Positions 1-64,000 of a DNA stretch of 64,000 bases are shown here, piece by piece. The DNA is from an uncultured Planctomycetales bacterium (GTDB taxonomy: Bacteria; Planctomycetota; Planctomycetia; Isosphaerales; Isosphaeraceae), in NCBI GenBank assembly GCA_903926465.1, contig CAIYJE010000200.1:1-64000 (forward strand), in the 5' to 3' direction. The position numbers and the translations under genes are program-made. Numbering within the stretch: position 1 is the first letter of the stretch; every line of letters starts with the position of its first letter. The notes below the pieces were generated by a model. It worked only from the letters and a program-made list of their open reading frames with translations. It had not been told where the DNA came from and searched no databases.

Positions 1-132
1 CTGATGAGCGTCTTCCGGACTCTGAAACAGAGGGGCCATAACCCAGTATCCGCCGTGACGAATGCTGTTCGCGAGTACCTCAAGACCGGCCAACTCCCGC
101 CGCTTCCAGGATCAAGCACTGCATTCGGCTGA
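1..132 (+). CDS. IS66-family transposase, C-terminal fragment (cut by window edge)
   Basis: The first 43 codons are open in frame 1 and end in TGA at 130-132. The peptide has the pattern seen at the C-terminus of IS66 TnpC-type DDE transposases: a segment like SVFRTLKQRGHNP, then an amphipathic helix (VREYLKTGQL) and the terminal LPPLP motif. In the family this region is the end of the transposase that moves the element by DDE chemistry. Nothing upstream is visible, so it is unknown whether the gene is intact. It sits next to a polysaccharide-gene block that looks unlike the rest of the window, consistent with a mobile boundary. Family assignment rests on the short motif only. Confidence 0.6.
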   Translation: MMSVFRTLKQRGHNPVSAVTNAVREYLKTGQLPPLPGSSTAFG

Positions 133-200
133 ATGGTTACGCAACTCGTTCATTTTCATTCACATGCGGCGATGTCGCCTTGACCGGAACCGGTAGTTAC
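133..200 (+). mobile_element. Possible right end of an IS66-like element
   Basis: Downstream of the transposase stop the sequence reaches CGGTAGTTAC at 191-200. Its reverse complement begins GTAACTACCG. IS66-family terminal repeats commonly begin with GTAA, so 200 is a candidate outer edge of the element, which would place the 8-bp target duplication at 201-208 (ACCCTAAT). The other end lies outside the window, so neither the repeat pairing nor the duplication can be verified. Confidence 0.3.
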
Positions 201-410
201 ACCCTAATGATTCTGTAGAAAATGCTCAGGCTCAACCCATTTGAGTCGACGGTCGTCGAGTGAAGCGATTTTGCATTGCATGTCCTTCCTATCCTTGATC
301 ATTATTTGCGCCCGATCAAGGCTTTGGAATAGGCTCTTGGAGTTGTTATCGTGAATGATGGTATCTCACATGAGTTCTCCACGTTTTAAGTGTTAGCAAG
401 AGTCATTCCC

Positions 411-605
411 ATGCTTGCAAAATTTCGTGACAGTCTGTTAGCGACTTATTTGAGATCACCATAGCATCCAACAAAATATAGAGTTGTACAGTTCTTAGGG
501 AATCATGTCTTTCCAGAGAAGGGCATATTAACCACCGTTCATGCAGATCTAAAACTCAATCTTCATCCACGTGATTGGATCGAGTACACACTCTTAACTG
601 GAAAG
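411..605 (+). pseudogene. 5' part of the FkbM gene, separated by an in-frame TAG
   Basis: An ATG at 411 opens the same frame as the methyltransferase at 606. It reads MLAKFRDSLLATYLRSP, meets TAG at 462-464, then continues without a stop through HPTKYRVVQFLGNHVFPEKG and the DWIEYTLLTGKMYEPLTLDF region into the methyltransferase. The post-stop part has the typical look of the N-terminal region of FkbM proteins (aromatic/hydrophobic strand before the 'YEP' segment). No ATG, GTG or TTG exists in frame between 465 and 605. The natural gene was therefore probably 411-1253 (280 aa), and one amber codon now interrupts it. Read-through or a sequencing error are alternatives. Confidence 0.6.
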
Positions 606-1253
606 ATGTATGAGCCTTTGACTCTAGACTTTCTGACTAAAAACTTAGCTCCTGGCGACATCGCGGTTTTAGCCGGTGTAAACTTTGGGCAGCACGTTGC
701 AGTGGCAGCCCGCGCGATTGGTGATTCAGGATTAGTACTCGGTATCGAACCGCAGCCTTCAGCCTTATTACGAGCCAGTGCCAATCTAGCCAATAATGGC
801 CTTAGTCATCGCGTTAATCTGATTTCGGCGGCACTCGGAGAGAAAGAGGGTTTCATTAAAATGAGTTGGTCTGACCCACGTAATTCAGGGGCAGCCAGTC
901 TACTCGATGAAGGGGCCGGCATTAATGTTCAAGTTGTTCGTCTAGACAGTATTTTTTCGACGTTTTGCGATAAGCCTCCCCGGCTACTCTTATTAGACAT
1001 ACAAGGATTTGAAGGGTATGCCCTGGCTGGCATGAGTGGTCAAACATTGCCCAGTATCATTGTTCTTGAGATTGACCCTACGTTTGTTACTCGTGCGAAC
1101 ACGACTGTGTCTGCTTTATTAGAGCTTCTAAAGAGTAAAGGATATTTGCTTCACACCCTTAAAGGGGACAGAGTTGTAAACGACCAAACACAACTCGTCG
1201 AAGCAAATGTTGTAGGAGTGCTCCCTGACACATCCATCTCTTGGTCTGCCTGA
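606..1253 (+). CDS. FkbM-family SAM-dependent methyltransferase (5'-truncated by upstream TAG)
   Basis: The 215-residue frame has the FkbM layout: a motif-I-like strand (VLAGVNFGQHVAVAARAIG, where the acidic residue usual in DxGANxG is absent), a GIEPQPSALLRASANLANNG motif-II region, a middle strand NLISAALG, VVRLDSIF, and the family-typical LLLLDIQGFEGYAL block, ending with VLEIDPTF. FkbM enzymes O-methylate sugars or secondary metabolites. Next to two glycosyltransferases and an acyltransferase it probably modified a surface glycan. ATG 606 is the first start after the TAG at 462, but it cuts off about 60 residues of the fold's N-terminus and lacks a clear ribosome binding site, so activity is doubtful. 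Codon use is AT-richer than in the genes after 6 kb. Confidence 0.75.
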   Translation: MYEPLTLDFLTKNLAPGDIAVLAGVNFGQHVAVAARAIGDSGLVLGIEPQPSALLRASANLANNGLSHRVNLISAALGEKEGFIKMSWSDPRNSGAASLLDEGAGINVQVVRLDSIFSTFCDKPPRLLLLDIQGFEGYALAGMSGQTLPSIIVLEIDPTFVTRANTTVSALLELLKSKGYLLHTLKGDRVVNDQTQLVEANVVGVLPDTSISWSA

Positions 1254-2303
1254 ATTCAAGTTTTGCCAATTTCCCTCCTCAACCTGGCGGCGGGTCGCTC
1301 GATAGTTAGATCGTGTAATCGAGCTAAATTGGCTATCTGGTCGGGCGTATCGGGTAGCTTTGAACTGATACCCGGGGGCGTCCGGCCTTGCAAACAACGA
1401 GAATTCTAGAACAACGGGAGCCTAGCGGCGTTGGCTTAAAAATTGGATTCATCTTGCAAGTAACGCCGGTGAACACACGGCGGCCATTCAGATGAGCAAG
1501 GTTCAAGATTGCAAACACTTCAGCCCAAGCCGATTGACTACATGGGGCAATATTTTTAACCGAGGCAGCATGCATTCGGTTAGCCGAATTGCGAAACGAG
1601 TTCCGTATGCATGCAAGCCGCCTAAACCATCCGCAAGCGTGACAGACAAATTCCGCGCGTCAGGTGCAGCCTATACGCCTTGTTTGCAGGCCTTGGCAAA
1701 CGGCTCTCAAAAAACCTGAGATACCACCGCAGGCGAAAGCTCACCGGTCTACCGCAGCACTCTGATATGGCTGATTTTTAATCCTTTCACTGGAGACCAA
1801 ATACGCTTTACTTACGCTGCCCGGTTGTTTAGGGTCTAAATCCAACCAAGAAAAACCCTAAAACTAAGCTAAGGGCTGAGAATCCTCAGCCAGGACAGCT
1901 TCTAGTAACTCCTGAGCAGACGCATGAATGATGTGGCTCGCCAGAAACTTAGGTCTGAAGACGAACGATGGACCAAGATTTCTGCCATCAATGTGACCAG
2001 TTGGAACTCAGAAAGCCGAGCGATTATCCGAGGCCATCACCTGAGTCCTGACTGCATCCTGAAAGCGACCTACAGCGAACTCCAAACCTAGCAAGTTTGG
2101 TTCCAACCCGCTGCGGTTTGCCTATTATGGCCTGCCGCCGCCCTGAATTCGCGGAGATAAAGCCTGTTTTTTGCTTGTGTGTTTTTGTAGAATATATAAA
2201 TTCACATTCCTGACGACAGGCATGACAGTAGTGCCAACCGTTCGACAAGATTTGCGTCCCAGCGAATGCGATTGATGGGCGTTATCGTTTGGAGCGATTT
2301 TCG
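1254..2303. other. 1-kb region without a convincing gene
   Basis: No frame here gives a recognisable protein. The longest frames on both strands are short, rich in Cys/Ser/Arg and start at poor positions. A 55-codon frame at 1924-2091 (+), beginning MNDVARQKLRSEDERWTK, has the composition of a real peptide but no ribosome binding site or family I know. The spacer lies between an interrupted gene and the glycosyltransferases, so it may hold decayed coding sequence. The promoter of the glycosyltransferase genes should lie in its last 200 bases, but I cannot pick out a clear -35/-10 pair. Confidence 0.4.
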
Positions 2304-3104
2304 ATGTCCAGAGCTACTGTGTGTGCTGTTTTCTCTGCCAAAAATGTTGCAGAATTTGTACGTCCAACACTGGATTCGCTGGCATTCTGCGACGAAGTCA
2401 TTGTGGTTGATATGTTTTCAACCGATAAGACTCGAGAAGTGTGCGAGTCTTACCCGAATGTCAAATTCTTTCAGCGACAAGATTATATCTATGGCAATTT
2501 CAATTATGGACTAGACCAATCAACAAGTGAATGGATCATCAGAATTGATAGCGATGAGGTTATCACTCAGGACCTGCGTGAATCGATCCTGGAAGTGCTC
2601 TCAAATCCGAATCCAGAATTCAATAATTACTCGGCTTTTTGCCATCTCTATTATTTTGGAATGAGACTCCATAACGCCTGGGGTAACAAGTGGAGAACCA
2701 TGCTCTTCAAGAAGGGAACAGCACGGTACGCTGTCCAGTCTGAGCATGAAGACCTGACGCTCACGGGCCCCTCAGGCCAATTACGTGGACACTATGATCA
2801 CTTCACCAGCCCCACAATCCATGACTGGATCTCAAAATCCAGTTATTACATGGAAAAAGATGTAGAACGCCTGCCCCTCACAGCCCCAATGCCTCCCAGG
2901 AAAGTGTTGATCACCATGGCGCGGCGGTTTCGTGGTGCTTACTGGGGCAAAGGGAAACTGAAAAACGATGGGTATCTAGGATTTGTTGTGGCACTTTGGG
3001 CAGCGTGCTCCCTTGCAATTACGCAATTAATGATCTGGGAGAAATACGAAAAGGCCCGCCTGAAAGCAGCCGGTAAATTCCCGGATCATCCCAGGGCAGG
3101 CTAA
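2304..3104 (+). CDS. Family 2 glycosyltransferase (WaaE/KdtX-like)
   Basis: This is a 266-residue GT2 protein. The N-terminal Rossmann-type strand (ATVCAVFSAKNVAEFVRPTLDS) is followed by EVIVVDMFSTDKT and by IRIDSDEVI, which supplies the DxD-type metal/nucleotide-sugar motif. The short layout with a FCHLYYFG / HNAWGNKW middle and a HYDHFTSPTIHDWI segment resembles the WaaE/KdtX subgroup that adds single sugars to lipopolysaccharide core or capsule. A hydrophobic C-terminal stretch (FVVALWAACSLAITQLMIW) may anchor it to the membrane. ATG 2304 is chosen because GGAG at 2291-2294 lies 9 bases upstream; an in-frame TTG at 2289 would remove that spacing. It is 77 bases before the GT4 gene, so the two are probably cotranscribed. 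Confidence 0.85.
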   Translation: MSRATVCAVFSAKNVAEFVRPTLDSLAFCDEVIVVDMFSTDKTREVCESYPNVKFFQRQDYIYGNFNYGLDQSTSEWIIRIDSDEVITQDLRESILEVLSNPNPEFNNYSAFCHLYYFGMRLHNAWGNKWRTMLFKKGTARYAVQSEHEDLTLTGPSGQLRGHYDHFTSPTIHDWISKSSYYMEKDVERLPLTAPMPPRKVLITMARRFRGAYWGKGKLKNDGYLGFVVALWAACSLAITQLMIWEKYEKARLKAAGKFPDHPRAG

Positions 3105-3181
3105 AACGTTTTTTAGGAAGAGTTCCAGGAGGCTCGTTCCTGTCACTCCTTGGATCGTCGCTTTGGCTGAAAGGTTTACTC

Positions 3182-4252
3182 ATGAAGGTCATCCATGTCT
3201 CCCCTGCTTCGTTCGGAGCCAAGGGGCTTTTTGGTGGCGGTGAGCGCTATCCCCTGGAACTTGCGCGCCACATGGCAAAGGTGACCCCTACACGGTTGGT
3301 AACCTTTGGAGACGAGTCGGTCAAAGAACGTCACGGTGAGCTCGAAGTCATTTCGATTGGCAAACCCTGGCATGTCCGAGGTCAGAGTTATAATCCGTTC
3401 CATCCGGCATTGCTCAAAGAGCTTCTGTGGGCCGATGTTGTTCACTGCCATCAGCGGTGCGTACTGGCAAGCAGTCTGTCTGCAGCGTTTTGTCGACTTA
3501 CACGCCGAAAAGTTTTTGTGAGTGACCTGGGCGGCGGTGGCTGGGATATTTCCGCCTATATCAATACAAATTCCTGGTACTACAAGCATTTACATATTAG
3601 CAACTACAGCCGTACGGTTTATGGCCAGGCCGGCTTGGATCGCTCTGAGGTCATTTATGGCGGAGTGGACACCGAGCGGTTTTCACCTACTGAAACCGTG
3701 CCGAAAGAACCATTGGTTGTCTATGTTGGCCGTATTCTGCCCCATAAGGGCATCAATTATCTGGTCGACGCCATTCCCGAAGGTCTAACGCTGGAGATTA
3801 TCGGGAAGCCGTATGATCTCGAATTCTTCAATGACCTGCAGGAATCTGCCAAGGGTAAACCGGTCCTGTTTCGGACCAACTGTGACGATCAAGAGATCAT
3901 TCGTGCCTACCGCAGGGCCGCGTGCGTCGTACTTCCAAGTGTTTATAAAACACTTTACGGTAAAGAGACCAAGGTGCCAGAACTCCTCGGACAGACTCTG
4001 CTGGAGGGAATGGCCTGCGGTACGGCCGCCATTTGCACCGATGTCGCCAGTATGCCTGAAGTTGTTGTAGACGATGTTACGGGGTTTGTGGTCCCTCCGA
4101 ATGATTCCGAGACCCTACGGGAAAGGCTGTTGGTGCTTCGAGACAATCCCGGCCGGGCGATTGAAATGGGCAAGATGGGGCGTGAGCGAGTTCTTGAGAA
4201 ATTCACCTGGCCGGCAACGGTCGAGAATTGTCTGCGTGCCTACAACTCCTAA
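3182..4252 (+). CDS. Family 4 glycosyltransferase (GT-B fold)
   Basis: A 356-residue GT-B glycosyltransferase. The N-terminal glycine-rich loop (SFGAKGLFGGGERY), the ADVVHCHQR acceptor-domain strand, LVVYVGRILPHKGINYLVDAI at the start of the C-terminal Rossmann domain, and the GQTLLEGMACGTAAICTDVASMPEVV block carrying the E(x7)E nucleotide-binding motif are all present in order. Family members transfer a sugar from a nucleotide donor with retention, here presumably to a growing polysaccharide or glycolipid at the cytoplasmic membrane. It starts at ATG 3182 and is followed within 80 bases by a membrane acyltransferase, making a GT2-GT4-acyltransferase unit. Acceptor and donor cannot be read from the sequence. 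Confidence 0.88.
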   Translation: MKVIHVSPASFGAKGLFGGGERYPLELARHMAKVTPTRLVTFGDESVKERHGELEVISIGKPWHVRGQSYNPFHPALLKELLWADVVHCHQRCVLASSLSAAFCRLTRRKVFVSDLGGGGWDISAYINTNSWYYKHLHISNYSRTVYGQAGLDRSEVIYGGVDTERFSPTETVPKEPLVVYVGRILPHKGINYLVDAIPEGLTLEIIGKPYDLEFFNDLQESAKGKPVLFRTNCDDQEIIRAYRRAACVVLPSVYKTLYGKETKVPELLGQTLLEGMACGTAAICTDVASMPEVVVDDVTGFVVPPNDSETLRERLLVLRDNPGRAIEMGKMGRERVLEKFTWPATVENCLRAYNS

Positions 4253-4329
4253 AATTTCGCAATTTACAGATCTTCCTCTGTCTGTGATGGTCCTTGCAAA
4301 CTCAGCGGGATCACTCCAAGTTTAATCTC

Positions 4330-5463
4330 ATGCGCATTCGCTTTTTGGACTATCTGCGTGGAATCGCGGTATTGCTCGTTTTTGGACGACACTTCGATCC
4401 GATTCCGACAGACCTTGGCTGGTTCAACTCTCCGTTCTGGTTGTGGAATGACTGGGGCTGGTTTGGTGTCGATCTGTTCTTCGTGTTAAGCGGATTCCTG
4501 GTGTCCGGCTTACTCATGAAGGAATTTAAATCCTCAGGTCAGGTGAAGGTCAAACGCTTTCTGATTCGGCGGGGTTTCAAAATTTATCCTGCATTTTATG
4601 TACTTCTCTTGATCACGGCACTGCTTCCAATCGGAAAACGACCCAGTCAGTATCCGTTGGCCTACCTTTGTGAATTGCTTTATCTTCAAAATTATGGACC
4701 AGGTATTTGGGCACACACATGGACACTGGCTGTTGAGGAACATTTCTATCTGGTCCTGAGCTTCTTTACGTTTTGCGCCATGAAGTACAAAGCCCTCAGG
4801 CAACCCCAGTTACTTTTACGTTTAGCGCTCACAGCGATTGGGTTAATCCTCGTAATGCGCATCGTTACCTGGGTGATTGTTGATGGTAACTTGCGCTATT
4901 TTGGCGCTTCTCATCTTCGTTTTGATGCATTCATCTGGGGGGTGATGCTCGCTTATTTTTATCACTTCAGAAATGAGCAGTTCATGGGATGGTTCGGTAC
5001 GAAACCGAATCTCCTGCTCATTGGTGCTTTCGCCTTGCTTGTACCAGTCTTGCTCCTCTCCGAGAACCATCCCTTTGTTTACACCTTGGGCCTGACTTGC
5101 TTGCATCTGAGCTTTGCGATCTTCATCGGGGTCCTGCTCGCCAAGAAACCTGGGAACTCCTCGGGATCCTCTGCCGCATCGCTCCTACTGGCCCCGCTGG
5201 CCTTTGTTGGTTTTTACTCATACTCCATCTATCTGTGGCATATGCCGGTCAGGCGTATATTGCCCGTCGTTCTGGAGCGATACACCCGGCTATCCCTGAC
5301 AGGGCTCCAACTTCTGAGCTTGTATATGATTTTGAGCGTGGTTATCGGCTATGTGATGGCCCGACTGGTCGAGATTCCCATGCTCGCAATTCGCGATAAA
5401 TACTTCCCCTCACAATCCGTTCCGCTCCGGGTTACGGCCGATCAGCCTTCCGGTCAGCTCTAG
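4330..5463 (+). CDS. Acyltransferase 3 family membrane protein (OafA/YrhL-like)
   Basis: A 377-residue multi-spanning protein starting RIRFLDYLRGIAVLLVFGRHF, the family-defining first helix with the catalytic-type His after the R-x10-H pattern. It continues with FGVDLFFVLSGFLVSGLL, the RRGFKIYPAFYVLLL helix and WTLAVEEHFYLVLSF. About ten hydrophobic helices follow, the last before a short polar tail. These proteins O-acylate (often O-acetylate) sugars of lipopolysaccharide or exopolysaccharide. ATG 4330 gives the canonical N-terminus; an in-frame TTG at 4294 would add 12 polar residues and is unlikely. It closes the polysaccharide gene group, so it probably decorates the glycan built by the two glycosyltransferases. 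Confidence 0.88.
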   Translation: MRIRFLDYLRGIAVLLVFGRHFDPIPTDLGWFNSPFWLWNDWGWFGVDLFFVLSGFLVSGLLMKEFKSSGQVKVKRFLIRRGFKIYPAFYVLLLITALLPIGKRPSQYPLAYLCELLYLQNYGPGIWAHTWTLAVEEHFYLVLSFFTFCAMKYKALRQPQLLLRLALTAIGLILVMRIVTWVIVDGNLRYFGASHLRFDAFIWGVMLAYFYHFRNEQFMGWFGTKPNLLLIGAFALLVPVLLLSENHPFVYTLGLTCLHLSFAIFIGVLLAKKPGNSSGSSAASLLLAPLAFVGFYSYSIYLWHMPVRRILPVVLERYTRLSLTGLQLLSLYMILSVVIGYVMARLVEIPMLAIRDKYFPSQSVPLRVTADQPSGQL

Positions 5464-5928
5464 TGGTTCACGGTTGGTTAAGGCATGCAAGTTCTTGTGG
5501 GAAGCAGGCGTGGTTCAGGATCTCTAGCCCCAACCACGTGCGGATCTGGAGATTCAAGCCTTGCCCTCCTGGAGACATTCCTTCGAGGTACGCACGGTGG
5601 TACTGGCAACCGCAGATCATTCCGCGTGTCGCTTGATTGAGGTTGTGGCTCCCAGATCACCGAATGAGGAAATCCCGTGCGGATTCATGGGCTTTTCTTG
5701 GACGCAGATGGCTCCAGCCTGTAAAGTTGGTCGTATCATTAGATTTTACCACGATCAGATTCGACTTTGCCTGTCATCTGATCATTGCAACTCCCCACCT
5801 TGGTTGTGTGAAACCGCTTGCGTTACGGGGCCGATCCGGTTGCTGTTTCTTGCCAGACGGCGTGCTTGGCCGGTCTGTAAAATCTTTTGAGTTTGTGGAC
5901 AGGCGTCGTGAGTTGATAAGGGACGACG
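5464..5928. other. Intergenic region upstream of the PAS kinase
   Basis: There is no supported gene in these 465 bases; overlapping short frames exist but have no family signature. It also marks the change from the AT-richer polysaccharide block to GC-rich DNA. A TGTAAAAT stretch near 5876-5883 could serve as a -10 element for the kinase, but no matching -35 stands out. Confidence 0.4.
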
Positions 5929-7941
5929 ATGAGTGGTGACCGCAACCTCCTATTTGGCGCACTGGCAATGCAGGCCGGGCTACTTTCGGCCGACCAGTTT
6001 GCCGAAGCCTGTTCGATCTGGGCGGCTCACAACGTCGGGTCTCTTGCCAGTATTCTGTGCGATCAGGGCTGGCTGGTCGAGCAAGACGTGGCGCACGTGG
6101 AATATCTGGTGGAGCGAACTCTCACCAGGGCCGAAGGGGATCTCAAAGCGAGCTTTGCAGGGCTTTCCGGGGAGATTCTTGGTGTCTTGGCCACCGTGGG
6201 CGACGATACCCAGGGACGGCGGACCCAGGCGATCTGCGACTCATCGAGCACCGAGACCGACCTGACTTTTGATCTTTCGCCTCCCAAACATGGCCCGCGT
6301 TATTCCCTGAGTCGCCTGCATGCGGCCGGTGGCATCGGGGAAATCTGGCTGGCGCGTGACATGGATTTGCAACGAAATGTCGCCGTCAAGCGGCTCCATT
6401 CGCACAAATCTCCCTCCGCCAACGCCCGGATGCGGTTCCTGAGAGAAGCCCGCATCACCGGCCAGCTCGACCATCCCGGCGTGGTACCCATTTACGAACT
6501 CTGCCTGGACGAAGTTACGGGCCACCCTTATTACGCCATGCGGTTCCTGCACGGACGAACCCTGACCGTGGCCGTGGAAAAGTACCATGAGGCTCGCAGA
6601 ACACAGGGTAGCGACCCACAGACTTTTGTTGGCCTGCTGAACGCGTTTGCGATTGTGTGTAACACTGTCGCCTTTGCCCACTCCAAGGGAATCATTCATC
6701 GCGACTTGAAGTGCGAAAACGTGATTCTGGGAGATTACGGCGAGGTTGTGGTTATTGACTGGGGGCTAGCCAAAGAGGTTGGCAGCTACGACCTTGATCC
6801 AGCCATGGAGGAAATGCCCTTCGTTACGGATGCGGTCAATCCTCTGGCCACCCTGGCCGGCCATATCCTTGGCTCTCCCGCGTACATGGCTCCAGAGCAG
6901 GCAACCGGCCGGATGGACCTGATCGGTCCGCAAACCGACGTCTATGGTCTCTGCGCCATGCTTTATGAAATCCTTTGCGGCCGCCCCCCTTTTGTAGGCA
7001 CCCAGACTCAGGATGTGCTGTTCCAGGTCCGTGAAACCGTACCTGTGAAGCCCAGTGAGATCGCGCCTGGGATTCCGGCGGCCCTTGAACAGATTTGCAT
7101 GCAGGGGTTAGAAAAGGCTCAGGCCAATCGCCCCCAATCGGCCGATTGCCTGGCCCGAGCGATCCTGTCTTGGATCAGCGATCTGGCCGAAAAACGCCAG
7201 GCCGAAGAGGAACGCGAGCGGTTCTTCGCACTCTCGTTTGACTTGCTGGCGATCATCGACCACCAAGGCCAGTTGCGCCAGATGAGCCCTGCCTGGGAAC
7301 GGCTGCTTGGCTACGAGCGTGCGGAGCTTACCGGCCGCCAGTTTGACGAGTTCATCCACCCGGAAGATGTTTCAAACTCGATCCAGGACCTCGGGACGGC
7401 GGCGAACCCAGGCAAAGGCTCCCCACTCAGCTTCGAGTCACGCGTGTTGCATCGTGATGGCTCGCCTCGCTGGTTTTCCTGGCAGGTGACTCCCATCCCT
7501 CAGGAAAAGTGCGTATACGTGGTGGGCCGCGACATCACGGCCCTCAAGAAATCTCAGCAATTGTTTGAGGGCATACTGCAATCGGCCCCAGACGCCATGG
7601 TGCTCCTGAATGAACAGGGGCAAATTGTGATGGTGAACCGCCAGACCGAGCGAATTTTTGGGTACACACCAGGCGAGATGCTGGGCCAGCCCGTTGAGAT
7701 GCTTATCCCCCAGCCATTCCGTGATCAACATCCCACGCTGGTCGCAGGGTTCTTCAAGCACGCCACCACAAGATCGATGGGTTCCGGGCAACCCCTACCC
7801 GGCCTGCGTAATGATGGGCAGATTTTCCAGGCCGATATCTCGCTCAGCCCGATCATCACCGAAAATGGGACCCTCGTTGCAGCCTCCATTCGAGAGATGC
7901 CCGACCGCCCCCCGCATCGGCCACCCACTCAACACGATTGA
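5929..7941 (+). CDS. Soluble Ser/Thr protein kinase with two C-terminal PAS domains
   Basis: A 670-residue Hanks-type kinase. Residues 1-110 form a helical N-terminal region of unknown role. The kinase domain runs from about 125 to 420, with a glycine loop reading AAGGIGEIW, the ATP Lys in VAVKRL (K154), HRDLKCEN (catalytic D259), a DWG in place of DFG (D277), and SPAYMAPEQ. Two PAS domains follow, at about 430-540 (LGYERAELTGRQF, RDITALKK) and 545-655 (SAPDAMVLLNEQGQIVMVN, IFGYTPGEML). No membrane segment is visible, so a cytosolic sensor kinase controlled by PAS ligands or redox state is likely. RBS AGGGACGAC lies just before ATG 5929. PAS domains C-terminal to a Ser/Thr kinase are less usual than PAS-histidine kinases. 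Substrates are unknown. Confidence 0.88.
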   Translation: MSGDRNLLFGALAMQAGLLSADQFAEACSIWAAHNVGSLASILCDQGWLVEQDVAHVEYLVERTLTRAEGDLKASFAGLSGEILGVLATVGDDTQGRRTQAICDSSSTETDLTFDLSPPKHGPRYSLSRLHAAGGIGEIWLARDMDLQRNVAVKRLHSHKSPSANARMRFLREARITGQLDHPGVVPIYELCLDEVTGHPYYAMRFLHGRTLTVAVEKYHEARRTQGSDPQTFVGLLNAFAIVCNTVAFAHSKGIIHRDLKCENVILGDYGEVVVIDWGLAKEVGSYDLDPAMEEMPFVTDAVNPLATLAGHILGSPAYMAPEQATGRMDLIGPQTDVYGLCAMLYEILCGRPPFVGTQTQDVLFQVRETVPVKPSEIAPGIPAALEQICMQGLEKAQANRPQSADCLARAILSWISDLAEKRQAEEERERFFALSFDLLAIIDHQGQLRQMSPAWERLLGYERAELTGRQFDEFIHPEDVSNSIQDLGTAANPGKGSPLSFESRVLHRDGSPRWFSWQVTPIPQEKCVYVVGRDITALKKSQQLFEGILQSAPDAMVLLNEQGQIVMVNRQTERIFGYTPGEMLGQPVEMLIPQPFRDQHPTLVAGFFKHATTRSMGSGQPLPGLRNDGQIFQADISLSPIITENGTLVAASIREMPDRPPHRPPTQHD

Positions 7942-8049
7942 CTGATGATCACGGTGCGTCTCTGACGAAATCCTGAGAAGATCGCTTGAGCGACCGAGAC
8001 TTCGGCTCTTACTCTGCGGCAGTACCGATTCAAGGGAGCATGATCAGCC

Positions 8050-8394
8050 ATGGGTGGATTTGGACTGGTCCTGGCCGCGTTGCTGGTGACCCAATCTGAG
8101 CCATTGGCCGACTCGGGTGCCGCAGTCTTGCCAGCCCCCCTGCCGCCAGCCGCCACGGCTCCACGGGTCGAACCCCAAAATCGGCCGATCGGTTCCGGAC
8201 CTGAGTCTCCCAGGCCAAAACTCCGAACCATCATGCCCATGCAAGTCCCGCTCCCGGCAATCACGCCCACCCGGCTTCCGTTCCAGGGCGCGGGCACGCC
8301 AGCAACGGTCTATCGCCCCCTCCCGTTCTATCATCTGGGGTCCTACGTCAGCCCATTCCGCCCGAGAATTTTTCAGCCAACCGGCGGCCGATAA
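8050..8394 (+). CDS. Small proline-rich exported protein
   Basis: A 114-residue frame with a short hydrophobic start (GGFGLVLAALLVTQS), then a chain very rich in Pro, Arg and small residues, with repeated short Pro clusters (LPAPLPPAATAPR, PLPAITPTRLP). It has no recognisable domain. ATG 8050 has GGGAGC about 11 bases upstream. The N-terminus could be a weak signal peptide, which would put the Pro-rich part in the periplasm or at the surface. It lies 108 bases after the kinase and could be cotranscribed with it. It could also be a chance open frame in GC-rich DNA; the reading direction and RBS argue for a gene. Confidence 0.45.
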   Translation: MGGFGLVLAALLVTQSEPLADSGAAVLPAPLPPAATAPRVEPQNRPIGSGPESPRPKLRTIMPMQVPLPAITPTRLPFQGAGTPATVYRPLPFYHLGSYVSPFRPRIFQPTGGR

Positions 8395-8501
8395 TTTGGA
8401 GAGCCTTCACCGGTTCCAGTGACCACCGCGGCCTCGATCCCAAAAAAATCTGACGAGATCGGCCGGTATGAACTTTTTGACTCACGCGGACTACTGATTT
8501 C

Positions 8502-8530
8502 TTGACAGCCTCTTGCTAACCCGTTGTGAT
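8502..8530 (+). promoter_or_regulatory. Candidate sigma-70-type promoter for the ECF sigma gene
   Basis: A perfect TTGACA at 8502-8507 is followed after 17 bases by TGTGAT at 8525-8530 (4 of 6 matches to TATAAT). It lies 75 bases before the chosen start of the sigma-factor gene. Planctomycete promoter rules are poorly defined, so this is a pattern match only. Confidence 0.4.
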
Positions 8531-8604
8531 TAAGCTTACTCATCCTGAAGCGGTTGGTAATCGCGATCCACTCGACCGTATGTAGCACAAAGAGCCCGCA
8601 CCTC

Positions 8605-9354
8605 ATGGATTCCCCGGAACAGACCGCCGAACCCGAGTCACTGGCCCACCGTCCTGAGCAGCTTTCAGGACTCGAAACTAGCTGGACGATGATCAAGTCG
8701 GCGCACAGCGTTGGGCCTGAGGGCCAAGCCGCCATGCGGGCCCTGATCGGTCGCTACCATGATGCGGTAGAGCGCTACATACGGCTCAAGATGCGAGACT
8801 CAAACCTGGCCGACGAGGTGCTGCAGGAATTCTGGACGAAACTGCTCACGCACAAACTTGCCGGCGCAGATGAAAACAAAGGACGCTTCCGCGATTACCT
8901 GAGAACGGTACTGCACCGGCTGATCGTGGATCACTTCCGGACCAAGAAGCTCCAACCCCTGCCGCCAGGAGACCTGGTCGATCCCGACGACCAAGACAAA
9001 GACTACGACCGAATCTGGCGCGAAGTCCTGATCCGACGTGTCTGGTCGAGGCTTGAAACCTTTGAGGCGATCACCCCCAAAAATCGATACGCCACCGTGC
9101 TCCAGCTCAGAGTGAGTGCACCTGAAGCGCCGATCGAACAACTGGCGGAAAACCTCTCGAAAAAACTCGACACCAAGATCACACCCGAGGCGTTCCGAAA
9201 AACCCTTCAGCGCGCTCGCACCAAATACCTCGAACTACTCATCGAGGAATTACGTGTGACCATCCATCCCGCTACCCAGGAAGATATCGAAGCCGAAATC
9301 AATGATCTCGGCCTGGGCACCCTCTACCGTCGTTACTCCATGGCCCAGCCCTGA
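8605..9354 (+). CDS. ECF-type RNA polymerase sigma factor
   Basis: A 249-residue sigma-70-family protein. Region 2 is visible as LIGRYHDAVERYIRLKMRDSNLADEVLQEFWTKLL, with the NLADEVLQEFW core of helix 2.2, followed by GRFRDYLRTVLHRLIVDHFR. The C-terminal part (YATVLQLRV, EQLAENLSKKLDTKITPEAFRKTLQRARTKYLELLIEEL) replaces region 4 and contains the helix-turn-helix. Such long-C-terminus ECF factors are common in planctomycetes and are usually paired with Ser/Thr kinases; here the kinase gene lies 0.7 kb upstream. ATG 8605 gives the usual acidic N-terminus; the in-frame GTG/ATG-like start at 8554 would overlap the candidate promoter region. It probably directs transcription of an unknown stress or surface regulon. 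Confidence 0.8.
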   Translation: MDSPEQTAEPESLAHRPEQLSGLETSWTMIKSAHSVGPEGQAAMRALIGRYHDAVERYIRLKMRDSNLADEVLQEFWTKLLTHKLAGADENKGRFRDYLRTVLHRLIVDHFRTKKLQPLPPGDLVDPDDQDKDYDRIWREVLIRRVWSRLETFEAITPKNRYATVLQLRVSAPEAPIEQLAENLSKKLDTKITPEAFRKTLQRARTKYLELLIEELRVTIHPATQEDIEAEINDLGLGTLYRRYSMAQP

Positions 9355-9448
9355 GCCTGGAATGCATGATGCAAAAAAAGACAATTCTGGAAATATAGGC
9401 AAAATAGGGTCTTTGTTTCCCTTTTTACCCAAAATGCCTTTCGGCCGC

Positions 9449-9476
9449 TTGACCGCCTAATAACACGAGCTAAACT
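9449..9476 (+). promoter_or_regulatory. Candidate promoter for csrA
   Basis: TTGACC at 9449-9454 and TAAACT at 9471-9476 are separated by 16 bases and lie about 112 bases before the csrA start. They fit a housekeeping-type promoter with a moderately long leader. Confidence 0.4.
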
Positions 9477-9588
9477 TACTAAGGTTAAACACCTCCGGTT
9501 GCTGAACCGGCCCGCTCCCTGAACGTACACACAACAAACGGACACCCAGCGGGTCTCCTGCTTTCACGGGTTCCAGGAAGGTACTCCG

Positions 9589-9801
9589 ATGCTGGTTCTT
9601 TCACGTAAAAAGAACGAGAGCATCATCATCAACGATAACATCACCATTACGGTGGTGGAGATTCGGGGTGACAAGGTCCGGCTCGGCATTGAGGCACCCA
9701 AAGATGTCTCTGTGCATCGTCGCGAGGTCTACGAAGCAATTCAAGATCAGACACGGCGGGGAAACCCTATGCCCATTCCGCCAGATACCGGCGTTTCCTG
9801 A
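9589..9801 (+). CDS. csrA: Carbon storage regulator CsrA
   Basis: A 70-residue protein with the full CsrA signature: [20 protein letters not shown] at the start, then [30 protein letters not shown], including the conserved GIEAP and V-HR-E residues that contact GGA motifs in RNA. CsrA dimers bind GGA hairpins in mRNA leaders and repress or activate translation. AGGAAGG, 6 bases before ATG 9589, is a strong ribosome binding site and itself carries a GGA, so autoregulation is possible. The C-terminal tail ([17 protein letters not shown]) is a little longer than the E. coli protein. It follows an ECF sigma gene, so transcriptional and post-transcriptional regulators are neighbours here. Confidence 0.97.
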
Positions 9802-9826
9802 CGGCTCTCCCCGTGAGAGCCGTTTG
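9801..9826 (+). terminator. Probable terminator after csrA
   Basis: A 9-bp stem ACGGCTCTC (9801-9809) / GAGAGCCGT (9815-9823) with a 5-base loop starts at the csrA stop codon. Only a short T run follows, so efficiency is uncertain. Confidence 0.45.
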
Positions 9827-9876
9827 AAGAAACACCCCCGACTTAGCGTTGCGCCTGGTGACCTGTTTTTTTGGCT

Positions 9877-10437
9877 TCACACGTTCTTCTGCTGCTTGAC
9901 TAACTTCACAAATTCGCGCATCCAAGGTCCGTTATCGGGCCACCCGCGTACCGTGACCAAGTTTCCGTCGGTCACCACCGGGCAGTTGATATATTTGGCG
10001 TTAGCCGCCGTGATATCCGGTTCAAGTTCCGGATAACCGGTCATCGTTTTGCCGCTGGCGCCTCCCGCCACAATTACCAGCAACGGTCCATGACAGTTGG
10101 CCGCAATGGGCTTATTTTGCTCGACAAAATGGCGAACAATCGCCACAGCCTTGGGGCGATTTCTTAGATATTCCGGCGCACGGCCACCGGGCAGTACCAG
10201 GCCGTCATAGTCTGAGGGATTGACCTGATCCAGGCCCAGGTCGGCTTCCACCCGGTAACCTGGTCGCTCGACATACGTATCAAATCCAGGTTCAAAATCG
10301 TGCACGACGGAAAGAAACGCCCGCTTCTCGGGGGCGGCAATATCCACGCGCCACCCCTCCTCTTCCAGGCGATACTTGGCGTAGTAAATTTCCTGGGATT
10401 CGCCGGAGTCACCTGTGATCATCAGGAAACGAAGCAT
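9877..10437 (-). CDS. DJ-1/PfpI-family protein (glutamine amidotransferase-like)
   Basis: A 186-residue class-I glutamine-amidotransferase-like fold. The N-terminal strand MLRFLMITGD is followed by SGESQEIYYAKYRLEEEGW, where the Glu is in the place of the DJ-1 active-site acid. DYDGLVLPGGRAPEYLR comes next, then the nucleophile elbow AANCHGPLLVIVAGG with Cys115-His116. The C-terminus has the PVVTDGNLVTVRGWPDNGPWMREFVKLV block, standard for the PfpI group. Members act as deglycases, chaperones or proteases; the precise substrate cannot be inferred. It is transcribed towards csrA, convergent with it. The start at 10437 has AAAAAGAG upstream on its strand and encodes a complete first strand. Confidence 0.88.
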   Translation of the reverse strand: MLRFLMITGDSGESQEIYYAKYRLEEEGWRVDIAAPEKRAFLSVVHDFEPGFDTYVERPGYRVEADLGLDQVNPSDYDGLVLPGGRAPEYLRNRPKAVAIVRHFVEQNKPIAANCHGPLLVIVAGGASGKTMTGYPELEPDITAANAKYINCPVVTDGNLVTVRGWPDNGPWMREFVKLVKQQKNV

Positions 10438-10615
10438 GGGATCGAACTCTTTTTCAGAGAAGCTTGAGATGGCCGATTACGACAACCTAGCAGCCGATCC
10501 AGACGATTGCAAGACGCCCGACATCCTGAAAATCTGCAAAATCTGCTCCATGTTTTTTCCAGCCTATTGACCAGGCGGCCCAGGCCCCTTACAGTATTAG
10601 CTCACTGGTTTGCTT

Positions 10616-10690
10616 GGCCCCGTCGTCTAGCCAGGTCTAGGACACGTGCCTTTCACGCACGCAACACGGGTTCGAATCCCGTCGGGGTCA
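10616..10690 (+). tRNA. tRNA-Glu (anticodon UUC)
   Basis: Cloverleaf by eye: acceptor GGCCCCG (10616-10622) pairs with CGGGGTC (10683-10689), with discriminator A at 10690. The anticodon arm is CGTGC-CTTTCAC-GCACG, giving TTC. The T arm is ACGGGTTCGAATCCCGT. The 3' CCA is not encoded. Confidence 0.95.
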
Positions 10691-10736
10691 TTGCTTTTAC
10701 ATCTTGTTGTTGTGGTTCTGAGGAGGTTTCTCTCCC

Positions 10737-12053
10737 TCAGACTTCATTAGCTTCATCACCGTCTAATGCGACGGGCTGAAAGCGATCGATCAGGGTTGCC
10801 ACCAGGCAGTCGCTGGTCACGTTGGTGGCGGCTCGCGCTCGGCCCAAAATCCAATCGACCGTCAGCAACAACGGTACGATTGAAGTAATCAATTCTTCGG
10901 GAATGATTCTGACCGTCCGTAACACGAGCAACAGCGAAATCAGGCCCGCCTCGGGAATACCAGAGATTCCAATACCGGCAATCACACAGCCAAACGCTGC
11001 GGTGGCTTGCTGGGCCATGTTCAGATGAACTCCGCCGGCCTGTGCCACAAACAGAACCGCCATCGCCTCATAGAGCAAGATCCCATCGTTGTTGAGGTTT
11101 GTTCCCACACAGGCTGAAAGCCGGGCCGCCCTCGGCGAAACTCCCATCCGGTCCAGACATCGCAGTGTCACGGGTAAGGTCGCCAGGCTGCTGCCGGTCC
11201 CAAGCGCATTCACAATAGCATCACGACATCCACCCCAGAACCACCTCAGCGGCCGGGCCACAACCAGGATGAGCCAGCCCTGGTAGACAATCAGCACCTG
11301 AATCGCCAGGCCGAGCAAGCCAACTCCCAGATAAACCGCCAGCCCAGCGAGCGGTTGAAGGCCAAACTTCCCCACCGTGGCGGCCACCACACTCAGGACT
11401 GCGAGCGGTACCAGCTGCACCACCCAGCCCACAATCACCTCGGCCGCGCGAAACAAAGTGGCAACCAACCGCTCCAAAACCTCAATGCCCGCCTGACTAC
11501 CTGCCATCTGTTCTCGCTTCACCACCCGAAACGCCATGCCGGCAAGCACGGCCAGAAAGACCAGGCCAATCAGTTGATTCTCAACCCAGGGTCCAACCAC
11601 CGAGGTTGGGATCAGTTTCAAAACGTCTTCCAGAAAATCGATCCTCCGACCCGGTTGGACTTTCTCAGCCAACCGCCCATATTCCGACTGGGCCTGACTG
11701 TAGGCCGCCGATTGCGGAATCTGAAGCGCCAGCCCTGGATGCAGCAGGTTGGAAATTGCCAGACCAATTCCAATGGCAAGCGCACCGTTGATCAGGCTGA
11801 CCACCAGCATTACACCAACGCCCTTGCCACGAATCTCGGTGCGAAGAAACGCATCAAGGATGGCAAGGAAGAGCAGAGGCGCGGCCAGCGCCTTGATCAG
11901 GTCCAGGATGATCGTTCCAATTCTGGCAAACGGGGCCGCCTGGGGACCCAGGTAGAGACCAAGACCCACCCCGATGATCAGGCCCACAAGCACCCGCGCA
12001 GCGAACGGGAATCTGGCCCACCTTCGGCTCTTTCCGACAGACTGATCATCCAT
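10737..12053 (-). CDS. Dicarboxylate/amino acid:cation symporter (DAACS family)
   Basis: A 438-residue transporter with the glutamate-transporter-homologue layout. There are about eight hydrophobic helices, a serine-rich re-entrant loop (GTGSSLATLPVTLRC, HP1), the family motif region NLNNDGILLYEAMAVLFVAQ in helix 7, and IAGIGISGIPEAGLISLLLVL (HP2). These proteins take up glutamate, aspartate, C4-dicarboxylates or neutral amino acids with Na+ or H+. The usual NMDGT Asp-Gly signature appears as NNDG, so the cation-site residues are partly altered. It ends 46 bases from tRNA-Glu on the other strand. The start with MDDQSVGKSRR puts a short basic cytoplasmic tail before helix 1. Confidence 0.88.
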   Translation of the reverse strand: MDDQSVGKSRRWARFPFAARVLVGLIIGVGLGLYLGPQAAPFARIGTIILDLIKALAAPLLFLAILDAFLRTEIRGKGVGVMLVVSLINGALAIGIGLAISNLLHPGLALQIPQSAAYSQAQSEYGRLAEKVQPGRRIDFLEDVLKLIPTSVVGPWVENQLIGLVFLAVLAGMAFRVVKREQMAGSQAGIEVLERLVATLFRAAEVIVGWVVQLVPLAVLSVVAATVGKFGLQPLAGLAVYLGVGLLGLAIQVLIVYQGWLILVVARPLRWFWGGCRDAIVNALGTGSSLATLPVTLRCLDRMGVSPRAARLSACVGTNLNNDGILLYEAMAVLFVAQAGGVHLNMAQQATAAFGCVIAGIGISGIPEAGLISLLLVLRTVRIIPEELITSIVPLLLTVDWILGRARAATNVTSDCLVATLIDRFQPVALDGDEANEV

Positions 12054-12099
12054 GGCACCGTGATCTCAAAGTAAGGAGAGGCGAGAGAGTCTGGAAAAC

Positions 12100-13056
12100 T
12101 CAGTGCGCAAGCTCGATCTCTGCCCCCATGGCTTCAAGGTGAGCCACCACGCAGTCGGCCAGAATCGGCACGTTGTAACCACCTTCCAACACACTCACCA
12201 CCCGGCCGTGCGCATGAATTCCCGCAATATCCAGAATCGTGCGCGTGAGACTGGCAAAGTCTTCGACCTCAAGTCCCAGGTTACCAACCGGGTCCAGCGC
12301 ATGGGCATCAAACCCGGCTGACACCAGAACCAGCTCTGGACGGATCCGATCTGCAAACGACTCCAGCTCTGTTTGATATCGAGACAAAATCTCAGAGCGT
12401 GATGTTCCGAACGCAACCGGCAGGTTGCGTGTGGTGCCCAGGCCGGCCCCTGCCCCGGTCTCGTCCTCTGCGCCCGTACCGGGATAAAACGGCCAGCGGT
12501 GCATCGACAAGAAACCAACCCTTGGATCTTCGTAGAAGGTTTCCTGAGTACCGTTGCCGTGATGGACGTCAAAGTCCACGATCAGGATCCGACTCAGTTG
12601 ATGGGTTGCCAGCGCATGCGCAGCCGCCACAGCCACGTTCCCATACAAGCAGAACCCCATGGCGGAAGCCGGTCTGGCATGATGTCCTGGCGGCCTCACC
12701 GCGCAGAAGGCCCGCTTGGTTTTCCCTTGCAGCACCGCATCTGTGGCTTCAAGCGCCAGCCCGGCGGCCAGCCGCGCAGCCAGTTCCGACCCGCTTGAGA
12801 CCCAGGTGTCGGTTTCAATCTGTCCGGCCCCGCCGTCAATCGCTTCCTGCAGTTCCTTGAGATAATTCGCGGTATGCACCCGAGCAAGTTCGGTGTGGCT
12901 GGCTTCTCGCACCGGCCCCATGTGACACGTGAGTGGAAACCCCCAGTGCTTCCAGGCCTGGAGGATTGCCGCCAACCGCTCCGGGCGCTCAGGATGCTCG
13001 GGTGGTGTCCGGTGCTCGAGCATCCGTTGATCGCTGAATAGCCAGACTGGGGACAT
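12100..13056 (-). CDS. Histone deacetylase / AcuC-AphA-type Zn-dependent amidohydrolase
   Basis: A 318-residue class-II histone-deacetylase-like enzyme. The signatures are HPERPERLAAI near the N-terminus, AVRPPGHHARP (the paired active-site His), LIVDFDVHHGNGTQ (Zn ligands Asp and His), LVLVSAGFDAHALDP (third ligand Asp), and VLEGGYNV near the end. Family enzymes remove acetyl groups from protein lysines, acetoin-pathway proteins or polyamines. ATG at 13056 is preferred because AAGGA lies 10 bases upstream on the coding strand and it starts directly before the first strand (SPVWLFSDQRM); the longer frame to 13098 adds 14 residues. It is divergent from the ArnT-like gene, with about 150 bases between them, and 46 bases upstream of the symporter, so an operon with the symporter is possible. 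Confidence 0.88.
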   Translation of the reverse strand: MSPVWLFSDQRMLEHRTPPEHPERPERLAAILQAWKHWGFPLTCHMGPVREASHTELARVHTANYLKELQEAIDGGAGQIETDTWVSSGSELAARLAAGLALEATDAVLQGKTKRAFCAVRPPGHHARPASAMGFCLYGNVAVAAAHALATHQLSRILIVDFDVHHGNGTQETFYEDPRVGFLSMHRWPFYPGTGAEDETGAGAGLGTTRNLPVAFGTSRSEILSRYQTELESFADRIRPELVLVSAGFDAHALDPVGNLGLEVEDFASLTRTILDIAGIHAHGRVVSVLEGGYNVPILADCVVAHLEAMGAEIELAH

Positions 13057-13208
13057 GGGTTTGATGTCCTTGGGAGAGCGAAAGAGGACAAGCTGCACGA
13101 TAGTTCGGTCTCGGCAGCGCAGTCAATTGCCTGGAATTTGAGGGGCTGACCTTCGGTTTCTGACGAAAGGCGTGAGCCGCAATTCCAATCTTAGTAGAAT
13201 CATCCAGC

Positions 13209-15038
13209 ATGAGTACGACTACCCGGTCCGGTCGACGAGAATGGCTGGCCATTTCAGTACTGACCCTGCTGGGCGCTGTCATCCGCTTCTGGGATGCGGG
13301 CCGGTTGGGAATTCTGCACTTTGACGAGGGAATGTACGCGCTTTCTGGATTCTGGATCAACGCCTCACGGGGGCTGGCCAGCCTCGATCCATCCATTGCG
13401 TTTTACGCCCCGCCGGTCATTCCCACCCTGATCGGCCTGATGTACCTGCTTTTCGGGATCAGTGACACCTCGGCCCTGCTGGTTTCACTCCTGTTCGGAA
13501 CTCTCACAATTCCGACCGCCGCTTGGCTGGCCCGCCGCGTATTTGGTCCCGGCGCTGGGGTTTGCGCAGCGGCCCTTGTGGCGTGCTACGGACCACAGGT
13601 TGCATTCAGTCGTGTGGCTTTGACCGATGCAACCTTTCTTACCAGTTTCCTGCTGGCACTAATTCTGGGAATTCGGTTACTTGACCAACCGGGATTGGCT
13701 CGCACCGTTGGGTTTGGTTTGGCCGTGGGGTTAGCCCAGCTCACCAAGTACAACGGATTCCTGGCCGGAGTTGCCGTGGCGGCGGCAGCCCTGCTGCCCC
13801 TCTGGAATTCACGCCCTGGCTCGCGCGTTCAGGTTTTGCGAACCCTGGTCTGGGTTGCGGCGGGTGGAGGTATTGCCCTGGCGGTGTACTACCCCTGGTA
13901 CCAGTTCGTCCAAACACGCGTGCCAGGTGGATACCCCGCGCTGGTTCAGCACCACCGGGGTTACCTGAGCCCCATCTCTCGATGGCCACTCAACGCCCTG
14001 ACTCAGTGGGCGGAAGCCATCACACTCGCCGGTCGATGCACCGGCCCGTTCTCCTGGCTACTGGCGGCTTGGCCCCTGGCCTGGGCCTGCACGCTGCTGG
14101 TTTCAGGGAAACCACAAATTCCTGAGATAGCCCCACCCACAATCGGCTCACGATCTCTCTGGCTCGCGCTCCCGGCTGGTGCCATGACCCTGGGCTTGTT
14201 ACCCGACCTTACCTGGTGGCTAATGCTGGCAGCGATACCCGTGATGCTGCTCAAGCTGGATCCCGCGCCCCGGGTTCTGGGCACCGCCGGCCTGATCCTG
14301 ACGATCTTGACTCCGCTGTACCACCCTTACGCGCGGCTCGCCCTCCCCTTCAATGTTTTGAGCCAGATCCTCCTGGCCGGCTGGATGGTGACTCTCTGGC
14401 AGCCACCCGAATCCACCCTTGGCCTGATGCATGGATTGACGAAGCCCAAACGATGGTGTTTGCTGGCGGGGGCCTTATTGTTCCCGCTGTTGCTTCGCCC
14501 GCTGGCCGGGGCCTGGCCCATTCCCGCACCGGGACTGCTGGCACCCAGCGATGGCCTGCGCTGGTTGTCAAGCCGGGAGGAAGCGAAGGGGGCACTGAAC
14601 GCCGTGGTGCCGGAGCGTGTCTACCTTTTCGGTCGGCCGTCCTTACTCTATTACCTGAGGCTTGGGGGCCAGGCCCAGGTAATCCGGGTTGGCGATGAAG
14701 CCGGACTCAACCAGATTGGACCGCCTCCGGTGGGGGCATCCTCCGGTCGGGAACGAGTCTCGGTGATTGTCGATGGGGCGGTTCTGGGCCCGGACTCCCT
14801 TCTGAAGCGGCCCCCATGGTCCATCCGATCGCCTGGGCAAAGAAACTGGAACCAGGGAAACTGGGTCACGCTGCTGGACCTTGACCCAGGTCTGGCGTTA
14901 CGTCCGGACACATCACGGGTCTGGAACCAGGCTCCCCCTTCCCTGACTGTGGGTGCGGCTGCAGACCGCCTGGCGATCCAGACCCAGATTTTTGTTTTTC
15001 GAAATACCGAATCCAAAGGGACACCCGATGCCCGCTGA
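13209..15038 (+). CDS. ArnT/PMT-like membrane glycosyltransferase (GT-C fold)
   Basis: A 609-residue GT-C protein with roughly a dozen hydrophobic helices. The first periplasmic loop has LHFDEGMYALSGFW, whose Asp-Glu pair is the catalytic/metal site in ArnT, PMT and related lipid-phosphate-sugar transferases. FSRVALTDATFLTSFLLALILGIRLL and LTKYNGFLAGVAVAAAALLP follow as in the family. The C-terminal 150 residues form a soluble periplasmic domain. Such enzymes move a sugar from a polyprenyl phosphate to lipid A, protein or another lipid outside the membrane. The start is ATG 13209. Its last 11 bases overlap the next gene, indicating translational coupling, although the two functions (surface glycosylation and NAD salvage) have no obvious link. 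Confidence 0.82.
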   Translation: MSTTTRSGRREWLAISVLTLLGAVIRFWDAGRLGILHFDEGMYALSGFWINASRGLASLDPSIAFYAPPVIPTLIGLMYLLFGISDTSALLVSLLFGTLTIPTAAWLARRVFGPGAGVCAAALVACYGPQVAFSRVALTDATFLTSFLLALILGIRLLDQPGLARTVGFGLAVGLAQLTKYNGFLAGVAVAAAALLPLWNSRPGSRVQVLRTLVWVAAGGGIALAVYYPWYQFVQTRVPGGYPALVQHHRGYLSPISRWPLNALTQWAEAITLAGRCTGPFSWLLAAWPLAWACTLLVSGKPQIPEIAPPTIGSRSLWLALPAGAMTLGLLPDLTWWLMLAAIPVMLLKLDPAPRVLGTAGLILTILTPLYHPYARLALPFNVLSQILLAGWMVTLWQPPESTLGLMHGLTKPKRWCLLAGALLFPLLLRPLAGAWPIPAPGLLAPSDGLRWLSSREEAKGALNAVVPERVYLFGRPSLLYYLRLGGQAQVIRVGDEAGLNQIGPPPVGASSGRERVSVIVDGAVLGPDSLLKRPPWSIRSPGQRNWNQGNWVTLLDLDPGLALRPDTSRVWNQAPPSLTVGAAADRLAIQTQIFVFRNTESKGTPDAR

Positions 15039-16371
15039 CCTCTGGCCCGACCCGACCGCGCTCGGCCTGGTGACAGACCTTTACCAGATCACCATGATGG
15101 CGGGGTACGCCGCCAATGCCATGGCTGATAAGCCGGCGGTCTTCGAACTGTTCGTTCGCAGATTACCGAAGAACCGGTCCTACCTGGTCTTCGCCGGGCT
15201 TGAGCAGGCGTTAAGGGATCTGTTGCGACTGGGATTTTCGGATGAGCAGGTCTCTTATATCCGGGGCTTGCCCGCTTTCCGCCATGTTCCAGACGCCTGG
15301 TTCAAGCAACTGCGTGATTTCCAATTCACGGGCGATGTTTGGGCCATGCCTGAGGGAACCATCTTCTTTGGCGGTGAGACCCTACTCAGGGTCGAGGCTC
15401 CGCTGGCTCAGGCGCAGCTTGCGGAAACCTTTTTACTCTCAAGCCTGGCCTATCCCACGCTTGTTGCGTCCAAGGCGCTCCGATGCGTTCAGACCGCCGG
15501 ATCTCGACCGCTTTTTGATTTTGGTGCCCGCCGCGGCCACGGTCCACAGGCCGGCTTCCTCTGTGCCCGTGCTTCCTACCTCGCAGGTTTTGCTGGCACC
15601 AGCCATGTGGAGGCAGCGCGACGGCTGGAGATTCCGGCAATCGGCACCATGGCCCACTCGTGGATTCAGGCCTTCCCTAACGAACTTGAGGCCTTTGAAG
15701 CGTACGCCCGCGTATTTCCGGATTCCACCACGCTTCTGGTGGATACCTATGACACGCTCCAGGGGGTGCGCCACGCGGCGACCATTCCCCAGGCACACGC
15801 CATCCGACTTGATTCAGGCGACCTGGGACCATTGGCCCAGGCCTCTCGCACCATCCTGGATGAGGCAGGCCGATCAGAGATGACCATCGTGGCCAGCGGT
15901 GATCTGGACGAGTGGAAGATCCGGGACCTCATTGCCACTGGCGCCCCAATTGATGCCTTTGGGGTGGGCACGGAACTGATTACCAGCCGCGATGCGCCGG
16001 CACTGAGCATGGTGTACAAGCTGGTTGCGGTGGATGGCCAAGGACGGATCAAGCTGGCCCCCGGCAAGAAGACCTATCCGGGAGCGAAGCAAGTTTGGCG
16101 GCGGCTAGACTCGGTCGGGCGGTTCGCCGGCGACCAAGTCACCGCAGCCTACGAAACGGCCGACGGTATCCCCCTGCTCCAACAGGTCATTGCCCAGGGT
16201 CATCTGGTGGGTGACCTGCCTGACCTACAATCTATTCGCACGTACACTTTGGCGCAGGGTCGGGCACTGCCTGAAAACTTCAAGGGCCTCGACGCTGGAC
16301 CCGCGTACCCCGTGAGCTATAGCCAGGCGCTTGAGGAGGAAGCGATTCGGGTGGGACTGACCACGGGCTGA
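15028..16371 (+). CDS. pncB: Nicotinate phosphoribosyltransferase
   Basis: A 447-residue enzyme of NAD salvage that condenses nicotinate with PRPP using ATP. Recognisable blocks are GLVTDLYQITMMAGY (substrate Tyr), FELFVRRLPKNRSYLVFAGLEQAL, LFDFGARRGHGPQAG, GTMAHSWIQAF with the His phosphorylated in the family, and LVDTYDT followed by RLDSGDLG and TIVASGDLDEW. The C-terminus GAKQVWR is typical. ATG 15028 has AAAGGGA upstream and overlaps the end of the previous gene by 11 bases; longer frames would run deep into that gene. The length fits the type-1/bacterial PncB class. A parS-like palindrome lies 48 bases after its stop. Confidence 0.93.
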   Translation: MPADLWPDPTALGLVTDLYQITMMAGYAANAMADKPAVFELFVRRLPKNRSYLVFAGLEQALRDLLRLGFSDEQVSYIRGLPAFRHVPDAWFKQLRDFQFTGDVWAMPEGTIFFGGETLLRVEAPLAQAQLAETFLLSSLAYPTLVASKALRCVQTAGSRPLFDFGARRGHGPQAGFLCARASYLAGFAGTSHVEAARRLEIPAIGTMAHSWIQAFPNELEAFEAYARVFPDSTTLLVDTYDTLQGVRHAATIPQAHAIRLDSGDLGPLAQASRTILDEAGRSEMTIVASGDLDEWKIRDLIATGAPIDAFGVGTELITSRDAPALSMVYKLVAVDGQGRIKLAPGKKTYPGAKQVWRRLDSVGRFAGDQVTAAYETADGIPLLQQVIAQGHLVGDLPDLQSIRTYTLAQGRALPENFKGLDAGPAYPVSYSQALEEEAIRVGLTTG

Positions 16372-16418
16372 GACGAACCGGCAACCGGGCGGATCGATCG
16401 GCTTTGCAGCCGTTTTCC

Positions 16419-16432
16419 GTTCCACGTGGAAC
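16419..16432. promoter_or_regulatory. parS: parS-like ParB-binding palindrome, site 1 (GTTCCACGTGGAAC)
   Basis: A perfect 14-bp palindrome in the intergenic region 83 bases before parA. It matches the general bacterial parS consensus GTTYCACGTGRAAC. Its place directly upstream of parAB suggests a ParB nucleation site and possibly autoregulation of the operon. Confidence 0.75.
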
Positions 16433-16514
16433 CCTGCACTGGCATTGACCGATCCCACCATGGATGGCATGGTTTGCTGGCCCACAATCCATGCCGGCGC
16501 AAGGAGGCGCGATC

Positions 16515-17264
16515 ATGCCCAGGATCATCAGCGTCGCCAATCAAAAGGGTGGCGTTGGCAAAACGACGACCGCCATCAACCTAGCAGCGGGACTGGCCAA
16601 GGCCGGCCGCACCGCCTTGGTGGTGGACATCGATCCCCAGTGCAACGCAACCAGCGGCCTGGGAATTGCCGTGGCCGAAAGACACCCACTGGTGGTCGGC
16701 CGGTCACTTGCCGACTCCATTGTGGATACCAGCCAGGAACGGCTCGCCGTCCTGCCTGGGTCTCATAGTCTGGCCGATGCCGATGCCCTCTCGGCCTCAA
16801 ACCGGCAGCGAGCCAGCCAGCTCCGGCAGCAGCTCACCACAGAGCTGAACCGGTTCGATTATGTTTTTCTGGACTGCCCCCCCTCGCTTGGCCAGCTTAC
16901 CCGGGCCGCCTTGGGGGCCTCCAACGAGGTCTATATTCCGATCCAGTGCGAATATTTTGCCATGGAGGGGCTGTCTCAAATTATCGAACTGGCACGCCAG
17001 GCGAAGGCCAAAGACAACCCAAAGTTGGAAATTGGTGGGATTGTGCTGACCATGTATGACCCCTCCCTCGAACTTGCTAACGAGGTTGCTGAAGAGGTGA
17101 GGGGCTATTTCGCCGATACAGTATTCATGACGATGATCCCGCGCGACGTGCACATCAGCGAGGCACCTAGCCACGGCCTGAGTGTGCTCGAATACGCGCC
17201 CCGGGCCAGAGGGGCCCGTGCTTACGCCGAACTCGTCATGGAGGTCGTTGACCGTGAACCATAA
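16515..17264 (+). CDS. parA: Chromosome partitioning ATPase ParA (Soj)
   Basis: A 249-residue deviant-Walker ATPase. The P-loop reads NQKGGVGKTTTAINLA (residues 10-25, signature Lys11). VVDIDPQCNATSGLG, YVFLDCPPSLGQLTRAAL (Walker B), VYIPIQCEYFAMEGL and LTMYDPSLELANEVAEEV follow, and the end has the IPRDVHISEAPSHGLSVLEYAP block characteristic of chromosomal Soj proteins. ParA forms a nucleoid-bound ATP gradient that moves ParB-parS complexes after replication. AAGGAGG at 16501-16507 fixes ATG 16515. It overlaps parB by 11 bases and is preceded by a parS-like site. It is of the short chromosomal type, without the N-terminal operator-binding domain of plasmid ParAs. Confidence 0.96.
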   Translation: MPRIISVANQKGGVGKTTTAINLAAGLAKAGRTALVVDIDPQCNATSGLGIAVAERHPLVVGRSLADSIVDTSQERLAVLPGSHSLADADALSASNRQRASQLRQQLTTELNRFDYVFLDCPPSLGQLTRAALGASNEVYIPIQCEYFAMEGLSQIIELARQAKAKDNPKLEIGGIVLTMYDPSLELANEVAEEVRGYFADTVFMTMIPRDVHISEAPSHGLSVLEYAPRARGARAYAELVMEVVDREP

Positions 17265-18141
17265 TAAGCGACGTCTCGGGCGAGGCCTTGCCTCGCTGCT
17301 CGGAACTGAGGAGGGTGGTTTCGAACCGAGCTCGCTCGAGTCCGCCGAGTTAATGCACCTGGCCATCGACCAGATCGATGCCAACCCCTACCAGCCCCGC
17401 AAACAGTTCGACCCGTCCGAACTTGCCGCACTGGCCGATTCACTTCGCCAGCACGGTATGCTTCAGCCGGTCCTGGTTCGCGCGGTGGAGGGACGTTATC
17501 AGCTCATCGCCGGCGAACGGCGCCTGCGTGCAGCCATGGAGGCACACCTGCACCAGATCCCGGCCCGGGTTCTGGAGCTGGATGACCAGCATGTCTGCGA
17601 ACTGGCGATGGTTGAGAACCTCCAGCGCGAGGATCTTAACGCCATCGACAAGGCTGTGGCCTTCAAGGGTTACCTTGATAAATTCGGCGGCACCCAGGAA
17701 GAACTCGCCGGGCGGCTCGGTCTCGACCGCTCTACCATTTCCAACCTGATCCGGTTACTTGAACTTCCCGAAGAGGTTCAAGACGCGGTCCGGTCCAAGC
17801 AGATCAGCCAGGGTCACGCCCGTGCCCTGCTCGGCCTGCCCGACCAGGATTCGATGATCGGCGCCTGCCGGAAGATCATTGCCGATAACCTCTCGGTGCG
17901 GCAGACCGAAGCGATGGTTGCCACCGGGGTACCGACCCCGGCACGTACTCGAACCGTTCGAATCGACGGTGCGCACGGCGAGACCAAGGCGCCCCACCTG
18001 CTCGAACTCGAAGGTCGGCTCCGTGAACGGTTCGGGACCCCCGTACTGATCAAAGCCCGTTCCAAAGAACGTGGCCAGATTGTGATCGACTACAGCAACG
18101 CCGAGGAATTCGAACGAATCAGCGCCCTGATTCGCGGTTAA
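17254..18141 (+). CDS. parB: Chromosome partitioning protein ParB (Spo0J)
   Basis: A 295-residue ParB. The N-terminal KRRLGRGLASLLG is the ParA-stimulating segment. IDQIDANPYQPRKQFD and ELAALADSLRQHGMLQPVLVR begin the ParB/Srx domain, and LIAGERRLRAA carries the GERRxRA box that binds CTP in the clamp form. VENLQREDLNAIDKAVAF and LAGRLGLDRSTISNLIRLLELP form the helix-turn-helix that reads parS, and QGHARALLGL follows. The C-terminal dimer domain is at about 230-295. The start is GTG 17254, with GGAGG 9 bases upstream inside parA, so translation is coupled. The specificity helix fits binding to the GTTYCACGTGRAAC sites found nearby. Confidence 0.95.
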   Translation: MNHNKRRLGRGLASLLGTEEGGFEPSSLESAELMHLAIDQIDANPYQPRKQFDPSELAALADSLRQHGMLQPVLVRAVEGRYQLIAGERRLRAAMEAHLHQIPARVLELDDQHVCELAMVENLQREDLNAIDKAVAFKGYLDKFGGTQEELAGRLGLDRSTISNLIRLLELPEEVQDAVRSKQISQGHARALLGLPDQDSMIGACRKIIADNLSVRQTEAMVATGVPTPARTRTVRIDGAHGETKAPHLLELEGRLRERFGTPVLIKARSKERGQIVIDYSNAEEFERISALIRG

Positions 18142-18175
18142 TTCCCACCGCCACTGACGTGAAACCACAGCCGAG

Positions 18176-18213
18176 GCCGCCGCTCCCCTTCCGGAAGCGG
18201 CGGCTTTTTTTCT
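18176..18213 (+). terminator. Rho-independent terminator of parAB
   Basis: A 9-bp GC-only stem GCCGCCGCT (18176-18184) / AGCGGCGGC (18196-18204) with an 11-base loop is followed at once by a T-rich run, 35 bases after the parB stop. Confidence 0.93.
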
Positions 18214-18318
18214 TTCCAGAAGATCGTCACATTCTCATCCGAATGAAATTTCACGACTTCTCATAATCGAGCTTGATCAAAAGACCAAGGTAAGGTACTA
18301 TCCTCTTGTCGAAACGTA

Positions 18319-18393
18319 CGGGGCGTAGCTCAGCCTGGCTAGAGCGCCTGGTTTGGGACCAGGAAGTCGGAGGTTCGAATCCTCTCGCCCCGA
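18319..18393 (+). tRNA. tRNA-Pro (anticodon UGG)
   Basis: Acceptor CGGGGCG (18319-18325) pairs with CGCCCCG (18386-18392), with discriminator A at 18393. The anticodon arm is CCTGG-TTTGGGA-CCAGG, giving TGG. The T arm is GGAGGTTCGAATCCTC. CCA is not encoded. Confidence 0.95.
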
Positions 18394-18909
18394 TTAATTT
18401 GCCGCTATTCGGCTCTTTCGATTATTCTGTCGAGATGCTAGCGTTTAGAAGAAGCCCATCCGATCGATTCACCTCGGAAGATCTTTTTTTTCATGGATGA
18501 TTTTCGAGATTGAAGGTCATCTCAGACTCAATCGACTCGGTCGCATGACTTTGAGTCGACATGTCATTTGTGCATGGTAGCTCTTTCTTCTCAGGGCAAC
18601 GGATCGCTGACGTTCACCATTGAGAAGCTACTCGAATCTTGAAAAACCACGAACTTCACGGATCAAGTCTGCGACGTGACCGCGCAAGACACACGTGGTT
18701 CTGGTTTTCTGGTTGATCAAATCAACCGGGCTTCGTTCTTTATTCCTGCCAATATTACGGACGGCAATGGACGGTTGACGGTGGCGCGACACCCGGCTTG
18801 CATCGAGGGTTAAAGGCCCGTTTCCAAACATCCTGAAATAAAACCCTATAGCGGTTAATATCTGCGTTGCACACAGAGTGAGCTCCTTTCCTGGCGTTCC
18901 TTTTCCGAA

Positions 18910-18986
18910 TGTAGGACAGCCGCCCTCGGCTGTCTCTGAATTCCTGGGCCGTTACGAAGATGACAGCCGAGGGCGGCTGTCCTACA
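18910..18986. repeat. Perfect 25-bp inverted repeat with GGACAGCC core
   Basis: The left arm 18910-18934 (TGTAGGACAGCCGCCCTCGG...) and right arm 18962-18986 are exact reverse complements with a 27-base spacer. Each arm is itself nearly palindromic around GACAGCC/GGCTGTC. The shorter element at 59373-59393 has the same GGACAGC-CGAGGGC-GCTGTCC core, so this looks like a dispersed REP-like family. Confidence 0.85.
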
Positions 18987-19157
18987 TCGAACGAAGATCA
19001 AGACACTGAGGCGTGACACTAATCAAATCCTTTCGTGTGCAACTCAATCGTGAACCGCTATAGTTGTTCTACACGAGTCCAATCGCTCTCACAGGGACAG
19101 AGTCACCAGGTTCAGCGCACTCGCGGAAGGGCTCTGAACCGAACAGGAGCACACGCC

Positions 19158-19310
19158 TTGAAGTAACGCTTTGGGGATCTGTGCCCGCAAAATAATAGCC
19201 GACGGGGTACCCCTCTTAGCCCGATGCGTGAGCTTTGAAGTTGCGTTTTTGGGTCCAAAGCCCACAAAATCGCAGCGGACGCGGTACTCCTGTTAGCCCG
19301 ACGCGTGAGC
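19158..19310. repeat. Two imperfect tandem units of about 77 bp
   Basis: Units 19158-19234 and 19235-19310 align without gaps. Both begin TTGAAGT, share CCC-CAAAAT in the middle, and end with TTAGCCCGAYGCGTGAGC. By eye about three quarters of positions agree, with the 3' third best conserved. The GCGTGAGC end is also one arm of the adjacent inverted repeat. Confidence 0.8.
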
Positions 19311-19427
19311 GAGGGATTCTGGTTCCTTGAGCGTTTGTCAGGGGTTACGATCCGAACAAAGAGAAGCCCCAAGAGATCCTCTCGGGACGCTTCTGGATCG
19401 TATCATGAAAGAATCCCTCGCTCACGC
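19303..19427. repeat. 17-bp inverted repeat GCGTGAGCGAGGGATTC
   Basis: The arm at 19303-19319 and its exact reverse complement at 19411-19427 enclose 91 bases. The AGCCCGACGCGTGAGCGAGGG type of sequence recurs in planctomycete genomes, to my knowledge, as a short intergenic repeat. Confidence 0.8.
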
Positions 19428-19650
19428 TCGCGGCTGGGTTTGGAGTACGGGCCTCCAGCCCGGTAAACACCGGTTTGCTTCTGGCACCCAGTCCTGCCCC
19501 ACGGTTATGAAATTCGTCTGATTGGTGACATGAATACACCATCAGACGAGCGAGAATCGACCGCTCCAAGTCGGTCGATTCTGAGCGCTCCTTGCATCGT
19601 TGTCCGGAAAGCCTGGGCAGTTCGTGCGTCAGGTCAGGACTTGATCGACC

Positions 19651-20238
19651 TCAGGCCCCTGCCTCACGGAGGGAGTCATTCTCCATGAAGGCGTAGCACA
19701 TCATGTGTAGGATGTGCATTTGAACGTCCTCGGCCCGGCCGTAGTGCGTGTCTTCCACCACAATCGTGAAGTCAGAAATTTCGGCCATGCGGCCCCGTTT
19801 TGCACCCACCAGGGAAACCACGGTCACACCATGCTTCTTGGCAAACTCTGCCGCCTTGACCAGGTTGGGCGAGTTACCGCTCACGCTGATCAGGATGAGC
19901 AGGTCGCCTGGGCGGGCAAAATTCTCAAGCTGGCGAACAAACACATCGTCGTAGCTGTAGTCGTTTCCGAGCGCAGTGATCCAGGGGGTGTTGTCCGCCA
20001 GTGAGAGCACTCGGAATCGGCGACTCAACTTATCAGACGCACCCTTGCCAAGATCGACCGCAAAGTGAGAAGCGTTGGCCGCGCTTCCGCCGTTGCCGGC
20101 CACAAAAATCTGCTGATCCTTAGTCCAGGCGCCCTGAAGGTACTGCACCACCTTCACCACGTCTTCGGCCGAAATCGAGGCCAGTGCGGCATTCTGCTTC
20201 GCCACGTAATCCTCGACCCAACCCTTCAGACTAGCCAT
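19651..20238 (-). CDS. SIS-domain phosphosugar isomerase, GmhA/LpcA-like
   Basis: A 195-residue SIS protein. The sugar-phosphate loop VAGNGGSAANASHFAVDL matches the GmhA pattern GNGGSAADAxHF. LLILISVSGNSPNLVKAAEFAKKHG is the second Ser/Asn loop, and VVEDTHYGRAEDVQMHILHMMCY carries the Glu/His pair near the C-terminus that is catalytic in sedoheptulose-7-phosphate isomerases. The enzyme would make heptose-7-phosphate for glycan cores, though the subgroup could use another sugar phosphate. AAGGAGAAGG precedes ATG at 20238. No other heptose gene is adjacent, so the pathway is inferred only from the fold. Confidence 0.83.
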   Translation of the reverse strand: MASLKGWVEDYVAKQNAALASISAEDVVKVVQYLQGAWTKDQQIFVAGNGGSAANASHFAVDLGKGASDKLSRRFRVLSLADNTPWITALGNDYSYDDVFVRQLENFARPGDLLILISVSGNSPNLVKAAEFAKKHGVTVVSLVGAKRGRMAEISDFTIVVEDTHYGRAEDVQMHILHMMCYAFMENDSLREAGA

Positions 20239-20482
20239 GACCTTCTCCTTGATGACGTGGAATGCAAACAGATCGGCTATTCAAGCGTGATTTCACGTTC
20301 CAATCGGGGCGACTCTCAATCCTATACTCTTCTCAAAATCGCGGAACAGTCAATCCGAACCCGGTCATGAGGGCTCGCGAGTTCGCCACAGCAAACCACA
20401 AGTCCCGAGCCATGAACTGAGGCGAACGCAGGTTGAAGCTCGCCAACTCGGCCTCATTCCCAGCCCACCCTGGTCCACCCAA

Positions 20483-21436
20483 TCATGACTTGGGGGTTTG
20501 ATAAAGCTCTTTGAGCGCACTTGCAAGTTCGGGAAACTCAAACACAAACCCTTCCTCTTCGAGCCGCTTCGAGACCACGTACCGCCCATGAATCGCCAGG
20601 TCGGGGTCTGTTCGCAATAGCCATTTCGCCCCCAGTCGAACCAGCCAGGCTGGGGCAGGTAGACCAATCGGCATCCCCAAGGCGTGCCGTAGTTCCTTCA
20701 TGAATTCTTTCTGAGGGACCGGCTTCGGTGCAGACGCAATATAAACGCCTTGCATGCGCGGCTCGGTTAACCCACGCTCAAACAGCCGATTCAGATCGAT
20801 TTCGTGAATCCAGCTCATCCCCTGGGTACCCGATCCCACGGTTCCTCCCAGGCCAAGCCGGGCAAGAAACCCCAGGCGTTCCAGGGCTCCGCCCCCTGCA
20901 CCACGATTTCGCCCGATCACAAAACTGGTTCGTAGCACAACCCCGCGTTGCCTGGGTAGCAGGCTCGCTTGGAACTCCGCTTCCCAGGCTCGCCCCACAA
21001 ATGGCGCCAGGCCGTATCCAAACGGAGAGTCCTCAGTGCAAATGACCCGTGGTGGATCTCCGTAAATGTGCGCAGTGCTCATCTGAACCCAGACCGGAGG
21101 CGGCGAATTCAAGGTCCGCAGGGCCGCACCCAGCACCCTGGTGGCTTCAAGCCGCGAGCGAAGAATCTCGTCCTGATGGTCTGGCGTCTTGATACAGTCC
21201 ACCGTCCGACCCACGAGATTCACCAAACCGGCCGCCCCTTCAAGCACGCCGGCCCAGTCTCCCAGCGTGCGAGCATCCCACGTGACATGAGTCCACGGCC
21301 CAACCGCCCTCGGCGCTTGTCGTGAAAGAATGACAACCGCCTGGCCGGTAGCCACCAGATAGTGGGCCAGTGACACACCTAAAAACCCGCTGCCACCGGC
21401 GATCACAATGGGTCCCGGCCTGGAGAGGTTATTCAT
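20483..21436 (-). CDS. TIGR01777-type NAD(P)-binding epimerase-like protein
   Basis: A 317-residue extended SDR of the YfcH/SDR39U1 kind. The N-terminal [18 protein letters not shown] is the NAD(P) loop; [10 protein letters not shown] follows, then [30 protein letters not shown] (active-site region) and [20 protein letters not shown]. The C-terminal DUF1731 part is recognisable from [32 protein letters not shown] and [20 protein letters not shown]. Biochemical function is unknown for most members; cell-division or tetrapyrrole-linked roles have been suggested. It lies 244 bases upstream of the SIS gene on the same strand, so cotranscription is possible but not certain. Confidence 0.87.
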
Positions 21437-22031
21437 GAATGGTGTTCAGCCTTGAGGGTTCAGCGGTTTTCAAACGACACGCCATTGAGGGATATCCAGG
21501 AGCAGTGGTCTCATCGTAGTCAATTTCCAAGGGCATGGAATCGAGCTCGACCGAAATCACGCGGGCCCTGGGGAATCCTGGACGAACTCTCTACTCTTTT
21601 GCGAATCGCGACGAACCTGGCAGGCGACCAGCCTTTCCAATGAGGATGCGCTGACCGAGCCGAGCCGGGCATAGCTCTTTTCGTTACGGCCAAACAAGAT
21701 CGAGCCCCAGAACCGGGCAAAAGACAGCGTCGATGTTTCACGTGAAAACCAGATGGACCCGTTCTCCCCTTTTTGAGATCTGGCACCCACCCCGCTGATG
21801 TATGCCCGAGGCGAGTTCGGCTTCCCATCCAGCGGAAAAGCGCACGGATGATGTACCGGGTAAGAATGGTCCAGCGGAGTCCTTCCCAGACGGTCCAACT
21901 CTTTGACCGGCTTGGCTACGGAGCGTGAGTCAGTGCTTACCCGAGGCTTTCCTGTCTCCGTAGAATCGGGCGTCCAGAGATATTCTGCGTAACTGAGTTG
22001 GGGTATTGGCTCAGAAAGGTTGCCCACGGTG
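21437..22031. other. Divergent intergenic region with a parS-like site
   Basis: About 595 bases between the epimerase and amidohydrolase genes, which point away from each other. The only clear element is the parS-like palindrome at 21735. A long minus-strand frame here runs antisense into the amidohydrolase start and is not convincing. Confidence 0.5.
21735..21748. promoter_or_regulatory. parS: parS-like palindrome, site 2 (GTTTCACGTGAAAA, one mismatch)
   Basis: TGTTTCACGTGAAAAC in an intergenic region, 3.6 kb from parB. It differs from the parS consensus GTTTCACGTGAAAC only at the last base of the right arm. Confidence 0.6.
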
Positions 22032-23786
22032 ATGATGAACCGACGCCAGATGATGATTGCTCCGATCGCCGGCGGAATGATTGCCACCACGTTCGGACGG
22101 ACTGGCCTGCTGGCTTCCGTACACCAGACCGGTGACCAAGACCCAGCCGAGATCATCTTTCTGGGTGGCGACATCATTACGATCGATGATCACCGGCCCA
22201 AGGCCGAGGCGGTTGCCGTGACCGGTGGACGGATCATTGCCCTTGGCAGCGCAGACGAGGTGCTCAAGCGGAAGGGCGCCAGAACCCGGGTGATGGATCT
22301 GGCCGGACGCACCATGCTACCCGGCTTTATTGATGGGCATGGGCACTGCTTCGCCGTTGGGTTTCAGGCCTCTTCGGCCAACCTCCTGCCCCCGCAAGAC
22401 TACACCGTCTCGAATATCCCTGCTCTGGTGGCGGAACTGAAAAAATGGGCCACGTCCGAGATCGTCAAACGGTACAAGGTGGTTTTTGGCTTCGGGTATG
22501 ACGACGCCCAGCTCGAAGAACAGCGGCACCCGACCCGGCATGAGCTGGACGAGGTGTCAAAAGAGTTGCCAGTGGTGGCCATTCACCAGTCGGGGCACCT
22601 GTGCGTCATGAACTCGCGGGCACTCGAACTGGCTGGGATCACGGCGGAATCGGTCGACCCACCCGGCGGAGTGATCGTCCGGGAAAAGGACAGCAAGACC
22701 CCGAACGGCGTGCTTGAAGAAACAGCGTCGATGGCGGCCGAGATGAAGCTGTTGCCAAAGCTGGCTGACGCGGAACTTGATGCGCTCGGGATTCGGGGGA
22801 TGGAGCTGTATGCGGCCAACGGATTCACCATGGTCCAGGAAGGTCGGTCGCTGGCCAGTATCGACAAAACCTGGATGCGGCTCGCGGACGCTCGCAAAAT
22901 GGTGGTCGACCTCGTGTCTTACCCGGATCTTGTGGCGACCGACGAGCCGTTTGGCATCGATACGCCCTGGCACTCACGAACCCTGAAGAATGGTTACCGG
23001 ATCGGCGGGGTCAAGCTTAGCTTTGACGGTTCGCCCCAGGGGAAGACAGCCTACCTTTCGCACCCCTATTTCATTCCACCGCATGGTCAGGAGGCAAATT
23101 ACAAGGGGTACTCTACATTCCCCGATGAGGAAGCCAATCGTAAAATCGCCCTCTGTTATAAGAAGGGCTGGCAGTTCCAGATCCATTGCAACGGCGACGC
23201 AGCCAGCGACCAGATGCTCAGTGCCGTCAAGGACGCGCAGGCGAAGTTCGGCAAGGACCCAGCGCGGCGGGACGTGATGGTCCATTGCCAGACCGTGCGC
23301 GAGGATCAATTGGATACGATGCAGGAGCTGGGCATCTTCCCGTCGTTCTTCGGAATGCACTGCTACTACTGGGGCGACTGGCACCGAGACTCGGTGCTGG
23401 GCGCGGAACGCGCAGAGCGGATCAGCCCGGCGAGGTCCGCGCTCAGGCGCGGCATGCCGTTCTCTCAGCATCACGACGCCCCTGTCGCCTACCCCAGCGC
23501 CATTCGAATTCTATCTTCGGTTGTCACCCGGCGCACGCGCAGTAACGACATCCTGGGCGCCACTCAGTGCATACCCGTGGATGTCGCCCTGAAGTCGCTC
23601 ACTCTCTGGGCAGCCTATCAGCAGTTTGAAGAGCAGAATCGTGGCTCGATCGAGGTCGGCAAAATGGCCGACTTTGTGATCCTGGACAGGAATCCGCTGA
23701 AGGTGCCGCTCCTGGAGTTGGCCGATTTGAAGGTCGTAGAAACGATCAAGGAAGGCCAGTCCATCTACAAGGCAACAAGTCCGTAA
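22032..23786 (+). CDS. Exported amidohydrolase family 3 protein (YtcJ-like)
   Basis: A 584-residue metal-dependent hydrolase with a Tat-type signal at the N-terminus (MNRRQMMIAPIAGGMIATTFG). The short beta domain AEIIFLGGDIITIDD and VAVTGGRIIALG leads into the TIM barrel with MLPGFIDGHGHC (metal His pair). Further blocks are GFGYDDAQLEEQRHPTRHELDEVS, GGVKLSFDGSPQGKTAYLSHPY, WQFQIHCNGDAASDQMLSAV, MVHCQTVREDQLD and the C-terminal MADFVILDRNPLKVP. Family members hydrolyse N-acyl or formyl groups on small molecules; the substrate cannot be told here. The ATG pair at 22032/22035 is the likely start; the upstream TTG at 22020 would put residues before the Arg pair and is less likely. It stands alone after a 595-base intergenic region. 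Confidence 0.86.
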   Translation: MMNRRQMMIAPIAGGMIATTFGRTGLLASVHQTGDQDPAEIIFLGGDIITIDDHRPKAEAVAVTGGRIIALGSADEVLKRKGARTRVMDLAGRTMLPGFIDGHGHCFAVGFQASSANLLPPQDYTVSNIPALVAELKKWATSEIVKRYKVVFGFGYDDAQLEEQRHPTRHELDEVSKELPVVAIHQSGHLCVMNSRALELAGITAESVDPPGGVIVREKDSKTPNGVLEETASMAAEMKLLPKLADAELDALGIRGMELYAANGFTMVQEGRSLASIDKTWMRLADARKMVVDLVSYPDLVATDEPFGIDTPWHSRTLKNGYRIGGVKLSFDGSPQGKTAYLSHPYFIPPHGQEANYKGYSTFPDEEANRKIALCYKKGWQFQIHCNGDAASDQMLSAVKDAQAKFGKDPARRDVMVHCQTVREDQLDTMQELGIFPSFFGMHCYYWGDWHRDSVLGAERAERISPARSALRRGMPFSQHHDAPVAYPSAIRILSSVVTRRTRSNDILGATQCIPVDVALKSLTLWAAYQQFEEQNRGSIEVGKMADFVILDRNPLKVPLLELADLKVVETIKEGQSIYKATSP

Positions 23787-23885
23787 GGTCAGAGCCTGCT
23801 TTGCTCACCTGGCAAACTTTCGAACGTGGGATCGCTCTGATAACCCCCCAGTTCCTCATCGCCTGGAGCGAGCGAGGAGCCGGGG

Positions 23886-24989
23886 TCATTCTTTACCGCC
23901 GTACTCGATAATCGCAGCAAGTGCGGGCTCATTCACCCAGCGCTGTTCCTGGAACTGGTGCGCGTAGCCAACGGGCGATACATCGCGGAACTCGCGCATC
24001 CGCTCCTTCTCTGGATCGCCCATGTCTCGGAGTTGCTTCCTGAATGTTGCCCGGGCGTTAGGATTGGCACCTTGCGCCAGTAAGAGCCTGGCCATCGCAT
24101 CATCGTGCGGAGCGAGCGTGACCACCGCGTGGAAGATCGGGGTATGCCCACCGAACCGATCCGCATCAACGGCGGCCTGTGTATTGGCGTTGGCACCGCG
24201 ATCCAGTAACCATCGCGCCGCATCGAGGTCATCATACTCAACGGCCAGATGCAGCAGCGTACCCCCAGAGACCGGTGTCACATGGAGCCCCTCCTCAGCT
24301 TCCACGCCTGGAGCTGGAGGGAAGATTTCCTCCGTTGTGAAACGCCGATCCAGGAGGGAAGGCTCTCGCTGAAGGTGAGACTCCAGCAGATCCAGGCGTC
24401 CGCGATGGAACGCCATCATCGGCGTATCGGGCAGATCGGCGCCTGCGGCGGCAAGCACTTCCAGGCACGCGCTTCGACCCTTGGCATTACGGGCATACGT
24501 GCAAACTAGCATCCGGAACAGGCTGCCAGGGTCCTGGCCTGGTGTCTGGAGATTCACACCGTGGTCCAGTAACCATTTCAAGGCCTGGGGCGCCAGGGTC
24601 TCGCAAGGCGCATGCACAATCGGATACGTCCCATTCCAGAGCGCATTCACATCGCCGCCGTGCGCAACGAGAAGTTCCATCATCGGGATGCGTGAGTCGG
24701 AAAGCGCGGCTCGCATCAAAGGGCCATCGCCCCCTTGATGGATATCCGACCCATTCTCAATCATCCAACGCGCCATCAAGAGCCGCGTCTCACTGGGTGC
24801 CTCACGCGGTACGCGGCATTCGGCTACCCACGTCAAGGGCCCGTTCCCTCCGTAACCCAGTGGCGATTGGTGAAGCGTCGGGTGGGCAGCCATCAACTGC
24901 TTGACCTGCTCCAGATTGTTGGAGTCGATCGCCTGCTTGAGTTGCTCCACCAAGGGCAAAGAGTCGGCCGAATGCCCTGAGTTCAACAT
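23886..24989 (-). CDS. Ankyrin-repeat protein
   Basis: A 367-residue protein without a signal peptide, made largely of ankyrin repeats of about 33 residues. Examples are LKQAIDSNNLEQVKQLMAAHP near the start, LMARWMIENGSDIHQGGDGPLMRAAL, PMMELLVAHGGDVNALWNG, and the well-preserved GGTLLHLAVEYDDLDAARWLLDRGANANTQ and MARLLLAQGANPNARA. Ankyrin stacks mediate protein-protein contacts, so a scaffold or inhibitor role is likely, but no partner is apparent. ATG 24989 has GAGG 9 bases upstream; the frame reaching 25016 starts at a weaker codon. A 10-bp hairpin separates it from the upstream esterase gene on the same strand. Confidence 0.82.
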   Translation of the reverse strand: MLNSGHSADSLPLVEQLKQAIDSNNLEQVKQLMAAHPTLHQSPLGYGGNGPLTWVAECRVPREAPSETRLLMARWMIENGSDIHQGGDGPLMRAALSDSRIPMMELLVAHGGDVNALWNGTYPIVHAPCETLAPQALKWLLDHGVNLQTPGQDPGSLFRMLVCTYARNAKGRSACLEVLAAAGADLPDTPMMAFHRGRLDLLESHLQREPSLLDRRFTTEEIFPPAPGVEAEEGLHVTPVSGGTLLHLAVEYDDLDAARWLLDRGANANTQAAVDADRFGGHTPIFHAVVTLAPHDDAMARLLLAQGANPNARATFRKQLRDMGDPEKERMREFRDVSPVGYAHQFQEQRWVNEPALAAIIEYGGKE

Positions 24990-25060
24990 CGCTCGGCCCC
25001 TCAACCACAATGCCACCCTGCTCGGTTCAAGGCACGCCTGCCTGGCCCGAAATCAGATTA

Positions 25061-25088
25061 CCCTGCGGGAAATCAATCTCCCGCAGGG
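25061..25088 (-). repeat. 10-bp hairpin between esterase and ankyrin genes
   Basis: CCCTGCGGGA (25061-25070) and TCCCGCAGGG (25079-25088) form a perfect stem with an 8-base loop, 47 bases after the esterase stop on the minus strand. There is no T run after it, so it may attenuate rather than terminate. Confidence 0.55.
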
Positions 25089-25134
25089 TTGAGCGAAGTC
25101 CGGTTGCTCAGAATCGATCTGGATCAATCCTGAC

Positions 25135-26307
25135 TCACGGCTGGAACAGCTTGGGGGCCAGCGTGGTCAGGTAGTCTCGCCAGTTCAGCCAGGTGTGACC
25201 GCCGGTCCCCTCTTCATAGACCACCTTGAAGCCATGCTTCTTGAGCATCTCAACCGTGGCACGCGAAGTCTCAAGCAGGAAGTCTTCGTTCCCCGTGGCG
25301 AACCAGACCAGCTTCACACCCGCGCGGACCGCGGCGTCATCAAGCTCGGCTTTGTGCCGTTCTTCCCAGCTCGGACCGGTTTGAGGTGGGGCGCCTGGAC
25401 CACTACCGGCAATGCCAAAGATCCCCGAACTGAAGACTCCAATGTAGCCAAAGTCTTTGAGGCGGGGCGTGGCGATATCGAGCGTCTGAGCGCCCCCCAT
25501 TGAGAGGCCTGCAATCGCCCGATGATCGCGGTCGGCAATCACCCGGTAATTCTTCTCGATCAGCGGTTGCAGGTCGCTGTTGAAGTCTTCAACCATGCCG
25601 CTCATCTGCTTCTCGAACGAGTTGCCCGGCCCGAACGAAAACTGCCCCACGTGCCCGTTGGGCATGACCACGATCATCGGCTTGGCCTTACCGGCCGCAA
25701 TCAGGTTATCCAAAATCATCCCCGCGCGGCCCACGGTGGACCAGGCATCGTCGCTGTCAAACGCCCCGTGGAGCAGGTAGAAGACCGGATATTTTCCTTC
25801 CCCCTTCTCATAGCCCGGTGGGGTGTAGACGTGGGCCCGGCGGAAATCCTTGAGCGACTTGGAGAAGTACGTCAACTCGGCAACCGCGCCATGTGGCACA
25901 TCCCGGGTGTCAAACGCCTCAGAGCCGGGTACCACCACCAGGCTCCAGGTGTTCGCGTTCGCTTCGCTGGTCGCCGGGTTCCGAGGGTCGATCACAGAAA
26001 CTCCATCAACCTGGAAGTTGTAGCGATACGCGCCGGCCGGTAGTTCGCCCGGTTCAAATGCAATTTCCCAGACCCCGTTCTCTCCCTTGGTCATCGCCGC
26101 GCCCTGACCGATCCCAGGAATGTCGCTGCTGCCCAAGCTCACCTTGGTGGCATTGGGGGCCAGCACACGCATGGTCACCTTCTGGTCCTTCCCAACCTCG
26201 GGCGAGACGACCTGCGGCGGAGGACCACCCTGGGCCTGGAGAGATTGAGGCGCAAGGCTCGCACTCAAAACCAGCCCGCACAAAGAAAACCAGCTTCGCA
26301 TCTTCAT
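25135..26307 (-). CDS. Secreted esterase with N-terminal E-set domain (IroE/XynZ-like)
   Basis: A 390-residue exported alpha/beta hydrolase. Residues 1-25 form a signal peptide (WFSLCGLVLSASLAPQSLQAQ). Residues 30-130 are an immunoglobulin-like/CBM48 domain (KVTMRVLAPNATKVSL; GVWEIAFEPGELPAGAYRYNFQVDG). The catalytic domain has YPVFYLLHGAFDSDDAWS, the nucleophile elbow AGLSMGGAQTLD, and a C-terminal His in GGHTWLNWRDYL. The architecture matches the putative esterase family that includes feruloyl/acetyl-xylan esterases and enterochelin esterase relatives. It probably removes acyl groups from plant or algal polysaccharides outside the cytoplasm. Confidence 0.88.
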   Translation of the reverse strand: MKMRSWFSLCGLVLSASLAPQSLQAQGGPPPQVVSPEVGKDQKVTMRVLAPNATKVSLGSSDIPGIGQGAAMTKGENGVWEIAFEPGELPAGAYRYNFQVDGVSVIDPRNPATSEANANTWSLVVVPGSEAFDTRDVPHGAVAELTYFSKSLKDFRRAHVYTPPGYEKGEGKYPVFYLLHGAFDSDDAWSTVGRAGMILDNLIAAGKAKPMIVVMPNGHVGQFSFGPGNSFEKQMSGMVEDFNSDLQPLIEKNYRVIADRDHRAIAGLSMGGAQTLDIATPRLKDFGYIGVFSSGIFGIAGSGPGAPPQTGPSWEERHKAELDDAAVRAGVKLVWFATGNEDFLLETSRATVEMLKKHGFKVVYEEGTGGHTWLNWRDYLTTLAPKLFQP

Positions 26308-26475
26308 GGTAAAACTTTCTGGTGGCAGATAGATGTGCCTGCAATCCGCAAACTAGCGTAACCCCTGAGTTTGCCCGGCACGAGTCCTTCGAGATGTTAT
26401 TCACGCCCCTACAGGGTTCAGCGTTTTTCAAGCCGCTGATGCGCCTGGAGCAATCCTCGCGATCTGTCGTCCGGT

Positions 26476-27243
26476 CTAAGACAAAAACGTCTGGACCCGC
26501 TCAAGGACCTCGGCTCGGTCATGATCTACAACCATCAGGTGATCCGAACGATCAAGCCAGATCAGCGATCGATTGCTTGTTCCAATCGCATCGAAAATTG
26601 CCTGAGCACCTCGGGGTTCAACCACACTGTCTCGCCGCCCCTGGAGGATCAAGGTCGGCACGGCCACCTCGGAAAGCCTCGGCTTGAGCTGCTGGATCAG
26701 GTTGAGCGCACTCAAGGTGGCAGCCAGGTTGAAGGTTCGGAACCGTTCTTCCCTGGCAAAAAGATGTCTGGCTTCACGATCCCGAATTGGTGGTGAGAAA
26801 CGGGGAACATGGGGCACGAACCAGCTTAGCCACCTCAGATACTGCTCGGGCTTGAAGAGCGGAACCCGATGCGCATGGCGGATGGCCAAGAATGGGGCAA
26901 GCAGTACCAAGCGAGCGACCGGCCGAGAAAGGGACAGCCACAAAGCCAGTGTGCCGCCGGTAGAAAACCCAACCACCGCAACCGGTCGCCCGTGCGTAGC
27001 CAATTGGTCGAACCCCTGTTCAACCGCGTGCGACCAGTCTTGCCAGCGTGAAGCGGGCATGACCCAGCCACCGGTTTTCTCATGCCCAGGTAGAGTCAGA
27101 GAAAGAACGAGGTGGCCTGCCTTGCGAAGCGAATCCGCAAGGGGTTCAAGTTCATAAGGGCCGCCCCCCAGTCCATGAACCAGCAGGCAAGACAGAGGTA
27201 ATTCGGCCCGGCACTCAGTATCCACCAGCCTCGTTTGTTCCAC
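26476..27243 (-). CDS. Alpha/beta hydrolase, carboxylesterase/monoacylglycerol-lipase type
   Basis: A 255-residue hydrolase close in layout to the Est30/YvaK carboxylesterases. CLLVHGLGGGPYELEPLADSL is the oxyanion loop, LPGHEKTGGWVMPASRWQDW the lid-side loop, VVGFSTGGTLAL the nucleophile elbow (Ser in GFSTGG), LILQGRRDSVVEPRGAQAIF the acid region, and SDHLMVVDHDR carries the catalytic His. The GTG at 27243 is chosen, with GAGG 6 bases upstream; the frame extends upstream without a good start. The gene overlaps the 3' end of deoC by 29 bases on the same strand, and its start lies inside a parS-like palindrome. No signal peptide is seen, so it is cytoplasmic. Confidence 0.82.
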   Translation of the reverse strand: MEQTRLVDTECRAELPLSCLLVHGLGGGPYELEPLADSLRKAGHLVLSLTLPGHEKTGGWVMPASRWQDWSHAVEQGFDQLATHGRPVAVVGFSTGGTLALWLSLSRPVARLVLLAPFLAIRHAHRVPLFKPEQYLRWLSWFVPHVPRFSPPIRDREARHLFAREERFRTFNLAATLSALNLIQQLKPRLSEVAVPTLILQGRRDSVVEPRGAQAIFDAIGTSNRSLIWLDRSDHLMVVDHDRAEVLERVQTFLS

Positions 27244-27949
27244 GTGAAACCTCGGGTTGCCGTGATCTCCCGGCGAGCCGATCCTTGAGCTCATCCAGAA
27301 TCTCCGCTGTCCGGCTTGCACCAATCCGATCGCAGCCCAGTTCAGCCACGGCAATCGCTTCGTCCAGGGTGCGAACTCCGCCGGCGGCCTTCAGCTTGAC
27401 ATGGGCGGGTGCAGCCTTGCGCATCAGGATCAGGTCGTTGTGGGTGGCTCCACCGGTTCCGTACCCCGTGGAGGTCTTCACGTAATCCGCATTCACCTCG
27501 CCGCAAATCTGACACAGGCGAGCGATCGCATCTGGACCCAGATAGCAGTTCTCAAAGATCACCTTCACAATGGCCTTGCGCCCGTGGGCCGCCTGGACCA
27601 CGTCGGCGATATCGTGCCGAACGTCATCCCAGCGACCGGAGAGTGCCCAGCCCACGTTGATCACCATATCGAGTTCCGTGGCGCCGTCGTCCATGGCCCG
27701 TTCGGCTTCGAACCGCTTGACGTCGGTCCGGTGCCCGCCGTGAGGAAACCCGATGGTGGTTCCAACCTGCACCGTCGTACCCCTGAGCACCCGTGCGGCC
27801 AGTGGGACGGCATAAGGCTTGATGCAGACGCTAGCCACGTCATAAGCTGCGGCCAACCGGCAACCCGCTTCCAGTTCGGAGTCGGTAAGGGTGGGGCCGA
27901 GCAGTGAGTGGTCGATTCGCTTGGCGATTGAGGCGTAGGTCAATGTCAT
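27215..27949 (-). CDS. deoC: Deoxyribose-phosphate aldolase
   Basis: A 244-residue class-I aldolase that splits 2-deoxyribose-5-phosphate to glyceraldehyde-3-phosphate and acetaldehyde. Signatures are RIDHSLLGPTLTDSELEAGC at the start, VCIKPYAVPLA, VGTTIGFPHGGHRTDVKRFEA, ELDMVINVGWALSG (catalytic Asp), IVKVIFENCYL, and the Schiff-base segment YVKTSTGYGTGGAT (Lys). HVKLKAAGGVRTLDEA and RIGASRTAEILDEL close the barrel. ATG 27949 has GGAG 6 bases upstream; the open frame continues to 28117, but the extra residues are not part of the family. Its last codons contain a parS-like site and overlap the hydrolase gene. No other nucleoside-catabolism gene is adjacent. Confidence 0.94.
   Translation of the reverse strand: MTLTYASIAKRIDHSLLGPTLTDSELEAGCRLAAAYDVASVCIKPYAVPLAARVLRGTTVQVGTTIGFPHGGHRTDVKRFEAERAMDDGATELDMVINVGWALSGRWDDVRHDIADVVQAAHGRKAIVKVIFENCYLGPDAIARLCQICGEVNADYVKTSTGYGTGGATHNDLILMRKAAPAHVKLKAAGGVRTLDEAIAVAELGCDRIGASRTAEILDELKDRLAGRSRQPEVSRGTNEAGGY
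27237..27250. promoter_or_regulatory. parS: parS-like palindrome, site 3 (GTTCCACGTGAAAC)
   Basis: Matches GTTYCACGTGRAAC with one asymmetric pair (C opposite A). It lies inside the deoC end / hydrolase start overlap, about 9.1 kb from parB. The GTG start of the hydrolase is its central GTG read on the minus strand. Confidence 0.6.
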
Positions 27950-28050
27950 CCGGGGCTCCAGGTTGAGACGGCCTTTGCGCCTGATCCAGCATTGGTATGG
28001 GTCATTGTCACGCACCATCCCAGAACGGGCAAGACAAAGCGTCGGATCTC

Positions 28051-29424
28051 TCAAGGGCGATTCAAGGGCTTCAGACTTCGAGTTCGCGGCTTGCGGGGCC
28101 TTACCGGCGGAAGCCACTTCTTCCGGGTGGTCTGCACGATTGGGTCTGGAAACTTGGCCGAGAGATTGGGCCTGAAGATCAACAGCAAGACCATCGGCAG
28201 GTAGAGCACGATCAGGGCCCCGCCATCATCTAGGTACCAGAACTGTGAACCCAGCAGCAGGGCGGCCGACATGGCAATCAGTTGCCCGAGGTTCTTTCCC
28301 ATGGGCCAGACCGACGCAACCACGAACGCCAGATACAAAACCAGAACGGGCAGCCGGTAGGCGGGATCAACTCCGGTCCAAAAACTCTCGGCGGCAGGTT
28401 CTTCACTGCCTGGTAACAATCCGGCCTCACCCAGGGTTCTGGCACCCAGGTCACGTGCCCAGAAACCAAACTCCGGAACGGCAAGCGCCAGGGCACGGCC
28501 AGACCCCAGTACAGCCAGGGTGGAGACCAGGAACCGAGCGGATCCTCGTCGCCAGTAAAATCCTGTCCAGAGTGGGATCAGGCCGATAGCGGCCGGCATC
28601 CAGCCTGCGGCCATGCCAATCAGTCCACCGGCAACTCCGGGGCGCCGGTACTCAAAGACCGCCAAGACCAGCAATGCCGCCGGCACAAGTTGGCCGCTAT
28701 CCACGAGTGCAATTCGGGTGTACGGAAGGATCTGGTAGGCAACCGCCATGGCCAGCCCGATGGTGATCCGCTCATAGTGCTTCCAACCAATCAGCACCAG
28801 GCCCAGGCAAATCCCCAGATGCCCGAGAGCTGCCGCGGTTCGCTTGAGATAGAGCGTGGGTGCACTTCGAATGGCCCGGGTGATCACGCTGGTGACGAGC
28901 TGACCGGAATCGGCATTAGCCTCGGGTTCGGCCTGGTCATCGGTTCGACTTCGCGCATGGGGATCTCCCGGGTTCCGCTCGGTCCCGCTCTGCTCGGGGA
29001 TGATCATGGTCTCGATCAGAATCAGACTCAGCAGCCCCGCGTAAAAAAATGCCAGGCCACCCACATTCAGGTTCGGCTCAAGTAACGGTCTTCGGGCCAA
29101 TCCTAGATCCAGTAGACACCGTGCCAGCCAGACTGCCGTACCCAGAAACAACCAGACGAAGGCCCACCATTCGTGGGCGTTCCGGTGCGAAGCCAGCAGA
29201 ATAAGCCCCGGCGCCAGGGTGAACAGCAGCAGCAGATCGAGATTGCGAAGCGACCAGATTCTTTGGAATTTGAAGAAGAGCGCAAGGCAGGTCAATATCG
29301 TCAGAAGTAGCCAGACGAACGGGGGTAGGCCCAGGCCACTATCCAGGCCAGGAGCCACCGTATGTTGAACAGGCACAGGTAAAGACACCAGGCACACCAG
29401 GACCAGATGACAAGTTGAGATCAC
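28051..29424 (-). CDS. Multi-pass membrane protein of unknown function
   Basis: A 457-residue protein with about ten to twelve hydrophobic helices and no family motif that I recognise. The N-terminus (LVLVCLVSLPVPVQ) may be a signal/anchor. A charged cytoplasmic-type loop (about residues 150-175, rich in Asp/Glu/Arg) splits the helices into two groups. The C-terminal 45 residues are strongly basic (KKWLPPVRPRKPRTRSLK), which suggests a cytoplasmic tail contacting lipid or nucleic acid. The aromatic-rich loop SHRNAHEWWAFVW recalls GT-C-like polyprenyl-phosphate glycosyltransferases, but no Asp pair is visible in the first outer loop. The start is a GTG at 29424. It lies between rnc and deoC, all on one strand with gaps of about 100 bases. 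Confidence 0.7.
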   Translation of the reverse strand: MISTCHLVLVCLVSLPVPVQHTVAPGLDSGLGLPPFVWLLLTILTCLALFFKFQRIWSLRNLDLLLLFTLAPGLILLASHRNAHEWWAFVWLFLGTAVWLARCLLDLGLARRPLLEPNLNVGGLAFFYAGLLSLILIETMIIPEQSGTERNPGDPHARSRTDDQAEPEANADSGQLVTSVITRAIRSAPTLYLKRTAAALGHLGICLGLVLIGWKHYERITIGLAMAVAYQILPYTRIALVDSGQLVPAALLVLAVFEYRRPGVAGGLIGMAAGWMPAAIGLIPLWTGFYWRRGSARFLVSTLAVLGSGRALALAVPEFGFWARDLGARTLGEAGLLPGSEEPAAESFWTGVDPAYRLPVLVLYLAFVVASVWPMGKNLGQLIAMSAALLLGSQFWYLDDGGALIVLYLPMVLLLIFRPNLSAKFPDPIVQTTRKKWLPPVRPRKPRTRSLKPLNRP

Positions 29425-29538
29425 CGGATGGTACGCGCCAGGACGAGCATCCGCAACCGTCCTCCGGGGATCGGTTGTGCGATGAGACCGGTATTTGGCG
29501 GCTGAGTGAACCCAGTCGCGAGGATCAGGCCAGGCTCG

Positions 29539-30264
29539 TCATTCCGACGAAAAGGGTGGTGCCTCGCCGGCAATCTGGCTGAGCGCGTTCCGGGCGGCTC
29601 GCTGTTCCGCGTCTTTCTTGTTGGGACCCCAGGCCGCCGCAAACTGACGATTCCCGATCTGGGCTGCAACCTTGAAGCACTTCGAGTGGTCGGGACCCTT
29701 CTCGTCGAGCAATTGGTAGGTTGGGGTTTCTCCAAACTTGCGCTGGGCCGACTGCTGGAGTCCGCTCTTGAAGTTCTGGCCACCCTGATCCTCGGCCGCC
29801 TCTTCCACCTCTTGCGAGAGGTGATGAACGATGAAGGTGCGGGCCGCCTCGATTCCACCATCCAGATAGATGGCACCGATGAGCGATTCAAACACTGCCG
29901 CTAGCACGGAATCTGGGGTCTGTTCGGAGGTGCCCATCCCCTTGCCGAGCAACAGGTAATCATCCAGCCCCAGGAGCCGAGAAACCTTGGCACAGGTGCG
30001 CCGGGAGACCACAACCGATTTGATGCGGGTCAGAACCCCTTCGAGGGATTCGGGAAACTCATGATAGAGCCGGTCACAAATCACCGTTCCCAGGATGGCA
30101 TCGCCTAGAAACTCCAAACGCTCATTCGAGGCCAGGCGGTGATCCGCACCAGACGCATGAGTGAGAGCCGACCGCAGCAGGGCTCGATCTTTGAAGGTGT
30201 ACGAAAGCACCCGCTCACATGCGGCAAGATTCGCGTCATCGAGTCTCGATGTACCATCTAGCAT
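29539..30264 (-). CDS. rnc: Ribonuclease III
   Basis: A 241-residue RNase III. ALTHASGADHRLASNERLEFLGDAILG contains the family signature with the catalytic Glu/Asp. ESLIGAIYLDGGIEAARTFI carries the second acidic pair. The dsRNA-binding domain spans about residues 165-235 (FKSGLQQSAQRKFGETPTYQLLDEKGPDHSKCF, then the KKDAEQRAARNALSQI helix). The enzyme cuts double-stranded RNA in rRNA processing and mRNA decay. It starts at 30264 and is divergent from efpL, with about 220 bases between them for two promoters. Pairing of RNA-processing (rnc) and translation (efpL) genes back to back suggests a housekeeping setting. Confidence 0.95.
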   Translation of the reverse strand: MLDGTSRLDDANLAACERVLSYTFKDRALLRSALTHASGADHRLASNERLEFLGDAILGTVICDRLYHEFPESLEGVLTRIKSVVVSRRTCAKVSRLLGLDDYLLLGKGMGTSEQTPDSVLAAVFESLIGAIYLDGGIEAARTFIVHHLSQEVEEAAEDQGGQNFKSGLQQSAQRKFGETPTYQLLDEKGPDHSKCFKVAAQIGNRQFAAAWGPNKKDAEQRAARNALSQIAGEAPPFSSE

Positions 30265-30485
30265 GGCGAACCATTGCGGATTTCGAAGGAGGAATTATCG
30301 TCACGAAACTAGCGGCACGGATACACTGCTGTCAACCCGTGCGACTTGTTGGCTTGCATCAAAACCACCAACCACCGACGATGGTTTGCCTGTTAGCCCG
30401 TGTCAAAGCTATAAAGAGGCGATGCACCAGAACCTGGTGCTTCAACCGTTCCTGCTCAGCAAGCTGCTCTCAACCGGAGGATACC

Positions 30486-31055
30486 GTGGTCTCCGCCAAG
30501 GATTTCAAGCGTCGTATGGTTGTCGAGATCGATGGCACGGCGCACATGATCGAGCATATCCAGGTGCAAAGCCCGTCCGCACGTGGCGCCGCCACCCTTT
30601 ACAAGGTCAAGGCCAGGAACCTCAAAACTCGCAACCGCGTCGAGAAAGCCTACAAAGGGACCGACACCGTCCCCGAGGCAAGCTTCGAACGGCGCCCGAT
30701 CCAGTTCCTGTACCGGGATGACGAAGCCTACCATTTCATGGACGCCGAAGACTTCAACCAGTTCTCGCTGCCCGCCGATGACCTCGAAGACCAGATTCCT
30801 TACATGTCCGAGAACATGGAAGGGATCGAGTCGTTGCTCGTCAACGACGAGATCATTGGGATCGAACTCCCAGACACGGTGAATCTGGAGATCACCGATA
30901 CCGCCCCAGGAGCACGTGGAAACTCAGCAACCGGGCGAACCAAACCCGCCACCCTGAGTACCGGGCACGTGATCCAGGTCCCCGAGCACCTTGACCCCAA
31001 TATCGTTGTGAAGGTCGATACCCGCACCGGCGAGTACCTGGGCCGGGTCAACTGA
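30486..31055 (+). CDS. efpL: Elongation factor P-like protein EfpL (YeiP type)
   Basis: A 189-residue three-domain EF-P paralogue. The sequence IQVQSPSARGAATLYKVKARNLKT in domain I is the hallmark of the YeiP/EfpL subgroup: the loop tip carries Arg (SARGA) instead of the modified Lys of classic EF-P. Domains II/III follow (EASFERRPIQFLYRDDEAYHFMDAEDFNQFSL; LVNDEIIGIELPDTVNLEITDTAPG; KPATLSTGHVIQVPEHL). EF-P proteins enter the ribosomal E site and relieve stalling at Pro-Pro motifs; EfpL has been reported to act without modification in E. coli and to read further stall motifs. GTG 30486 has GGAGG 5 bases upstream. The long open frame before it is not part of the protein. Confidence 0.93.
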   Translation: MVSAKDFKRRMVVEIDGTAHMIEHIQVQSPSARGAATLYKVKARNLKTRNRVEKAYKGTDTVPEASFERRPIQFLYRDDEAYHFMDAEDFNQFSLPADDLEDQIPYMSENMEGIESLLVNDEIIGIELPDTVNLEITDTAPGARGNSATGRTKPATLSTGHVIQVPEHLDPNIVVKVDTRTGEYLGRVN

Positions 31056-31111
31056 CCAGGCCGAACCTGGCTCTGCTCCGTCTGCCGCCTGGACAAGATT
31101 GGGGTCTGGGC

Positions 31112-31125
31112 GTTTCACGTGAAAC
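31112..31125. promoter_or_regulatory. parS: parS palindrome, site 4 (GTTTCACGTGAAAC, perfect)
   Basis: A perfect palindrome extended to 16 bp (CGTTTCACGTGAAACG), identical in its core 14 bases to the B. subtilis/Caulobacter parS consensus. It is intergenic between the convergent efpL and MMPL genes, 13 kb from parB. Confidence 0.85.
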
Positions 31126-31159
31126 GTCCAGACCCACACCTAGCAAATTTCTGAAGTGC

Positions 31160-31181
31160 CGGGTTCCGTTCCAGGAACCCG
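31160..31181. terminator. Possible terminator between efpL and the MMPL gene
   Basis: CGGGTTCC (31160-31167) and GGAACCCG (31174-31181) form an 8-bp stem with a 6-base loop between two convergent genes. No clear T run follows on either strand, so this is tentative. Confidence 0.35.
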
Positions 31182-31191
31182 CCCTCGGCGC

Positions 31192-33903
31192 TCAGTCGTG
31201 AATACCGGTCTCGGGAATGGAAAGCTCACCGGGATGGTTCAATAGACCCCAGCGAAGTCGACCACGGTGGATCAGCCAGTGCCCGCACGGCACCAGAACC
31301 GGTCGAACCAGCAGTGCATCCAAGGTGATCCCAACCACGAGCGCAAAGCCTAACTGACGCAGCGACGCAAGCGGACTGGTCAGGAACGAGGCAAAACTGC
31401 ACACCGTGATGGCCGCCGCCGAGGTGATCAGCCCACCGGTACTGGCCACTGCTTTTTGAATGCCGGGCTTCAGGCCGAGATGCCGGACCTCTTTCTGGAG
31501 GCGGCTCATCAGGAAGATGTTGTAGTCCACCCCCACGGCCACCAGCAGCACGAACAGGAACAGGGGCACCTTCCAATCGATCCCCTCGGCTCCCAGCCAG
31601 GCCACAAACACAAGGTGGGTTGTGCCCAGCGCAAAGAGGTAACTCAGGACCATCGTTAGGACCAGGTTCAAGCAAGCCCCAGGGTCTCTGAGTGCCATCA
31701 GCAACACCACAAAAACCCCCAGAGGCACGATGATCCAGATCTGGACCTGGTCTCGACGGGTCACAGCCCAGATGTCGGCCGATTCCGCGTTCGCCCCCGC
31801 AATTCCAAAACCGGCAATGGGCACCTCATCTTGCTCATGCAAAAAGTCACCAATGCGATGCCGAAGTGACGTGACCTGATTCATCGCGTCTGTGGAAAAG
31901 AAGCGATCGGTCTGCGTGATATCAATCCGGGCATGATGCCCGTCTTGCGAAATATACGCCTGAAAGCTTTTCCGAAGTTCTGGAAATTCCCGCACCGTGG
32001 CCGGCGTGATCAGTAGCCGGTCCAAGGCATGCCGGCCAACCGGGTCCGTCAAGATGTCGGTAACCTCGGCCTGGGCTCGTTTGGCCCCCTCCACAATCTG
32101 ACTGGCCCCTTCGGCCGCAAGCGACAAATCTCTGGCCAATTGCTGGCGGGAATCCACGGGGGTCGCCCCCTGGGCTTCGCCCGGCTTTCCATGCCCCTCA
32201 ACCGGCGGGACGCCGGGAACAGGAGTCAGGGCAGGGATCGGCGCGGAACGGCCCAGTAGTGCGGAAGAGGCTTGCGCAAAACTGGAGGCGATCGACCGGC
32301 TGGCCTCCTCGGGGGTACCCGTGAGATCAATGCCCGTTGCCCGGCGCAACTGGAGCGCAGTCTGAAGCTTGGCCGCCCCCTCAATCAACCCCTGTCGTAA
32401 CTGGGTTGCCCCTTCCGCCATCCGCGTGAATCCCTCGTTGACTTCGGCCAGTCGAGACGCCAACCGAGCAGGCTGGAGCGGGCGTGGATCTCCCAACGGT
32501 TGAGTTGCCGAGCGTACCTCGGATAACCGTTTCTGACGCGAAAGCAGCCGGCTCAGGTCATCAATCAGGGCCAGCCCCTCCGAGTTGCTCAGATCCGAAT
32601 CGCTACCAATAACCACCGTCAGGGGGGCCACCGAACCGGGCCCGAATTTCGTCGCAATCTGGTGGAACGCCTGAATCGCGTCCCGATCCCTGGGCATCTC
32701 GCTGATCACATCCTGGAGAAAATGGGTGCGGGTTCCAAAATAGACCAGGGGGGCCATGAAGACCAAAGTGGCTAGCCAGGCCGCCAGTGGACGCTTCAGA
32801 ACCAGCTGGGCGATGCGTGCCCACAGATCGCCGTGTGGGCGAGTCATGCGGTGAAATGACTGGGGCCGAAGTTTGGCCAGGATCACCAGCAACGCCGGCG
32901 TCAGGCTGAGGCAAGCCAGCAGGGTGATCGCCAGCCCCAGCGCCACGCTCGGTCCCGTGCTTGAAAACAGTTTGAAGCGCGTGGTACCCATGAGACTCAG
33001 GCCCACGATCACCGTGCCCGCGCTGGTGGCAATGGGCTCAAAGGCGGCCCTGAGGGTTTGCCGCATCGCCTCGGCAGGGTCACCGGTAATCCAGTGCTCA
33101 CCAAAGCGCCAGGAAAGGAACAGGCAAAAATCGGTTCCGCATCCGAACAGAATCACAATCAAGAAGAGTTCGACCAGCGGAGAAACTTCCCAGCCGGCAC
33201 CCACCAGCCAGGCCAGGATCGAGCGAGAGACCACCAGACCCACCCCGATACTGATCAGCGGGATGAGTGCCAGCAGTGGCGAACGATAAACATAAAGCAG
33301 GACCGCCAGCAGCAAGAACACCGTGGCAATGGCCGCGCGATCCAGCGAGGTCTGCACATCGGCCATGTAATCACGGCCAATCACGGCATCGCCACTCCAG
33401 GTCAGCTGGAGTCCAGCGGGCAGTGCCACCCCCTGAGACTGCTCAATCAACCAGCGAACCGCGTCTTGCGCGGCCGGCGCCACGAACGAAACCGAGAGCG
33501 AGACCAGGACCAGACGCATGGTCCCGTCCTGGCTTTTCAGTCGTTCCGTGACCTCGGGGCTGGCATCTGGACCAAAAACTTCCACAATCGATTCCGGGCG
33601 GTCGGCCCGATCAAACCGAGCGACCAGTGCCCGGGCATAATCTTCGTCGGCCTTGGTCAACCCGGTCGGACGCTCAAGCACCGCAACCGCGGCCGAGCTG
33701 TACCACCGATCGGGCCAAACCTTGCGCAACACCCGGTTCGCCTGCACCGACTCGGCATCGCCAGGCAGCAAGTGTGCCTGCCCCTCGGCCGCCAGCCGTG
33801 TCAGATCTGGGGCAAGCGACAAGAGACAGGCTGCCAGAATGAGCCAGAAGACTGTGATCCAGGCCGGGAACTGGCTCACAAACCAACGATATCCCTGGAG
33901 CAT
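31192..33903 (-). CDS. MMPL-family RND transporter (lipid/hopanoid exporter type)
   Basis: A 903-residue RND-superfamily protein with two homologous halves, each with one helix, a long extracytoplasmic loop and five clustered helices. The first half has WITVFWLILAACLLSLAP, AAIATVFLLLAVLLYVYRSPLLALIPLISIG and IVILFGCGTDFCLFLSWRF (the GTDxxLF motif carrying the proton-relay Asp). The second has VAVGVDYNIFLMSRL and VLVGI/LDALLVRPVLVP-type ends. The second loop is large, with alanine/glutamine-rich helices at about residues 480-620. MMPL proteins export lipids or hopanoids by proton-motive force. ATG 33903 has AAGG close upstream; residues before it in the open frame are not family-like. It is divergent from rnr. 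Confidence 0.88.
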   Translation of the reverse strand: MLQGYRWFVSQFPAWITVFWLILAACLLSLAPDLTRLAAEGQAHLLPGDAESVQANRVLRKVWPDRWYSSAAVAVLERPTGLTKADEDYARALVARFDRADRPESIVEVFGPDASPEVTERLKSQDGTMRLVLVSLSVSFVAPAAQDAVRWLIEQSQGVALPAGLQLTWSGDAVIGRDYMADVQTSLDRAAIATVFLLLAVLLYVYRSPLLALIPLISIGVGLVVSRSILAWLVGAGWEVSPLVELFLIVILFGCGTDFCLFLSWRFGEHWITGDPAEAMRQTLRAAFEPIATSAGTVIVGLSLMGTTRFKLFSSTGPSVALGLAITLLACLSLTPALLVILAKLRPQSFHRMTRPHGDLWARIAQLVLKRPLAAWLATLVFMAPLVYFGTRTHFLQDVISEMPRDRDAIQAFHQIATKFGPGSVAPLTVVIGSDSDLSNSEGLALIDDLSRLLSRQKRLSEVRSATQPLGDPRPLQPARLASRLAEVNEGFTRMAEGATQLRQGLIEGAAKLQTALQLRRATGIDLTGTPEEASRSIASSFAQASSALLGRSAPIPALTPVPGVPPVEGHGKPGEAQGATPVDSRQQLARDLSLAAEGASQIVEGAKRAQAEVTDILTDPVGRHALDRLLITPATVREFPELRKSFQAYISQDGHHARIDITQTDRFFSTDAMNQVTSLRHRIGDFLHEQDEVPIAGFGIAGANAESADIWAVTRRDQVQIWIIVPLGVFVVLLMALRDPGACLNLVLTMVLSYLFALGTTHLVFVAWLGAEGIDWKVPLFLFVLLVAVGVDYNIFLMSRLQKEVRHLGLKPGIQKAVASTGGLITSAAAITVCSFASFLTSPLASLRQLGFALVVGITLDALLVRPVLVPCGHWLIHRGRLRWGLLNHPGELSIPETGIHD

Positions 33904-34150
33904 GAACCCTTCGTCCTCAGCCCTGGCCCTGCACATCGCAGCAAAGCCACACGCCTTCAAAACCGCAGAACACCCATTTGAACGCCCTGGAACCTCAACC
34001 AATTGTCCTGACTTTTGGCTTAACGTCCAAGCATTTCTTGTCGTCAACGTAGTCGAAAGGCCCGGAACCGTCCGACCAGACCAAGCGGCAGCCCAAAAAT
34101 CCCGCTAGAATAATTCTATTGTCTGACACCACCCGGGGAGCCGGACCTCA

Positions 34151-36481
34151 ATGAGCGAGCTGACCGATCGGATACTCGGCCACGTATCCCGACCTGATTA
34201 CCGACCGGCAACCTTGAAGACGCTCGCCAAGCGGCTGGAGCTACCGCCCGAGGAGTACAGCGATCTCCGCTCGATCGTCAAAGAGCTGGCCCGGAAAGGG
34301 CAGCTCGAATTCGGGAAAGACCGAACGGTCAGAGCCACCGCCAAGGTCAAGGCCGAGTCCGGGGCAGTTATTGGCACGTTCCGACGGTCCGCCAGAGGAT
34401 TTGGCTTTGTCCGTCCCAAAGCTTCCACCGGCCGAGACAATGATATTTTCATTGCCCCGGATGAGGCGGGTGACGCCTCCACCGGCGATGAAGTTGCCAC
34501 CAAAATCACCGGCAAGTCCAACAAAGCGACCGGGGGTCGCCAGGGTCGAATCCTGCGCATTGTTTCCAGAGCCACGGCACTCTTTGTGGGATCCTATTTC
34601 GAGAGTGATGGCGAAGGATACGTCAAGATCGACGGCTCCACATTCAACGATCCAGTGCTGGTGGGTGACCCGGGTGCCAAGGGGGCCCAACCTGGCGACA
34701 AAGTTGCCCTGGAAATGGTCCGCTATCCTTCACCGGTCCGGATGGGTGAAGGGGTGATTACCGAGGTCCTTGGCCCCCGCGGCCAGCCAGGGGTGGATAC
34801 CCTGACCGTGATCCGGGCCTTTGGCATCCCTGATGAATTCGATGCCAGCGTGCTCGACGATGCCCGGCACCAGGCCGACCATTTTCATGAAGATGAGCTT
34901 GGCTCCCGGCTCGACCTTCGTGACCAGCTCACCGTGACCATTGACCCGGCTACCGCCCGCGACTTCGATGATGCGATCTCACTGGACCGCGATGAGAAAG
35001 GGCACTGGAGGCTTGGTGTTCACATCGCCGATGTCAGCCATTTCGTAAGGACCGGCTCGCCCCTCGATCGCACGGCCAGGCAGCGGGGGACCAGCGTTTA
35101 CCTGCCAGATCGTGTCATCCCGATGCTGCCCGAACTTCTCTCCAATGGCCTGGCCAGCTTGCAGGAGAACCGAACCCGGTTCACCCTGACCGCCTTCATG
35201 GAGTTCGATCCGGAAGGCCGGCGCACCTCAATGGAATTCGCCCGATCGGCCATCAGGGTCGATCAACGGTTCACCTACGAGCAAGCCTTTGCTGTGATGT
35301 CTAACCAGCAAGTCGAAGGGATTGAGGTCACCCCCGAGGTCAAAGCTCTGCTCGGCCGCATGCTTGAGCTGGCAATGATCCTCAGAAAACGCCGGTTCCA
35401 ACGGGGCTCGCTGGAACTGGTGATGCCCGATATCGAGATCGATCTCGACAAGACCGGGCAGGTCTCAGGCGCGCATTTGGCCTCCAATGACCAGAGCCAT
35501 CAGGTGATCGAGGAATGTATGCTCGCGGCCAACGAGGCCGTGGCCGAGCACCTCACCGAACGCAAGGCATGGTTCCTCAGACGAGGCCACGCCGATCCCG
35601 ATCCCATCAAGCTCAAGAACTACGCCGAATTTGTGCGCAGCCTCGGTTATCCCGTGGAACAGCCCCAGAGCCGGTTCGAACTCCAGAAGATCCTCGCCTG
35701 GTCAGATTCCAGACCAGAGCGACACGCCGTTCACTTCGGGCTCCTGCGCAGCCTTAAACAGGCAACCTACACCATTGAACCAGAAGGCCACTTTGCGCTG
35801 GCCTCAGAGAATTACTGCCACTTCACATCCCCGATTCGCCGCTACCCAGACCTGCAAGTTCACCGGCAACTGGTGAGCCTGATCGAGGGCAGGACCCCCA
35901 AGGCCGATCCCGACGAACTCGGCGTGCTGGCCGAGCATTGCACCCGGACCGAGAAGCGGGCCGAAGCGGCGGAACGGGAGCTGATCAAGATCAAGCTTCT
36001 GACCCATCTGGAGACCAAGATTGGTGAACTCTTCCATGCCGTACTCACGGGCGTGGAAGAGTTCGGCCTGTTCTGCCAGCTCGTGGAATTGCCAATTGAT
36101 GGCCTGCTGCACGTGACTAGCCTGGCCGACGACTTCTACTACCTTGAGGCCGAAACCCATTCGCTGGTTGGCCGGCGGTCCGGGAATCGGTTCAGACTGG
36201 GTGACCGGATCGAGGTCCGAGTGGCCAGGGTCGATATCGATCGCCGCGAACTTGACCTGATTCCCAGCGAGCATCACTGGGATCCTGAAAACGCCCCGTT
36301 CAGCCGCGTTCCCGGGGCCCGCCTGTCCGGTCGTCGCAGTGCCGGCGCTCGACCCAGTCTGACGATCCGCCGCGCCAAGGACTCCGGATCAGGAACTCAT
36401 CCGGGTTCCCCGGCGCGACGGAAGCCAGGGGGGTTGAAGAGTACGAAAAAGGCCGCCAAGCGGGGCAAGAAGAAACGTTAG
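34151..36481 (+). CDS. rnr: Ribonuclease R
   Basis: A 776-residue 3'-5' exoribonuclease of the RNB family. It has an N-terminal winged-helix (ILGHVSRPDYRPATLKTLAKRL), then cold-shock-type OB domains (VIGTFRRSARGFGFVRP at about 75-90). The RNB core follows with LTVTIDPATARDFDDAISL (metal-binding Asp cluster), VHIADVSHFVRTGSPLD, YLPDRVIPMLPELLSNGLASL, and NYCHFTSPIRRYPDLQVHRQL. An S1 domain is at about 640-725 (FHAVLTGVEEFGLFCQLVELPIDGLLHV). The basic C-terminal tail (KKAAKRGKKKR) is typical of RNase R and allows work on structured RNA. It degrades mRNA and rRNA fragments. CGGGGAGCC lies before ATG 34151. Confidence 0.95.
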   Translation: MSELTDRILGHVSRPDYRPATLKTLAKRLELPPEEYSDLRSIVKELARKGQLEFGKDRTVRATAKVKAESGAVIGTFRRSARGFGFVRPKASTGRDNDIFIAPDEAGDASTGDEVATKITGKSNKATGGRQGRILRIVSRATALFVGSYFESDGEGYVKIDGSTFNDPVLVGDPGAKGAQPGDKVALEMVRYPSPVRMGEGVITEVLGPRGQPGVDTLTVIRAFGIPDEFDASVLDDARHQADHFHEDELGSRLDLRDQLTVTIDPATARDFDDAISLDRDEKGHWRLGVHIADVSHFVRTGSPLDRTARQRGTSVYLPDRVIPMLPELLSNGLASLQENRTRFTLTAFMEFDPEGRRTSMEFARSAIRVDQRFTYEQAFAVMSNQQVEGIEVTPEVKALLGRMLELAMILRKRRFQRGSLELVMPDIEIDLDKTGQVSGAHLASNDQSHQVIEECMLAANEAVAEHLTERKAWFLRRGHADPDPIKLKNYAEFVRSLGYPVEQPQSRFELQKILAWSDSRPERHAVHFGLLRSLKQATYTIEPEGHFALASENYCHFTSPIRRYPDLQVHRQLVSLIEGRTPKADPDELGVLAEHCTRTEKRAEAAERELIKIKLLTHLETKIGELFHAVLTGVEEFGLFCQLVELPIDGLLHVTSLADDFYYLEAETHSLVGRRSGNRFRLGDRIEVRVARVDIDRRELDLIPSEHHWDPENAPFSRVPGARLSGRRSAGARPSLTIRRAKDSGSGTHPGSPARRKPGGLKSTKKAAKRGKKKR

Positions 36482-36512
36482 TCGGCAGCACTCTCACGGC
36501 GGCCAGCGGCCA

Positions 36513-36791
36513 CTAGGCCGAATGCTTCTTGGAAACTTGGGTCGCGGCCCGGGCCGAGGCGATCAGCTCGGCCTTCATGATCTTGATCACAAGCTCGACC
36601 CCGCCGGCCACGCCTGGAACGATAAGGTGCCAGCCGTTGCATTCCCGGCAAACGCCCAGCAACTCGTCGGGCTGATCCGCTTCCGGTTGATGCAGTGTCA
36701 GAAGGTCTCCGCAACTCGGGCATTCTGGTTCGATCGGTTCGAACTCGTCTGAATCACCGATGCTCCCGGCAATGAAAATTGAAGAGCTCAT
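36513..36791 (-). CDS. Small zinc-ribbon protein
   Basis: A 92-residue acidic protein with two CxxC knuckles, ECPSCGDLL (about residues 22-30) and GVCRECNGWHL (about 45-56), the spacing of a zinc ribbon. The rest is helical (VELVIKIMKAELIASARAA). Similar small proteins in planctomycetes are uncharacterised. It could bind nucleic acid or act in redox or metal handling. It is convergent with rnr, separated by 31 bases. Start at ATG 36791. Confidence 0.65.
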   Translation of the reverse strand: MSSSIFIAGSIGDSDEFEPIEPECPSCGDLLTLHQPEADQPDELLGVCRECNGWHLIVPGVAGGVELVIKIMKAELIASARAATQVSKKHSA

Positions 36792-37153
36792 GGTGTTTGA
36801 ATGCCTCTCCTGAACGACCCAAACCTGTGCAAGTGAGTGATTCTGTTCGGGCTCGGATCTCCACAGTCATCCGCATCCCGACACCAGGTAAAGACGCGGA
36901 CCCTGGAGCGGAACGAACAGAACAACTTGCCCGGCTCCGAAGAATCTCCAGCACTCTTTCTCTGATGCCCCTTGGTTCGCACCAAAGAATCCAAAACCGC
37001 ACAGAAGGGCGGACGGATACCCCGGCAGCATTTGAACTTCTCAAAACCTGGTCGAGAGCACAGAATCTTCGAGCGCCTGGCTGATCGAAGGGTCCCTGAA
37101 ACGCAATCGCTCGCCGCCGCATCGAATCCAAGCCTCAAGGAAGGGGCACGACG
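36792..37153. other. Intergenic region between divergent genes
   Basis: 362 bases with several overlapping short frames on both strands, none convincing. Presumably it holds promoters for the zinc-ribbon and HEAT-repeat genes; no clear promoter elements stand out. Confidence 0.4.
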
Positions 37154-38410
37154 ATGAGAAAAACGACTCCCGTCTCAGCCAGCCTGGCTCTCACTTTCTT
37201 CCTCGCCTCTCATGCGTCCATCCCGGCGAGGGCGGAAGATCACAACAAGCCGCCTCATGCCAAGGCGCAGACAGGGCATCGCGCAGTCGAAACCCGCCAG
37301 GCGCCAGGCCAGGTTCAACGATCCACGGAAATGGTCCGGCCGGGTGGGGCCTCGGTCACCCGTTCGGTAGAGGTCAATCGAGCCGCCAGGATCGTAGAAG
37401 CCGATACCCGGGTGGTTGGCCCTAGGGGGGCAACCCTGGAACGCCATGTCGAGGTTGAGAGATCTCCCTACGGCATCGAGCGTGAGATTTCTAGCACTCG
37501 CCCAGGAGGCGCCTCTCTCGAACGATCGGTTCGGGTGGAGCGGGACCCGGTTTACATAGAGCGAGACAGCTTTGAATACGGTCCGGCCTGGGGGATTGGC
37601 GGCCCGCCTCCCGCGCCCCGTTCAACCAACTTCGAGTTTTTTTTCGGCCCACCAGTCATGGCTGCCCCGATCATGCCCGGGCCCGTGTTCATGGGACCGC
37701 CCGTGGTTGAAGTCGTTCAGCCTCCACCTATGATTGTGGCCCCCACGCCGTTCCGAACCCAGACTGCTCCCGCAGTGGTGGTCGATCCCGTGAACATTGA
37801 GGTTCAGCACCTTGCGAGCAACCATGCCAAAAGCCGCCAGGATGCCTGCCGAAATCTTGGACGCATGGGTGACGCCAGCGCCGTGGTACCGCTGATGGAG
37901 CGCCTCAAGTTTGACAAAGATACACACGTGCGAGAGGCTGCCGCCTGGGCACTGGGTGAGATTGGCGACCCGCGTGCTGCGCTCTATCTTCAGAGGGCGT
38001 CGATCTACGACAAAAAAGGGCCAGTGCGGGATGAAGCCAAGAAGGCCATCGCCCGCCTTGAGTTTGAACCGTCGGTGGCCACCCAGGTGGCGAGTTCGAA
38101 ACTGAACGGTGAAAGACCGAGGGCAAACGCCTCACAAGACCCCAATGTGAGTCAGGTGAAATCGACAGGCACGCCAGTTCCACCTCCGCCGGCACCCGCA
38201 GCAGAAGGACCCGTGAGAGCCAACACCAGACAATCGGGTTCAGCCCCATGGCCTCCCAAAGATCAACCGATGACGACCACCAGAGTCCCGTCGCGCGGGT
38301 CCTCTTCTCCGGTTTCAAGAAGTACCGACCCAGCCCCGATTGTGCGCCAGGATTCAAACGACGCCGATCCACTTTCGAGCCCGTTGCCCGCGCTCGATCC
38401 GCCCCGCTGA
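37154..38410 (+). CDS. Exported HEAT-repeat protein with N-terminal RPGGAS repeats
   Basis: A 418-residue protein with a signal peptide (residues 1-27, ALTFFLASHASIPARA). Residues 54-137 hold three related units of about 27 residues, each with RPGGAS/GPRGAT, then RSVEVxR-type charged strands. A Pro/Gly/Phe-rich stretch follows (about 140-205: FFFGPPVMAAPIMPGPVFMGPP). Two HEAT repeats follow at about 222-303 (AACRNLGRMGDASAVVPLMERL; VREAAAWALGEIGDPRAALYL), then a Pro/Ser-rich tail. HEAT repeats bind proteins; the RPGGAS units are unknown to me. AAGGGG precedes ATG 37154. It probably functions in the periplasm or cell envelope. Its end is 17 bases from the end of the convergent DUF1552 gene. 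Confidence 0.72.
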   Translation: MRKTTPVSASLALTFFLASHASIPARAEDHNKPPHAKAQTGHRAVETRQAPGQVQRSTEMVRPGGASVTRSVEVNRAARIVEADTRVVGPRGATLERHVEVERSPYGIEREISSTRPGGASLERSVRVERDPVYIERDSFEYGPAWGIGGPPPAPRSTNFEFFFGPPVMAAPIMPGPVFMGPPVVEVVQPPPMIVAPTPFRTQTAPAVVVDPVNIEVQHLASNHAKSRQDACRNLGRMGDASAVVPLMERLKFDKDTHVREAAAWALGEIGDPRAALYLQRASIYDKKGPVRDEAKKAIARLEFEPSVATQVASSKLNGERPRANASQDPNVSQVKSTGTPVPPPPAPAAEGPVRANTRQSGSAPWPPKDQPMTTTRVPSRGSSSPVSRSTDPAPIVRQDSNDADPLSSPLPALDPPR

Positions 38411-38427
38411 ACTGGTCATCCACAGGC

Positions 38428-39786
38428 TCAGCCCGAAAGCTGGGGCAGGGCTCCCTGACTATCACCCAGCCGATCCACGTGACTTTCCATGCGGTCCAGC
38501 ATGGAGAGGAACAGGTTGTTCAGTGGAGTTCCACTCGCGTACTTCAGATGGCGGCCGGTGCGGATTGTGCCCGATCCGCCACCCGCCAGCAAGATCGGGA
38601 GATCGTCATGATTGTGGCGATCTCCGTCTCCGATCCCGCTACCGTACAGGATCATCGAGTGGTCCAGCACCGTGCCGTCCCCCTCACGAATACCACGCAA
38701 CTTCTCTAGCAGGTAGGCAAACTGTTCCACGTGGAACGTATTGATTTTCGCGATCTTGGCCTGCTTGTCTTTGTCATTGCCATGATGAGAAAGATCATGG
38801 TGGCCTTCGGGAACACCCAGGAACCCGTAACTTCGACCAGAGCCTTCGTTGGCCAGCACGAAGGTGATCACCCGGGTCAGGTCGGCCTGGAAGGCCAGCG
38901 CCATCAGGTCATACATCAGCCGAATGTGTTCTTTGTAATCTGACGGAACTCCGGATGGCCGTTCCGTACCCGGCGGTACATCGGGAGCCGGCTGGGAAGC
39001 GAGGGTCAACCGCCGTTCAATTTCCCGGACGCTGGTCAGATATTCTTCAAGCTTGCGAGCGTCGGTACGGCCCAGGCGGTCCCGCAGCCGATTCGCGTCT
39101 TCATTCACGAAATCAAGAATACTCTGCCGGTACCGGCTCCGCCTGGCGGAGCTCTGGGTCATGCCGGCCGAATCGCCATTTCCAAACAAGCGATCGAACA
39201 ACGACCGGGGGTTCACCTCCTTGGCAAGCGGTGTGCTTTCAGAACTCCAGGCGATGTTGGAAGAGTACGCACAGCTATAGCCAGAGTCACAGTTGCCGGC
39301 CTGCGCCGAGGGATCACAGCCAAGTTCAAGCGAGGGGTACCGCGTGGATTGGCCAATTCCCTTGGCCGCCACCTGGTCCACCGAGATGCCCACCTGAATG
39401 TTCGCGCCATCGGTTTTGCGAGGATGGGCACCGGTCAAAAACGCGGAAAGGGCACGGGCATGGTCACCACCACCGTCTCCCTTGGCATTGGCATTTTCTT
39501 GCGTGAGACCAGAAAGGACTAGCAGTTCCCGCTGAAACGGCGCCAGGGATTGCAGGGTGGAGGGGAGCCTGAATTGAGCCCCGTCCTCACTGGGTGTCCA
39601 GGCTTCCATGTGGACACCGTTGGGAACGTAAAGGAATGCCATGCGGCGGGGCACTACCCCCTGGGTATCACCCTCGGCCATGGCCCACGGCCGAGATGGC
39701 CCCATGATCTCCAGCCAGGGAAGCGCGAGCGCTGTTCCCAGCCCCCGAAGCACAGTTCGTCTTGAGATGCGTATGTTTCGACTCAT
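38428..39786 (-). CDS. DUF1552 Tat-exported protein
   Basis: A 452-residue planctomycete-type protein with a twin-arginine signal (RISRRTVLRGLGTALALPWLE). The DUF1552 blocks follow: RRMAFLYVPNGVHMEAWTP, HARALSAFLTGAHPRKTDGANIQ, SVDQVAAKGIG, RYPSLELG, NPRSLFDRLFG, ARKLEEYLTSVREIERRL, FHVEQFAYLLEKLR and the LLAGGGSGTIRTGRHL end. Function is unknown; the family nearly always accompanies DUF1592-type cytochromes, as here. The coding frame begins four bases before the end of the upstream DUF1592 gene (ATGA overlap), so translation is coupled and the two proteins probably act together outside the cytoplasm. A parS-like sequence at 38724-38737 falls in the conserved FHVEQF codons. Confidence 0.88.
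   Translation of the reverse strand: MSRNIRISRRTVLRGLGTALALPWLEIMGPSRPWAMAEGDTQGVVPRRMAFLYVPNGVHMEAWTPSEDGAQFRLPSTLQSLAPFQRELLVLSGLTQENANAKGDGGGDHARALSAFLTGAHPRKTDGANIQVGISVDQVAAKGIGQSTRYPSLELGCDPSAQAGNCDSGYSCAYSSNIAWSSESTPLAKEVNPRSLFDRLFGNGDSAGMTQSSARRSRYRQSILDFVNEDANRLRDRLGRTDARKLEEYLTSVREIERRLTLASQPAPDVPPGTERPSGVPSDYKEHIRLMYDLMALAFQADLTRVITFVLANEGSGRSYGFLGVPEGHHDLSHHGNDKDKQAKIAKINTFHVEQFAYLLEKLRGIREGDGTVLDHSMILYGSGIGDGDRHNHDDLPILLAGGGSGTIRTGRHLKYASGTPLNNLFLSMLDRMESHVDRLGDSQGALPQLSG
38724..38737. promoter_or_regulatory. parS: parS-like palindrome, site 5 (GTTCCACGTGGAAC), inside a gene
   Basis: A perfect 14-bp palindrome, the same sequence as site 1, about 21 kb from parB. It lies in the DUF1552 frame where it encodes part of the family-conserved FHVEQF segment, so codon constraint may explain it by chance. 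Confidence 0.5.
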
Positions 39787-42548
39787 TGGACCGAACCCTC
39801 CTCGCGTGAGCGTTTGCGAAACGGATCGCTTTTAACAATCTCAATGATCAGCCGCGATAGCTTGTGAGAATCGCTGGCCGTGCTCTGCACAATGGCATCC
39901 ACCGCGCACCGATCGGTAGGCTCAAGCCCCCGGCCCAGGCCGTAGATCATCAGCTTCTCGGCCAGTGTCCTGGTGAATTGCTCGGCTCGCTCTTTGCGCA
40001 GATAAGCCTTCAGCCCCTGAACGCCATCGAACTGCACCCCACCAGGGAGCACACCAGACGCATCAACCGCCGCATCTCCATCTTGGGTCCGCCAGCCACC
40101 CACCGCATCAAAGTTCTCCAGTCCAAAACCCAGGGGATCAAGCCGGGCGTGGCAAGAGGCGCAACTAGGATTGACACGATGCTGTTCCATGCGCTGACGC
40201 AAGGTCCCCTGCAATGGTCCTTTTTTATCGCCGTCCAGTTCTGGAACATTCGGCGGCGGCGGGGGAGGCGGGGTCCCCAGGATTTGCTCCAGCACATATC
40301 GACCCCGTTTAACCGGCGACGTCCGGGTCGGATTTGAGGTCAACGTCAGGATGCTGCCGTGCGTCAACAGTCCGCCACGCGGAGAGCTAGCCGGAAGCAT
40401 GACCTGCCGGAACTGGTCCCCCTGAACACCCTCGATCCCATAATGGCGAGCGAGCCGTTCGTTCACATAAACATCCGGACTGTCAATCAGGTCGAGCACG
40501 CTGCGGTCTTCTCGAACCACCGAGTCCAGGAACAGCTCGGTCTCCATACGCATGTCTGACCGCAACTGATCCGAGAACGACGGAAACCGGCCCTTGTCTG
40601 GTGACGTATTCTTCAACTGACGCAACTGCAACCACTGACCACCAAAGTTTTCCACGAGCGCGTGAGAGCGTGCATCCGCCAGCATCCGCCGCACCTCCGC
40701 CTCAAGCGTGGCGTCGTCCTGAAGCCGCTTCTCTTTGGCCAGCCGCATCAAATGTTCGTCGGGCATCGTCGACCATAAAAAGTACGAAAGCCGAGAGGCC
40801 AGTTCCCAGTCGGTCAGGGGACGGGTGGGAGCCCGCTCCAACTCTTCCCCCTTCTTGCGTTGGTCGAGTTCCACCCGGTAAAGAAACTGAGGGTTCACAA
40901 GCACGGCCTCAACGGCCACCTGAATTCCCCGCTCAAACGGCTCACCGTCTGCATGAACCAGTTCTACCAGGTTCACCAGCCGCTCCACTTCCCCATCACG
41001 TACTGCACGACGATACGCCCGCTGCAGAAACGGGTGAAGAGTTTCCCGTGCCGCGGCGCGCCAGTCGTCATCCTTTTTCGGCTGCCTCACAATCAGCTTG
41101 CGGTGCGACGCCGGTAGACCGACTGGAAGGTTGCCCGAAACCTCCAACGACCTCACCATCAGATTTCGATCGCCCCGCTTCTTCGGGTCTGGATCATCGG
41201 GCGCATAGTAGTCGTTCAGAAACGCCAGCGAGACGGTGTGCCGGCCCTGCTTCAAGGCCACCGAGTGACTGTACCGTCCGGGTTCATTCTCGCTCGCGGG
41301 GATATCAAAAAGATGGACGTCCTTCCCATCGATACGGAGGCCGGCCCGTATTGGCTCTTCCCCCGCCTGGGTGCCATACGCCACATACTCAAATTGGTAC
41401 TTGCTGTCAGCCGGGGCATCAAAGATGGCCGTGATCTCACCCGCCGATGCCAGAACACGCTGCTGCCCCGAGACATCGCCACCTGACAGCTTGGAGGAAT
41501 CCAACGTCACAACCGGCCAGAGCCAGCCATTCTGGGAGCTCTTCAACTCCGCACCCGAGATCACCAGATTCCGGTCAAGCGTTTGGGCATCACCGGAACC
41601 AGGTCTGTAAAAGTCGTTCAGAAACGAGAACGAGATGGTTCGCGGACCGGGACGAGCAATCGCCAGTTCCGTTTCATATTCCCCAGGATGTCCCTCGGTG
41701 GCTTTGACCTCATGAGTCCGAAGCAGTGTGCCACCAAGCTTGACCGCCATTTTCGCCGGTTCAGAGCCCGCCTGCTCTCCATAGGCTCGAACCTTCAGCA
41801 GGTATTTCCCCTTCTCTGGAAACTGGAACGTGACACCCAGCTCTCCGTTCGATCCCATCCTGCGCCCGCCCACAGCATCAGAAACATCCGCAGCAGCCCC
41901 CTGAAGTTCTTTGGCATCCCATTGCTTCAGAAGAACCGCCGCGGATCGCGGCACGACAATCGCCTTCTCGGTGAGTCGCTCGGCCGCCGTCAGATATTTC
42001 TCAAGCAAGAGCGGGGGAAGGGTAAGCACATCGCCAATCGTATCGAAGCCGTAACCCACATCATCCAGCGGGAAGTCGTCGGCCGGGTGCATGTCCACCA
42101 AAAGCAGGTCGCGTACCGTGTTGCTGTATTCCACCCGATTCAGACGCCTGAGGGTGACACGGCCTGGCTTTGAAATTGTGCAATCGACTTTGCTCACCAG
42201 CGACTGAAGCGTTTGCACCAATCGCTGGCGCACCTCCTTGGAAGGAGCCTCTTCACCGGCAGGGGGCATGACCTCAGATTCCAGATCCTCAATCAGTTGT
42301 TCCCAGGTTTTCAGATCGGTCTGCACCGCCGCAAGGTCCGGGTATTTTGCAAGGTTCACGCCACCCTTGGACTTATCTGGCTGGTGACACCGGGCGCAGT
42401 AACGCTCCAGTAACGGCTTGACCTCATCAAGAAAAACCGCCCCATCATCAAAGGCCAGAACCGAGAACCATGGAATACCTAGCGCGCATATGGCCACACC
42501 AGCGATCAGCCGTAACCGAGAAATCAAACCGCGAACTCGGCGGACCAT
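39783..42548 (-). CDS. Exported cytochrome-type protein, DUF1587/1595/1592/1588/1585, with two CBM-like domains
   Basis: A 921-residue exported protein. A hydrophobic signal (LRLIAGVAICALGIPWFSVLA) is followed by a planctomycete cytochrome-C domain with CARCHQ at about residue 50, then DUF1587 (RRLNRVEYSNTVRDLL). Two tandem domains of about 100 residues come next, each with a KYxxKVRAYGxQAG start and a SFLNDFY/AFLNDYY...DRNLx end, resembling calcium-dependent carbohydrate-binding modules. DUF1595 (LHPFLQRAYRR), DUF1592 (LASRLSYFLWSTMPDEHL), DUF1588 (RRGVLEQILGTPPPPPPPNVP region with CASCHARLDPLGFGLENFD, a second CxxCH) and DUF1585 complete it. ATG 42548 has GGAG 9 bases upstream. The carbohydrate modules suggest a surface role in polysaccharide oxidation or binding. 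Confidence 0.88.
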   Translation of the reverse strand: MVRRVRGLISRLRLIAGVAICALGIPWFSVLAFDDGAVFLDEVKPLLERYCARCHQPDKSKGGVNLAKYPDLAAVQTDLKTWEQLIEDLESEVMPPAGEEAPSKEVRQRLVQTLQSLVSKVDCTISKPGRVTLRRLNRVEYSNTVRDLLLVDMHPADDFPLDDVGYGFDTIGDVLTLPPLLLEKYLTAAERLTEKAIVVPRSAAVLLKQWDAKELQGAAADVSDAVGGRRMGSNGELGVTFQFPEKGKYLLKVRAYGEQAGSEPAKMAVKLGGTLLRTHEVKATEGHPGEYETELAIARPGPRTISFSFLNDFYRPGSGDAQTLDRNLVISGAELKSSQNGWLWPVVTLDSSKLSGGDVSGQQRVLASAGEITAIFDAPADSKYQFEYVAYGTQAGEEPIRAGLRIDGKDVHLFDIPASENEPGRYSHSVALKQGRHTVSLAFLNDYYAPDDPDPKKRGDRNLMVRSLEVSGNLPVGLPASHRKLIVRQPKKDDDWRAAARETLHPFLQRAYRRAVRDGEVERLVNLVELVHADGEPFERGIQVAVEAVLVNPQFLYRVELDQRKKGEELERAPTRPLTDWELASRLSYFLWSTMPDEHLMRLAKEKRLQDDATLEAEVRRMLADARSHALVENFGGQWLQLRQLKNTSPDKGRFPSFSDQLRSDMRMETELFLDSVVREDRSVLDLIDSPDVYVNERLARHYGIEGVQGDQFRQVMLPASSPRGGLLTHGSILTLTSNPTRTSPVKRGRYVLEQILGTPPPPPPPNVPELDGDKKGPLQGTLRQRMEQHRVNPSCASCHARLDPLGFGLENFDAVGGWRTQDGDAAVDASGVLPGGVQFDGVQGLKAYLRKERAEQFTRTLAEKLMIYGLGRGLEPTDRCAVDAIVQSTASDSHKLSRLIIEIVKSDPFRKRSREEGSVQ

Positions 42549-43158
42549 GCCTGCACACTCCACGGCTTCAAGCTGTCAATCAAAGGAGAGAACATCAGCA
42601 CAAATGATACCGAAGGTCGGAAACCACCTGGAGATGCAGTTTAACGCTAGGGGGCGAATGATTTCGTGAGGCAGGGGCGTCTGGGGGTGTACGTTTGCAA
42701 CCACAAGGCCGAGAGTTTCGTCGCAACTCAACCCCAGCATAGTCAGGAAGCAAACGAAATTATTATAGCCCCAGGGCGAGCGGCCGGACACACTGATCTT
42801 AAAAGATCCATCCACACAGCCACTCACGTGTTCAGATTCAGGCGGGTCTTCGGGAATCTGATCAAGTTTCTCACAGGCAATGGTAGTCAAAGCACGGCAA
42901 TCCCTGAGGAGGCATACGCCTTCATCTGAAGTCAATTGCGCACCCAGAAAGTCGGCGATGACGGATTGTTAACCCAGGCTGGAAACCGCAGTGAATCGCG
43001 GTTATCGTCTATCATGGCGATGGCCTTGCTTATTTGGGGCAGAGGATGCGTCTAACCCGTTACCCAATGATCAATAATGCCATCGCGTTAGTGTGCGCCG
43101 CGAAATTCGCGTGAAATATCCGGGCTTAACATCCTTCGCCGCCAGTAGGGGGGCAGCC
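42549..43158. other. 610-bp intergenic region between divergent genes
   Basis: No supported gene. Short frames on both strands overlap each other and lack family signatures. It presumably carries promoters for the DUF1592/DUF1552 pair and for the secreted protein at 43159. Confidence 0.4.
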
Positions 43159-44067
43159 ATGAGGTCCACGAACGGCGTTTGCAGCGCTTTCTGTCTGCTT
43201 GCAATCTCTGGCGTATTCGGTGCTTTCAGCACGCCTTCCGCGTGGTGTCAAGACACCGAGAAGGCAAAATCCAAGGCTGTCATCGAGCCGCTTACAAAGG
43301 AACAGCAAGAGGTCCTGCTCAAGCAACGGATCAGCGGCGGGATGGGGTATACCTTCCGACAGTTCTCGAACCAGTTCCTTGCCATGAGCCGGATCGAGCT
43401 GCGGTATGGAATCGGGCTCATGACCGCATCGAAGGAGATCTCTGGGACGGAACTCCAGCCTGTATACCCGCAATTCTACAAGCCGACTCTACGGGAGCTT
43501 CTCGACGTAATTGCGTTGCAGACGAAATCGCAGTGGAAATATGACCCAACCAGCAAGTATTTCCACAGCGAGTTAGAAAACGGACCCGTGAAAGACCTGG
43601 CGATCTTCGATTATACAGGAACCGAGAGTGCCAAGCCTTACCAGGTAACGCTCCCCGAAGGATGGCAGGTGGTTGACAAGGGGCACTGGACGATGTTTGT
43701 TCCGCCCGTGTTTCCGATAGGAATGGACATCTACGAACTTGGCTCCTACTCAGCAGACGCGAAAGACGAGGCGGAACTCCTGAAGCGAGTACCCAAGGAG
43801 GTTTCCCTGGAATGGGCAAAGCGAGCCAAGGACGAGATCGACCCCAAGGAGTTCACGCCAGCAAAGGTGGGCCAATACGACGCGATTTATTTCGAGACAA
43901 TGATGCCGTTACAAGATGGAAGGATGGTTCGTTGGCGGCAATGGACCTTCATGGTCGACAACAGGTGCTACGGAGTTGTGAGTACGATCTTCCCTCAATT
44001 CGAGAAGCAGATCTTCCCAGATGTCCAATCAATGCTCGCCTCCTTCAAGATCAAGGCATCTAAATAA
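43159..44067 (+). CDS. Secreted protein of unknown function
   Basis: A 302-residue protein with a signal peptide (GVCSAFCLLAISGVFGAFSTPSAWC). The mature part is soluble, mixed alpha/beta, and has no family I recognise. Notable segments are GMGYTFRQFSNQFLAMSRIELRYG, PTLRELLDVIALQTKSQWKYD, VTLPEGWQVVDKGHWTMFVPP and a C-terminal FPQFEKQIFPDVQSMLASFKI. The end resembles PsbP-like/DUF1795-type domains that bind small ligands or lipids, but this is a guess. ATG 43159 is chosen because it starts the signal peptide and has GGGGGG upstream; the frame from 43093 adds 22 unlikely residues. No operon partner is near: downstream lies a decayed transposase. Confidence 0.65.
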   Translation: MRSTNGVCSAFCLLAISGVFGAFSTPSAWCQDTEKAKSKAVIEPLTKEQQEVLLKQRISGGMGYTFRQFSNQFLAMSRIELRYGIGLMTASKEISGTELQPVYPQFYKPTLRELLDVIALQTKSQWKYDPTSKYFHSELENGPVKDLAIFDYTGTESAKPYQVTLPEGWQVVDKGHWTMFVPPVFPIGMDIYELGSYSADAKDEAELLKRVPKEVSLEWAKRAKDEIDPKEFTPAKVGQYDAIYFETMMPLQDGRMVRWRQWTFMVDNRCYGVVSTIFPQFEKQIFPDVQSMLASFKIKASK

Positions 44068-44174
44068 ATTAAAGTAAAGACTATAGAAGACTAGAGAACA
44101 GGCATTGCGTCCCTGAACCGGCTCTAGAGATTGGGTAACCCAGGTGTCTTCATCAAGAGGAAGCACTCATAACG

Positions 44175-44437
44175 ATTGCCCGGGCTCAGCGTGTCGATCC
44201 GACCCTGAGCCGGTGCTACCACGGCATTACCCGCTGCGTGCGCCTCGCGTTTTTGCAGAGTGAAGGTGGGTTAGACCGAAAGCGATGGATCGAAGATCGG
44301 CTCCAGCAACTTGTGGAGATCTTCTCGATCTCGGGGTGAGGTGCTGGAAATCCACTTTCAAGTTCAGGTTCGCATTGAGCTGGCCACGGCCGAAGCCAGG
44401 TCAGATGAGGACGCGGCCAGGCGTTGGGACAGCGTCG
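44175..44437 (+). pseudogene. Decayed REP-associated (RAYT/Y1-type) transposase fragment
   Basis: The frame 44175-44339 reads IARAQRVDPTLSRCYHGITRCVRLAF, then DRKRWIEDRLQQLVEIFSISG and TGA. This matches the N-terminus of planctomycete IS200-like/RAYT proteins, where RCVRxAFL and RKxWIEDRL-ELAEIFAI are typical. It lacks a start codon (ATT at the expected place) and is interrupted. In the +1 frame from about 44311 the next family segment continues (HFQVQVRIELATAEARSDEDAARRW, corresponding to the HxH region and the SDEEVARRW helix). The first His of the HUH motif is replaced or lost. The gene therefore carries a frameshift and a deletion. Such proteins recognise REP-like hairpins, and repeats of that sort exist elsewhere in the window. 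Confidence 0.65.
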
Positions 44438-44444
44438 AATCCAC

Positions 44445-47078
44445 TCAGATTTTGGGTCTTCTGGGACGGGTCGAGGGCCGTGCCGTCCACGGATCTTCCG
44501 GCCAGTCATGTTTAGGATACCGGCCGCGCAGGTCTTTGCGGACCTGGTGATAGGTGTTGGTCCAGAAGCTGCGCAAGTCGCTGGTCAGTTGAACGGGCCG
44601 GTAGTTGGGGCCCAAGATCTGTAAGAGCAGGGGCACTCGGCCGCCGGCAATCCTGGGTGTGTCTTGCCAGCCGAACAGTTCCTGGAGCCGCACCGCCAGA
44701 CTCGGCGACTTTCCTTCCTCATACAGAATCGGAATTCGACTCCCGCTTGGGACCACCTGGAACTCAGGTGCGAGTTCCTGCACCATTCGAACCACCTCAT
44801 AGCCCAGAAATCGAGTCAGGTAAGGGCTCAGAGGCTGTTCACGCACCTCCTTCAGTGTTGTGCGGCCGGCGCAAGCTTGCGTCAGGATTTCTACAAGCAC
44901 TTCTGGACCAATATCGGGAAGTTTGCTTGTATAATCGCGCAAGAATGTTATTCGGTTGAGTAATGCGCTCGCTTCTGGATCCGATCTGATGATGCTTTCC
45001 GCCTGATCCACCAGTGCCTGGGCCAGGGCCTTTGCAGCCAGTTCTGGATCAACCGCGCCATGGGTTTGCTCACGGATTGCAAGGTCAAAATACCGAGTGG
45101 AGACAACCTGAATTGCGCGACCTCGCTCGGGTTCAAATCGGACGACCCGTTCTTCACTCATTGCCTCTGGCGAGAGCGCCATCAGCCAGTCTGGTTCAAT
45201 CGCACAGGCCATCTGAACCCGCGTCTCTCGGGCGGCGGTCCTGCCCCGCCGATCATCGCGCAGCCGGATCGCCACGAAGAAATCTCCTTCACGTACCCGG
45301 CATGATGGGTCTAGACGTACGCCCCGGCCTCCCACCATCACGCCGGCCGAGGGATCATTTTCACGCCGTCGACATACCCGGTCTGGATAAGCCATCAGCG
45401 GCAAGATATCGATACTGTCATGGCCGGGATCTGAAGTAGGGATGGCAGGAATAAGCGCCGCAGCCTGACCGGAAATCCGTCGCATGACCCGCGACAAGTC
45501 GTCCCTGACCATGACAACGCGTCTGGCGGTGGCTGCGTCGATGCCCTGAGCTTGCAGGTTGGGGGAAAATCGCTGGGCTTCCGCGTACTGCACCGCCTCA
45601 ATCCGCTCTTCAAGGTCGGAACGTGTGCTCTCGCCGGCAAATCCGGCCCGTTGAGATCGTGCCGAGGTACCGCCAGCGGGGCTCGCACTCAGGAACACGT
45701 CCTTTTCCTCAATCACACTGGCGCAGGCAATCCCCTGTTCCTCAACGCCCCAGGCCGAGGCGGCGATCAAGAGCCTGGCAATCCGGGGGTGGACCGGAAG
45801 TTGAAGCATGAGCTGACCAAGAGGCGTGATCTGGTCAAAGTCGAGCGCTCCAAGCATGGTCAAGAGCCGGTTGGCCGCCTCAATGGAAGCCACCGGTGGA
45901 GACTCAAACCAGCCAAATTCCTGGGGATTCCGACAGCCCCAGGCATGGATGGCAAGCAACGGGGCCGCCAGATCGACCCTGCAAATTTCTGGAGTTTCAA
46001 ACGGCGGACGCCGCTGATGCTCACGTTCACTCCACAACCGCACGCAGCGGCCAGGGGCCTGCCGGCCAGCACGGCCGGCCCGCTGGTCGGCCGAAGCCCG
46101 GCTGATCTTGCCCAGCTCCAGACGTTCAATTCCGCGATCCATGTCCATCTGCGCGAACCTGGCCAGACCGGTGTCAATGACCGTGGTCACACCATCAATG
46201 GTCAAGGAGGTCTCGGCAATATTGGTCGAAAGTATCACCTTGCGTGCGGTCGACCGGGCCAACGCCCGATCCTGCTCGGCCAGCGGAAGACTTCCGTGCA
46301 GCGGCCGGATCTCCAGAGCATGCGTCTGCGCAAGCGGGGCCAATAATCGGGCGGCCGTGCGAATTTCGGAAGCGCCCGGCAAAAACACCAGAATATCCGC
46401 AGGGTAGGGGATCGGGCCTGGCTCGGTTTCGATCATGCCAGCTACCGCCTGGGCCGCCTGAGCCGCCGCTGGTATCCGTTGTTGTGCAGCGGGCGCGTAA
46501 GAAACCGTCACCGGATGCGTGCTGGCCTGCACGTCAAGAATGGGGCAGCCACCCAGAAACTCCGAGACCGGCTGGGCATCCAGAGTGGCTGACATGACCA
46601 GGATCTTGAGATCGGGCCTGACGGTTTGCTGAATCTCACGCAGCCAGGCCAGCGCCAGGTCCGAGTGAATGGATCGCTCGTGAAACTCGTCCAGCACCAC
46701 CGCCCCAATCCCGTCCAGAAACGGATCGGCCAGCAACTGGCGGGTCAAAATCCCTTCGGTCATGATCCGCAGCCGCGTGGTTGCCACCGTCCTGCGCTCG
46801 AATCGGACGTGATAACCGACCTCTCGACCAAGTTCCCAGCCCTGCTCCCACGCAATCCGTTCGGCCACGGCACGCGCAGCAACCCGCCTGGGTTGCAGCA
46901 TCACCAGCACAGGATGCGTGCAGGGCAGCAGGTCCGCTGCAAGTAAACTGGGCGGGACGCGAGTCGATTTACCAGACCCAGGAGGGGCGACCAGAACGGC
47001 GGACCCTACCGAGCGCAGCTCGTTCACGAGTCTGGGTATTTGCCCCTCAACAGGCAATGGCTTTGCAGTGGTTCTCAT
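44445..47078 (-). CDS. hrpB: ATP-dependent RNA helicase HrpB
   Basis: An 877-residue DEAH/RHA-type helicase. The helicase core covers about residues 15-370: VLVAPPGSGKSTRVP (motif I), LQPRRVAARAVAERIA (Ia), TEGILTRQLL, AVVLDEFHERS (motif II, DEFH in place of DEAH), ILVMSATLDAQPV (III), DILVFLPGASEIRTAARLL, VILSTNIAETSLTIDGVTTVIDTGL (V) and ADQRAGRAGRQAPGRCVRLW (VI). The C-terminal half has the HrpB-specific domain ending in VQLTSDLRSFWTNTYHQVRKDLRGRYPKHDWPEDP. The cellular role of HrpB is poorly known; it is an RNA helicase of non-essential type in most bacteria. The end abuts the transposase remnant on the other strand. Confidence 0.95.
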   Translation of the reverse strand: MRTTAKPLPVEGQIPRLVNELRSVGSAVLVAPPGSGKSTRVPPSLLAADLLPCTHPVLVMLQPRRVAARAVAERIAWEQGWELGREVGYHVRFERRTVATTRLRIMTEGILTRQLLADPFLDGIGAVVLDEFHERSIHSDLALAWLREIQQTVRPDLKILVMSATLDAQPVSEFLGGCPILDVQASTHPVTVSYAPAAQQRIPAAAQAAQAVAGMIETEPGPIPYPADILVFLPGASEIRTAARLLAPLAQTHALEIRPLHGSLPLAEQDRALARSTARKVILSTNIAETSLTIDGVTTVIDTGLARFAQMDMDRGIERLELGKISRASADQRAGRAGRQAPGRCVRLWSEREHQRRPPFETPEICRVDLAAPLLAIHAWGCRNPQEFGWFESPPVASIEAANRLLTMLGALDFDQITPLGQLMLQLPVHPRIARLLIAASAWGVEEQGIACASVIEEKDVFLSASPAGGTSARSQRAGFAGESTRSDLEERIEAVQYAEAQRFSPNLQAQGIDAATARRVVMVRDDLSRVMRRISGQAAALIPAIPTSDPGHDSIDILPLMAYPDRVCRRRENDPSAGVMVGGRGVRLDPSCRVREGDFFVAIRLRDDRRGRTAARETRVQMACAIEPDWLMALSPEAMSEERVVRFEPERGRAIQVVSTRYFDLAIREQTHGAVDPELAAKALAQALVDQAESIIRSDPEASALLNRITFLRDYTSKLPDIGPEVLVEILTQACAGRTTLKEVREQPLSPYLTRFLGYEVVRMVQELAPEFQVVPSGSRIPILYEEGKSPSLAVRLQELFGWQDTPRIAGGRVPLLLQILGPNYRPVQLTSDLRSFWTNTYHQVRKDLRGRYPKHDWPEDPWTARPSTRPRRPKI

Positions 47079-47246
47079 GGGGAGCAGGATCTTAATCTGT
47101 ATGCAAGTCGGTCAGAAACTATTTGCAATTCGAATCCGAATCCTCATGGATTCCTGATTCGGCACCACATTTGCGGTTCACGATTCCAAGGTCATTTGCC
47201 CTTGCCTGAGATGAGAGTGCTCCGGTACTTTTCTTGAGATCGGTTC
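47079..47246. other. Short intergenic region between hrpB and a small exported-protein ORF
   Basis: 168 bases between divergent genes, presumably with both promoters. No clear element seen. Confidence 0.3.
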
Positions 47247-47606
47247 ATGCAAAGTCCTGGATCACTCATGTCCGCATTCTTCAGTTTAAGCTTGGTGCTG
47301 CTACTCGTTCCACACGGTGAACCACTTTCGAAGGTTCACGGTGCGAGTTTCGTTCGATCTACACCCTTTGCATTTGCCACTTCATCTCACACGGATCTGC
47401 TCAATTCTAACGTATCAGACCGCCGGCAACTTGATTTCGATTGTGTGGAAATTGAAGAGGATGATTCCGACGATCGCGAGCAAGATGCATCAGGAGATCC
47501 TGATCATGAATCGGATCTTCGCGTATCCTCTCAACGCACATGTACACAAATTGGCCAGCGACCATCCACCTGGCAGCAGCTTCAGAAAATCCGGCTTCGC
47601 TGTTAA
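47247..47606 (+). CDS. Small putative exported protein upstream of the SbtA-like gene
   Basis: A 119-residue frame with a hydrophobic segment (MSAFFSLSLVLLLVP, from the internal ATG at 47268), a middle with many Ser/Thr, and a highly acidic stretch (VEIEEDDSDDREQDASGDPDHESD). It has no family I recognise. The acidic central part resembles that of the small ORF upstream of the SulP gene (51569-51931), which also sits just before an anion transporter on the same strand. Alternative frames on both strands overlap it, so its reality rests mainly on the signal-like start and on that positional parallel. Confidence 0.4.
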   Translation: MQSPGSLMSAFFSLSLVLLLVPHGEPLSKVHGASFVRSTPFAFATSSHTDLLNSNVSDRRQLDFDCVEIEEDDSDDREQDASGDPDHESDLRVSSQRTCTQIGQRPSTWQQLQKIRLRC

Positions 47607-47879
47607 ATAATTTCGGGAACCCGCGTGGTACGCGTGTATTGAGCGCAACCGCCAGTCCCTCCAGCACCTGCTTTCATTGAGATCTGACTGAGTTCAAGCA
47701 GACGGTTGCTTGCCGGCCAGATCCCTGGTTCATCCAGGCCCGTGAACCGTGATCCAGAATGGATTAACGGCCACGACTGGGCCTGAGCGCGACCTCATAG
47801 GTCCTTCGCAGGCCCAAAACCGACGAAATTGAAGTATTCGCTGCCATCCGCATTCTCTGATTCAAGTGAGATCTAAGCG

Positions 47880-49481
47880 ATGAAGCTCCATTCCGGACTC
47901 AGGCGAGCGCTCCGTAGCCCATTCTTCGCAATTCTTGTCATCCAAGGATTGCTTATCACAGCCCAGACGCAAGCCCAGGATGTTAGTGGGGCCGTGACCA
48001 AGGTTGATACCCTGCGCAATGAGATCACGATTCAGCATCAGGCACTTCACCGCGAAGTTCGGGTGCAGTTAACGCCCGACGCCACACTTCGTGATCCCGA
48101 AGGTAAAGACCTCACAATCGAGGAACTGAACGCCAAACTTGAGGAGTATGAGAAGAACGGGATCAAGAATGGCCTACGTGTAACGGTCACGTCGGCCATG
48201 GTGGCTTCGTCGATCGGAGTCCAGAAAGAGACCCCCGTTCGACCCTTCTTCCAGGAACTGCTCTTTAACATCCAGCACAACCTGTTCAAGCCACTGCTAC
48301 TATTCTTCTATATGGGATTCCTGGTCCCATTTTTGAAGATCAAGTTCGAATTTCCGTACGCGATGTATCAGGCCCTCACCATCTATCTGTTGATTGCCAT
48401 TGGCTGGCATGGCGGTGAAGAACTGGCACAATTGGACCCAGCCGTCATCGGCTCGGTCGCCGGTTTCATGGGAGTTGGATTTGTTACCAACACGCTGATT
48501 GGCCTGCTGGCATACGGCCTGCTGACAATTAGCACCAAGATGCGGAGAATCGACAAGGCAACCGTGGCTGGGTATTACGGTTCAGACTCCGCGGGAACAT
48601 TTGTCACGGCACTTGGTGTGCTGGCTGCCGTGCACATCTCTTATGATGCCTATATGCCAGTGATGCTGGCCGTGATGGAGATTCCCGGCTGCCTTGTCGC
48701 GCTGTTCCTGGTTTCACGACTCAGGCAAAATGGCATGGATCCGGCCGGAACCATGCCCGATGAGCCCGGCTACAACCCCAATGCCGTTGCGCCCCTTTCG
48801 GCCGGCGTGGACGATGATCATGGACATGAGGCGACCCCCGCTCAGGCCATATCTCAGGAACTCGCCGAGGCCCTTGAGGAAGAACGCGAACTTTCACTCG
48901 AAAAGCGAGAAAAGCCAACCAAGTATGGCCCACGACCGGGCGGTGTCTTCAGTGCCAAAATGCTTCACGAAGTGTTTTTCAACCCCGGCCTGTTCCTGCT
49001 CTTCGGTGGAATCACAATCGGATTCTTGAGCCGGCTCCAGGGAGCCGACGTCGTTCGTGACGACGATAACTTCTTCAATGTGCTGTTTCAGGGAGTACTC
49101 TGCCTGTTCCTGCTGGAAATGGGCATGACTGCATCCCGGAAACTCAAAGATCTGCGGACGGCGGGCCTGGGCTTTGTTCTGTTCGCCCTGCTGGCTCCGA
49201 ACCTGTTCGCCTTGATCGGTATCCTCTCCGCCCATGCCTACAGCATGCTGACCCACAGCCCGTTCGAGCTGGGAACTTACGTGCTGTTTTCCGTACTCTG
49301 CGGAGCCGCTTCCTACATTGCCGTACCCGCAGTCCAGCGACTGGCCATTCCAGAGGCCAGCCCCACCTTACCGCTGGCCGCTTCACTCGGCTTGACCTTC
49401 TCTTACAACGTGACCGTGGGTATCCCGCTTTACATTGAAATCGCACGTGCCATCACCAAGGCCTGGCCCGTCATTGGCTAA
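47880..49481 (+). CDS. SbtA-like sodium-dependent bicarbonate transporter with N-terminal periplasmic domain
   Basis: A 533-residue protein. Residues 1-32 form a signal peptide ending in AQTQAQ. Residues 33-105 make a small soluble beta domain (SGAVTKVDTLRNEITIQHQ..REVRVQLTPDATL) followed by a helical linker. The rest (from about 125) is the SbtA/DUF897 membrane domain, with LLLFFYMGFLVPFLKIKFEFP, IGWHGGEEL, AGYYGSDSAGTFVTALGVL and, at the end, CGAASYIAVPAVQRLAIPEASPTLPLAASLGLTFSYNVTVGIPLY. A charged cytoplasmic loop lies at about 290-350. SbtA takes up bicarbonate with Na+ in cyanobacteria; planctomycete substrates are untested. The extracytoplasmic domain is unusual for this family. The gene is convergent with a SulP transporter. 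Confidence 0.82.
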   Translation: MKLHSGLRRALRSPFFAILVIQGLLITAQTQAQDVSGAVTKVDTLRNEITIQHQALHREVRVQLTPDATLRDPEGKDLTIEELNAKLEEYEKNGIKNGLRVTVTSAMVASSIGVQKETPVRPFFQELLFNIQHNLFKPLLLFFYMGFLVPFLKIKFEFPYAMYQALTIYLLIAIGWHGGEELAQLDPAVIGSVAGFMGVGFVTNTLIGLLAYGLLTISTKMRRIDKATVAGYYGSDSAGTFVTALGVLAAVHISYDAYMPVMLAVMEIPGCLVALFLVSRLRQNGMDPAGTMPDEPGYNPNAVAPLSAGVDDDHGHEATPAQAISQELAEALEEERELSLEKREKPTKYGPRPGGVFSAKMLHEVFFNPGLFLLFGGITIGFLSRLQGADVVRDDDNFFNVLFQGVLCLFLLEMGMTASRKLKDLRTAGLGFVLFALLAPNLFALIGILSAHAYSMLTHSPFELGTYVLFSVLCGAASYIAVPAVQRLAIPEASPTLPLAASLGLTFSYNVTVGIPLYIEIARAITKAWPVIG

Positions 49482-49509
49482 GAAGTTGACTGCGGATGCA
49501 TAAAAGAAA

Positions 49510-49544
49510 AAGCCTGGACGACTCGTCGAAAGTCGTCCAGGCTT
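49510..49544 (-). terminator. Rho-independent terminator of the SulP gene
   Basis: A perfect 14-bp stem AAGCCTGGACGACT (49510-49523) / AGTCGTCCAGGCTT (49531-49544) with a 7-base loop. On the minus strand it is followed by a T-rich run, 38 bases after the SulP stop. It may also serve the convergent SbtA-like gene, though no T run follows on the plus strand. Confidence 0.88.
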
Positions 49545-49582
49545 ACCCTACAAAAGCTCGGCAGCTTCAATCCCACCAGAAT

Positions 49583-51361
49583 TCAATCAACCGACTGAAC
49601 GTCGGCCAGGGTATCCCCTGTTGGAGGAAAGGTACTCGGAAATTCCACCGCCGCCAACTCTCCCTCCGCCACCAGCTTTGTGGGAGCAAGTTTCCGGTTT
49701 GCCACTCGAAGCGCCGCTGGAGATTTGGAGCGGGTCTTCATCCGATCAAGACCCTGAATTTCGACATGCCCCCGACCACTTTGCTCAAACTCCTCCGCAA
49801 AATGAAGCAGCATGTCACAGGTGGTGTGGTCGATCATGGCCACCCCACCCCTGAAGAACAAAATCACATTCTTTGCTTCAGAAGGCACTCGGTCGAGTTC
49901 TCCAAGTAATGCGGCCGAGTTGAAGCAGACCAACGGCCGATCAAATTGAAGGTGGTAGGTATCTTGCTCCATACCTCGATCCACAACCGGGTTCCGGAAC
50001 AATTGTGTGGCGTTGCCCAGGGCATACTTAATCGTTTCGCCGAAACCGAGCGATCGGCCCGCACGACTCCAGGAATCTCGCGAAACATAAAACAGGTTGA
50101 TCAGGAACTTCAAGACCATCCCCGCGATGATCCCGATTAGCAGATCTTCTTTGAGCGTGACCGCAATCGTGAAGGCAAAGACGAACAGTTGCTCTACACC
50201 GACCTGCGCCATGTGCTTCCAGATCCGGAACTCGAACATCTTGTATCCGGTGTAGATCAAGATGGCCGCAAGAGCGCTATAGGGAATTAACTTGATTGCG
50301 TCTTTGGCAACGAACAGGAAGATCACCAAAAACACCGCGTTATAGAGGTTGGCCCAGAGGGTTTTGCCACCACTGTTGATACAAAGCTTGCTCTTAACAC
50401 CACCAGGAATAATCGTGAGTCCACCCGCCAGGCTCGATGCCAGGTTAGAGACCCCCATCGCCAGCAGCGTGCGGTCCGGATCAGACCGGCGCTTGTAAGG
50501 ATCAATCTTGTCAATGGCCTTGATGGTCGCCAACGATTCCACACCATCAATCAAAACCAGGATCAGTACGCTGGATACCGCGGCCCAGATCAAAGACTGA
50601 TCATTGATCAATCCACGGAAGTCAGGCAGCGTGATGCCGTGCTTGAGGATATTATCCGGCATCTGGATCAATCGCTCGCTGTCAATCTTCAGCACCTGGC
50701 CCAGAATCATTCCAATAACCACAACCACCAGGGGCGGCGGGACAGGCAACAGCTTACGGATTCCGTTGATGTGAAGCACAAACATCAACACCAGGCAAAT
50801 CATGCCGATTCCAAAAACCGTGGGGTCCAGAGACCGCACGGCTACTGGAAATTCCTCAAGGATCGGAAAGAATCCTTTGGAGTGAAATTCCGTACCCAAA
50901 AAGTGCCCAAGTTCCTTCACGACAATCAGAAGCCCGATTGACGCGAGCATTCCCTCAACAACCGCCACCGGCAGCATGGCGCTCAACCGGGCCGCGCCCG
51001 CCAGGCTTAACCCAACCTGAATAATCCCCACCATGCAGATCACAGCCAGGAGTAGCGGATATCCGGCAACACGATCTCCATGCCCAAGCGCCACCATGGC
51101 GGCCAGCAAGGCTGGGGCAAGACCGGCCGCAGGGCCACTGATGGTAAGGTAAGCCCCGCCCAAAAATGGGAAAATCATACCGGCAATAATTGCCGACGTC
51201 AGACCCGCGATGGCTGGTGCCCCAGAAGCGACAGCAATTCCCAGCGAGAGCGGCAGCGAGGTCAGAGAGACCATCAGGCCGGCCATCAGATCCGATTTCC
51301 AGTACTTCAGTCCGGCCACGCCATTTTGTGGCTTCTCAATTTGCGATGCGATTGAACTCAT
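49583..51361 (-). CDS. SulP-family anion transporter (SLC26/BicA-like) with STAS domain
   Basis: A 592-residue SulP protein. The N-terminus LKYWKSDLMAGLMVSLTSLPLSLGIAVASGAP is the classic first helix pair; ISGPAAGLAPALLAAMVALG is the anion-site helix; SLAGGLTIIPGGVKSKLCINSGGKTLWANLYNAVFLVIFL and LAAILIYTGYKMFEF are further family blocks. About eleven helices precede a STAS-like domain (about residues 465-545: VCFNSAALLGELDRVPSEAKNVILFFRGGVAMIDHTTCDMLLHF), then a 45-residue tail. SulP proteins import sulfate, or bicarbonate in the BicA group. Pairing with an SbtA-like gene, facing it and sharing a terminator region, favours bicarbonate, but this is inference from position. Start at 51361. Confidence 0.88.
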   Translation of the reverse strand: MSSIASQIEKPQNGVAGLKYWKSDLMAGLMVSLTSLPLSLGIAVASGAPAIAGLTSAIIAGMIFPFLGGAYLTISGPAAGLAPALLAAMVALGHGDRVAGYPLLLAVICMVGIIQVGLSLAGAARLSAMLPVAVVEGMLASIGLLIVVKELGHFLGTEFHSKGFFPILEEFPVAVRSLDPTVFGIGMICLVLMFVLHINGIRKLLPVPPPLVVVVIGMILGQVLKIDSERLIQMPDNILKHGITLPDFRGLINDQSLIWAAVSSVLILVLIDGVESLATIKAIDKIDPYKRRSDPDRTLLAMGVSNLASSLAGGLTIIPGGVKSKLCINSGGKTLWANLYNAVFLVIFLFVAKDAIKLIPYSALAAILIYTGYKMFEFRIWKHMAQVGVEQLFVFAFTIAVTLKEDLLIGIIAGMVLKFLINLFYVSRDSWSRAGRSLGFGETIKYALGNATQLFRNPVVDRGMEQDTYHLQFDRPLVCFNSAALLGELDRVPSEAKNVILFFRGGVAMIDHTTCDMLLHFAEEFEQSGRGHVEIQGLDRMKTRSKSPAALRVANRKLAPTKLVAEGELAAVEFPSTFPPTGDTLADVQSVD

Positions 51362-51568
51362 AAGACAAGCACTCCACGCGCGGCCTTGGACCGCAGTATG
51401 AAACGGTATGCAATGGAATCAAGAAGGTTGCCACCATGACCAGGTCATGCAGCTCAATTACCCAGATGCGGAATGCAAAAGCGCAAGCCTCGCACACCAC
51501 ACATAAGCTCCAGTCAGAAAATCCCCAGAGGGACCAACAACTAGAATTCACCTACCTATGCAGTTGAT

Positions 51569-51931
51569 TCAACAGCGCAAAACCGAGTGTGCCTGATCTC
51601 GAATCAGAGGAGTGAGCAATAAATTTCGACCAGCAGCACCGAATAACAACTCCACCACTGGCGAAGTCCAGTAGGCAGCGGCATCCATCCGCAGAGCACG
51701 ATGAGATACTTCCGCTTTACTCGACGGATCTTCTTCGAGTTCAAGTTCCTCACGAACTTCCTCGACATAACCGGGATCGGAATCTTCACGCCGATCCGTC
51801 GGACAGCTCGGAACTTCGGATGCCGGTCGCAGCAGAATCGTACTTTGGTCAGCGCAAAACCCTGAACCGTTACCGGCAGCATCGCCGGCAAATTGTCCCA
51901 GCATCGCTACAAGCAAAAGCAAAGCTGCCAT
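51569..51931 (-). CDS. Small putative exported protein upstream of the SulP gene
   Basis: A 120-residue frame with a hydrophobic start (ALLLLVAMLGQFAGDAAG), a short Cys pair (one in the N-terminal third, one further on), and a strongly acidic stretch (YVEEVREELELEEDPSSK). The second half is more hydrophobic (SPVVELLFGAAGRNLLL). No family recognised. It starts at ATG 51931 with AGGCGG about 9 bases upstream and lies 207 bases before the SulP gene on the same strand. Codon use and composition support a real gene. It parallels the acidic small ORF before the SbtA-like gene. Confidence 0.5.
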   Translation of the reverse strand: MAALLLLVAMLGQFAGDAAGNGSGFCADQSTILLRPASEVPSCPTDRREDSDPGYVEEVREELELEEDPSSKAEVSHRALRMDAAAYWTSPVVELLFGAAGRNLLLTPLIRDQAHSVLRC

Positions 51932-52111
51932 GATTGGGCCGCCTGGTAGAACGGAACTATCGCTAGTATCCGCTCAAATCCAGCGTGAGGGAAGGGCCGA
52001 ATCGTTCAGCTCCAAAAAAACCATTCAACCGGCACCATTGGCACCTCATGACCTTCCTAAACCCCCTCCTTGCCGTACCATCCCAAAACACCTGAGAGTG
52101 CTATTTAAAAC
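51932..52111. other. Intergenic region before the SulP cluster
   Basis: About 180 bases that should hold the promoter of the small exported-protein gene on the minus strand. No clear elements seen. Confidence 0.3.
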
Positions 52112-52150
52112 AACAAAGCCACCCAGACGTCTCGTCTGGGTGGCTTTGTT
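52112..52150 (-). terminator. Strong terminator after the DUF1501 gene
   Basis: A perfect 18-bp stem (52112-52129 and 52133-52150) with a 3-base loop, containing AAAGCCACCCAGACG / CGTCTGGGTGGCTTT. A and T runs flank both sides, so it can act on either strand. It lies 39 bases after the stop of the DUF1501 gene. Confidence 0.92.
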
Positions 52151-52188
52151 ATGCACTTTTTATTCACCCGTACAGGTCGAAATGGAAC

Positions 52189-53670
52189 TCACGCGAACAG
52201 GCGAGATTCCGCCTCGGCCTTTACCAGCTCGCGGGGCTGGTTGAGGTGGTTGTACACGATGGTGGCCGGGTCAATCCCCACGGCATGATAGATCGTGGCC
52301 AGCAACTGGCCAGGATGCACGGGATCATCGGTGGGAGCCGAGCCGGTCTTATCACTCTTACCGTGAATATGGCCGCGCTTCATCCCCGCGCCGGCAACTA
52401 CGGCCGTATAACAGTAAGGCCAGTGATCGCGACCGTCGGCACTATTGCCGTTGCCGGAGGTGCTAACCCCCTTCTGGGGCGACCGGCCAAACTCACCCAC
52501 GGCAACCACCAGGGTGTCATTCAACAGGCCACGCTGATCCATGTCGGTCAGCAGGGCAGATAGCCCCTGGTCAAGCATGGGGCCAGACCGATCCTTCATT
52601 CGGCTTGAGAGGTCGGTGTGGTGGTCCCAGGAATGAAGGTCACTGTTGGCAACCTTAGGCCAGATCACCTCAACCACCCGGGTGCCGGCCTCAACCAAAC
52701 GCCTGGCAAGCAGGCAGCTCTGGCCGAACGTGTTCCGCCCGTACATGTCTCGCAGCGGCTCTGGCTCTGCCTTCAGGTTAAAGGCATCACGGGCCCGACC
52801 CGAGATCACCAGGCTAAGCGCCTTCTCGTAGTAAGAGTCCAGGTTGTACTCCGAGACCGCTTTTTCCATGTCGGGCATGCCCGAATCAATCAGCTCACGC
52901 AGTCTGGCCCGCCGCTCCAGCCTGAGGCTGAAAACTTCGGGGCGGAGCTGGAGGTCGTCAATCTTGATCCGGTCCATCTTGGCCATGTCATTATCGTCAC
53001 CGTCTGGAAAGAGGGTGTAAGGATCAAACGCTTTGCCAAGGAAGCCGGCCGAGCCTCCCTTACCAACCACGCCCGACTCCTGCAACGGCCGCGGAAGCTG
53101 GACGAAAGGCAACATCGGCTCCGTGGGTGGCTTGAGCCTGATGATATTGGAGCCAAAGTTGGGGAAGTCTTTGGCATTTGGCGGCTCAAGCTGACCGGAG
53201 GGGCTCACCTTGTCGGTGGTGTAGCCGGTCATCATCTGATAGATCGCGGCCGTGTGGTTGAACAGTCCGTTCGGCGTATAGCTCATCGAGCGGATGAACG
53301 TGAACTTGTCCGTCACCTGGGCCAACCGTGGCATGATCTCGGTCACCCGAATGCCCGGCACCTTGGTGTCAATCGGCTTGAAAGCCGAACGCACGTTATC
53401 AGGCACATCATCCTTGGGATCCCACAGATCAAGGTGACTCGGTCCCCCTTGCAGGTAAACCATGATCACACTCTTGGCCCGACCCCACCCCGGCGCAGTC
53501 TTGGCTACCTGGGCCGCCTCGATCCCTGCCGACGCCGCCTGCAACTTCAACATCGAACCGAGCGAAAGGCCCAGCAGGCCAGACCCACCCACCCGCAAGA
53601 TGGCACGTCGGGACACGCCCAGATGCGGGTCACAGAGATCCTTGCCAGACTGGCCAGGAATAATGAGCAT
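52189..53670 (-). CDS. DUF1501 exported protein (sulfatase-like fold)
   Basis: A 493-residue protein. The N-terminus ([30 protein letters not shown]) is a Tat signal. DUF1501 blocks follow: [87 protein letters not shown] and the C-terminal [18 protein letters not shown] and [28 protein letters not shown]. The GGPSHLD and HSWDHH segments resemble metal-binding sites of alkaline-phosphatase-fold hydrolases. Role unknown. ATG 53670 has AGGAGA upstream; the frame to 53790 has no good start. Its coding end and the DUF1549/DUF1553 gene just upstream (128 bases apart) form the usual planctomycete pair. Confidence 0.9.
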
Positions 53671-53798
53671 GTGCGAGGTCTCCTGAAAGGGTGGTTGAGG
53701 GACAGTGATCAGGCAATCTTGTCTCAAGCTTGAGGGGAACGGGCTGTCGCGTCCAGATCGTCCCCTCACAAAATCCAAAATCGCGAACAAGGCCGAGG

Positions 53799-56700
53799 TC
53801 AGTGATTGAACAGGAACGCCGGGCTGTTGAGCAGGGCCCAGGCAATATCCTGAGCGACCGTCAGCCTGCGTGTAGCGGCCTGACGAACGCTCTGGTCGAT
53901 ATCGACCCGAAGCTGTGTTAATTGAGGATCGACCGGAATCGGCTGCTTGGCCAGTTCCACAGCCTTTTTCAGGTCAGCCACGCGGGGATCTTCGGGCATG
54001 GGAGCACGCGCGACATCCAAGGCCTTGACCTTGTCTCGCCAGGCGGTGTCCATGACCTTGTGGTAACCCACTAGAACCGATTTCTGAGCCTCGGTCCGCA
54101 CTTCCGGAGCCGTGGCAATGATCGACCGAAACTCTTCGGGCAGCCCCAGGCCAACCGGTTTCGCCCCCCGGGTTGCGGAGAGGCGGAACCGACCAAGCTG
54201 GTAGGCGTTGCCATTGAATTTGTGGTGGAACTTGATGGTGAGGGTTGTCCCCTCAGCCGCACTGATCGGTTCGGCCGTCTCAAAGGTGGCCCAGTGGGTC
54301 ACGCCCCCGATTGGCGAAACCGCCCAGCCGCTGCCGGCGTCGGTGGCGTTTCCATCGACGGCCTTGGCCACTTCAAAGTTCACCTGACTGAAATCGGCCA
54401 GGGCGTTGATCAGTTTGACCGGCTTGGCCTGATCTGGTTTCCCCTTGGGGGCGGCCAGAACCTCGATCTCGGTCAGCACAAAGTTACCGTCGGGTGCCCG
54501 GCCGGGGCCTTTGTTGGGCAACCCTTCCATGGGCAACACTTCCAGCCTCAGCCCTGTGATCTCGGCAAGATCCACATCGGCCGTGAAGGTCAGTTCGCCC
54601 GGCTTGTTCTCACCCGAAACCAGCACCGATCGGTCGGCCTGCTTGACCGGGGTCGAGCCGTTATTCGCCTGGAGCGCGGTTGGATCCAGCATCAGCCAGC
54701 GCTCAATGGGCGATTGTTTCCCCTCCCATTCGGTGACCCGGGTCGGGATGGCCGCTTCAACTTCTTTCAGTTCTTTTTCAAGGGTCGCCACCCGTTCAGC
54801 CTGGGCTTTCTGGGCTTCGGCCAGCTTGGGGGCAAGTTCTTGCTGATAGGTTGAGAGTGCGGTCTCGGCAGCGACAATTCCAGCCGACCGGTCCCGTTCC
54901 AGGGTCGGCCGCCGCAAGGCAAACTCTCGCTCCTTGTTGACCAGCAGTTCCACCAGCTTGTTGTGGTCTTCATCCACGCCCTTGACCTGGTCCAAACAAG
55001 CCTGCACCTCAGAGGCGCTCGCGGGCCGGTTGAGAACCCGAACAAACAGGTCATTGATCAGCTTCTGATCATCGGCTTCACCAGCCACCAGCTTGGTCAG
55101 CTCATTCTCCGGGTCGGCAATGGCATCGGCCACGGTGGGTCCGCTCACCAGCGCCATCACCGGTCCAAGCTGCAATCCGCTGCTTCGTTCACATTCGCAG
55201 GCACTCTCACGCACCGGGCGGCCAAACGTGGAGAAGAAGCCACTTGGCAACTCCACGCCCGAGTCCACCAGTTCCGCGGCCCGCGTACCGGCTGGCACCC
55301 CTGGAATCTTGGTTGTAGTGCCCATCACGCGGTAAACCGCGTCGTAAAGCACTTCCGCCGGCAACCGCCGCGCCACGGCATGAGAGTAATTCGTTTTGTC
55401 GTCCGCATTGAACGGATTGCTGGCAACCGAGAGCTGATACGTCCGGGACTGGGTGATCAGCCGCATGATGTGCCGAACGTCAAACCCGCTCTTCACAAAC
55501 TCCTGGGTCAGGTAATCCAGCAGTTCAGGATTGCTGGGTGGGTTGCTGGCCCGAATGTCGTCCAGCGGCTCAATAATTCCCACGCCCAGCATGTAACCCC
55601 AGAGCCGGTTCACATAGCTGCGGGCAAAATACGGATTCTCGGGCGAGGTCAGCCAGTTCGACATCTGCTGACGTCGGGAAGCCCCGTCCGCATCGTGATG
55701 GGCAGCCGAGTATGGGAACTTGGGGGCCGCCACAACCTTGGTTCGGTCATGGATCACGTCCCCCTGGTTCGAATCGCTGATCTTCTCAAACAGGGGCTTG
55801 GGCGCTTCGACATCGGTTCCACCAATCGTTTTGCCCTCGGAGGCAGGATCGGCCTCCAGCTTGGTCTGGGCAAAGTACGAAGCGGTCTCGTAATACTGAT
55901 CCTGTGTCCACCGTTCAAACGGGTGGTCATGGCACTTGTTGCAGTTAAACCGAACCGCCAGGAAGAGCTGGGTGGTGTTCTCCATGGTGGCTGTGGGCTC
56001 ACGGAGAATCTTGAAGTACGATGCGGCCGGGTTCTCCTTGTTCGAGCCCGAGGCCGTCACGATTTCACTCACAAACTGGTTGTATGGAGTGTTCCGCTCC
56101 ACATGCCCGCGAACCCAGGCGCGGAAGGCGGTGGCCCCCTCAACTCCCAGGAACTTGCGGTTGACCTGCAAGAGGTCGGCCCACTTGTTGGTCCAGTATT
56201 CCACGAAGTCTTTGTTGCCGATCAGGCGATCCACCAGCTCCGTGCGCTTCAAACGCATATCTCGGGGATCGGCCAGAAACGCCCGCACTTCCTCCGCCGT
56301 GGGTGGAAGGCCCGTGAGGTCCAGGCTGGCCCGTCGAATAAACTCGGCATCGGTGCAAAGCCCGGAAGGCTGAATTTTGAGGCGGTCCCACTTGGAGGCC
56401 ACCAGATCATCAATCTTGTTCCAGGACTCATGGGCCTGTGGAGTGAACCCAGACCGATCACCCATGACCGTGAGCGTGGTGGCCGCGTAGGCCCCTTCAA
56501 ACCGGGCCAAAATGGGTGCTTCCCCGCGCCTGAGGGAGGTCATCAGGCCGGTCTTGTTGGCGATCGAAACTTCGTTGTTACCGCTTTCGATGAACGCTTC
56601 GCGGGTCACGTCTCGGCTTGAGCCGTCGGTGTACCGAGCCACCACCCTGAACTGCTGGCGGTTGCCAACCGTCTCAATTGTGGGGGTTTGCGGAGCAATC

Positions 56701-58910
56701 GAGATCTCGGCCACCCGGGGGCCGCCAGAGTCGAGCTTGGCCCCATCGGCAATCCAGCCGCGAATCATCTCATAGTACGGCTCTCCAGGTAGCGTGAGCT
56801 GGCCGCCCGCGTGTGCCACCGCACCCGTAGGCTTGAGCAGCATCAGGCTGTCATCGGGCGAGGCCAAATTCACGCGTCTGGCGGCCAGTTCGTCGGTCAG
56901 GGCACGAACATCAAAGATCGGGTCATAACCGCGCAGAGACAGTTTGAACCCAGCCTTACCGCCGGCCGAGCCATGGCAGGTACCAGCGTTACAGCCCATG
57001 CGAGAAAGGGCGGGGGCCACATCGCGAACAAAGCTAATTGCAGCCGTTGCGGCACTGCCCTGAACCGAAACCGGCACCTCGGCAGACTGGCCACCAATGC
57101 GCAGGGTTAGAGTGGCGGTGCCATCTTGCTTGGGGGTAACCAGACCCGTGGGGCTGATCTCCACAACCGCCGAAGAAAGGGTCCGTTCCGCCAGCCGGGT
57201 CACGTCGAGACGTTGACCAGAGGCAAGCCGAGCCATAACGACCAGTTGCTCATAAGCCTGCTTGCTGGCGAGATCAAGCTTGGCGGGCTCAACCGTGAGT
57301 GCCGCAACAGGGCTATCGCTAGGCAGGGTTTCGGTCTCAATCGCTTCTTCGGGACGAAGGCGATCGGCACGTTCAAGCACCCCGGCAACTGAGCCTGGAG
57401 CAGCGGCTGGAGCGGCCGAAAACTGGCCGACAACGGCACCCGAATCGGCCGCCAGCAACCGTACCACGCCGTCAGAGCCCGCACATGCCACCACCTGACC
57501 ATCACCACGCAGCGCCACGGCGTAAACCGCACCTTCGGTCACCGGCACGGTAGCCACACGCTTCAGGCTTTCCTTCTGCTGCTTATCAAGCTGAGCCCGC
57601 TCTTCCGATGTACGCGAGGCTGGCTCTTTTTTCAGAATGTTTGCCGTGGCTTCGTCAACCTTGGTCTCATCAAAGGCGTAGTCATAAACGTCAACCTGCC
57701 CCTTGCTGTCCAGGCCGCTGGAAATCGCCAGCCGGTGGCCGTCGGCACTCACGCCAATTCCGGTGATTCGACCGGGCATTTCTTCCAGGAACGCAATCTT
57801 GTTGGCATCGTCACCAATCACCCGGGCGGTCTCGCGGAAGATCCGGTAAATCTTGGGCACACCGTCGGCCCCACCAATCACAATCTCATTCCGGCTGGGA
57901 TGCCGAGCCACGCTCGAAACGCCCCCTTTGAGCGCTCCCGGGGTAATCGACGTGATGTTGTCAATAAACCGCTGCGTGGCCACCTCGGTCAGCTTCACCG
58001 ACATGTCTCGACTCACCGAGATCAGGTTGGCCCCGTCCTTCGTGAAAACCGTATCCAGCGCCCAGTCACTATGAGAGCCCATGAACAGAATCTGCTGACC
58101 CGTTTTGGCATCAATGGCACGCACCGAATTGTCGGCCGAACCGAGCGCGATCTTGGTGCCATCGGGCGACCAGCTCGCGCCATAAACCGTGTCGTAGGTA
58201 ACGGGAACCGAAAGTGCCAGCTTGCCCGTGGCCACGTTCCAGATCTGAACCTCGCCCATCCGGCCAGGCAACCCACCGGTGACGGCGAGCTGGGTACCAT
58301 CGGGAGAGAACGCCAGCGCCTCAATTCGCTCAGAAAGCCCAATCAACCGAGCCACCAGCGCAGACCCATCGGCCTTCCACAGCAAAACCTCATGGAACCC
58401 GGCCACCGCCAGCAGTGAGCCATCGGGTGAAAACGCCAGGGCAGGGACGACTGGGGGCCGGGTGTAAACCGGCGGGTGATCCACGTCGTACCGAGAAACG
58501 GCGTTGATCGGCGTATCGTCCTTGGCCCCTTGTGCAATCCAGAGGCGGATCAAGTCGCGATCGGCCTCGGCGATCGGTGGCTTATCCTTGGGCATCAACG
58601 CCTTGCCGTCGGCACCTGGGGTGATCTGGTTCAGCAGCTCACTCTCATCAGGCTTGCCGGGAACAATCGCCTCCACCTTGGACTCGCCCCCCTTGTAGAG
58701 GCGGTCCGACAACGTCATCACGTACCCGCCACCCGCTTTGGATGGCTGGTGGCACCCCTGACAGTTCGCCTGAAAGATCAGACGGATCTGCTTATCGTAA
58801 CTGACCTGGTTCGGGGCCACCGGTTGGTCGCCAGCTTTGGCGGCCAGCGGCACCACAAGCAAACTCCAGGCGGTCAGCCGAATGACGCGGAAGAGATTGA
58901 GCCGGATCAT
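53799..58910 (-). CDS. Giant exported cytochrome/WD40/BIG2/DUF1549/DUF1553 protein
   Basis: A 1703-residue exported protein. After the signal peptide ([19 protein letters not shown]) comes a planctomycete cytochrome domain ([14 protein letters not shown]). A WD40 propeller-like region follows at about 135-510, with several LAFSPDGxxLAVxG repeats. A BIG2-type segment comes next ([14 protein letters not shown]...[22 protein letters not shown]), then a second cysteine site [25 protein letters not shown]1549 follows ([45 protein letters not shown], a third CxxCH) and DUF1553 ([30 protein letters not shown]). The tail has a coiled coil ([21 protein letters not shown]) and a discoidin-like domain. 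RBS AAAGGAG supports ATG 58910. Probably an electron-transfer or polymer-binding surface protein; the function of the family is unknown. Confidence 0.9.
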
Positions 58911-59413
58911 CACCAGAAGCTCCTTTGGAGCAGCGCTGTCGCAAGATCTTCGGGGCATCTTGATATGGCGGAACGTAAGCCGACCTCGACCACCTGCCAG
59001 TCGAACCTGGGGGACGAAGCGAACCAGTCTCGCAGGCTCAGTGCACAACCAAGAGGCGGGAGGTACAGGCGGGAAGGCAAATCCAGACGTCGTCATGAAC
59101 CCCGAAAGACGGTGTTCTTGTTAAACAAGAAGATAACCCAGAGAAGCCCCGTTGCCAAAAGAAAAAACGATCAGGGTGACATCAACGATCAACGAAACCG
59201 ATTGCAACAATTCAATCCTGACGAAAATGCGGGAATTCGCGACACCAGGAACCTCAGAACCACTGGTCATATGACCACTCACTGGGGCACCCTGGGCGGC
59301 GCCCTGAACCCACCCCAACCGCCAGCGAGCGTGCAGCTTGCGCCTTCCACGGCCACAGAACCGGAAGCTGGAGGACAGCCGAGGGCGCTGTCCTTGGGTT
59401 CCAACTCTTCTGA
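58911..59413. other. 503-bp intergenic region with a REP-like hairpin
   Basis: No supported gene. It holds the start region of the giant cytochrome gene and, at 59373-59393, a GGACAGC...GCTGTCC hairpin. Confidence 0.4.
59373..59393. repeat. REP-like hairpin GGACAGC-CGAGGGC-GCTGTCC
   Basis: A 7-bp stem with a 7-base loop whose sequence matches the arms of the 25-bp inverted repeat at 18910-18986, except for one missing G next to GCTGTCC. It lies 20 bases after the AAA ATPase stop (minus strand) and could influence transcript ends. Confidence 0.7.
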
Positions 59414-61264
59414 TCACTCGTGCATTAACTGACGCAAGGCCACCAACCGCTCCTGGAGGTGGGCCCGACCATCCGGCTCCGCCACCTTCTTCCGCCAGTT
59501 CTCCGGCAAAAACTTAATATCCGTACACTCAAGCACGGCCGCCAGTTCCTGGGCTTCTTTTTCCAGGCCCTGGGCCGAGGGCAGGAAGTTGGCAATGGTC
59601 TCGGCCAGGTCGTCGTAGGTCACCAGGTCACGGTCCGAGGTAAACGCTTTCCGCTGGGCACCAAGCAGCACGCTTTCCAGGTCTGCACCGCTCAGTTGCT
59701 GGCTCTCTAGCTTGACGTGAATCTTGTCGATGGCCCCCTCTTCAACCTTCACCTTGTTCTTCTTGGACATGGCCCGAAGCATGGCCCGCACCTCGTCCTC
59801 GGTCTTGGGGTAGAACAGGGGCAAGTGCACCTCCGCACGCCCTTGACGCTTGAGGTCAATCGGCAGAGCGTCGGGCCGCGAGGTCATGAGCATCCACAAA
59901 ATCTTGCCGCGGTAGCGAGTATCACCCATCTGGCGGGCGATCATCGAGAAGACCCGGCTGGAGGTCCCGGAATCGCCACTGGATTGCCGGGTGCCCAGGG
60001 CAGCATCGGCCTCGTCGATAATCACCACCACGGGCCCCAGAGACTTCAACACGTTCAGAACCTGCTCAATATTCCCCTCGGTCTCACCCACGTACTTCGA
60101 TCGGAAGTTCTTGAGGGTGACGCAGGGGATGCCAATGGTGCCGGCAAAGCATTCGGCCAGGAAACTCTTGCCGGTGCCGACTGGCCCGCAAACGAGGTAA
60201 CCCATCGGCACCGACTCCAGCGCACCGCGCCGAATCAGGGCACAATCTTGCCGCAGCCGCTCCTTGATCTCTTCCTGACCGACCAGCATGTCCAAGGTGT
60301 AATTCGGCTCCACAAACTCCAGCAAGCCCTGGCACTGCTGCTCAATCAACTCTTTCTTGAGTTCGCTGAACTGCTTGGTATCCACACGCCTGCCGGTTGT
60401 TTTCGCCTGGCGGAGCAAAACCTGAATGCTGTGCAGGCTCAGTCCGTTGGTCAACTCTGCAAGCTGAGGCGGCGTAAAATCGGTGATGGCCGCCATGTCA
60501 ATTCCCCCTTCATCCGGCGAAAGGGTGCCCTGCCACTGAGAAAAGGCCAGGCGTTCCGCGCTATCCGGCAACGGGACCTGAATGGACGAGACGTGGGGAT
60601 TTTGCAGCAGGCGGTCATTCACTTCCGAAGGCCGGGCCGATACCAGCAGAAACAGCATCGCGCTCTGCTTGACGTACGGGTTCTGGGCCCAGCTCAAGAA
60701 CCGGACCAGGTTCGCCTCTTGCTGGTCAGAAAGGGTCGAGAGATCACCGGCCGGCACCAGATGCTGGGCGTACTCGAACAAGATGCAAAGCCGGGGTCGC
60801 TTGCCCGGATCAAGCAACAGGAACTTCTCGATCATCGCGTCAAGGATGGGCAGCAACCGCACCGGATCGCGCGGAAGGCCCTTGGGGTCGCCAATCAAAT
60901 CCGTGACGTCTTGCAACATCTTCAAGCGGCGCTTGGGATCATTCCCAGGCAAAACGCGAATCCCCCGCGCCAGATCATAAACCAGCACCATATCCCAGGC
61001 ACCAAACACCCGCGTGCCCAGGAAATCAATCAAGCCCTGATACGTCTCTTCGGGCTTACCGGCTACCTCTGGACCTTTGAACAGGTCGTGCACGTCGCCA
61101 TGCAACACAAACACGCTGGCCGTACCCGAAGAATACCGATCGGCCAGGTCTCGCACCCAGCGCGGGTACCACTCTGGATAGGCATTCCCACCCTGAGCGG
61201 GTGGGGCAGAAGGTGTTGCGGAATTAGCAGCAGAGGCAACCGACGGATCAATGGGTGCAACCAC
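59414..61264 (-). CDS. AAA ATPase with degenerate N-terminal ATPase-like half
   Basis: A 616-residue protein. A Ser/Ala/Pro-rich leader precedes residues 50-300, which look like a AAA-type domain without a P-loop (VFVLHGDVHDLF; CILFEYAQHLVPAGD; AMLFLLVSARPSEV at strand positions of Walker B and sensor 1). The C-terminal half is a true AAA domain: VCGPVGTGKSFLAECFAG (Walker A, about 359-367), KYVGETEGNIEQVL, PVVVIIDEADAALGTR (Walker B, about 412-420), sensor-1-like ILWMLMTSRPDAL and IDLKRQGRAEVHL (Arg finger region). This two-half layout resembles the Ycf46 type, but the family cannot be fixed. GTG 61264 has GAGG upstream. A small membrane-protein ORF lies just upstream on the same strand. Role unknown. 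Confidence 0.82.
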   Translation of the reverse strand: MVAPIDPSVASAANSATPSAPPAQGGNAYPEWYPRWVRDLADRYSSGTASVFVLHGDVHDLFKGPEVAGKPEETYQGLIDFLGTRVFGAWDMVLVYDLARGIRVLPGNDPKRRLKMLQDVTDLIGDPKGLPRDPVRLLPILDAMIEKFLLLDPGKRPRLCILFEYAQHLVPAGDLSTLSDQQEANLVRFLSWAQNPYVKQSAMLFLLVSARPSEVNDRLLQNPHVSSIQVPLPDSAERLAFSQWQGTLSPDEGGIDMAAITDFTPPQLAELTNGLSLHSIQVLLRQAKTTGRRVDTKQFSELKKELIEQQCQGLLEFVEPNYTLDMLVGQEEIKERLRQDCALIRRGALESVPMGYLVCGPVGTGKSFLAECFAGTIGIPCVTLKNFRSKYVGETEGNIEQVLNVLKSLGPVVVIIDEADAALGTRQSSGDSGTSSRVFSMIARQMGDTRYRGKILWMLMTSRPDALPIDLKRQGRAEVHLPLFYPKTEDEVRAMLRAMSKKNKVKVEEGAIDKIHVKLESQQLSGADLESVLLGAQRKAFTSDRDLVTYDDLAETIANFLPSAQGLEKEAQELAAVLECTDIKFLPENWRKKVAEPDGRAHLQERLVALRQLMHE

Positions 61265-61296
61265 AGCAGGAACCTCAGGTGAACTCGTAAAATCGT

Positions 61297-61530
61297 TCAG
61301 GCTTCAGCACAGACGAAAAAACTCAGCCCCGATCGGTATCGTCGATCGAGCCGGCCTCGCTGGTCAAGCATTTCCCCGCCAAGATTGAGTCCGATGATTC
61401 CAAACCCCAGCCCTGCCAGCACGGAACTGAGCAAAACCAAAATCCATGCGTGCTTGCAACATCCTATCCCTTGACTCCGCCTCGACCTTTCAGAATAATC
61501 ACACCGATCAGGTACCACACATAGTAACAT
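61297..61530 (-). CDS. Possible small single-span membrane protein
   Basis: A 77-residue frame from ATG 61530: a polar, Cys/Arg-rich head (CKHA before the helix), one clear hydrophobic helix (WILVLLSSVLAGLGFGIIGLNLGG) and a charged tail (DQRGRLDRRYR). It ends 32 bases before the AAA ATPase GTG start on the same strand, so it could be the first gene of a two-gene unit, a membrane anchor for the ATPase. The frame also overlaps no real gene. No homologue is known to me; the ORF could be chance. Confidence 0.35.
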   Translation of the reverse strand: MLLCVVPDRCDYSERSRRSQGIGCCKHAWILVLLSSVLAGLGFGIIGLNLGGEMLDQRGRLDRRYRSGLSFFVCAEA

Positions 61531-61594
61531 TAGTGCGCTTTCGAGTTCGTTCCTTGATCTGCAAGCGTCAGTATTGAGATGGGAACTGAGATTC

Positions 61595-62197
61595 ATGCCC
61601 CGACCTGCCCGAACCAGTCTGACCTTGATGGCACGCATTGCGGACTGCCGTGAAGATCAGGCGGTCTGGGGCGAATTCGTGGAGATTTACGGCACCCATG
61701 TTGTGCGGTGGTGCCGCAGTTTCGGGCTGAATGAAGATGATGCGTGTGACCTGTCTCAGAATGTTTTGCTCCGCTTCTGGCGTCAGGCCAAGGTCTGGCG
61801 TTACGATCCGCGAAAGAGATTCCGATCCTACCTCAGGCGTATCACCGAAACCGCCTGGGCCGATTGGCAATCGTCAATTGCAATTGGTGCCCCAGGCCGC
61901 GGCGGGTCCGAACTGTTGCGCCTGCTCTGCCAGGTTCCGGCCAGGGAAGACCTGATCTCGCGGCTCGAAAATGCGTTCGATCAAGAGTTGTTTCAACGGG
62001 CTATGGTCGAGGTTAAGCTAAGAGTCGAACCGCATACCTGGCAAGCCTTTGAACTATTGGCACTTGCCAGCCTCTCTGGCCAAGAAGTTGCGGAACGATT
62101 GGGAATGAGCGTACATGGCACGTACATGGCCCGCCACTCCATTCAGCGCATGATCCGTGAAACCGTTGACCGACTCGAACAAGAGATCTGCGAATAG
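61595..62197 (+). CDS. ECF-type sigma factor next to a zinc-finger kinase
   Basis: A 200-residue ECF sigma factor of the planctomycete type with an RPARTSLTLMARIADCREDQAVWGEFVEIYGTHVVRWCRSFGLNEDDACDLSQNVLL region 2 (the DACDLSQNVLLRFW core helix). Region 4 is at about 140-195: VEPHTWQAFELLALASLSGQEVAERLGMSVHGTYMARHSIQRMIRETVDRLEQEI, with the helix-turn-helix. ATG 61595 is the natural start; the frame from 61574 adds seven residues. It ends 6 bases before the kinase gene, so the two are cotranscribed. In such pairs the zinc finger of the kinase probably sequesters the sigma, and phosphorylation or signal reception frees it (inference from related pairs). Confidence 0.87.
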   Translation: MPRPARTSLTLMARIADCREDQAVWGEFVEIYGTHVVRWCRSFGLNEDDACDLSQNVLLRFWRQAKVWRYDPRKRFRSYLRRITETAWADWQSSIAIGAPGRGGSELLRLLCQVPAREDLISRLENAFDQELFQRAMVEVKLRVEPHTWQAFELLALASLSGQEVAERLGMSVHGTYMARHSIQRMIRETVDRLEQEICE

Positions 62198-62203
62198 CAC
62201 AAC

Positions 62204-62596
62204 ATGTCTACGCACACCACCTGCCCAACCCCAGAGACATGGCAACTGTTGCTCGCGGAAACCTGCGATGAGCATCAGAAATCCGCCCTGCTGGAACATC
62301 TGGACTGTTGCGCAGACTGCACCGAGTGTCTGGGCCAGCAGGTGGCCGAGTGGAACCTAAAGTCACGCGCAGTCCAGACAAGGGCTGCGGGCGATAGCCA
62401 GACAACCCGGCAGATCATTGCCCAGCTGGCGGAAGTGACGCCCAAGATCACCGACCCGCTTCAGGCCGAAGAAAATCTTGCGCCAGCATCTCCTCCAGAG
62501 ATCCCCGGCCTGAGCAACTTCGAGCTGGTAAACCAGGGGGAATGGGCGTGGTATACCGCGCCTGGGAAACCGAACTCAACCGACCCGTGGCCGTAA
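62204..62596 (+). CDS. Zinc-finger N-terminal part of a Ser/Thr kinase, frameshifted
   Basis: The frame encodes 130 residues starting MSTHTTCPTPETWQLLLAE, then a Cys/His-rich zf-HC2-like anti-sigma motif (HLDCCADCTECLGQ, about residues 32-45), a linker, and the beginning of a kinase domain (GLSNFELVNQGE). It then runs into an unrelated tail (WAWYTAPGKPNSTDPWP) because the frame is shifted. With one more G in the run of five at 62536-62540 it would read NQGGMGVVYRAWE and join the kinase body at 62542. It lies 6 bases after the sigma gene. The shift is a deletion, a sequencing error in a G run, or slippage. Confidence 0.75.
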   Translation: MSTHTTCPTPETWQLLLAETCDEHQKSALLEHLDCCADCTECLGQQVAEWNLKSRAVQTRAAGDSQTTRQIIAQLAEVTPKITDPLQAEENLAPASPPEIPGLSNFELVNQGEWAWYTAPGKPNSTDPWP

Positions 62597-64000
62597 AATT
62601 GCTTTCGGCAGTGGCGCTGGCCAGCCCAGCCGCGCGGGCCAGGGCGCGTAGAGAAGCCCTTACACTGGCACGGCTACGCCACGCCAACATCGTGCAGATC
62701 TATCGTTCGGGCGAATGGAACGGCACCCCGTATCTGGTCATGGAATGGATGCCCGGAGGCTCGCTCCAGAAGCTTCTGGAGCAGGGCTCCTTACCAGAGC
62801 GCCAGGCCGCCACCCTGGCACGTGACCTGGCCCTGGCCCTGTGCGAAACCCATGCCCTGGCGATCGTGCATCGAGACCTCAAGCCCGACAACGTCTTGCT
62901 GCTACAGGCCAGCAAACCAGGAGAGCCGCCCCAGGCCAAGCTGGCCGACTTTGGCCTGGCCCGGCCTGAGGGAGAAACCAGCTCCAACCTGACCGAAACC
63001 GGTATGATTGTTGGTACGCCCAGCTATATGGCCGCCGAACAGACCGGGCTCGATACCACCCTGGGGGGCGTGGGCCCGGCCACCGATGTGCATGGCCTGG
63101 GTGCAATCCTTTACGCCATGCTCACCGGCCAGGCCCCCTACGAGGGAAAAACCTCCCTGGAATCGCTGCAACGGTCGGCCCAGGGGCTCGCTCCCTCACT
63201 GAGCTTGTGTTGCCCACGGCTTTCCCCTGACCTCAGAACCATCGTCGAGAAATGCTTACGGCCGGTTCCCGCCCAGCGATACCGGTCGGCCGGCGAACTG
63301 GCCGACGATCTGAACCGGTACCTGGAAGGCCGGCCGATCCACGCCCGACCAATCTCCCCGCTCGAACGACTGGCCAAGTGGGTTCGAAGGCAGCCGGCCG
63401 CAGCCGCACTGCTTGCCCTGATCATTGTTCTTGCCGCCGGGGCCGTTCTCAGAGACGCCTACCTGCTTCGTAAGGTCTCTTTAGCCCTGCGCGAAAAAGA
63501 CGAGGCATTCACACAGGTCCACGATGCACTTGTTCGTGAGCAGGCCGCCGACGGCATGGCCAAAACCGCGATTGAGAAGCGGCAACAAATTCTGACCACG
63601 GTTCATGATGAAGTTGTGAACCGCCTGATGCGCAGGGGGAAGGCACTCGATCCCTCTGACCTCGCTTTTCTGCTGAATATTCGCGCACAGTACCAGGATT
63701 GGCCGCTGGAACCCGATCCCCTGACCGCCCGCAAATTCCGCGCACAGGGGCTGCTCACGCTACGACGGGTATTTTTGGATCAGCATCATTACGAAGAGGC
63801 CTACCAAACGGCCCTGCTGGCGCGGTCGGAGTATGATCGTGCCGTGAAACTTGCCCCCGCTGATCCTGAACTGGCCAAACAGCGACTTGAGGCCAGCATC
63901 TGGGTTCATGATTGCCTGATCAAGACCGATCGCCACGCGGAGCGAGAGTTAATCTCTCGGCAATTGATCGAAGAGGCAGAGCAGCTCGTCAAAGTAGACT
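62542..64000 (+). CDS. Ser/Thr protein kinase body (runs off the window)
   Basis: From 62542 the frame continues to the end of the window without a stop. It contains the glycine loop's second half (MGVVYRAWE), VAVKLLSAVAL (ATP Lys), a regular N-lobe, HRDLKPDNVLLL, ADFGLARPEGE (DFG), VGTPSYMAAEQ and ATDVHGLGAILYAMLTG, i.e. a complete Hanks-type kinase domain. A transmembrane helix follows (AAALLALIIVLAAGAVLRDAYLL), then an extracytoplasmic part with helical repeats (TPR-like: AYQTALLARSEYDRAVKLAPADPELAK). In planctomycetes this kinase type often continues into TPR or WD40 repeats. Together with the zinc-finger part and the sigma factor it would form a transmembrane signalling unit. Only the first 486 codons are visible. 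Confidence 0.85.
   Translation, partial: MGVVYRAWETELNRPVAVKLLSAVALASPAARARARREALTLARLRHANIVQIYRSGEWNGTPYLVMEWMPGGSLQKLLEQGSLPERQAATLARDLALALCETHALAIVHRDLKPDNVLLLQASKPGEPPQAKLADFGLARPEGETSSNLTETGMIVGTPSYMAAEQTGLDTTLGGVGPATDVHGLGAILYAMLTGQAPYEGKTSLESLQRSAQGLAPSLSLCCPRLSPDLRTIVEKCLRPVPAQRYRSAGELADDLNRYLEGRPIHARPISPLERLAKWVRRQPAAAALLALIIVLAAGAVLRDAYLLRKVSLALREKDEAFTQVHDALVREQAADGMAKTAIEKRQQILTTVHDEVVNRLMRRGKALDPSDLAFLLNIRAQYQDWPLEPDPLTARKFRAQGLLTLRRVFLDQHHYEEAYQTALLARSEYDRAVKLAPADPELAKQRLEASIWVHDCLIKTDRHAERELISRQLIEEAEQLVKVD

Follow-up and report, generated by a model that had tools for sequence, protein, structure and literature searches.

Short leader ORFs ending in Leu-Arg-Cys upstream of transporter and efflux-pump genes in Isosphaeraceae: candidate exported arrest peptides

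The exported arrest peptides identified in the literature act in protein export and in the handling of copper. Those regulating sec and yidC genes have been described by four criteria, namely a small ORF located upstream, a localisation signal, a conserved C-terminal end and more than 30 residues between the two, and some such peptides halt the ribosome while the stop codon occupies its A site (PMC10987492). In Bordetella, the copper-responsive exported uORF CruR (DUF2946) features a sensor motif 45 residues before the sequence RAPP, is separated by a 162-nt spacer from the next gene, and acts in a Rho-dependent manner (PMC9426467). In Rhodobacter, CutF is the exported copper-sensing leader of cutO, and links export to how the following gene is translated; CzcI is named as the element upstream of the czcCBA RND system (PMC9973294). 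The locus described below hosts two small ORFs of comparable design, located upstream of transporter genes.

A convergent sbtA-sulP locus and its small ORFs

The DNA analysed, hereafter the window, is a stretch of 64,000 nucleotides from an uncultured Planctomycetales bacterium of the Isosphaeraceae. An sbtA-like and a sulP-like gene are found there in convergent orientation, each with a small ORF upstream on its own strand (Table 1). The arrangement had been pointed out in a sequence-only reading, and is real. Both transporter genes are confirmed by Pfam, a terminator-like hairpin, which reads on the sulP strand, lies between them where a terminator had been noted, and the upstream ORFs of about 120 codons, with a signal-like start and an acidic stretch, are present at both sides. 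They are denominated here leaders A and B. The perfect hairpin that parts leader B from the DUF1501-like gene suggests that leader B may start its own transcript. A search for sigma-70-type promoters gave no excess over shuffled sequence.

Table 1. Features of the sbtA-sulP locus; coordinates refer to the window.
Feature	Position	Strand	Remarks
Leader ORF A	47247..47606	+	119 aa; ends I-R-L-R-C-stop; hydrophobic N-terminus; alternative start ATG 47268
Leader A acidic patch	47448..47486	+	residues 68-80, EIEEDDSDDREQD; read from sequence
Leader A LRC-stop	47595..47606	+	CTT CGC TGT TAA
Leader A-sbtA spacer	47607..47879	+	273 nt, without called gene; possible attenuation region, presumed function
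SbtA-family transporter gene (sbtA-like)	47880..49481	+	533 aa; Pfam Sbt_1, E 2.9e-97
Terminator-like hairpin for sulP	49510..49544	-	15-bp stem and T-run; between sbtA and sulP
SulP-family transporter gene (sulP-like)	49583..51361	-	592 aa; Sulfate_transp, E 6.6e-51; C-terminal cytoplasmic region conserved
Leader B-sulP spacer	51362..51568	-	207 nt; presumed function
Leader ORF B	51569..51931	-	120 aa; ends S-V-L-R-C-stop; hydrophobic N-terminus
Leader B LRC-stop	51569..51580	-	TTG CGC TGT TGA
Leader B acidic patch	51728..51763	-	residues 57-68, EEVREELELEED; read from sequence
Perfect hairpin	52116..52146	no strand	between upstream same-strand DUF1501-like gene and leader B

Along its membrane part, the window SbtA aligns with the SbtA of Synechocystis (E 5e-19). 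Ser114, Tyr140, Ser324 and Ser327 have been proposed as bicarbonate contacts of SbtA (PMC8352866); as read off the pairwise alignment, Ser114 (S237) and Ser324 (S478) are kept in the window protein, and Tyr140 and Ser327 correspond to A264 and A481. Residues 1-120 (47880-48240) form an extra signal/anchor and a small beta-rich domain, found in most family members and missing in some. The solved structure closest to the window SulP is 6ki1, which we take to be BicA. The same protein scores 131 bits against the NCBIfam model BicarbTportBicA, under the equivalog cut-off of 880 bits. BicA ligands are Thr69, Asp258, Thr262, Gly300, Ala301 and Thr302 (PMC13249358), and just one of the six, Thr262 (T279), is retained in the pairwise alignment to the window SulP, in which Asp258 is E275.

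Leaders upstream of three unrelated kinds of transporter

Leaders A and B match no Pfam family, and leader A finds in NCBIfam only a chance-level match. Remote homologs had been thought worth seeking, and direct similarity searches with either small ORF singly gave matches at noise level only. After these searches failed, relatives were located by position and composition upstream of orthologous transporters. ORFs of like size, with a hydrophobic N-terminus, an acidic stretch and an end in -LRC or near it, are found there. The collection counts 46 members, A and B included, of which 12 precede sbtA, 9 sulP and 25 RND-efflux operons. Each of the 46 immediately precedes a transporter gene or operon and is encoded on its strand; the transporters are of three unrelated kinds. 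The two window ORFs had been regarded as not clearly homologous; the comparison places both in one fast-evolving family, to which no Pfam or NCBIfam family corresponds. A and B are accordingly assigned to an undescribed family of short leader peptides, presumably exported, preceding transporter and efflux-pump genes in Isosphaeraceae.

ORFs of this design are rare elsewhere. In 1.95 Mb of partly overlapping loci, 14 distinct ORFs combine a hydrophobic part with an acidic patch and a Cys as last residue; 13 of these immediately precede sbtA or sulP and share the strand of that gene. As a control, forty 20-kb segments were sampled at regular intervals from two genomes, 800 kb in all and not selected for transporters, and yielded one matching ORF (L270), which precedes a membrane-fusion-protein/RND efflux operon. 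As the loci had been selected by their transporters, the restriction of leaders to transporter genes rests on this control and on those parts of the loci that lie at a distance from transporters. A weak HMM match (L217) likewise precedes an RND operon. Among the RND loci fetched from Isosphaeraceae, 24 of 30 feature the same kind of Cys-ending leader upstream of the membrane-fusion-protein gene. One of the 24 is found elsewhere in the genome of the window itself (G000:C116:15156-15521), and one more leader, in G009:C157, precedes the RND gene itself. At about half of the loci with sbtA or sulP in Isosphaeraceae, no leader is recognised.

In an HMM search of 398 genomes of the class, clear matches are confined to Isosphaeraceae; matches outside the family are weak (E 0.001-0.01), several with internal stops. 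As the model derives from the very members that it retrieves, and performs poorly on divergent ones, leaders may be more widely spread; model A5 matches leader A at E 7.8e-13, leader A having been part of it. In G432, a member of another family, a sulP leader ending PPLC was identified (L201). No Cys-ending leader was found at nine RND loci fetched from outside Isosphaeraceae, and plasmid records searched with one leader gave no match. At one of these nine loci (L361, in G556), a 125-aa ORF of like design precedes the fusion-protein gene; its acidic patch is 48 residues from the end, and the ORF ends TYG. In an RND operon of G010 (L369:4675-8217; noted with L270 and L273-L286), the membrane-fusion protein opens with a stretch of some 68 residues that is homologous to the beginning of an RND pump (47% identity, E 2e-17), as if a leader and the start of a pump had been joined onto another gene.

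The family bears on the sequence-only proposal that the two transporters and two new accessory proteins make up a dedicated inorganic-carbon uptake module. Both transporter families do include bicarbonate transporters. In addition, 10 mycobacterial loci, some with two copies of sbtA, encode a close SbtA relative and, nearby, a SulP of 45-48% identity, the two genes being arranged in tandem or divergently (L129, L142, L144, L145, L156, L161, L174, L179, L181, L190). This hints at a functional connection of some kind between the two transporters. Leader-type small ORFs are, however, absent from all ten. Of 45 genomes of the family, 28 encode an SbtA relative and 32 a SulP relative, usually at separate loci; records at these loci carry the names Singulisphaera acidiphila, Paludisphaera soli and Aquisphaera insulae, among others, which identifies the family as Isosphaeraceae. 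Outside the window the two genes are found together in G034 only, in tandem and with a leader before each. The four-gene order expected of such a module is therefore judged not conserved, and a conserved four-gene module was rejected. A role specific to inorganic carbon was discarded once the RND-operon leaders were found. Because the leaders also precede drug-type pumps, and the window SulP lacks five of the six BicA ligand residues, a dedicated module is not supported and is considered very unlikely.

Leader anatomy and coding constraint

The leaders are 102-136 aa long (46 members), lengths being uncertain to the extent that the start codons of some members were chosen manually and the start of L280 was hand-trimmed. 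They share one plan, in which a hydrophobic N-terminus, a body that is not conserved, an acidic patch and an acid-poor basic tail are followed by the end [LM]-R-Cys-stop. The N-terminus was judged by hydropathy; the predicted structure of leader B adds an N-terminal helix, and is otherwise devoid of confident structure (mean pLDDT 61, pTM 0.21). The final Cys is found in 42 of the 46 members. In these, Cys at -1 (42/42) is preceded by Arg at -2 (39/42), Leu at -3 (36/42) and Pro at -4 (26/42); of 415 long background ORFs, 7 have Cys as their last residue, and one has Arg-Cys as its last two. Since the Leu, Arg and Cys positions are written in many synonymous codons, selection acts on the peptide and not on the RNA. 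Stop codons show no clear difference in preference, TGA closing 35 of 42 leaders and 315 of 415 background ORFs.

Counted from the C-terminus, the acidic patch is centred at 46.1 residues on average (sd 4.0); counted from the N-terminus, the average is 74.4 (sd 9.1). Within sets, the distance to the C-terminus is tighter still (sd 3.1 for sbtA and 2.7 for RND leaders), and in 17 other ORFs passing the hydrophobic and acidic filters the sd is 30.8. The last 30 residues carry an average charge of +2.9, and the preceding 30 of -7.2.

The four members lacking the final Cys are all sulP leaders, belong to two lineages, and feature RAPP or RSPP near the end. L110 and L111, from the Singulisphaera group, end RAPPCFS, and RAPP is found in these two only; in L116 and L118, RSPP is followed by six residues. 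The acidic patch of these members is centred about 46-53 residues before the last residue of the motif. RAPP is established as an arrest motif, and RSPP served as a RAPP-like query in PMC10987492. Among random ORFs of these GC-rich genomes, 0.7% (19/2855) carry a sequence of the type R[AGS]PP in their final 15 residues, a figure to be read with the caution that the four members were examined with a RAPP-type motif already in mind. An arrest function for RAPP and RSPP in these leaders is thus suggestive, and is not proven.

Leader bodies align poorly, and the little similarity shared by distant members could be taken to mean that the small ORFs are not genes. This is hardly credible, as the closest ortholog pair has a dN/dS of about 0.33, denoting constraint in frame, and the codon-independent LRC end and the fixed geometry recur across dozens of members. 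More distant pairs give dN/dS values of 0.3-0.6, and one of about 1.1 where dS is unreliable. The recurrence of relatives before orthologous transporters, the dN/dS of the closest pair and the near absence elsewhere of ORFs passing the filters set the small ORFs beyond chance.

The leaders may be exported accessory factors acting after translation, for instance periplasmic chaperones or subunits binding the transporter through the C-terminal Cys. Coding constraint, the N-terminal hydrophobic segment, the Cys ending most members and the linkage to transporters are all in keeping with such factors. Yet one family precedes three unrelated transporter types, its body is not conserved and is predicted largely disordered, the leader is always found directly upstream in cis, and the spacing of the patch is fixed relative to the C-terminus. 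Accessory factors are on this ground held to be unlikely. Of the small accessory proteins not yet described that the sequence-only reading had envisaged, what stands is that they are real, linked to transporters and devoid of a Pfam or NCBIfam family; they are read here as regulatory leaders, and not as subunits of a module.

Proposed mode of control and relation to known systems

The spacers separating leaders from the following genes are 200-400 nt long. An excess of C over G spans the end of the leader and the early spacer, falling from 0.18 to 0.06 (background CDS 0.003); it fits a Rho site, and in part reflects amino acid composition. Neither a common RNA structure nor an RNA switch has been established in the spacers folded, which are one group of six sequences and the two of the window. 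The fixed position of the leaders, the long spacers and the C-over-G excess would equally suit ordinary translation coupling or Rho attenuation with no stalling at the LRC-stop, the peptide end serving, for example, rapid degradation or efficiency of termination. This leaves unexplained the conservation of the end at the amino acid level in many codons, and the spacing of the patch, and it is deemed improbable, somewhat more so than accessory factors.

Features of exported arrest peptides recur in the leaders. All 46 members are small unannotated ORFs directly upstream on the same strand; the N-terminus reads as a secretion signal or TM segment by hydropathy and by the helix modelled in leader B; the C-terminal sequence [LM]RC-stop is conserved among homologs; and, at 102-136 aa, more than 30 residues separate the signal from this end. 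On these grounds, and given the CruR and CutF precedents, the patch spacing and the C-over-G excess, the leaders are proposed to stall at the LRC-stop and to control the transporter downstream. We consider it probable that A and B are cis-acting regulatory nascent-chain leaders of the SecM/CruR/CutF kind, stalling at their own stop codon, and not subunits of an inorganic-carbon module. The broader view that they represent a new Isosphaeraceae family of exported arrest peptides, in which LRC-stop stalling and a charged patch acting as sensor outside the tunnel control several unrelated transporters, is given about even chances.

The leader would be translated on the transporter mRNA, its N-terminus directing the nascent chain to the membrane. 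At the stop codon, the Leu-Arg-Cys end and the basic tail may slow termination. The ribosome exit tunnel spans 30-40 residues, and the acidic patch, about 46 residues back, would thus sit just outside the ribosome, where it might bind a ligand or feel export; a cation, pH, proton motive force and translocation state are candidate cues. Depending on whether the ribosome stays or leaves, the downstream transporter would be made or not, through Rho access to the spacer or mRNA folding.

What had been taken for the accessory proteins of a carbon module is in this way reinterpreted as a family of cis-acting leaders, presumably exported, of transporter genes, which would add a variant to a known kind of system if stalling is confirmed. 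A family heading sbtA, sulP and RND-pump genes would, if true, extend nascent-chain control to general transport, with ion or drug transport set by nascent-chain sensing, and would provide a new stop-codon motif and a sensor geometry testable in vitro, in a phylum, the Planctomycetota, whose gene regulation is little known. It would also explain why similarity searches missed the small ORFs, as conservation is confined to the three final residues and to the spacing.

Cyanobacterial SbtA/SbtB and BicA belong to the same superfamilies as the transporters downstream of the leaders, and differ from the window proteins at binding-site residues. LRC-stop is not among the arrest motifs reported in the available portions of the articles on exported arrest peptides (PMC10987492, PMC7897499). 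SecM, ApdA/ApdP and the NSP-stop, NAP-stop and DGMK-stop groups share with the leaders the N-terminal localisation signal, the variable body, the conserved end and the upstream position; unlike the leaders, these arrest peptides precede secA, secDF or yidC. CutF differs in its CXXXC sensor, in its proline-rich end and in a stem-loop that covers the ribosome-binding site of the gene downstream. It resembles the leaders as a short exported-type leader located before a metal-handling gene or RND system, with a C-terminal stalling-like motif and control of the next gene, the latter being proposed here. CruR features CXXC and RAPP in place of the acidic patch and LRC-stop, copper is not implicated for the leaders, and none of 24 leaders searched matches DUF2946 at E <= 0.1. 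CruR (about 145 aa) and the leaders are nonetheless alike in being exported-type uORFs placed directly before a transporter operon, in the spacing from sensor to end and in the long spacer (PMC9426467).
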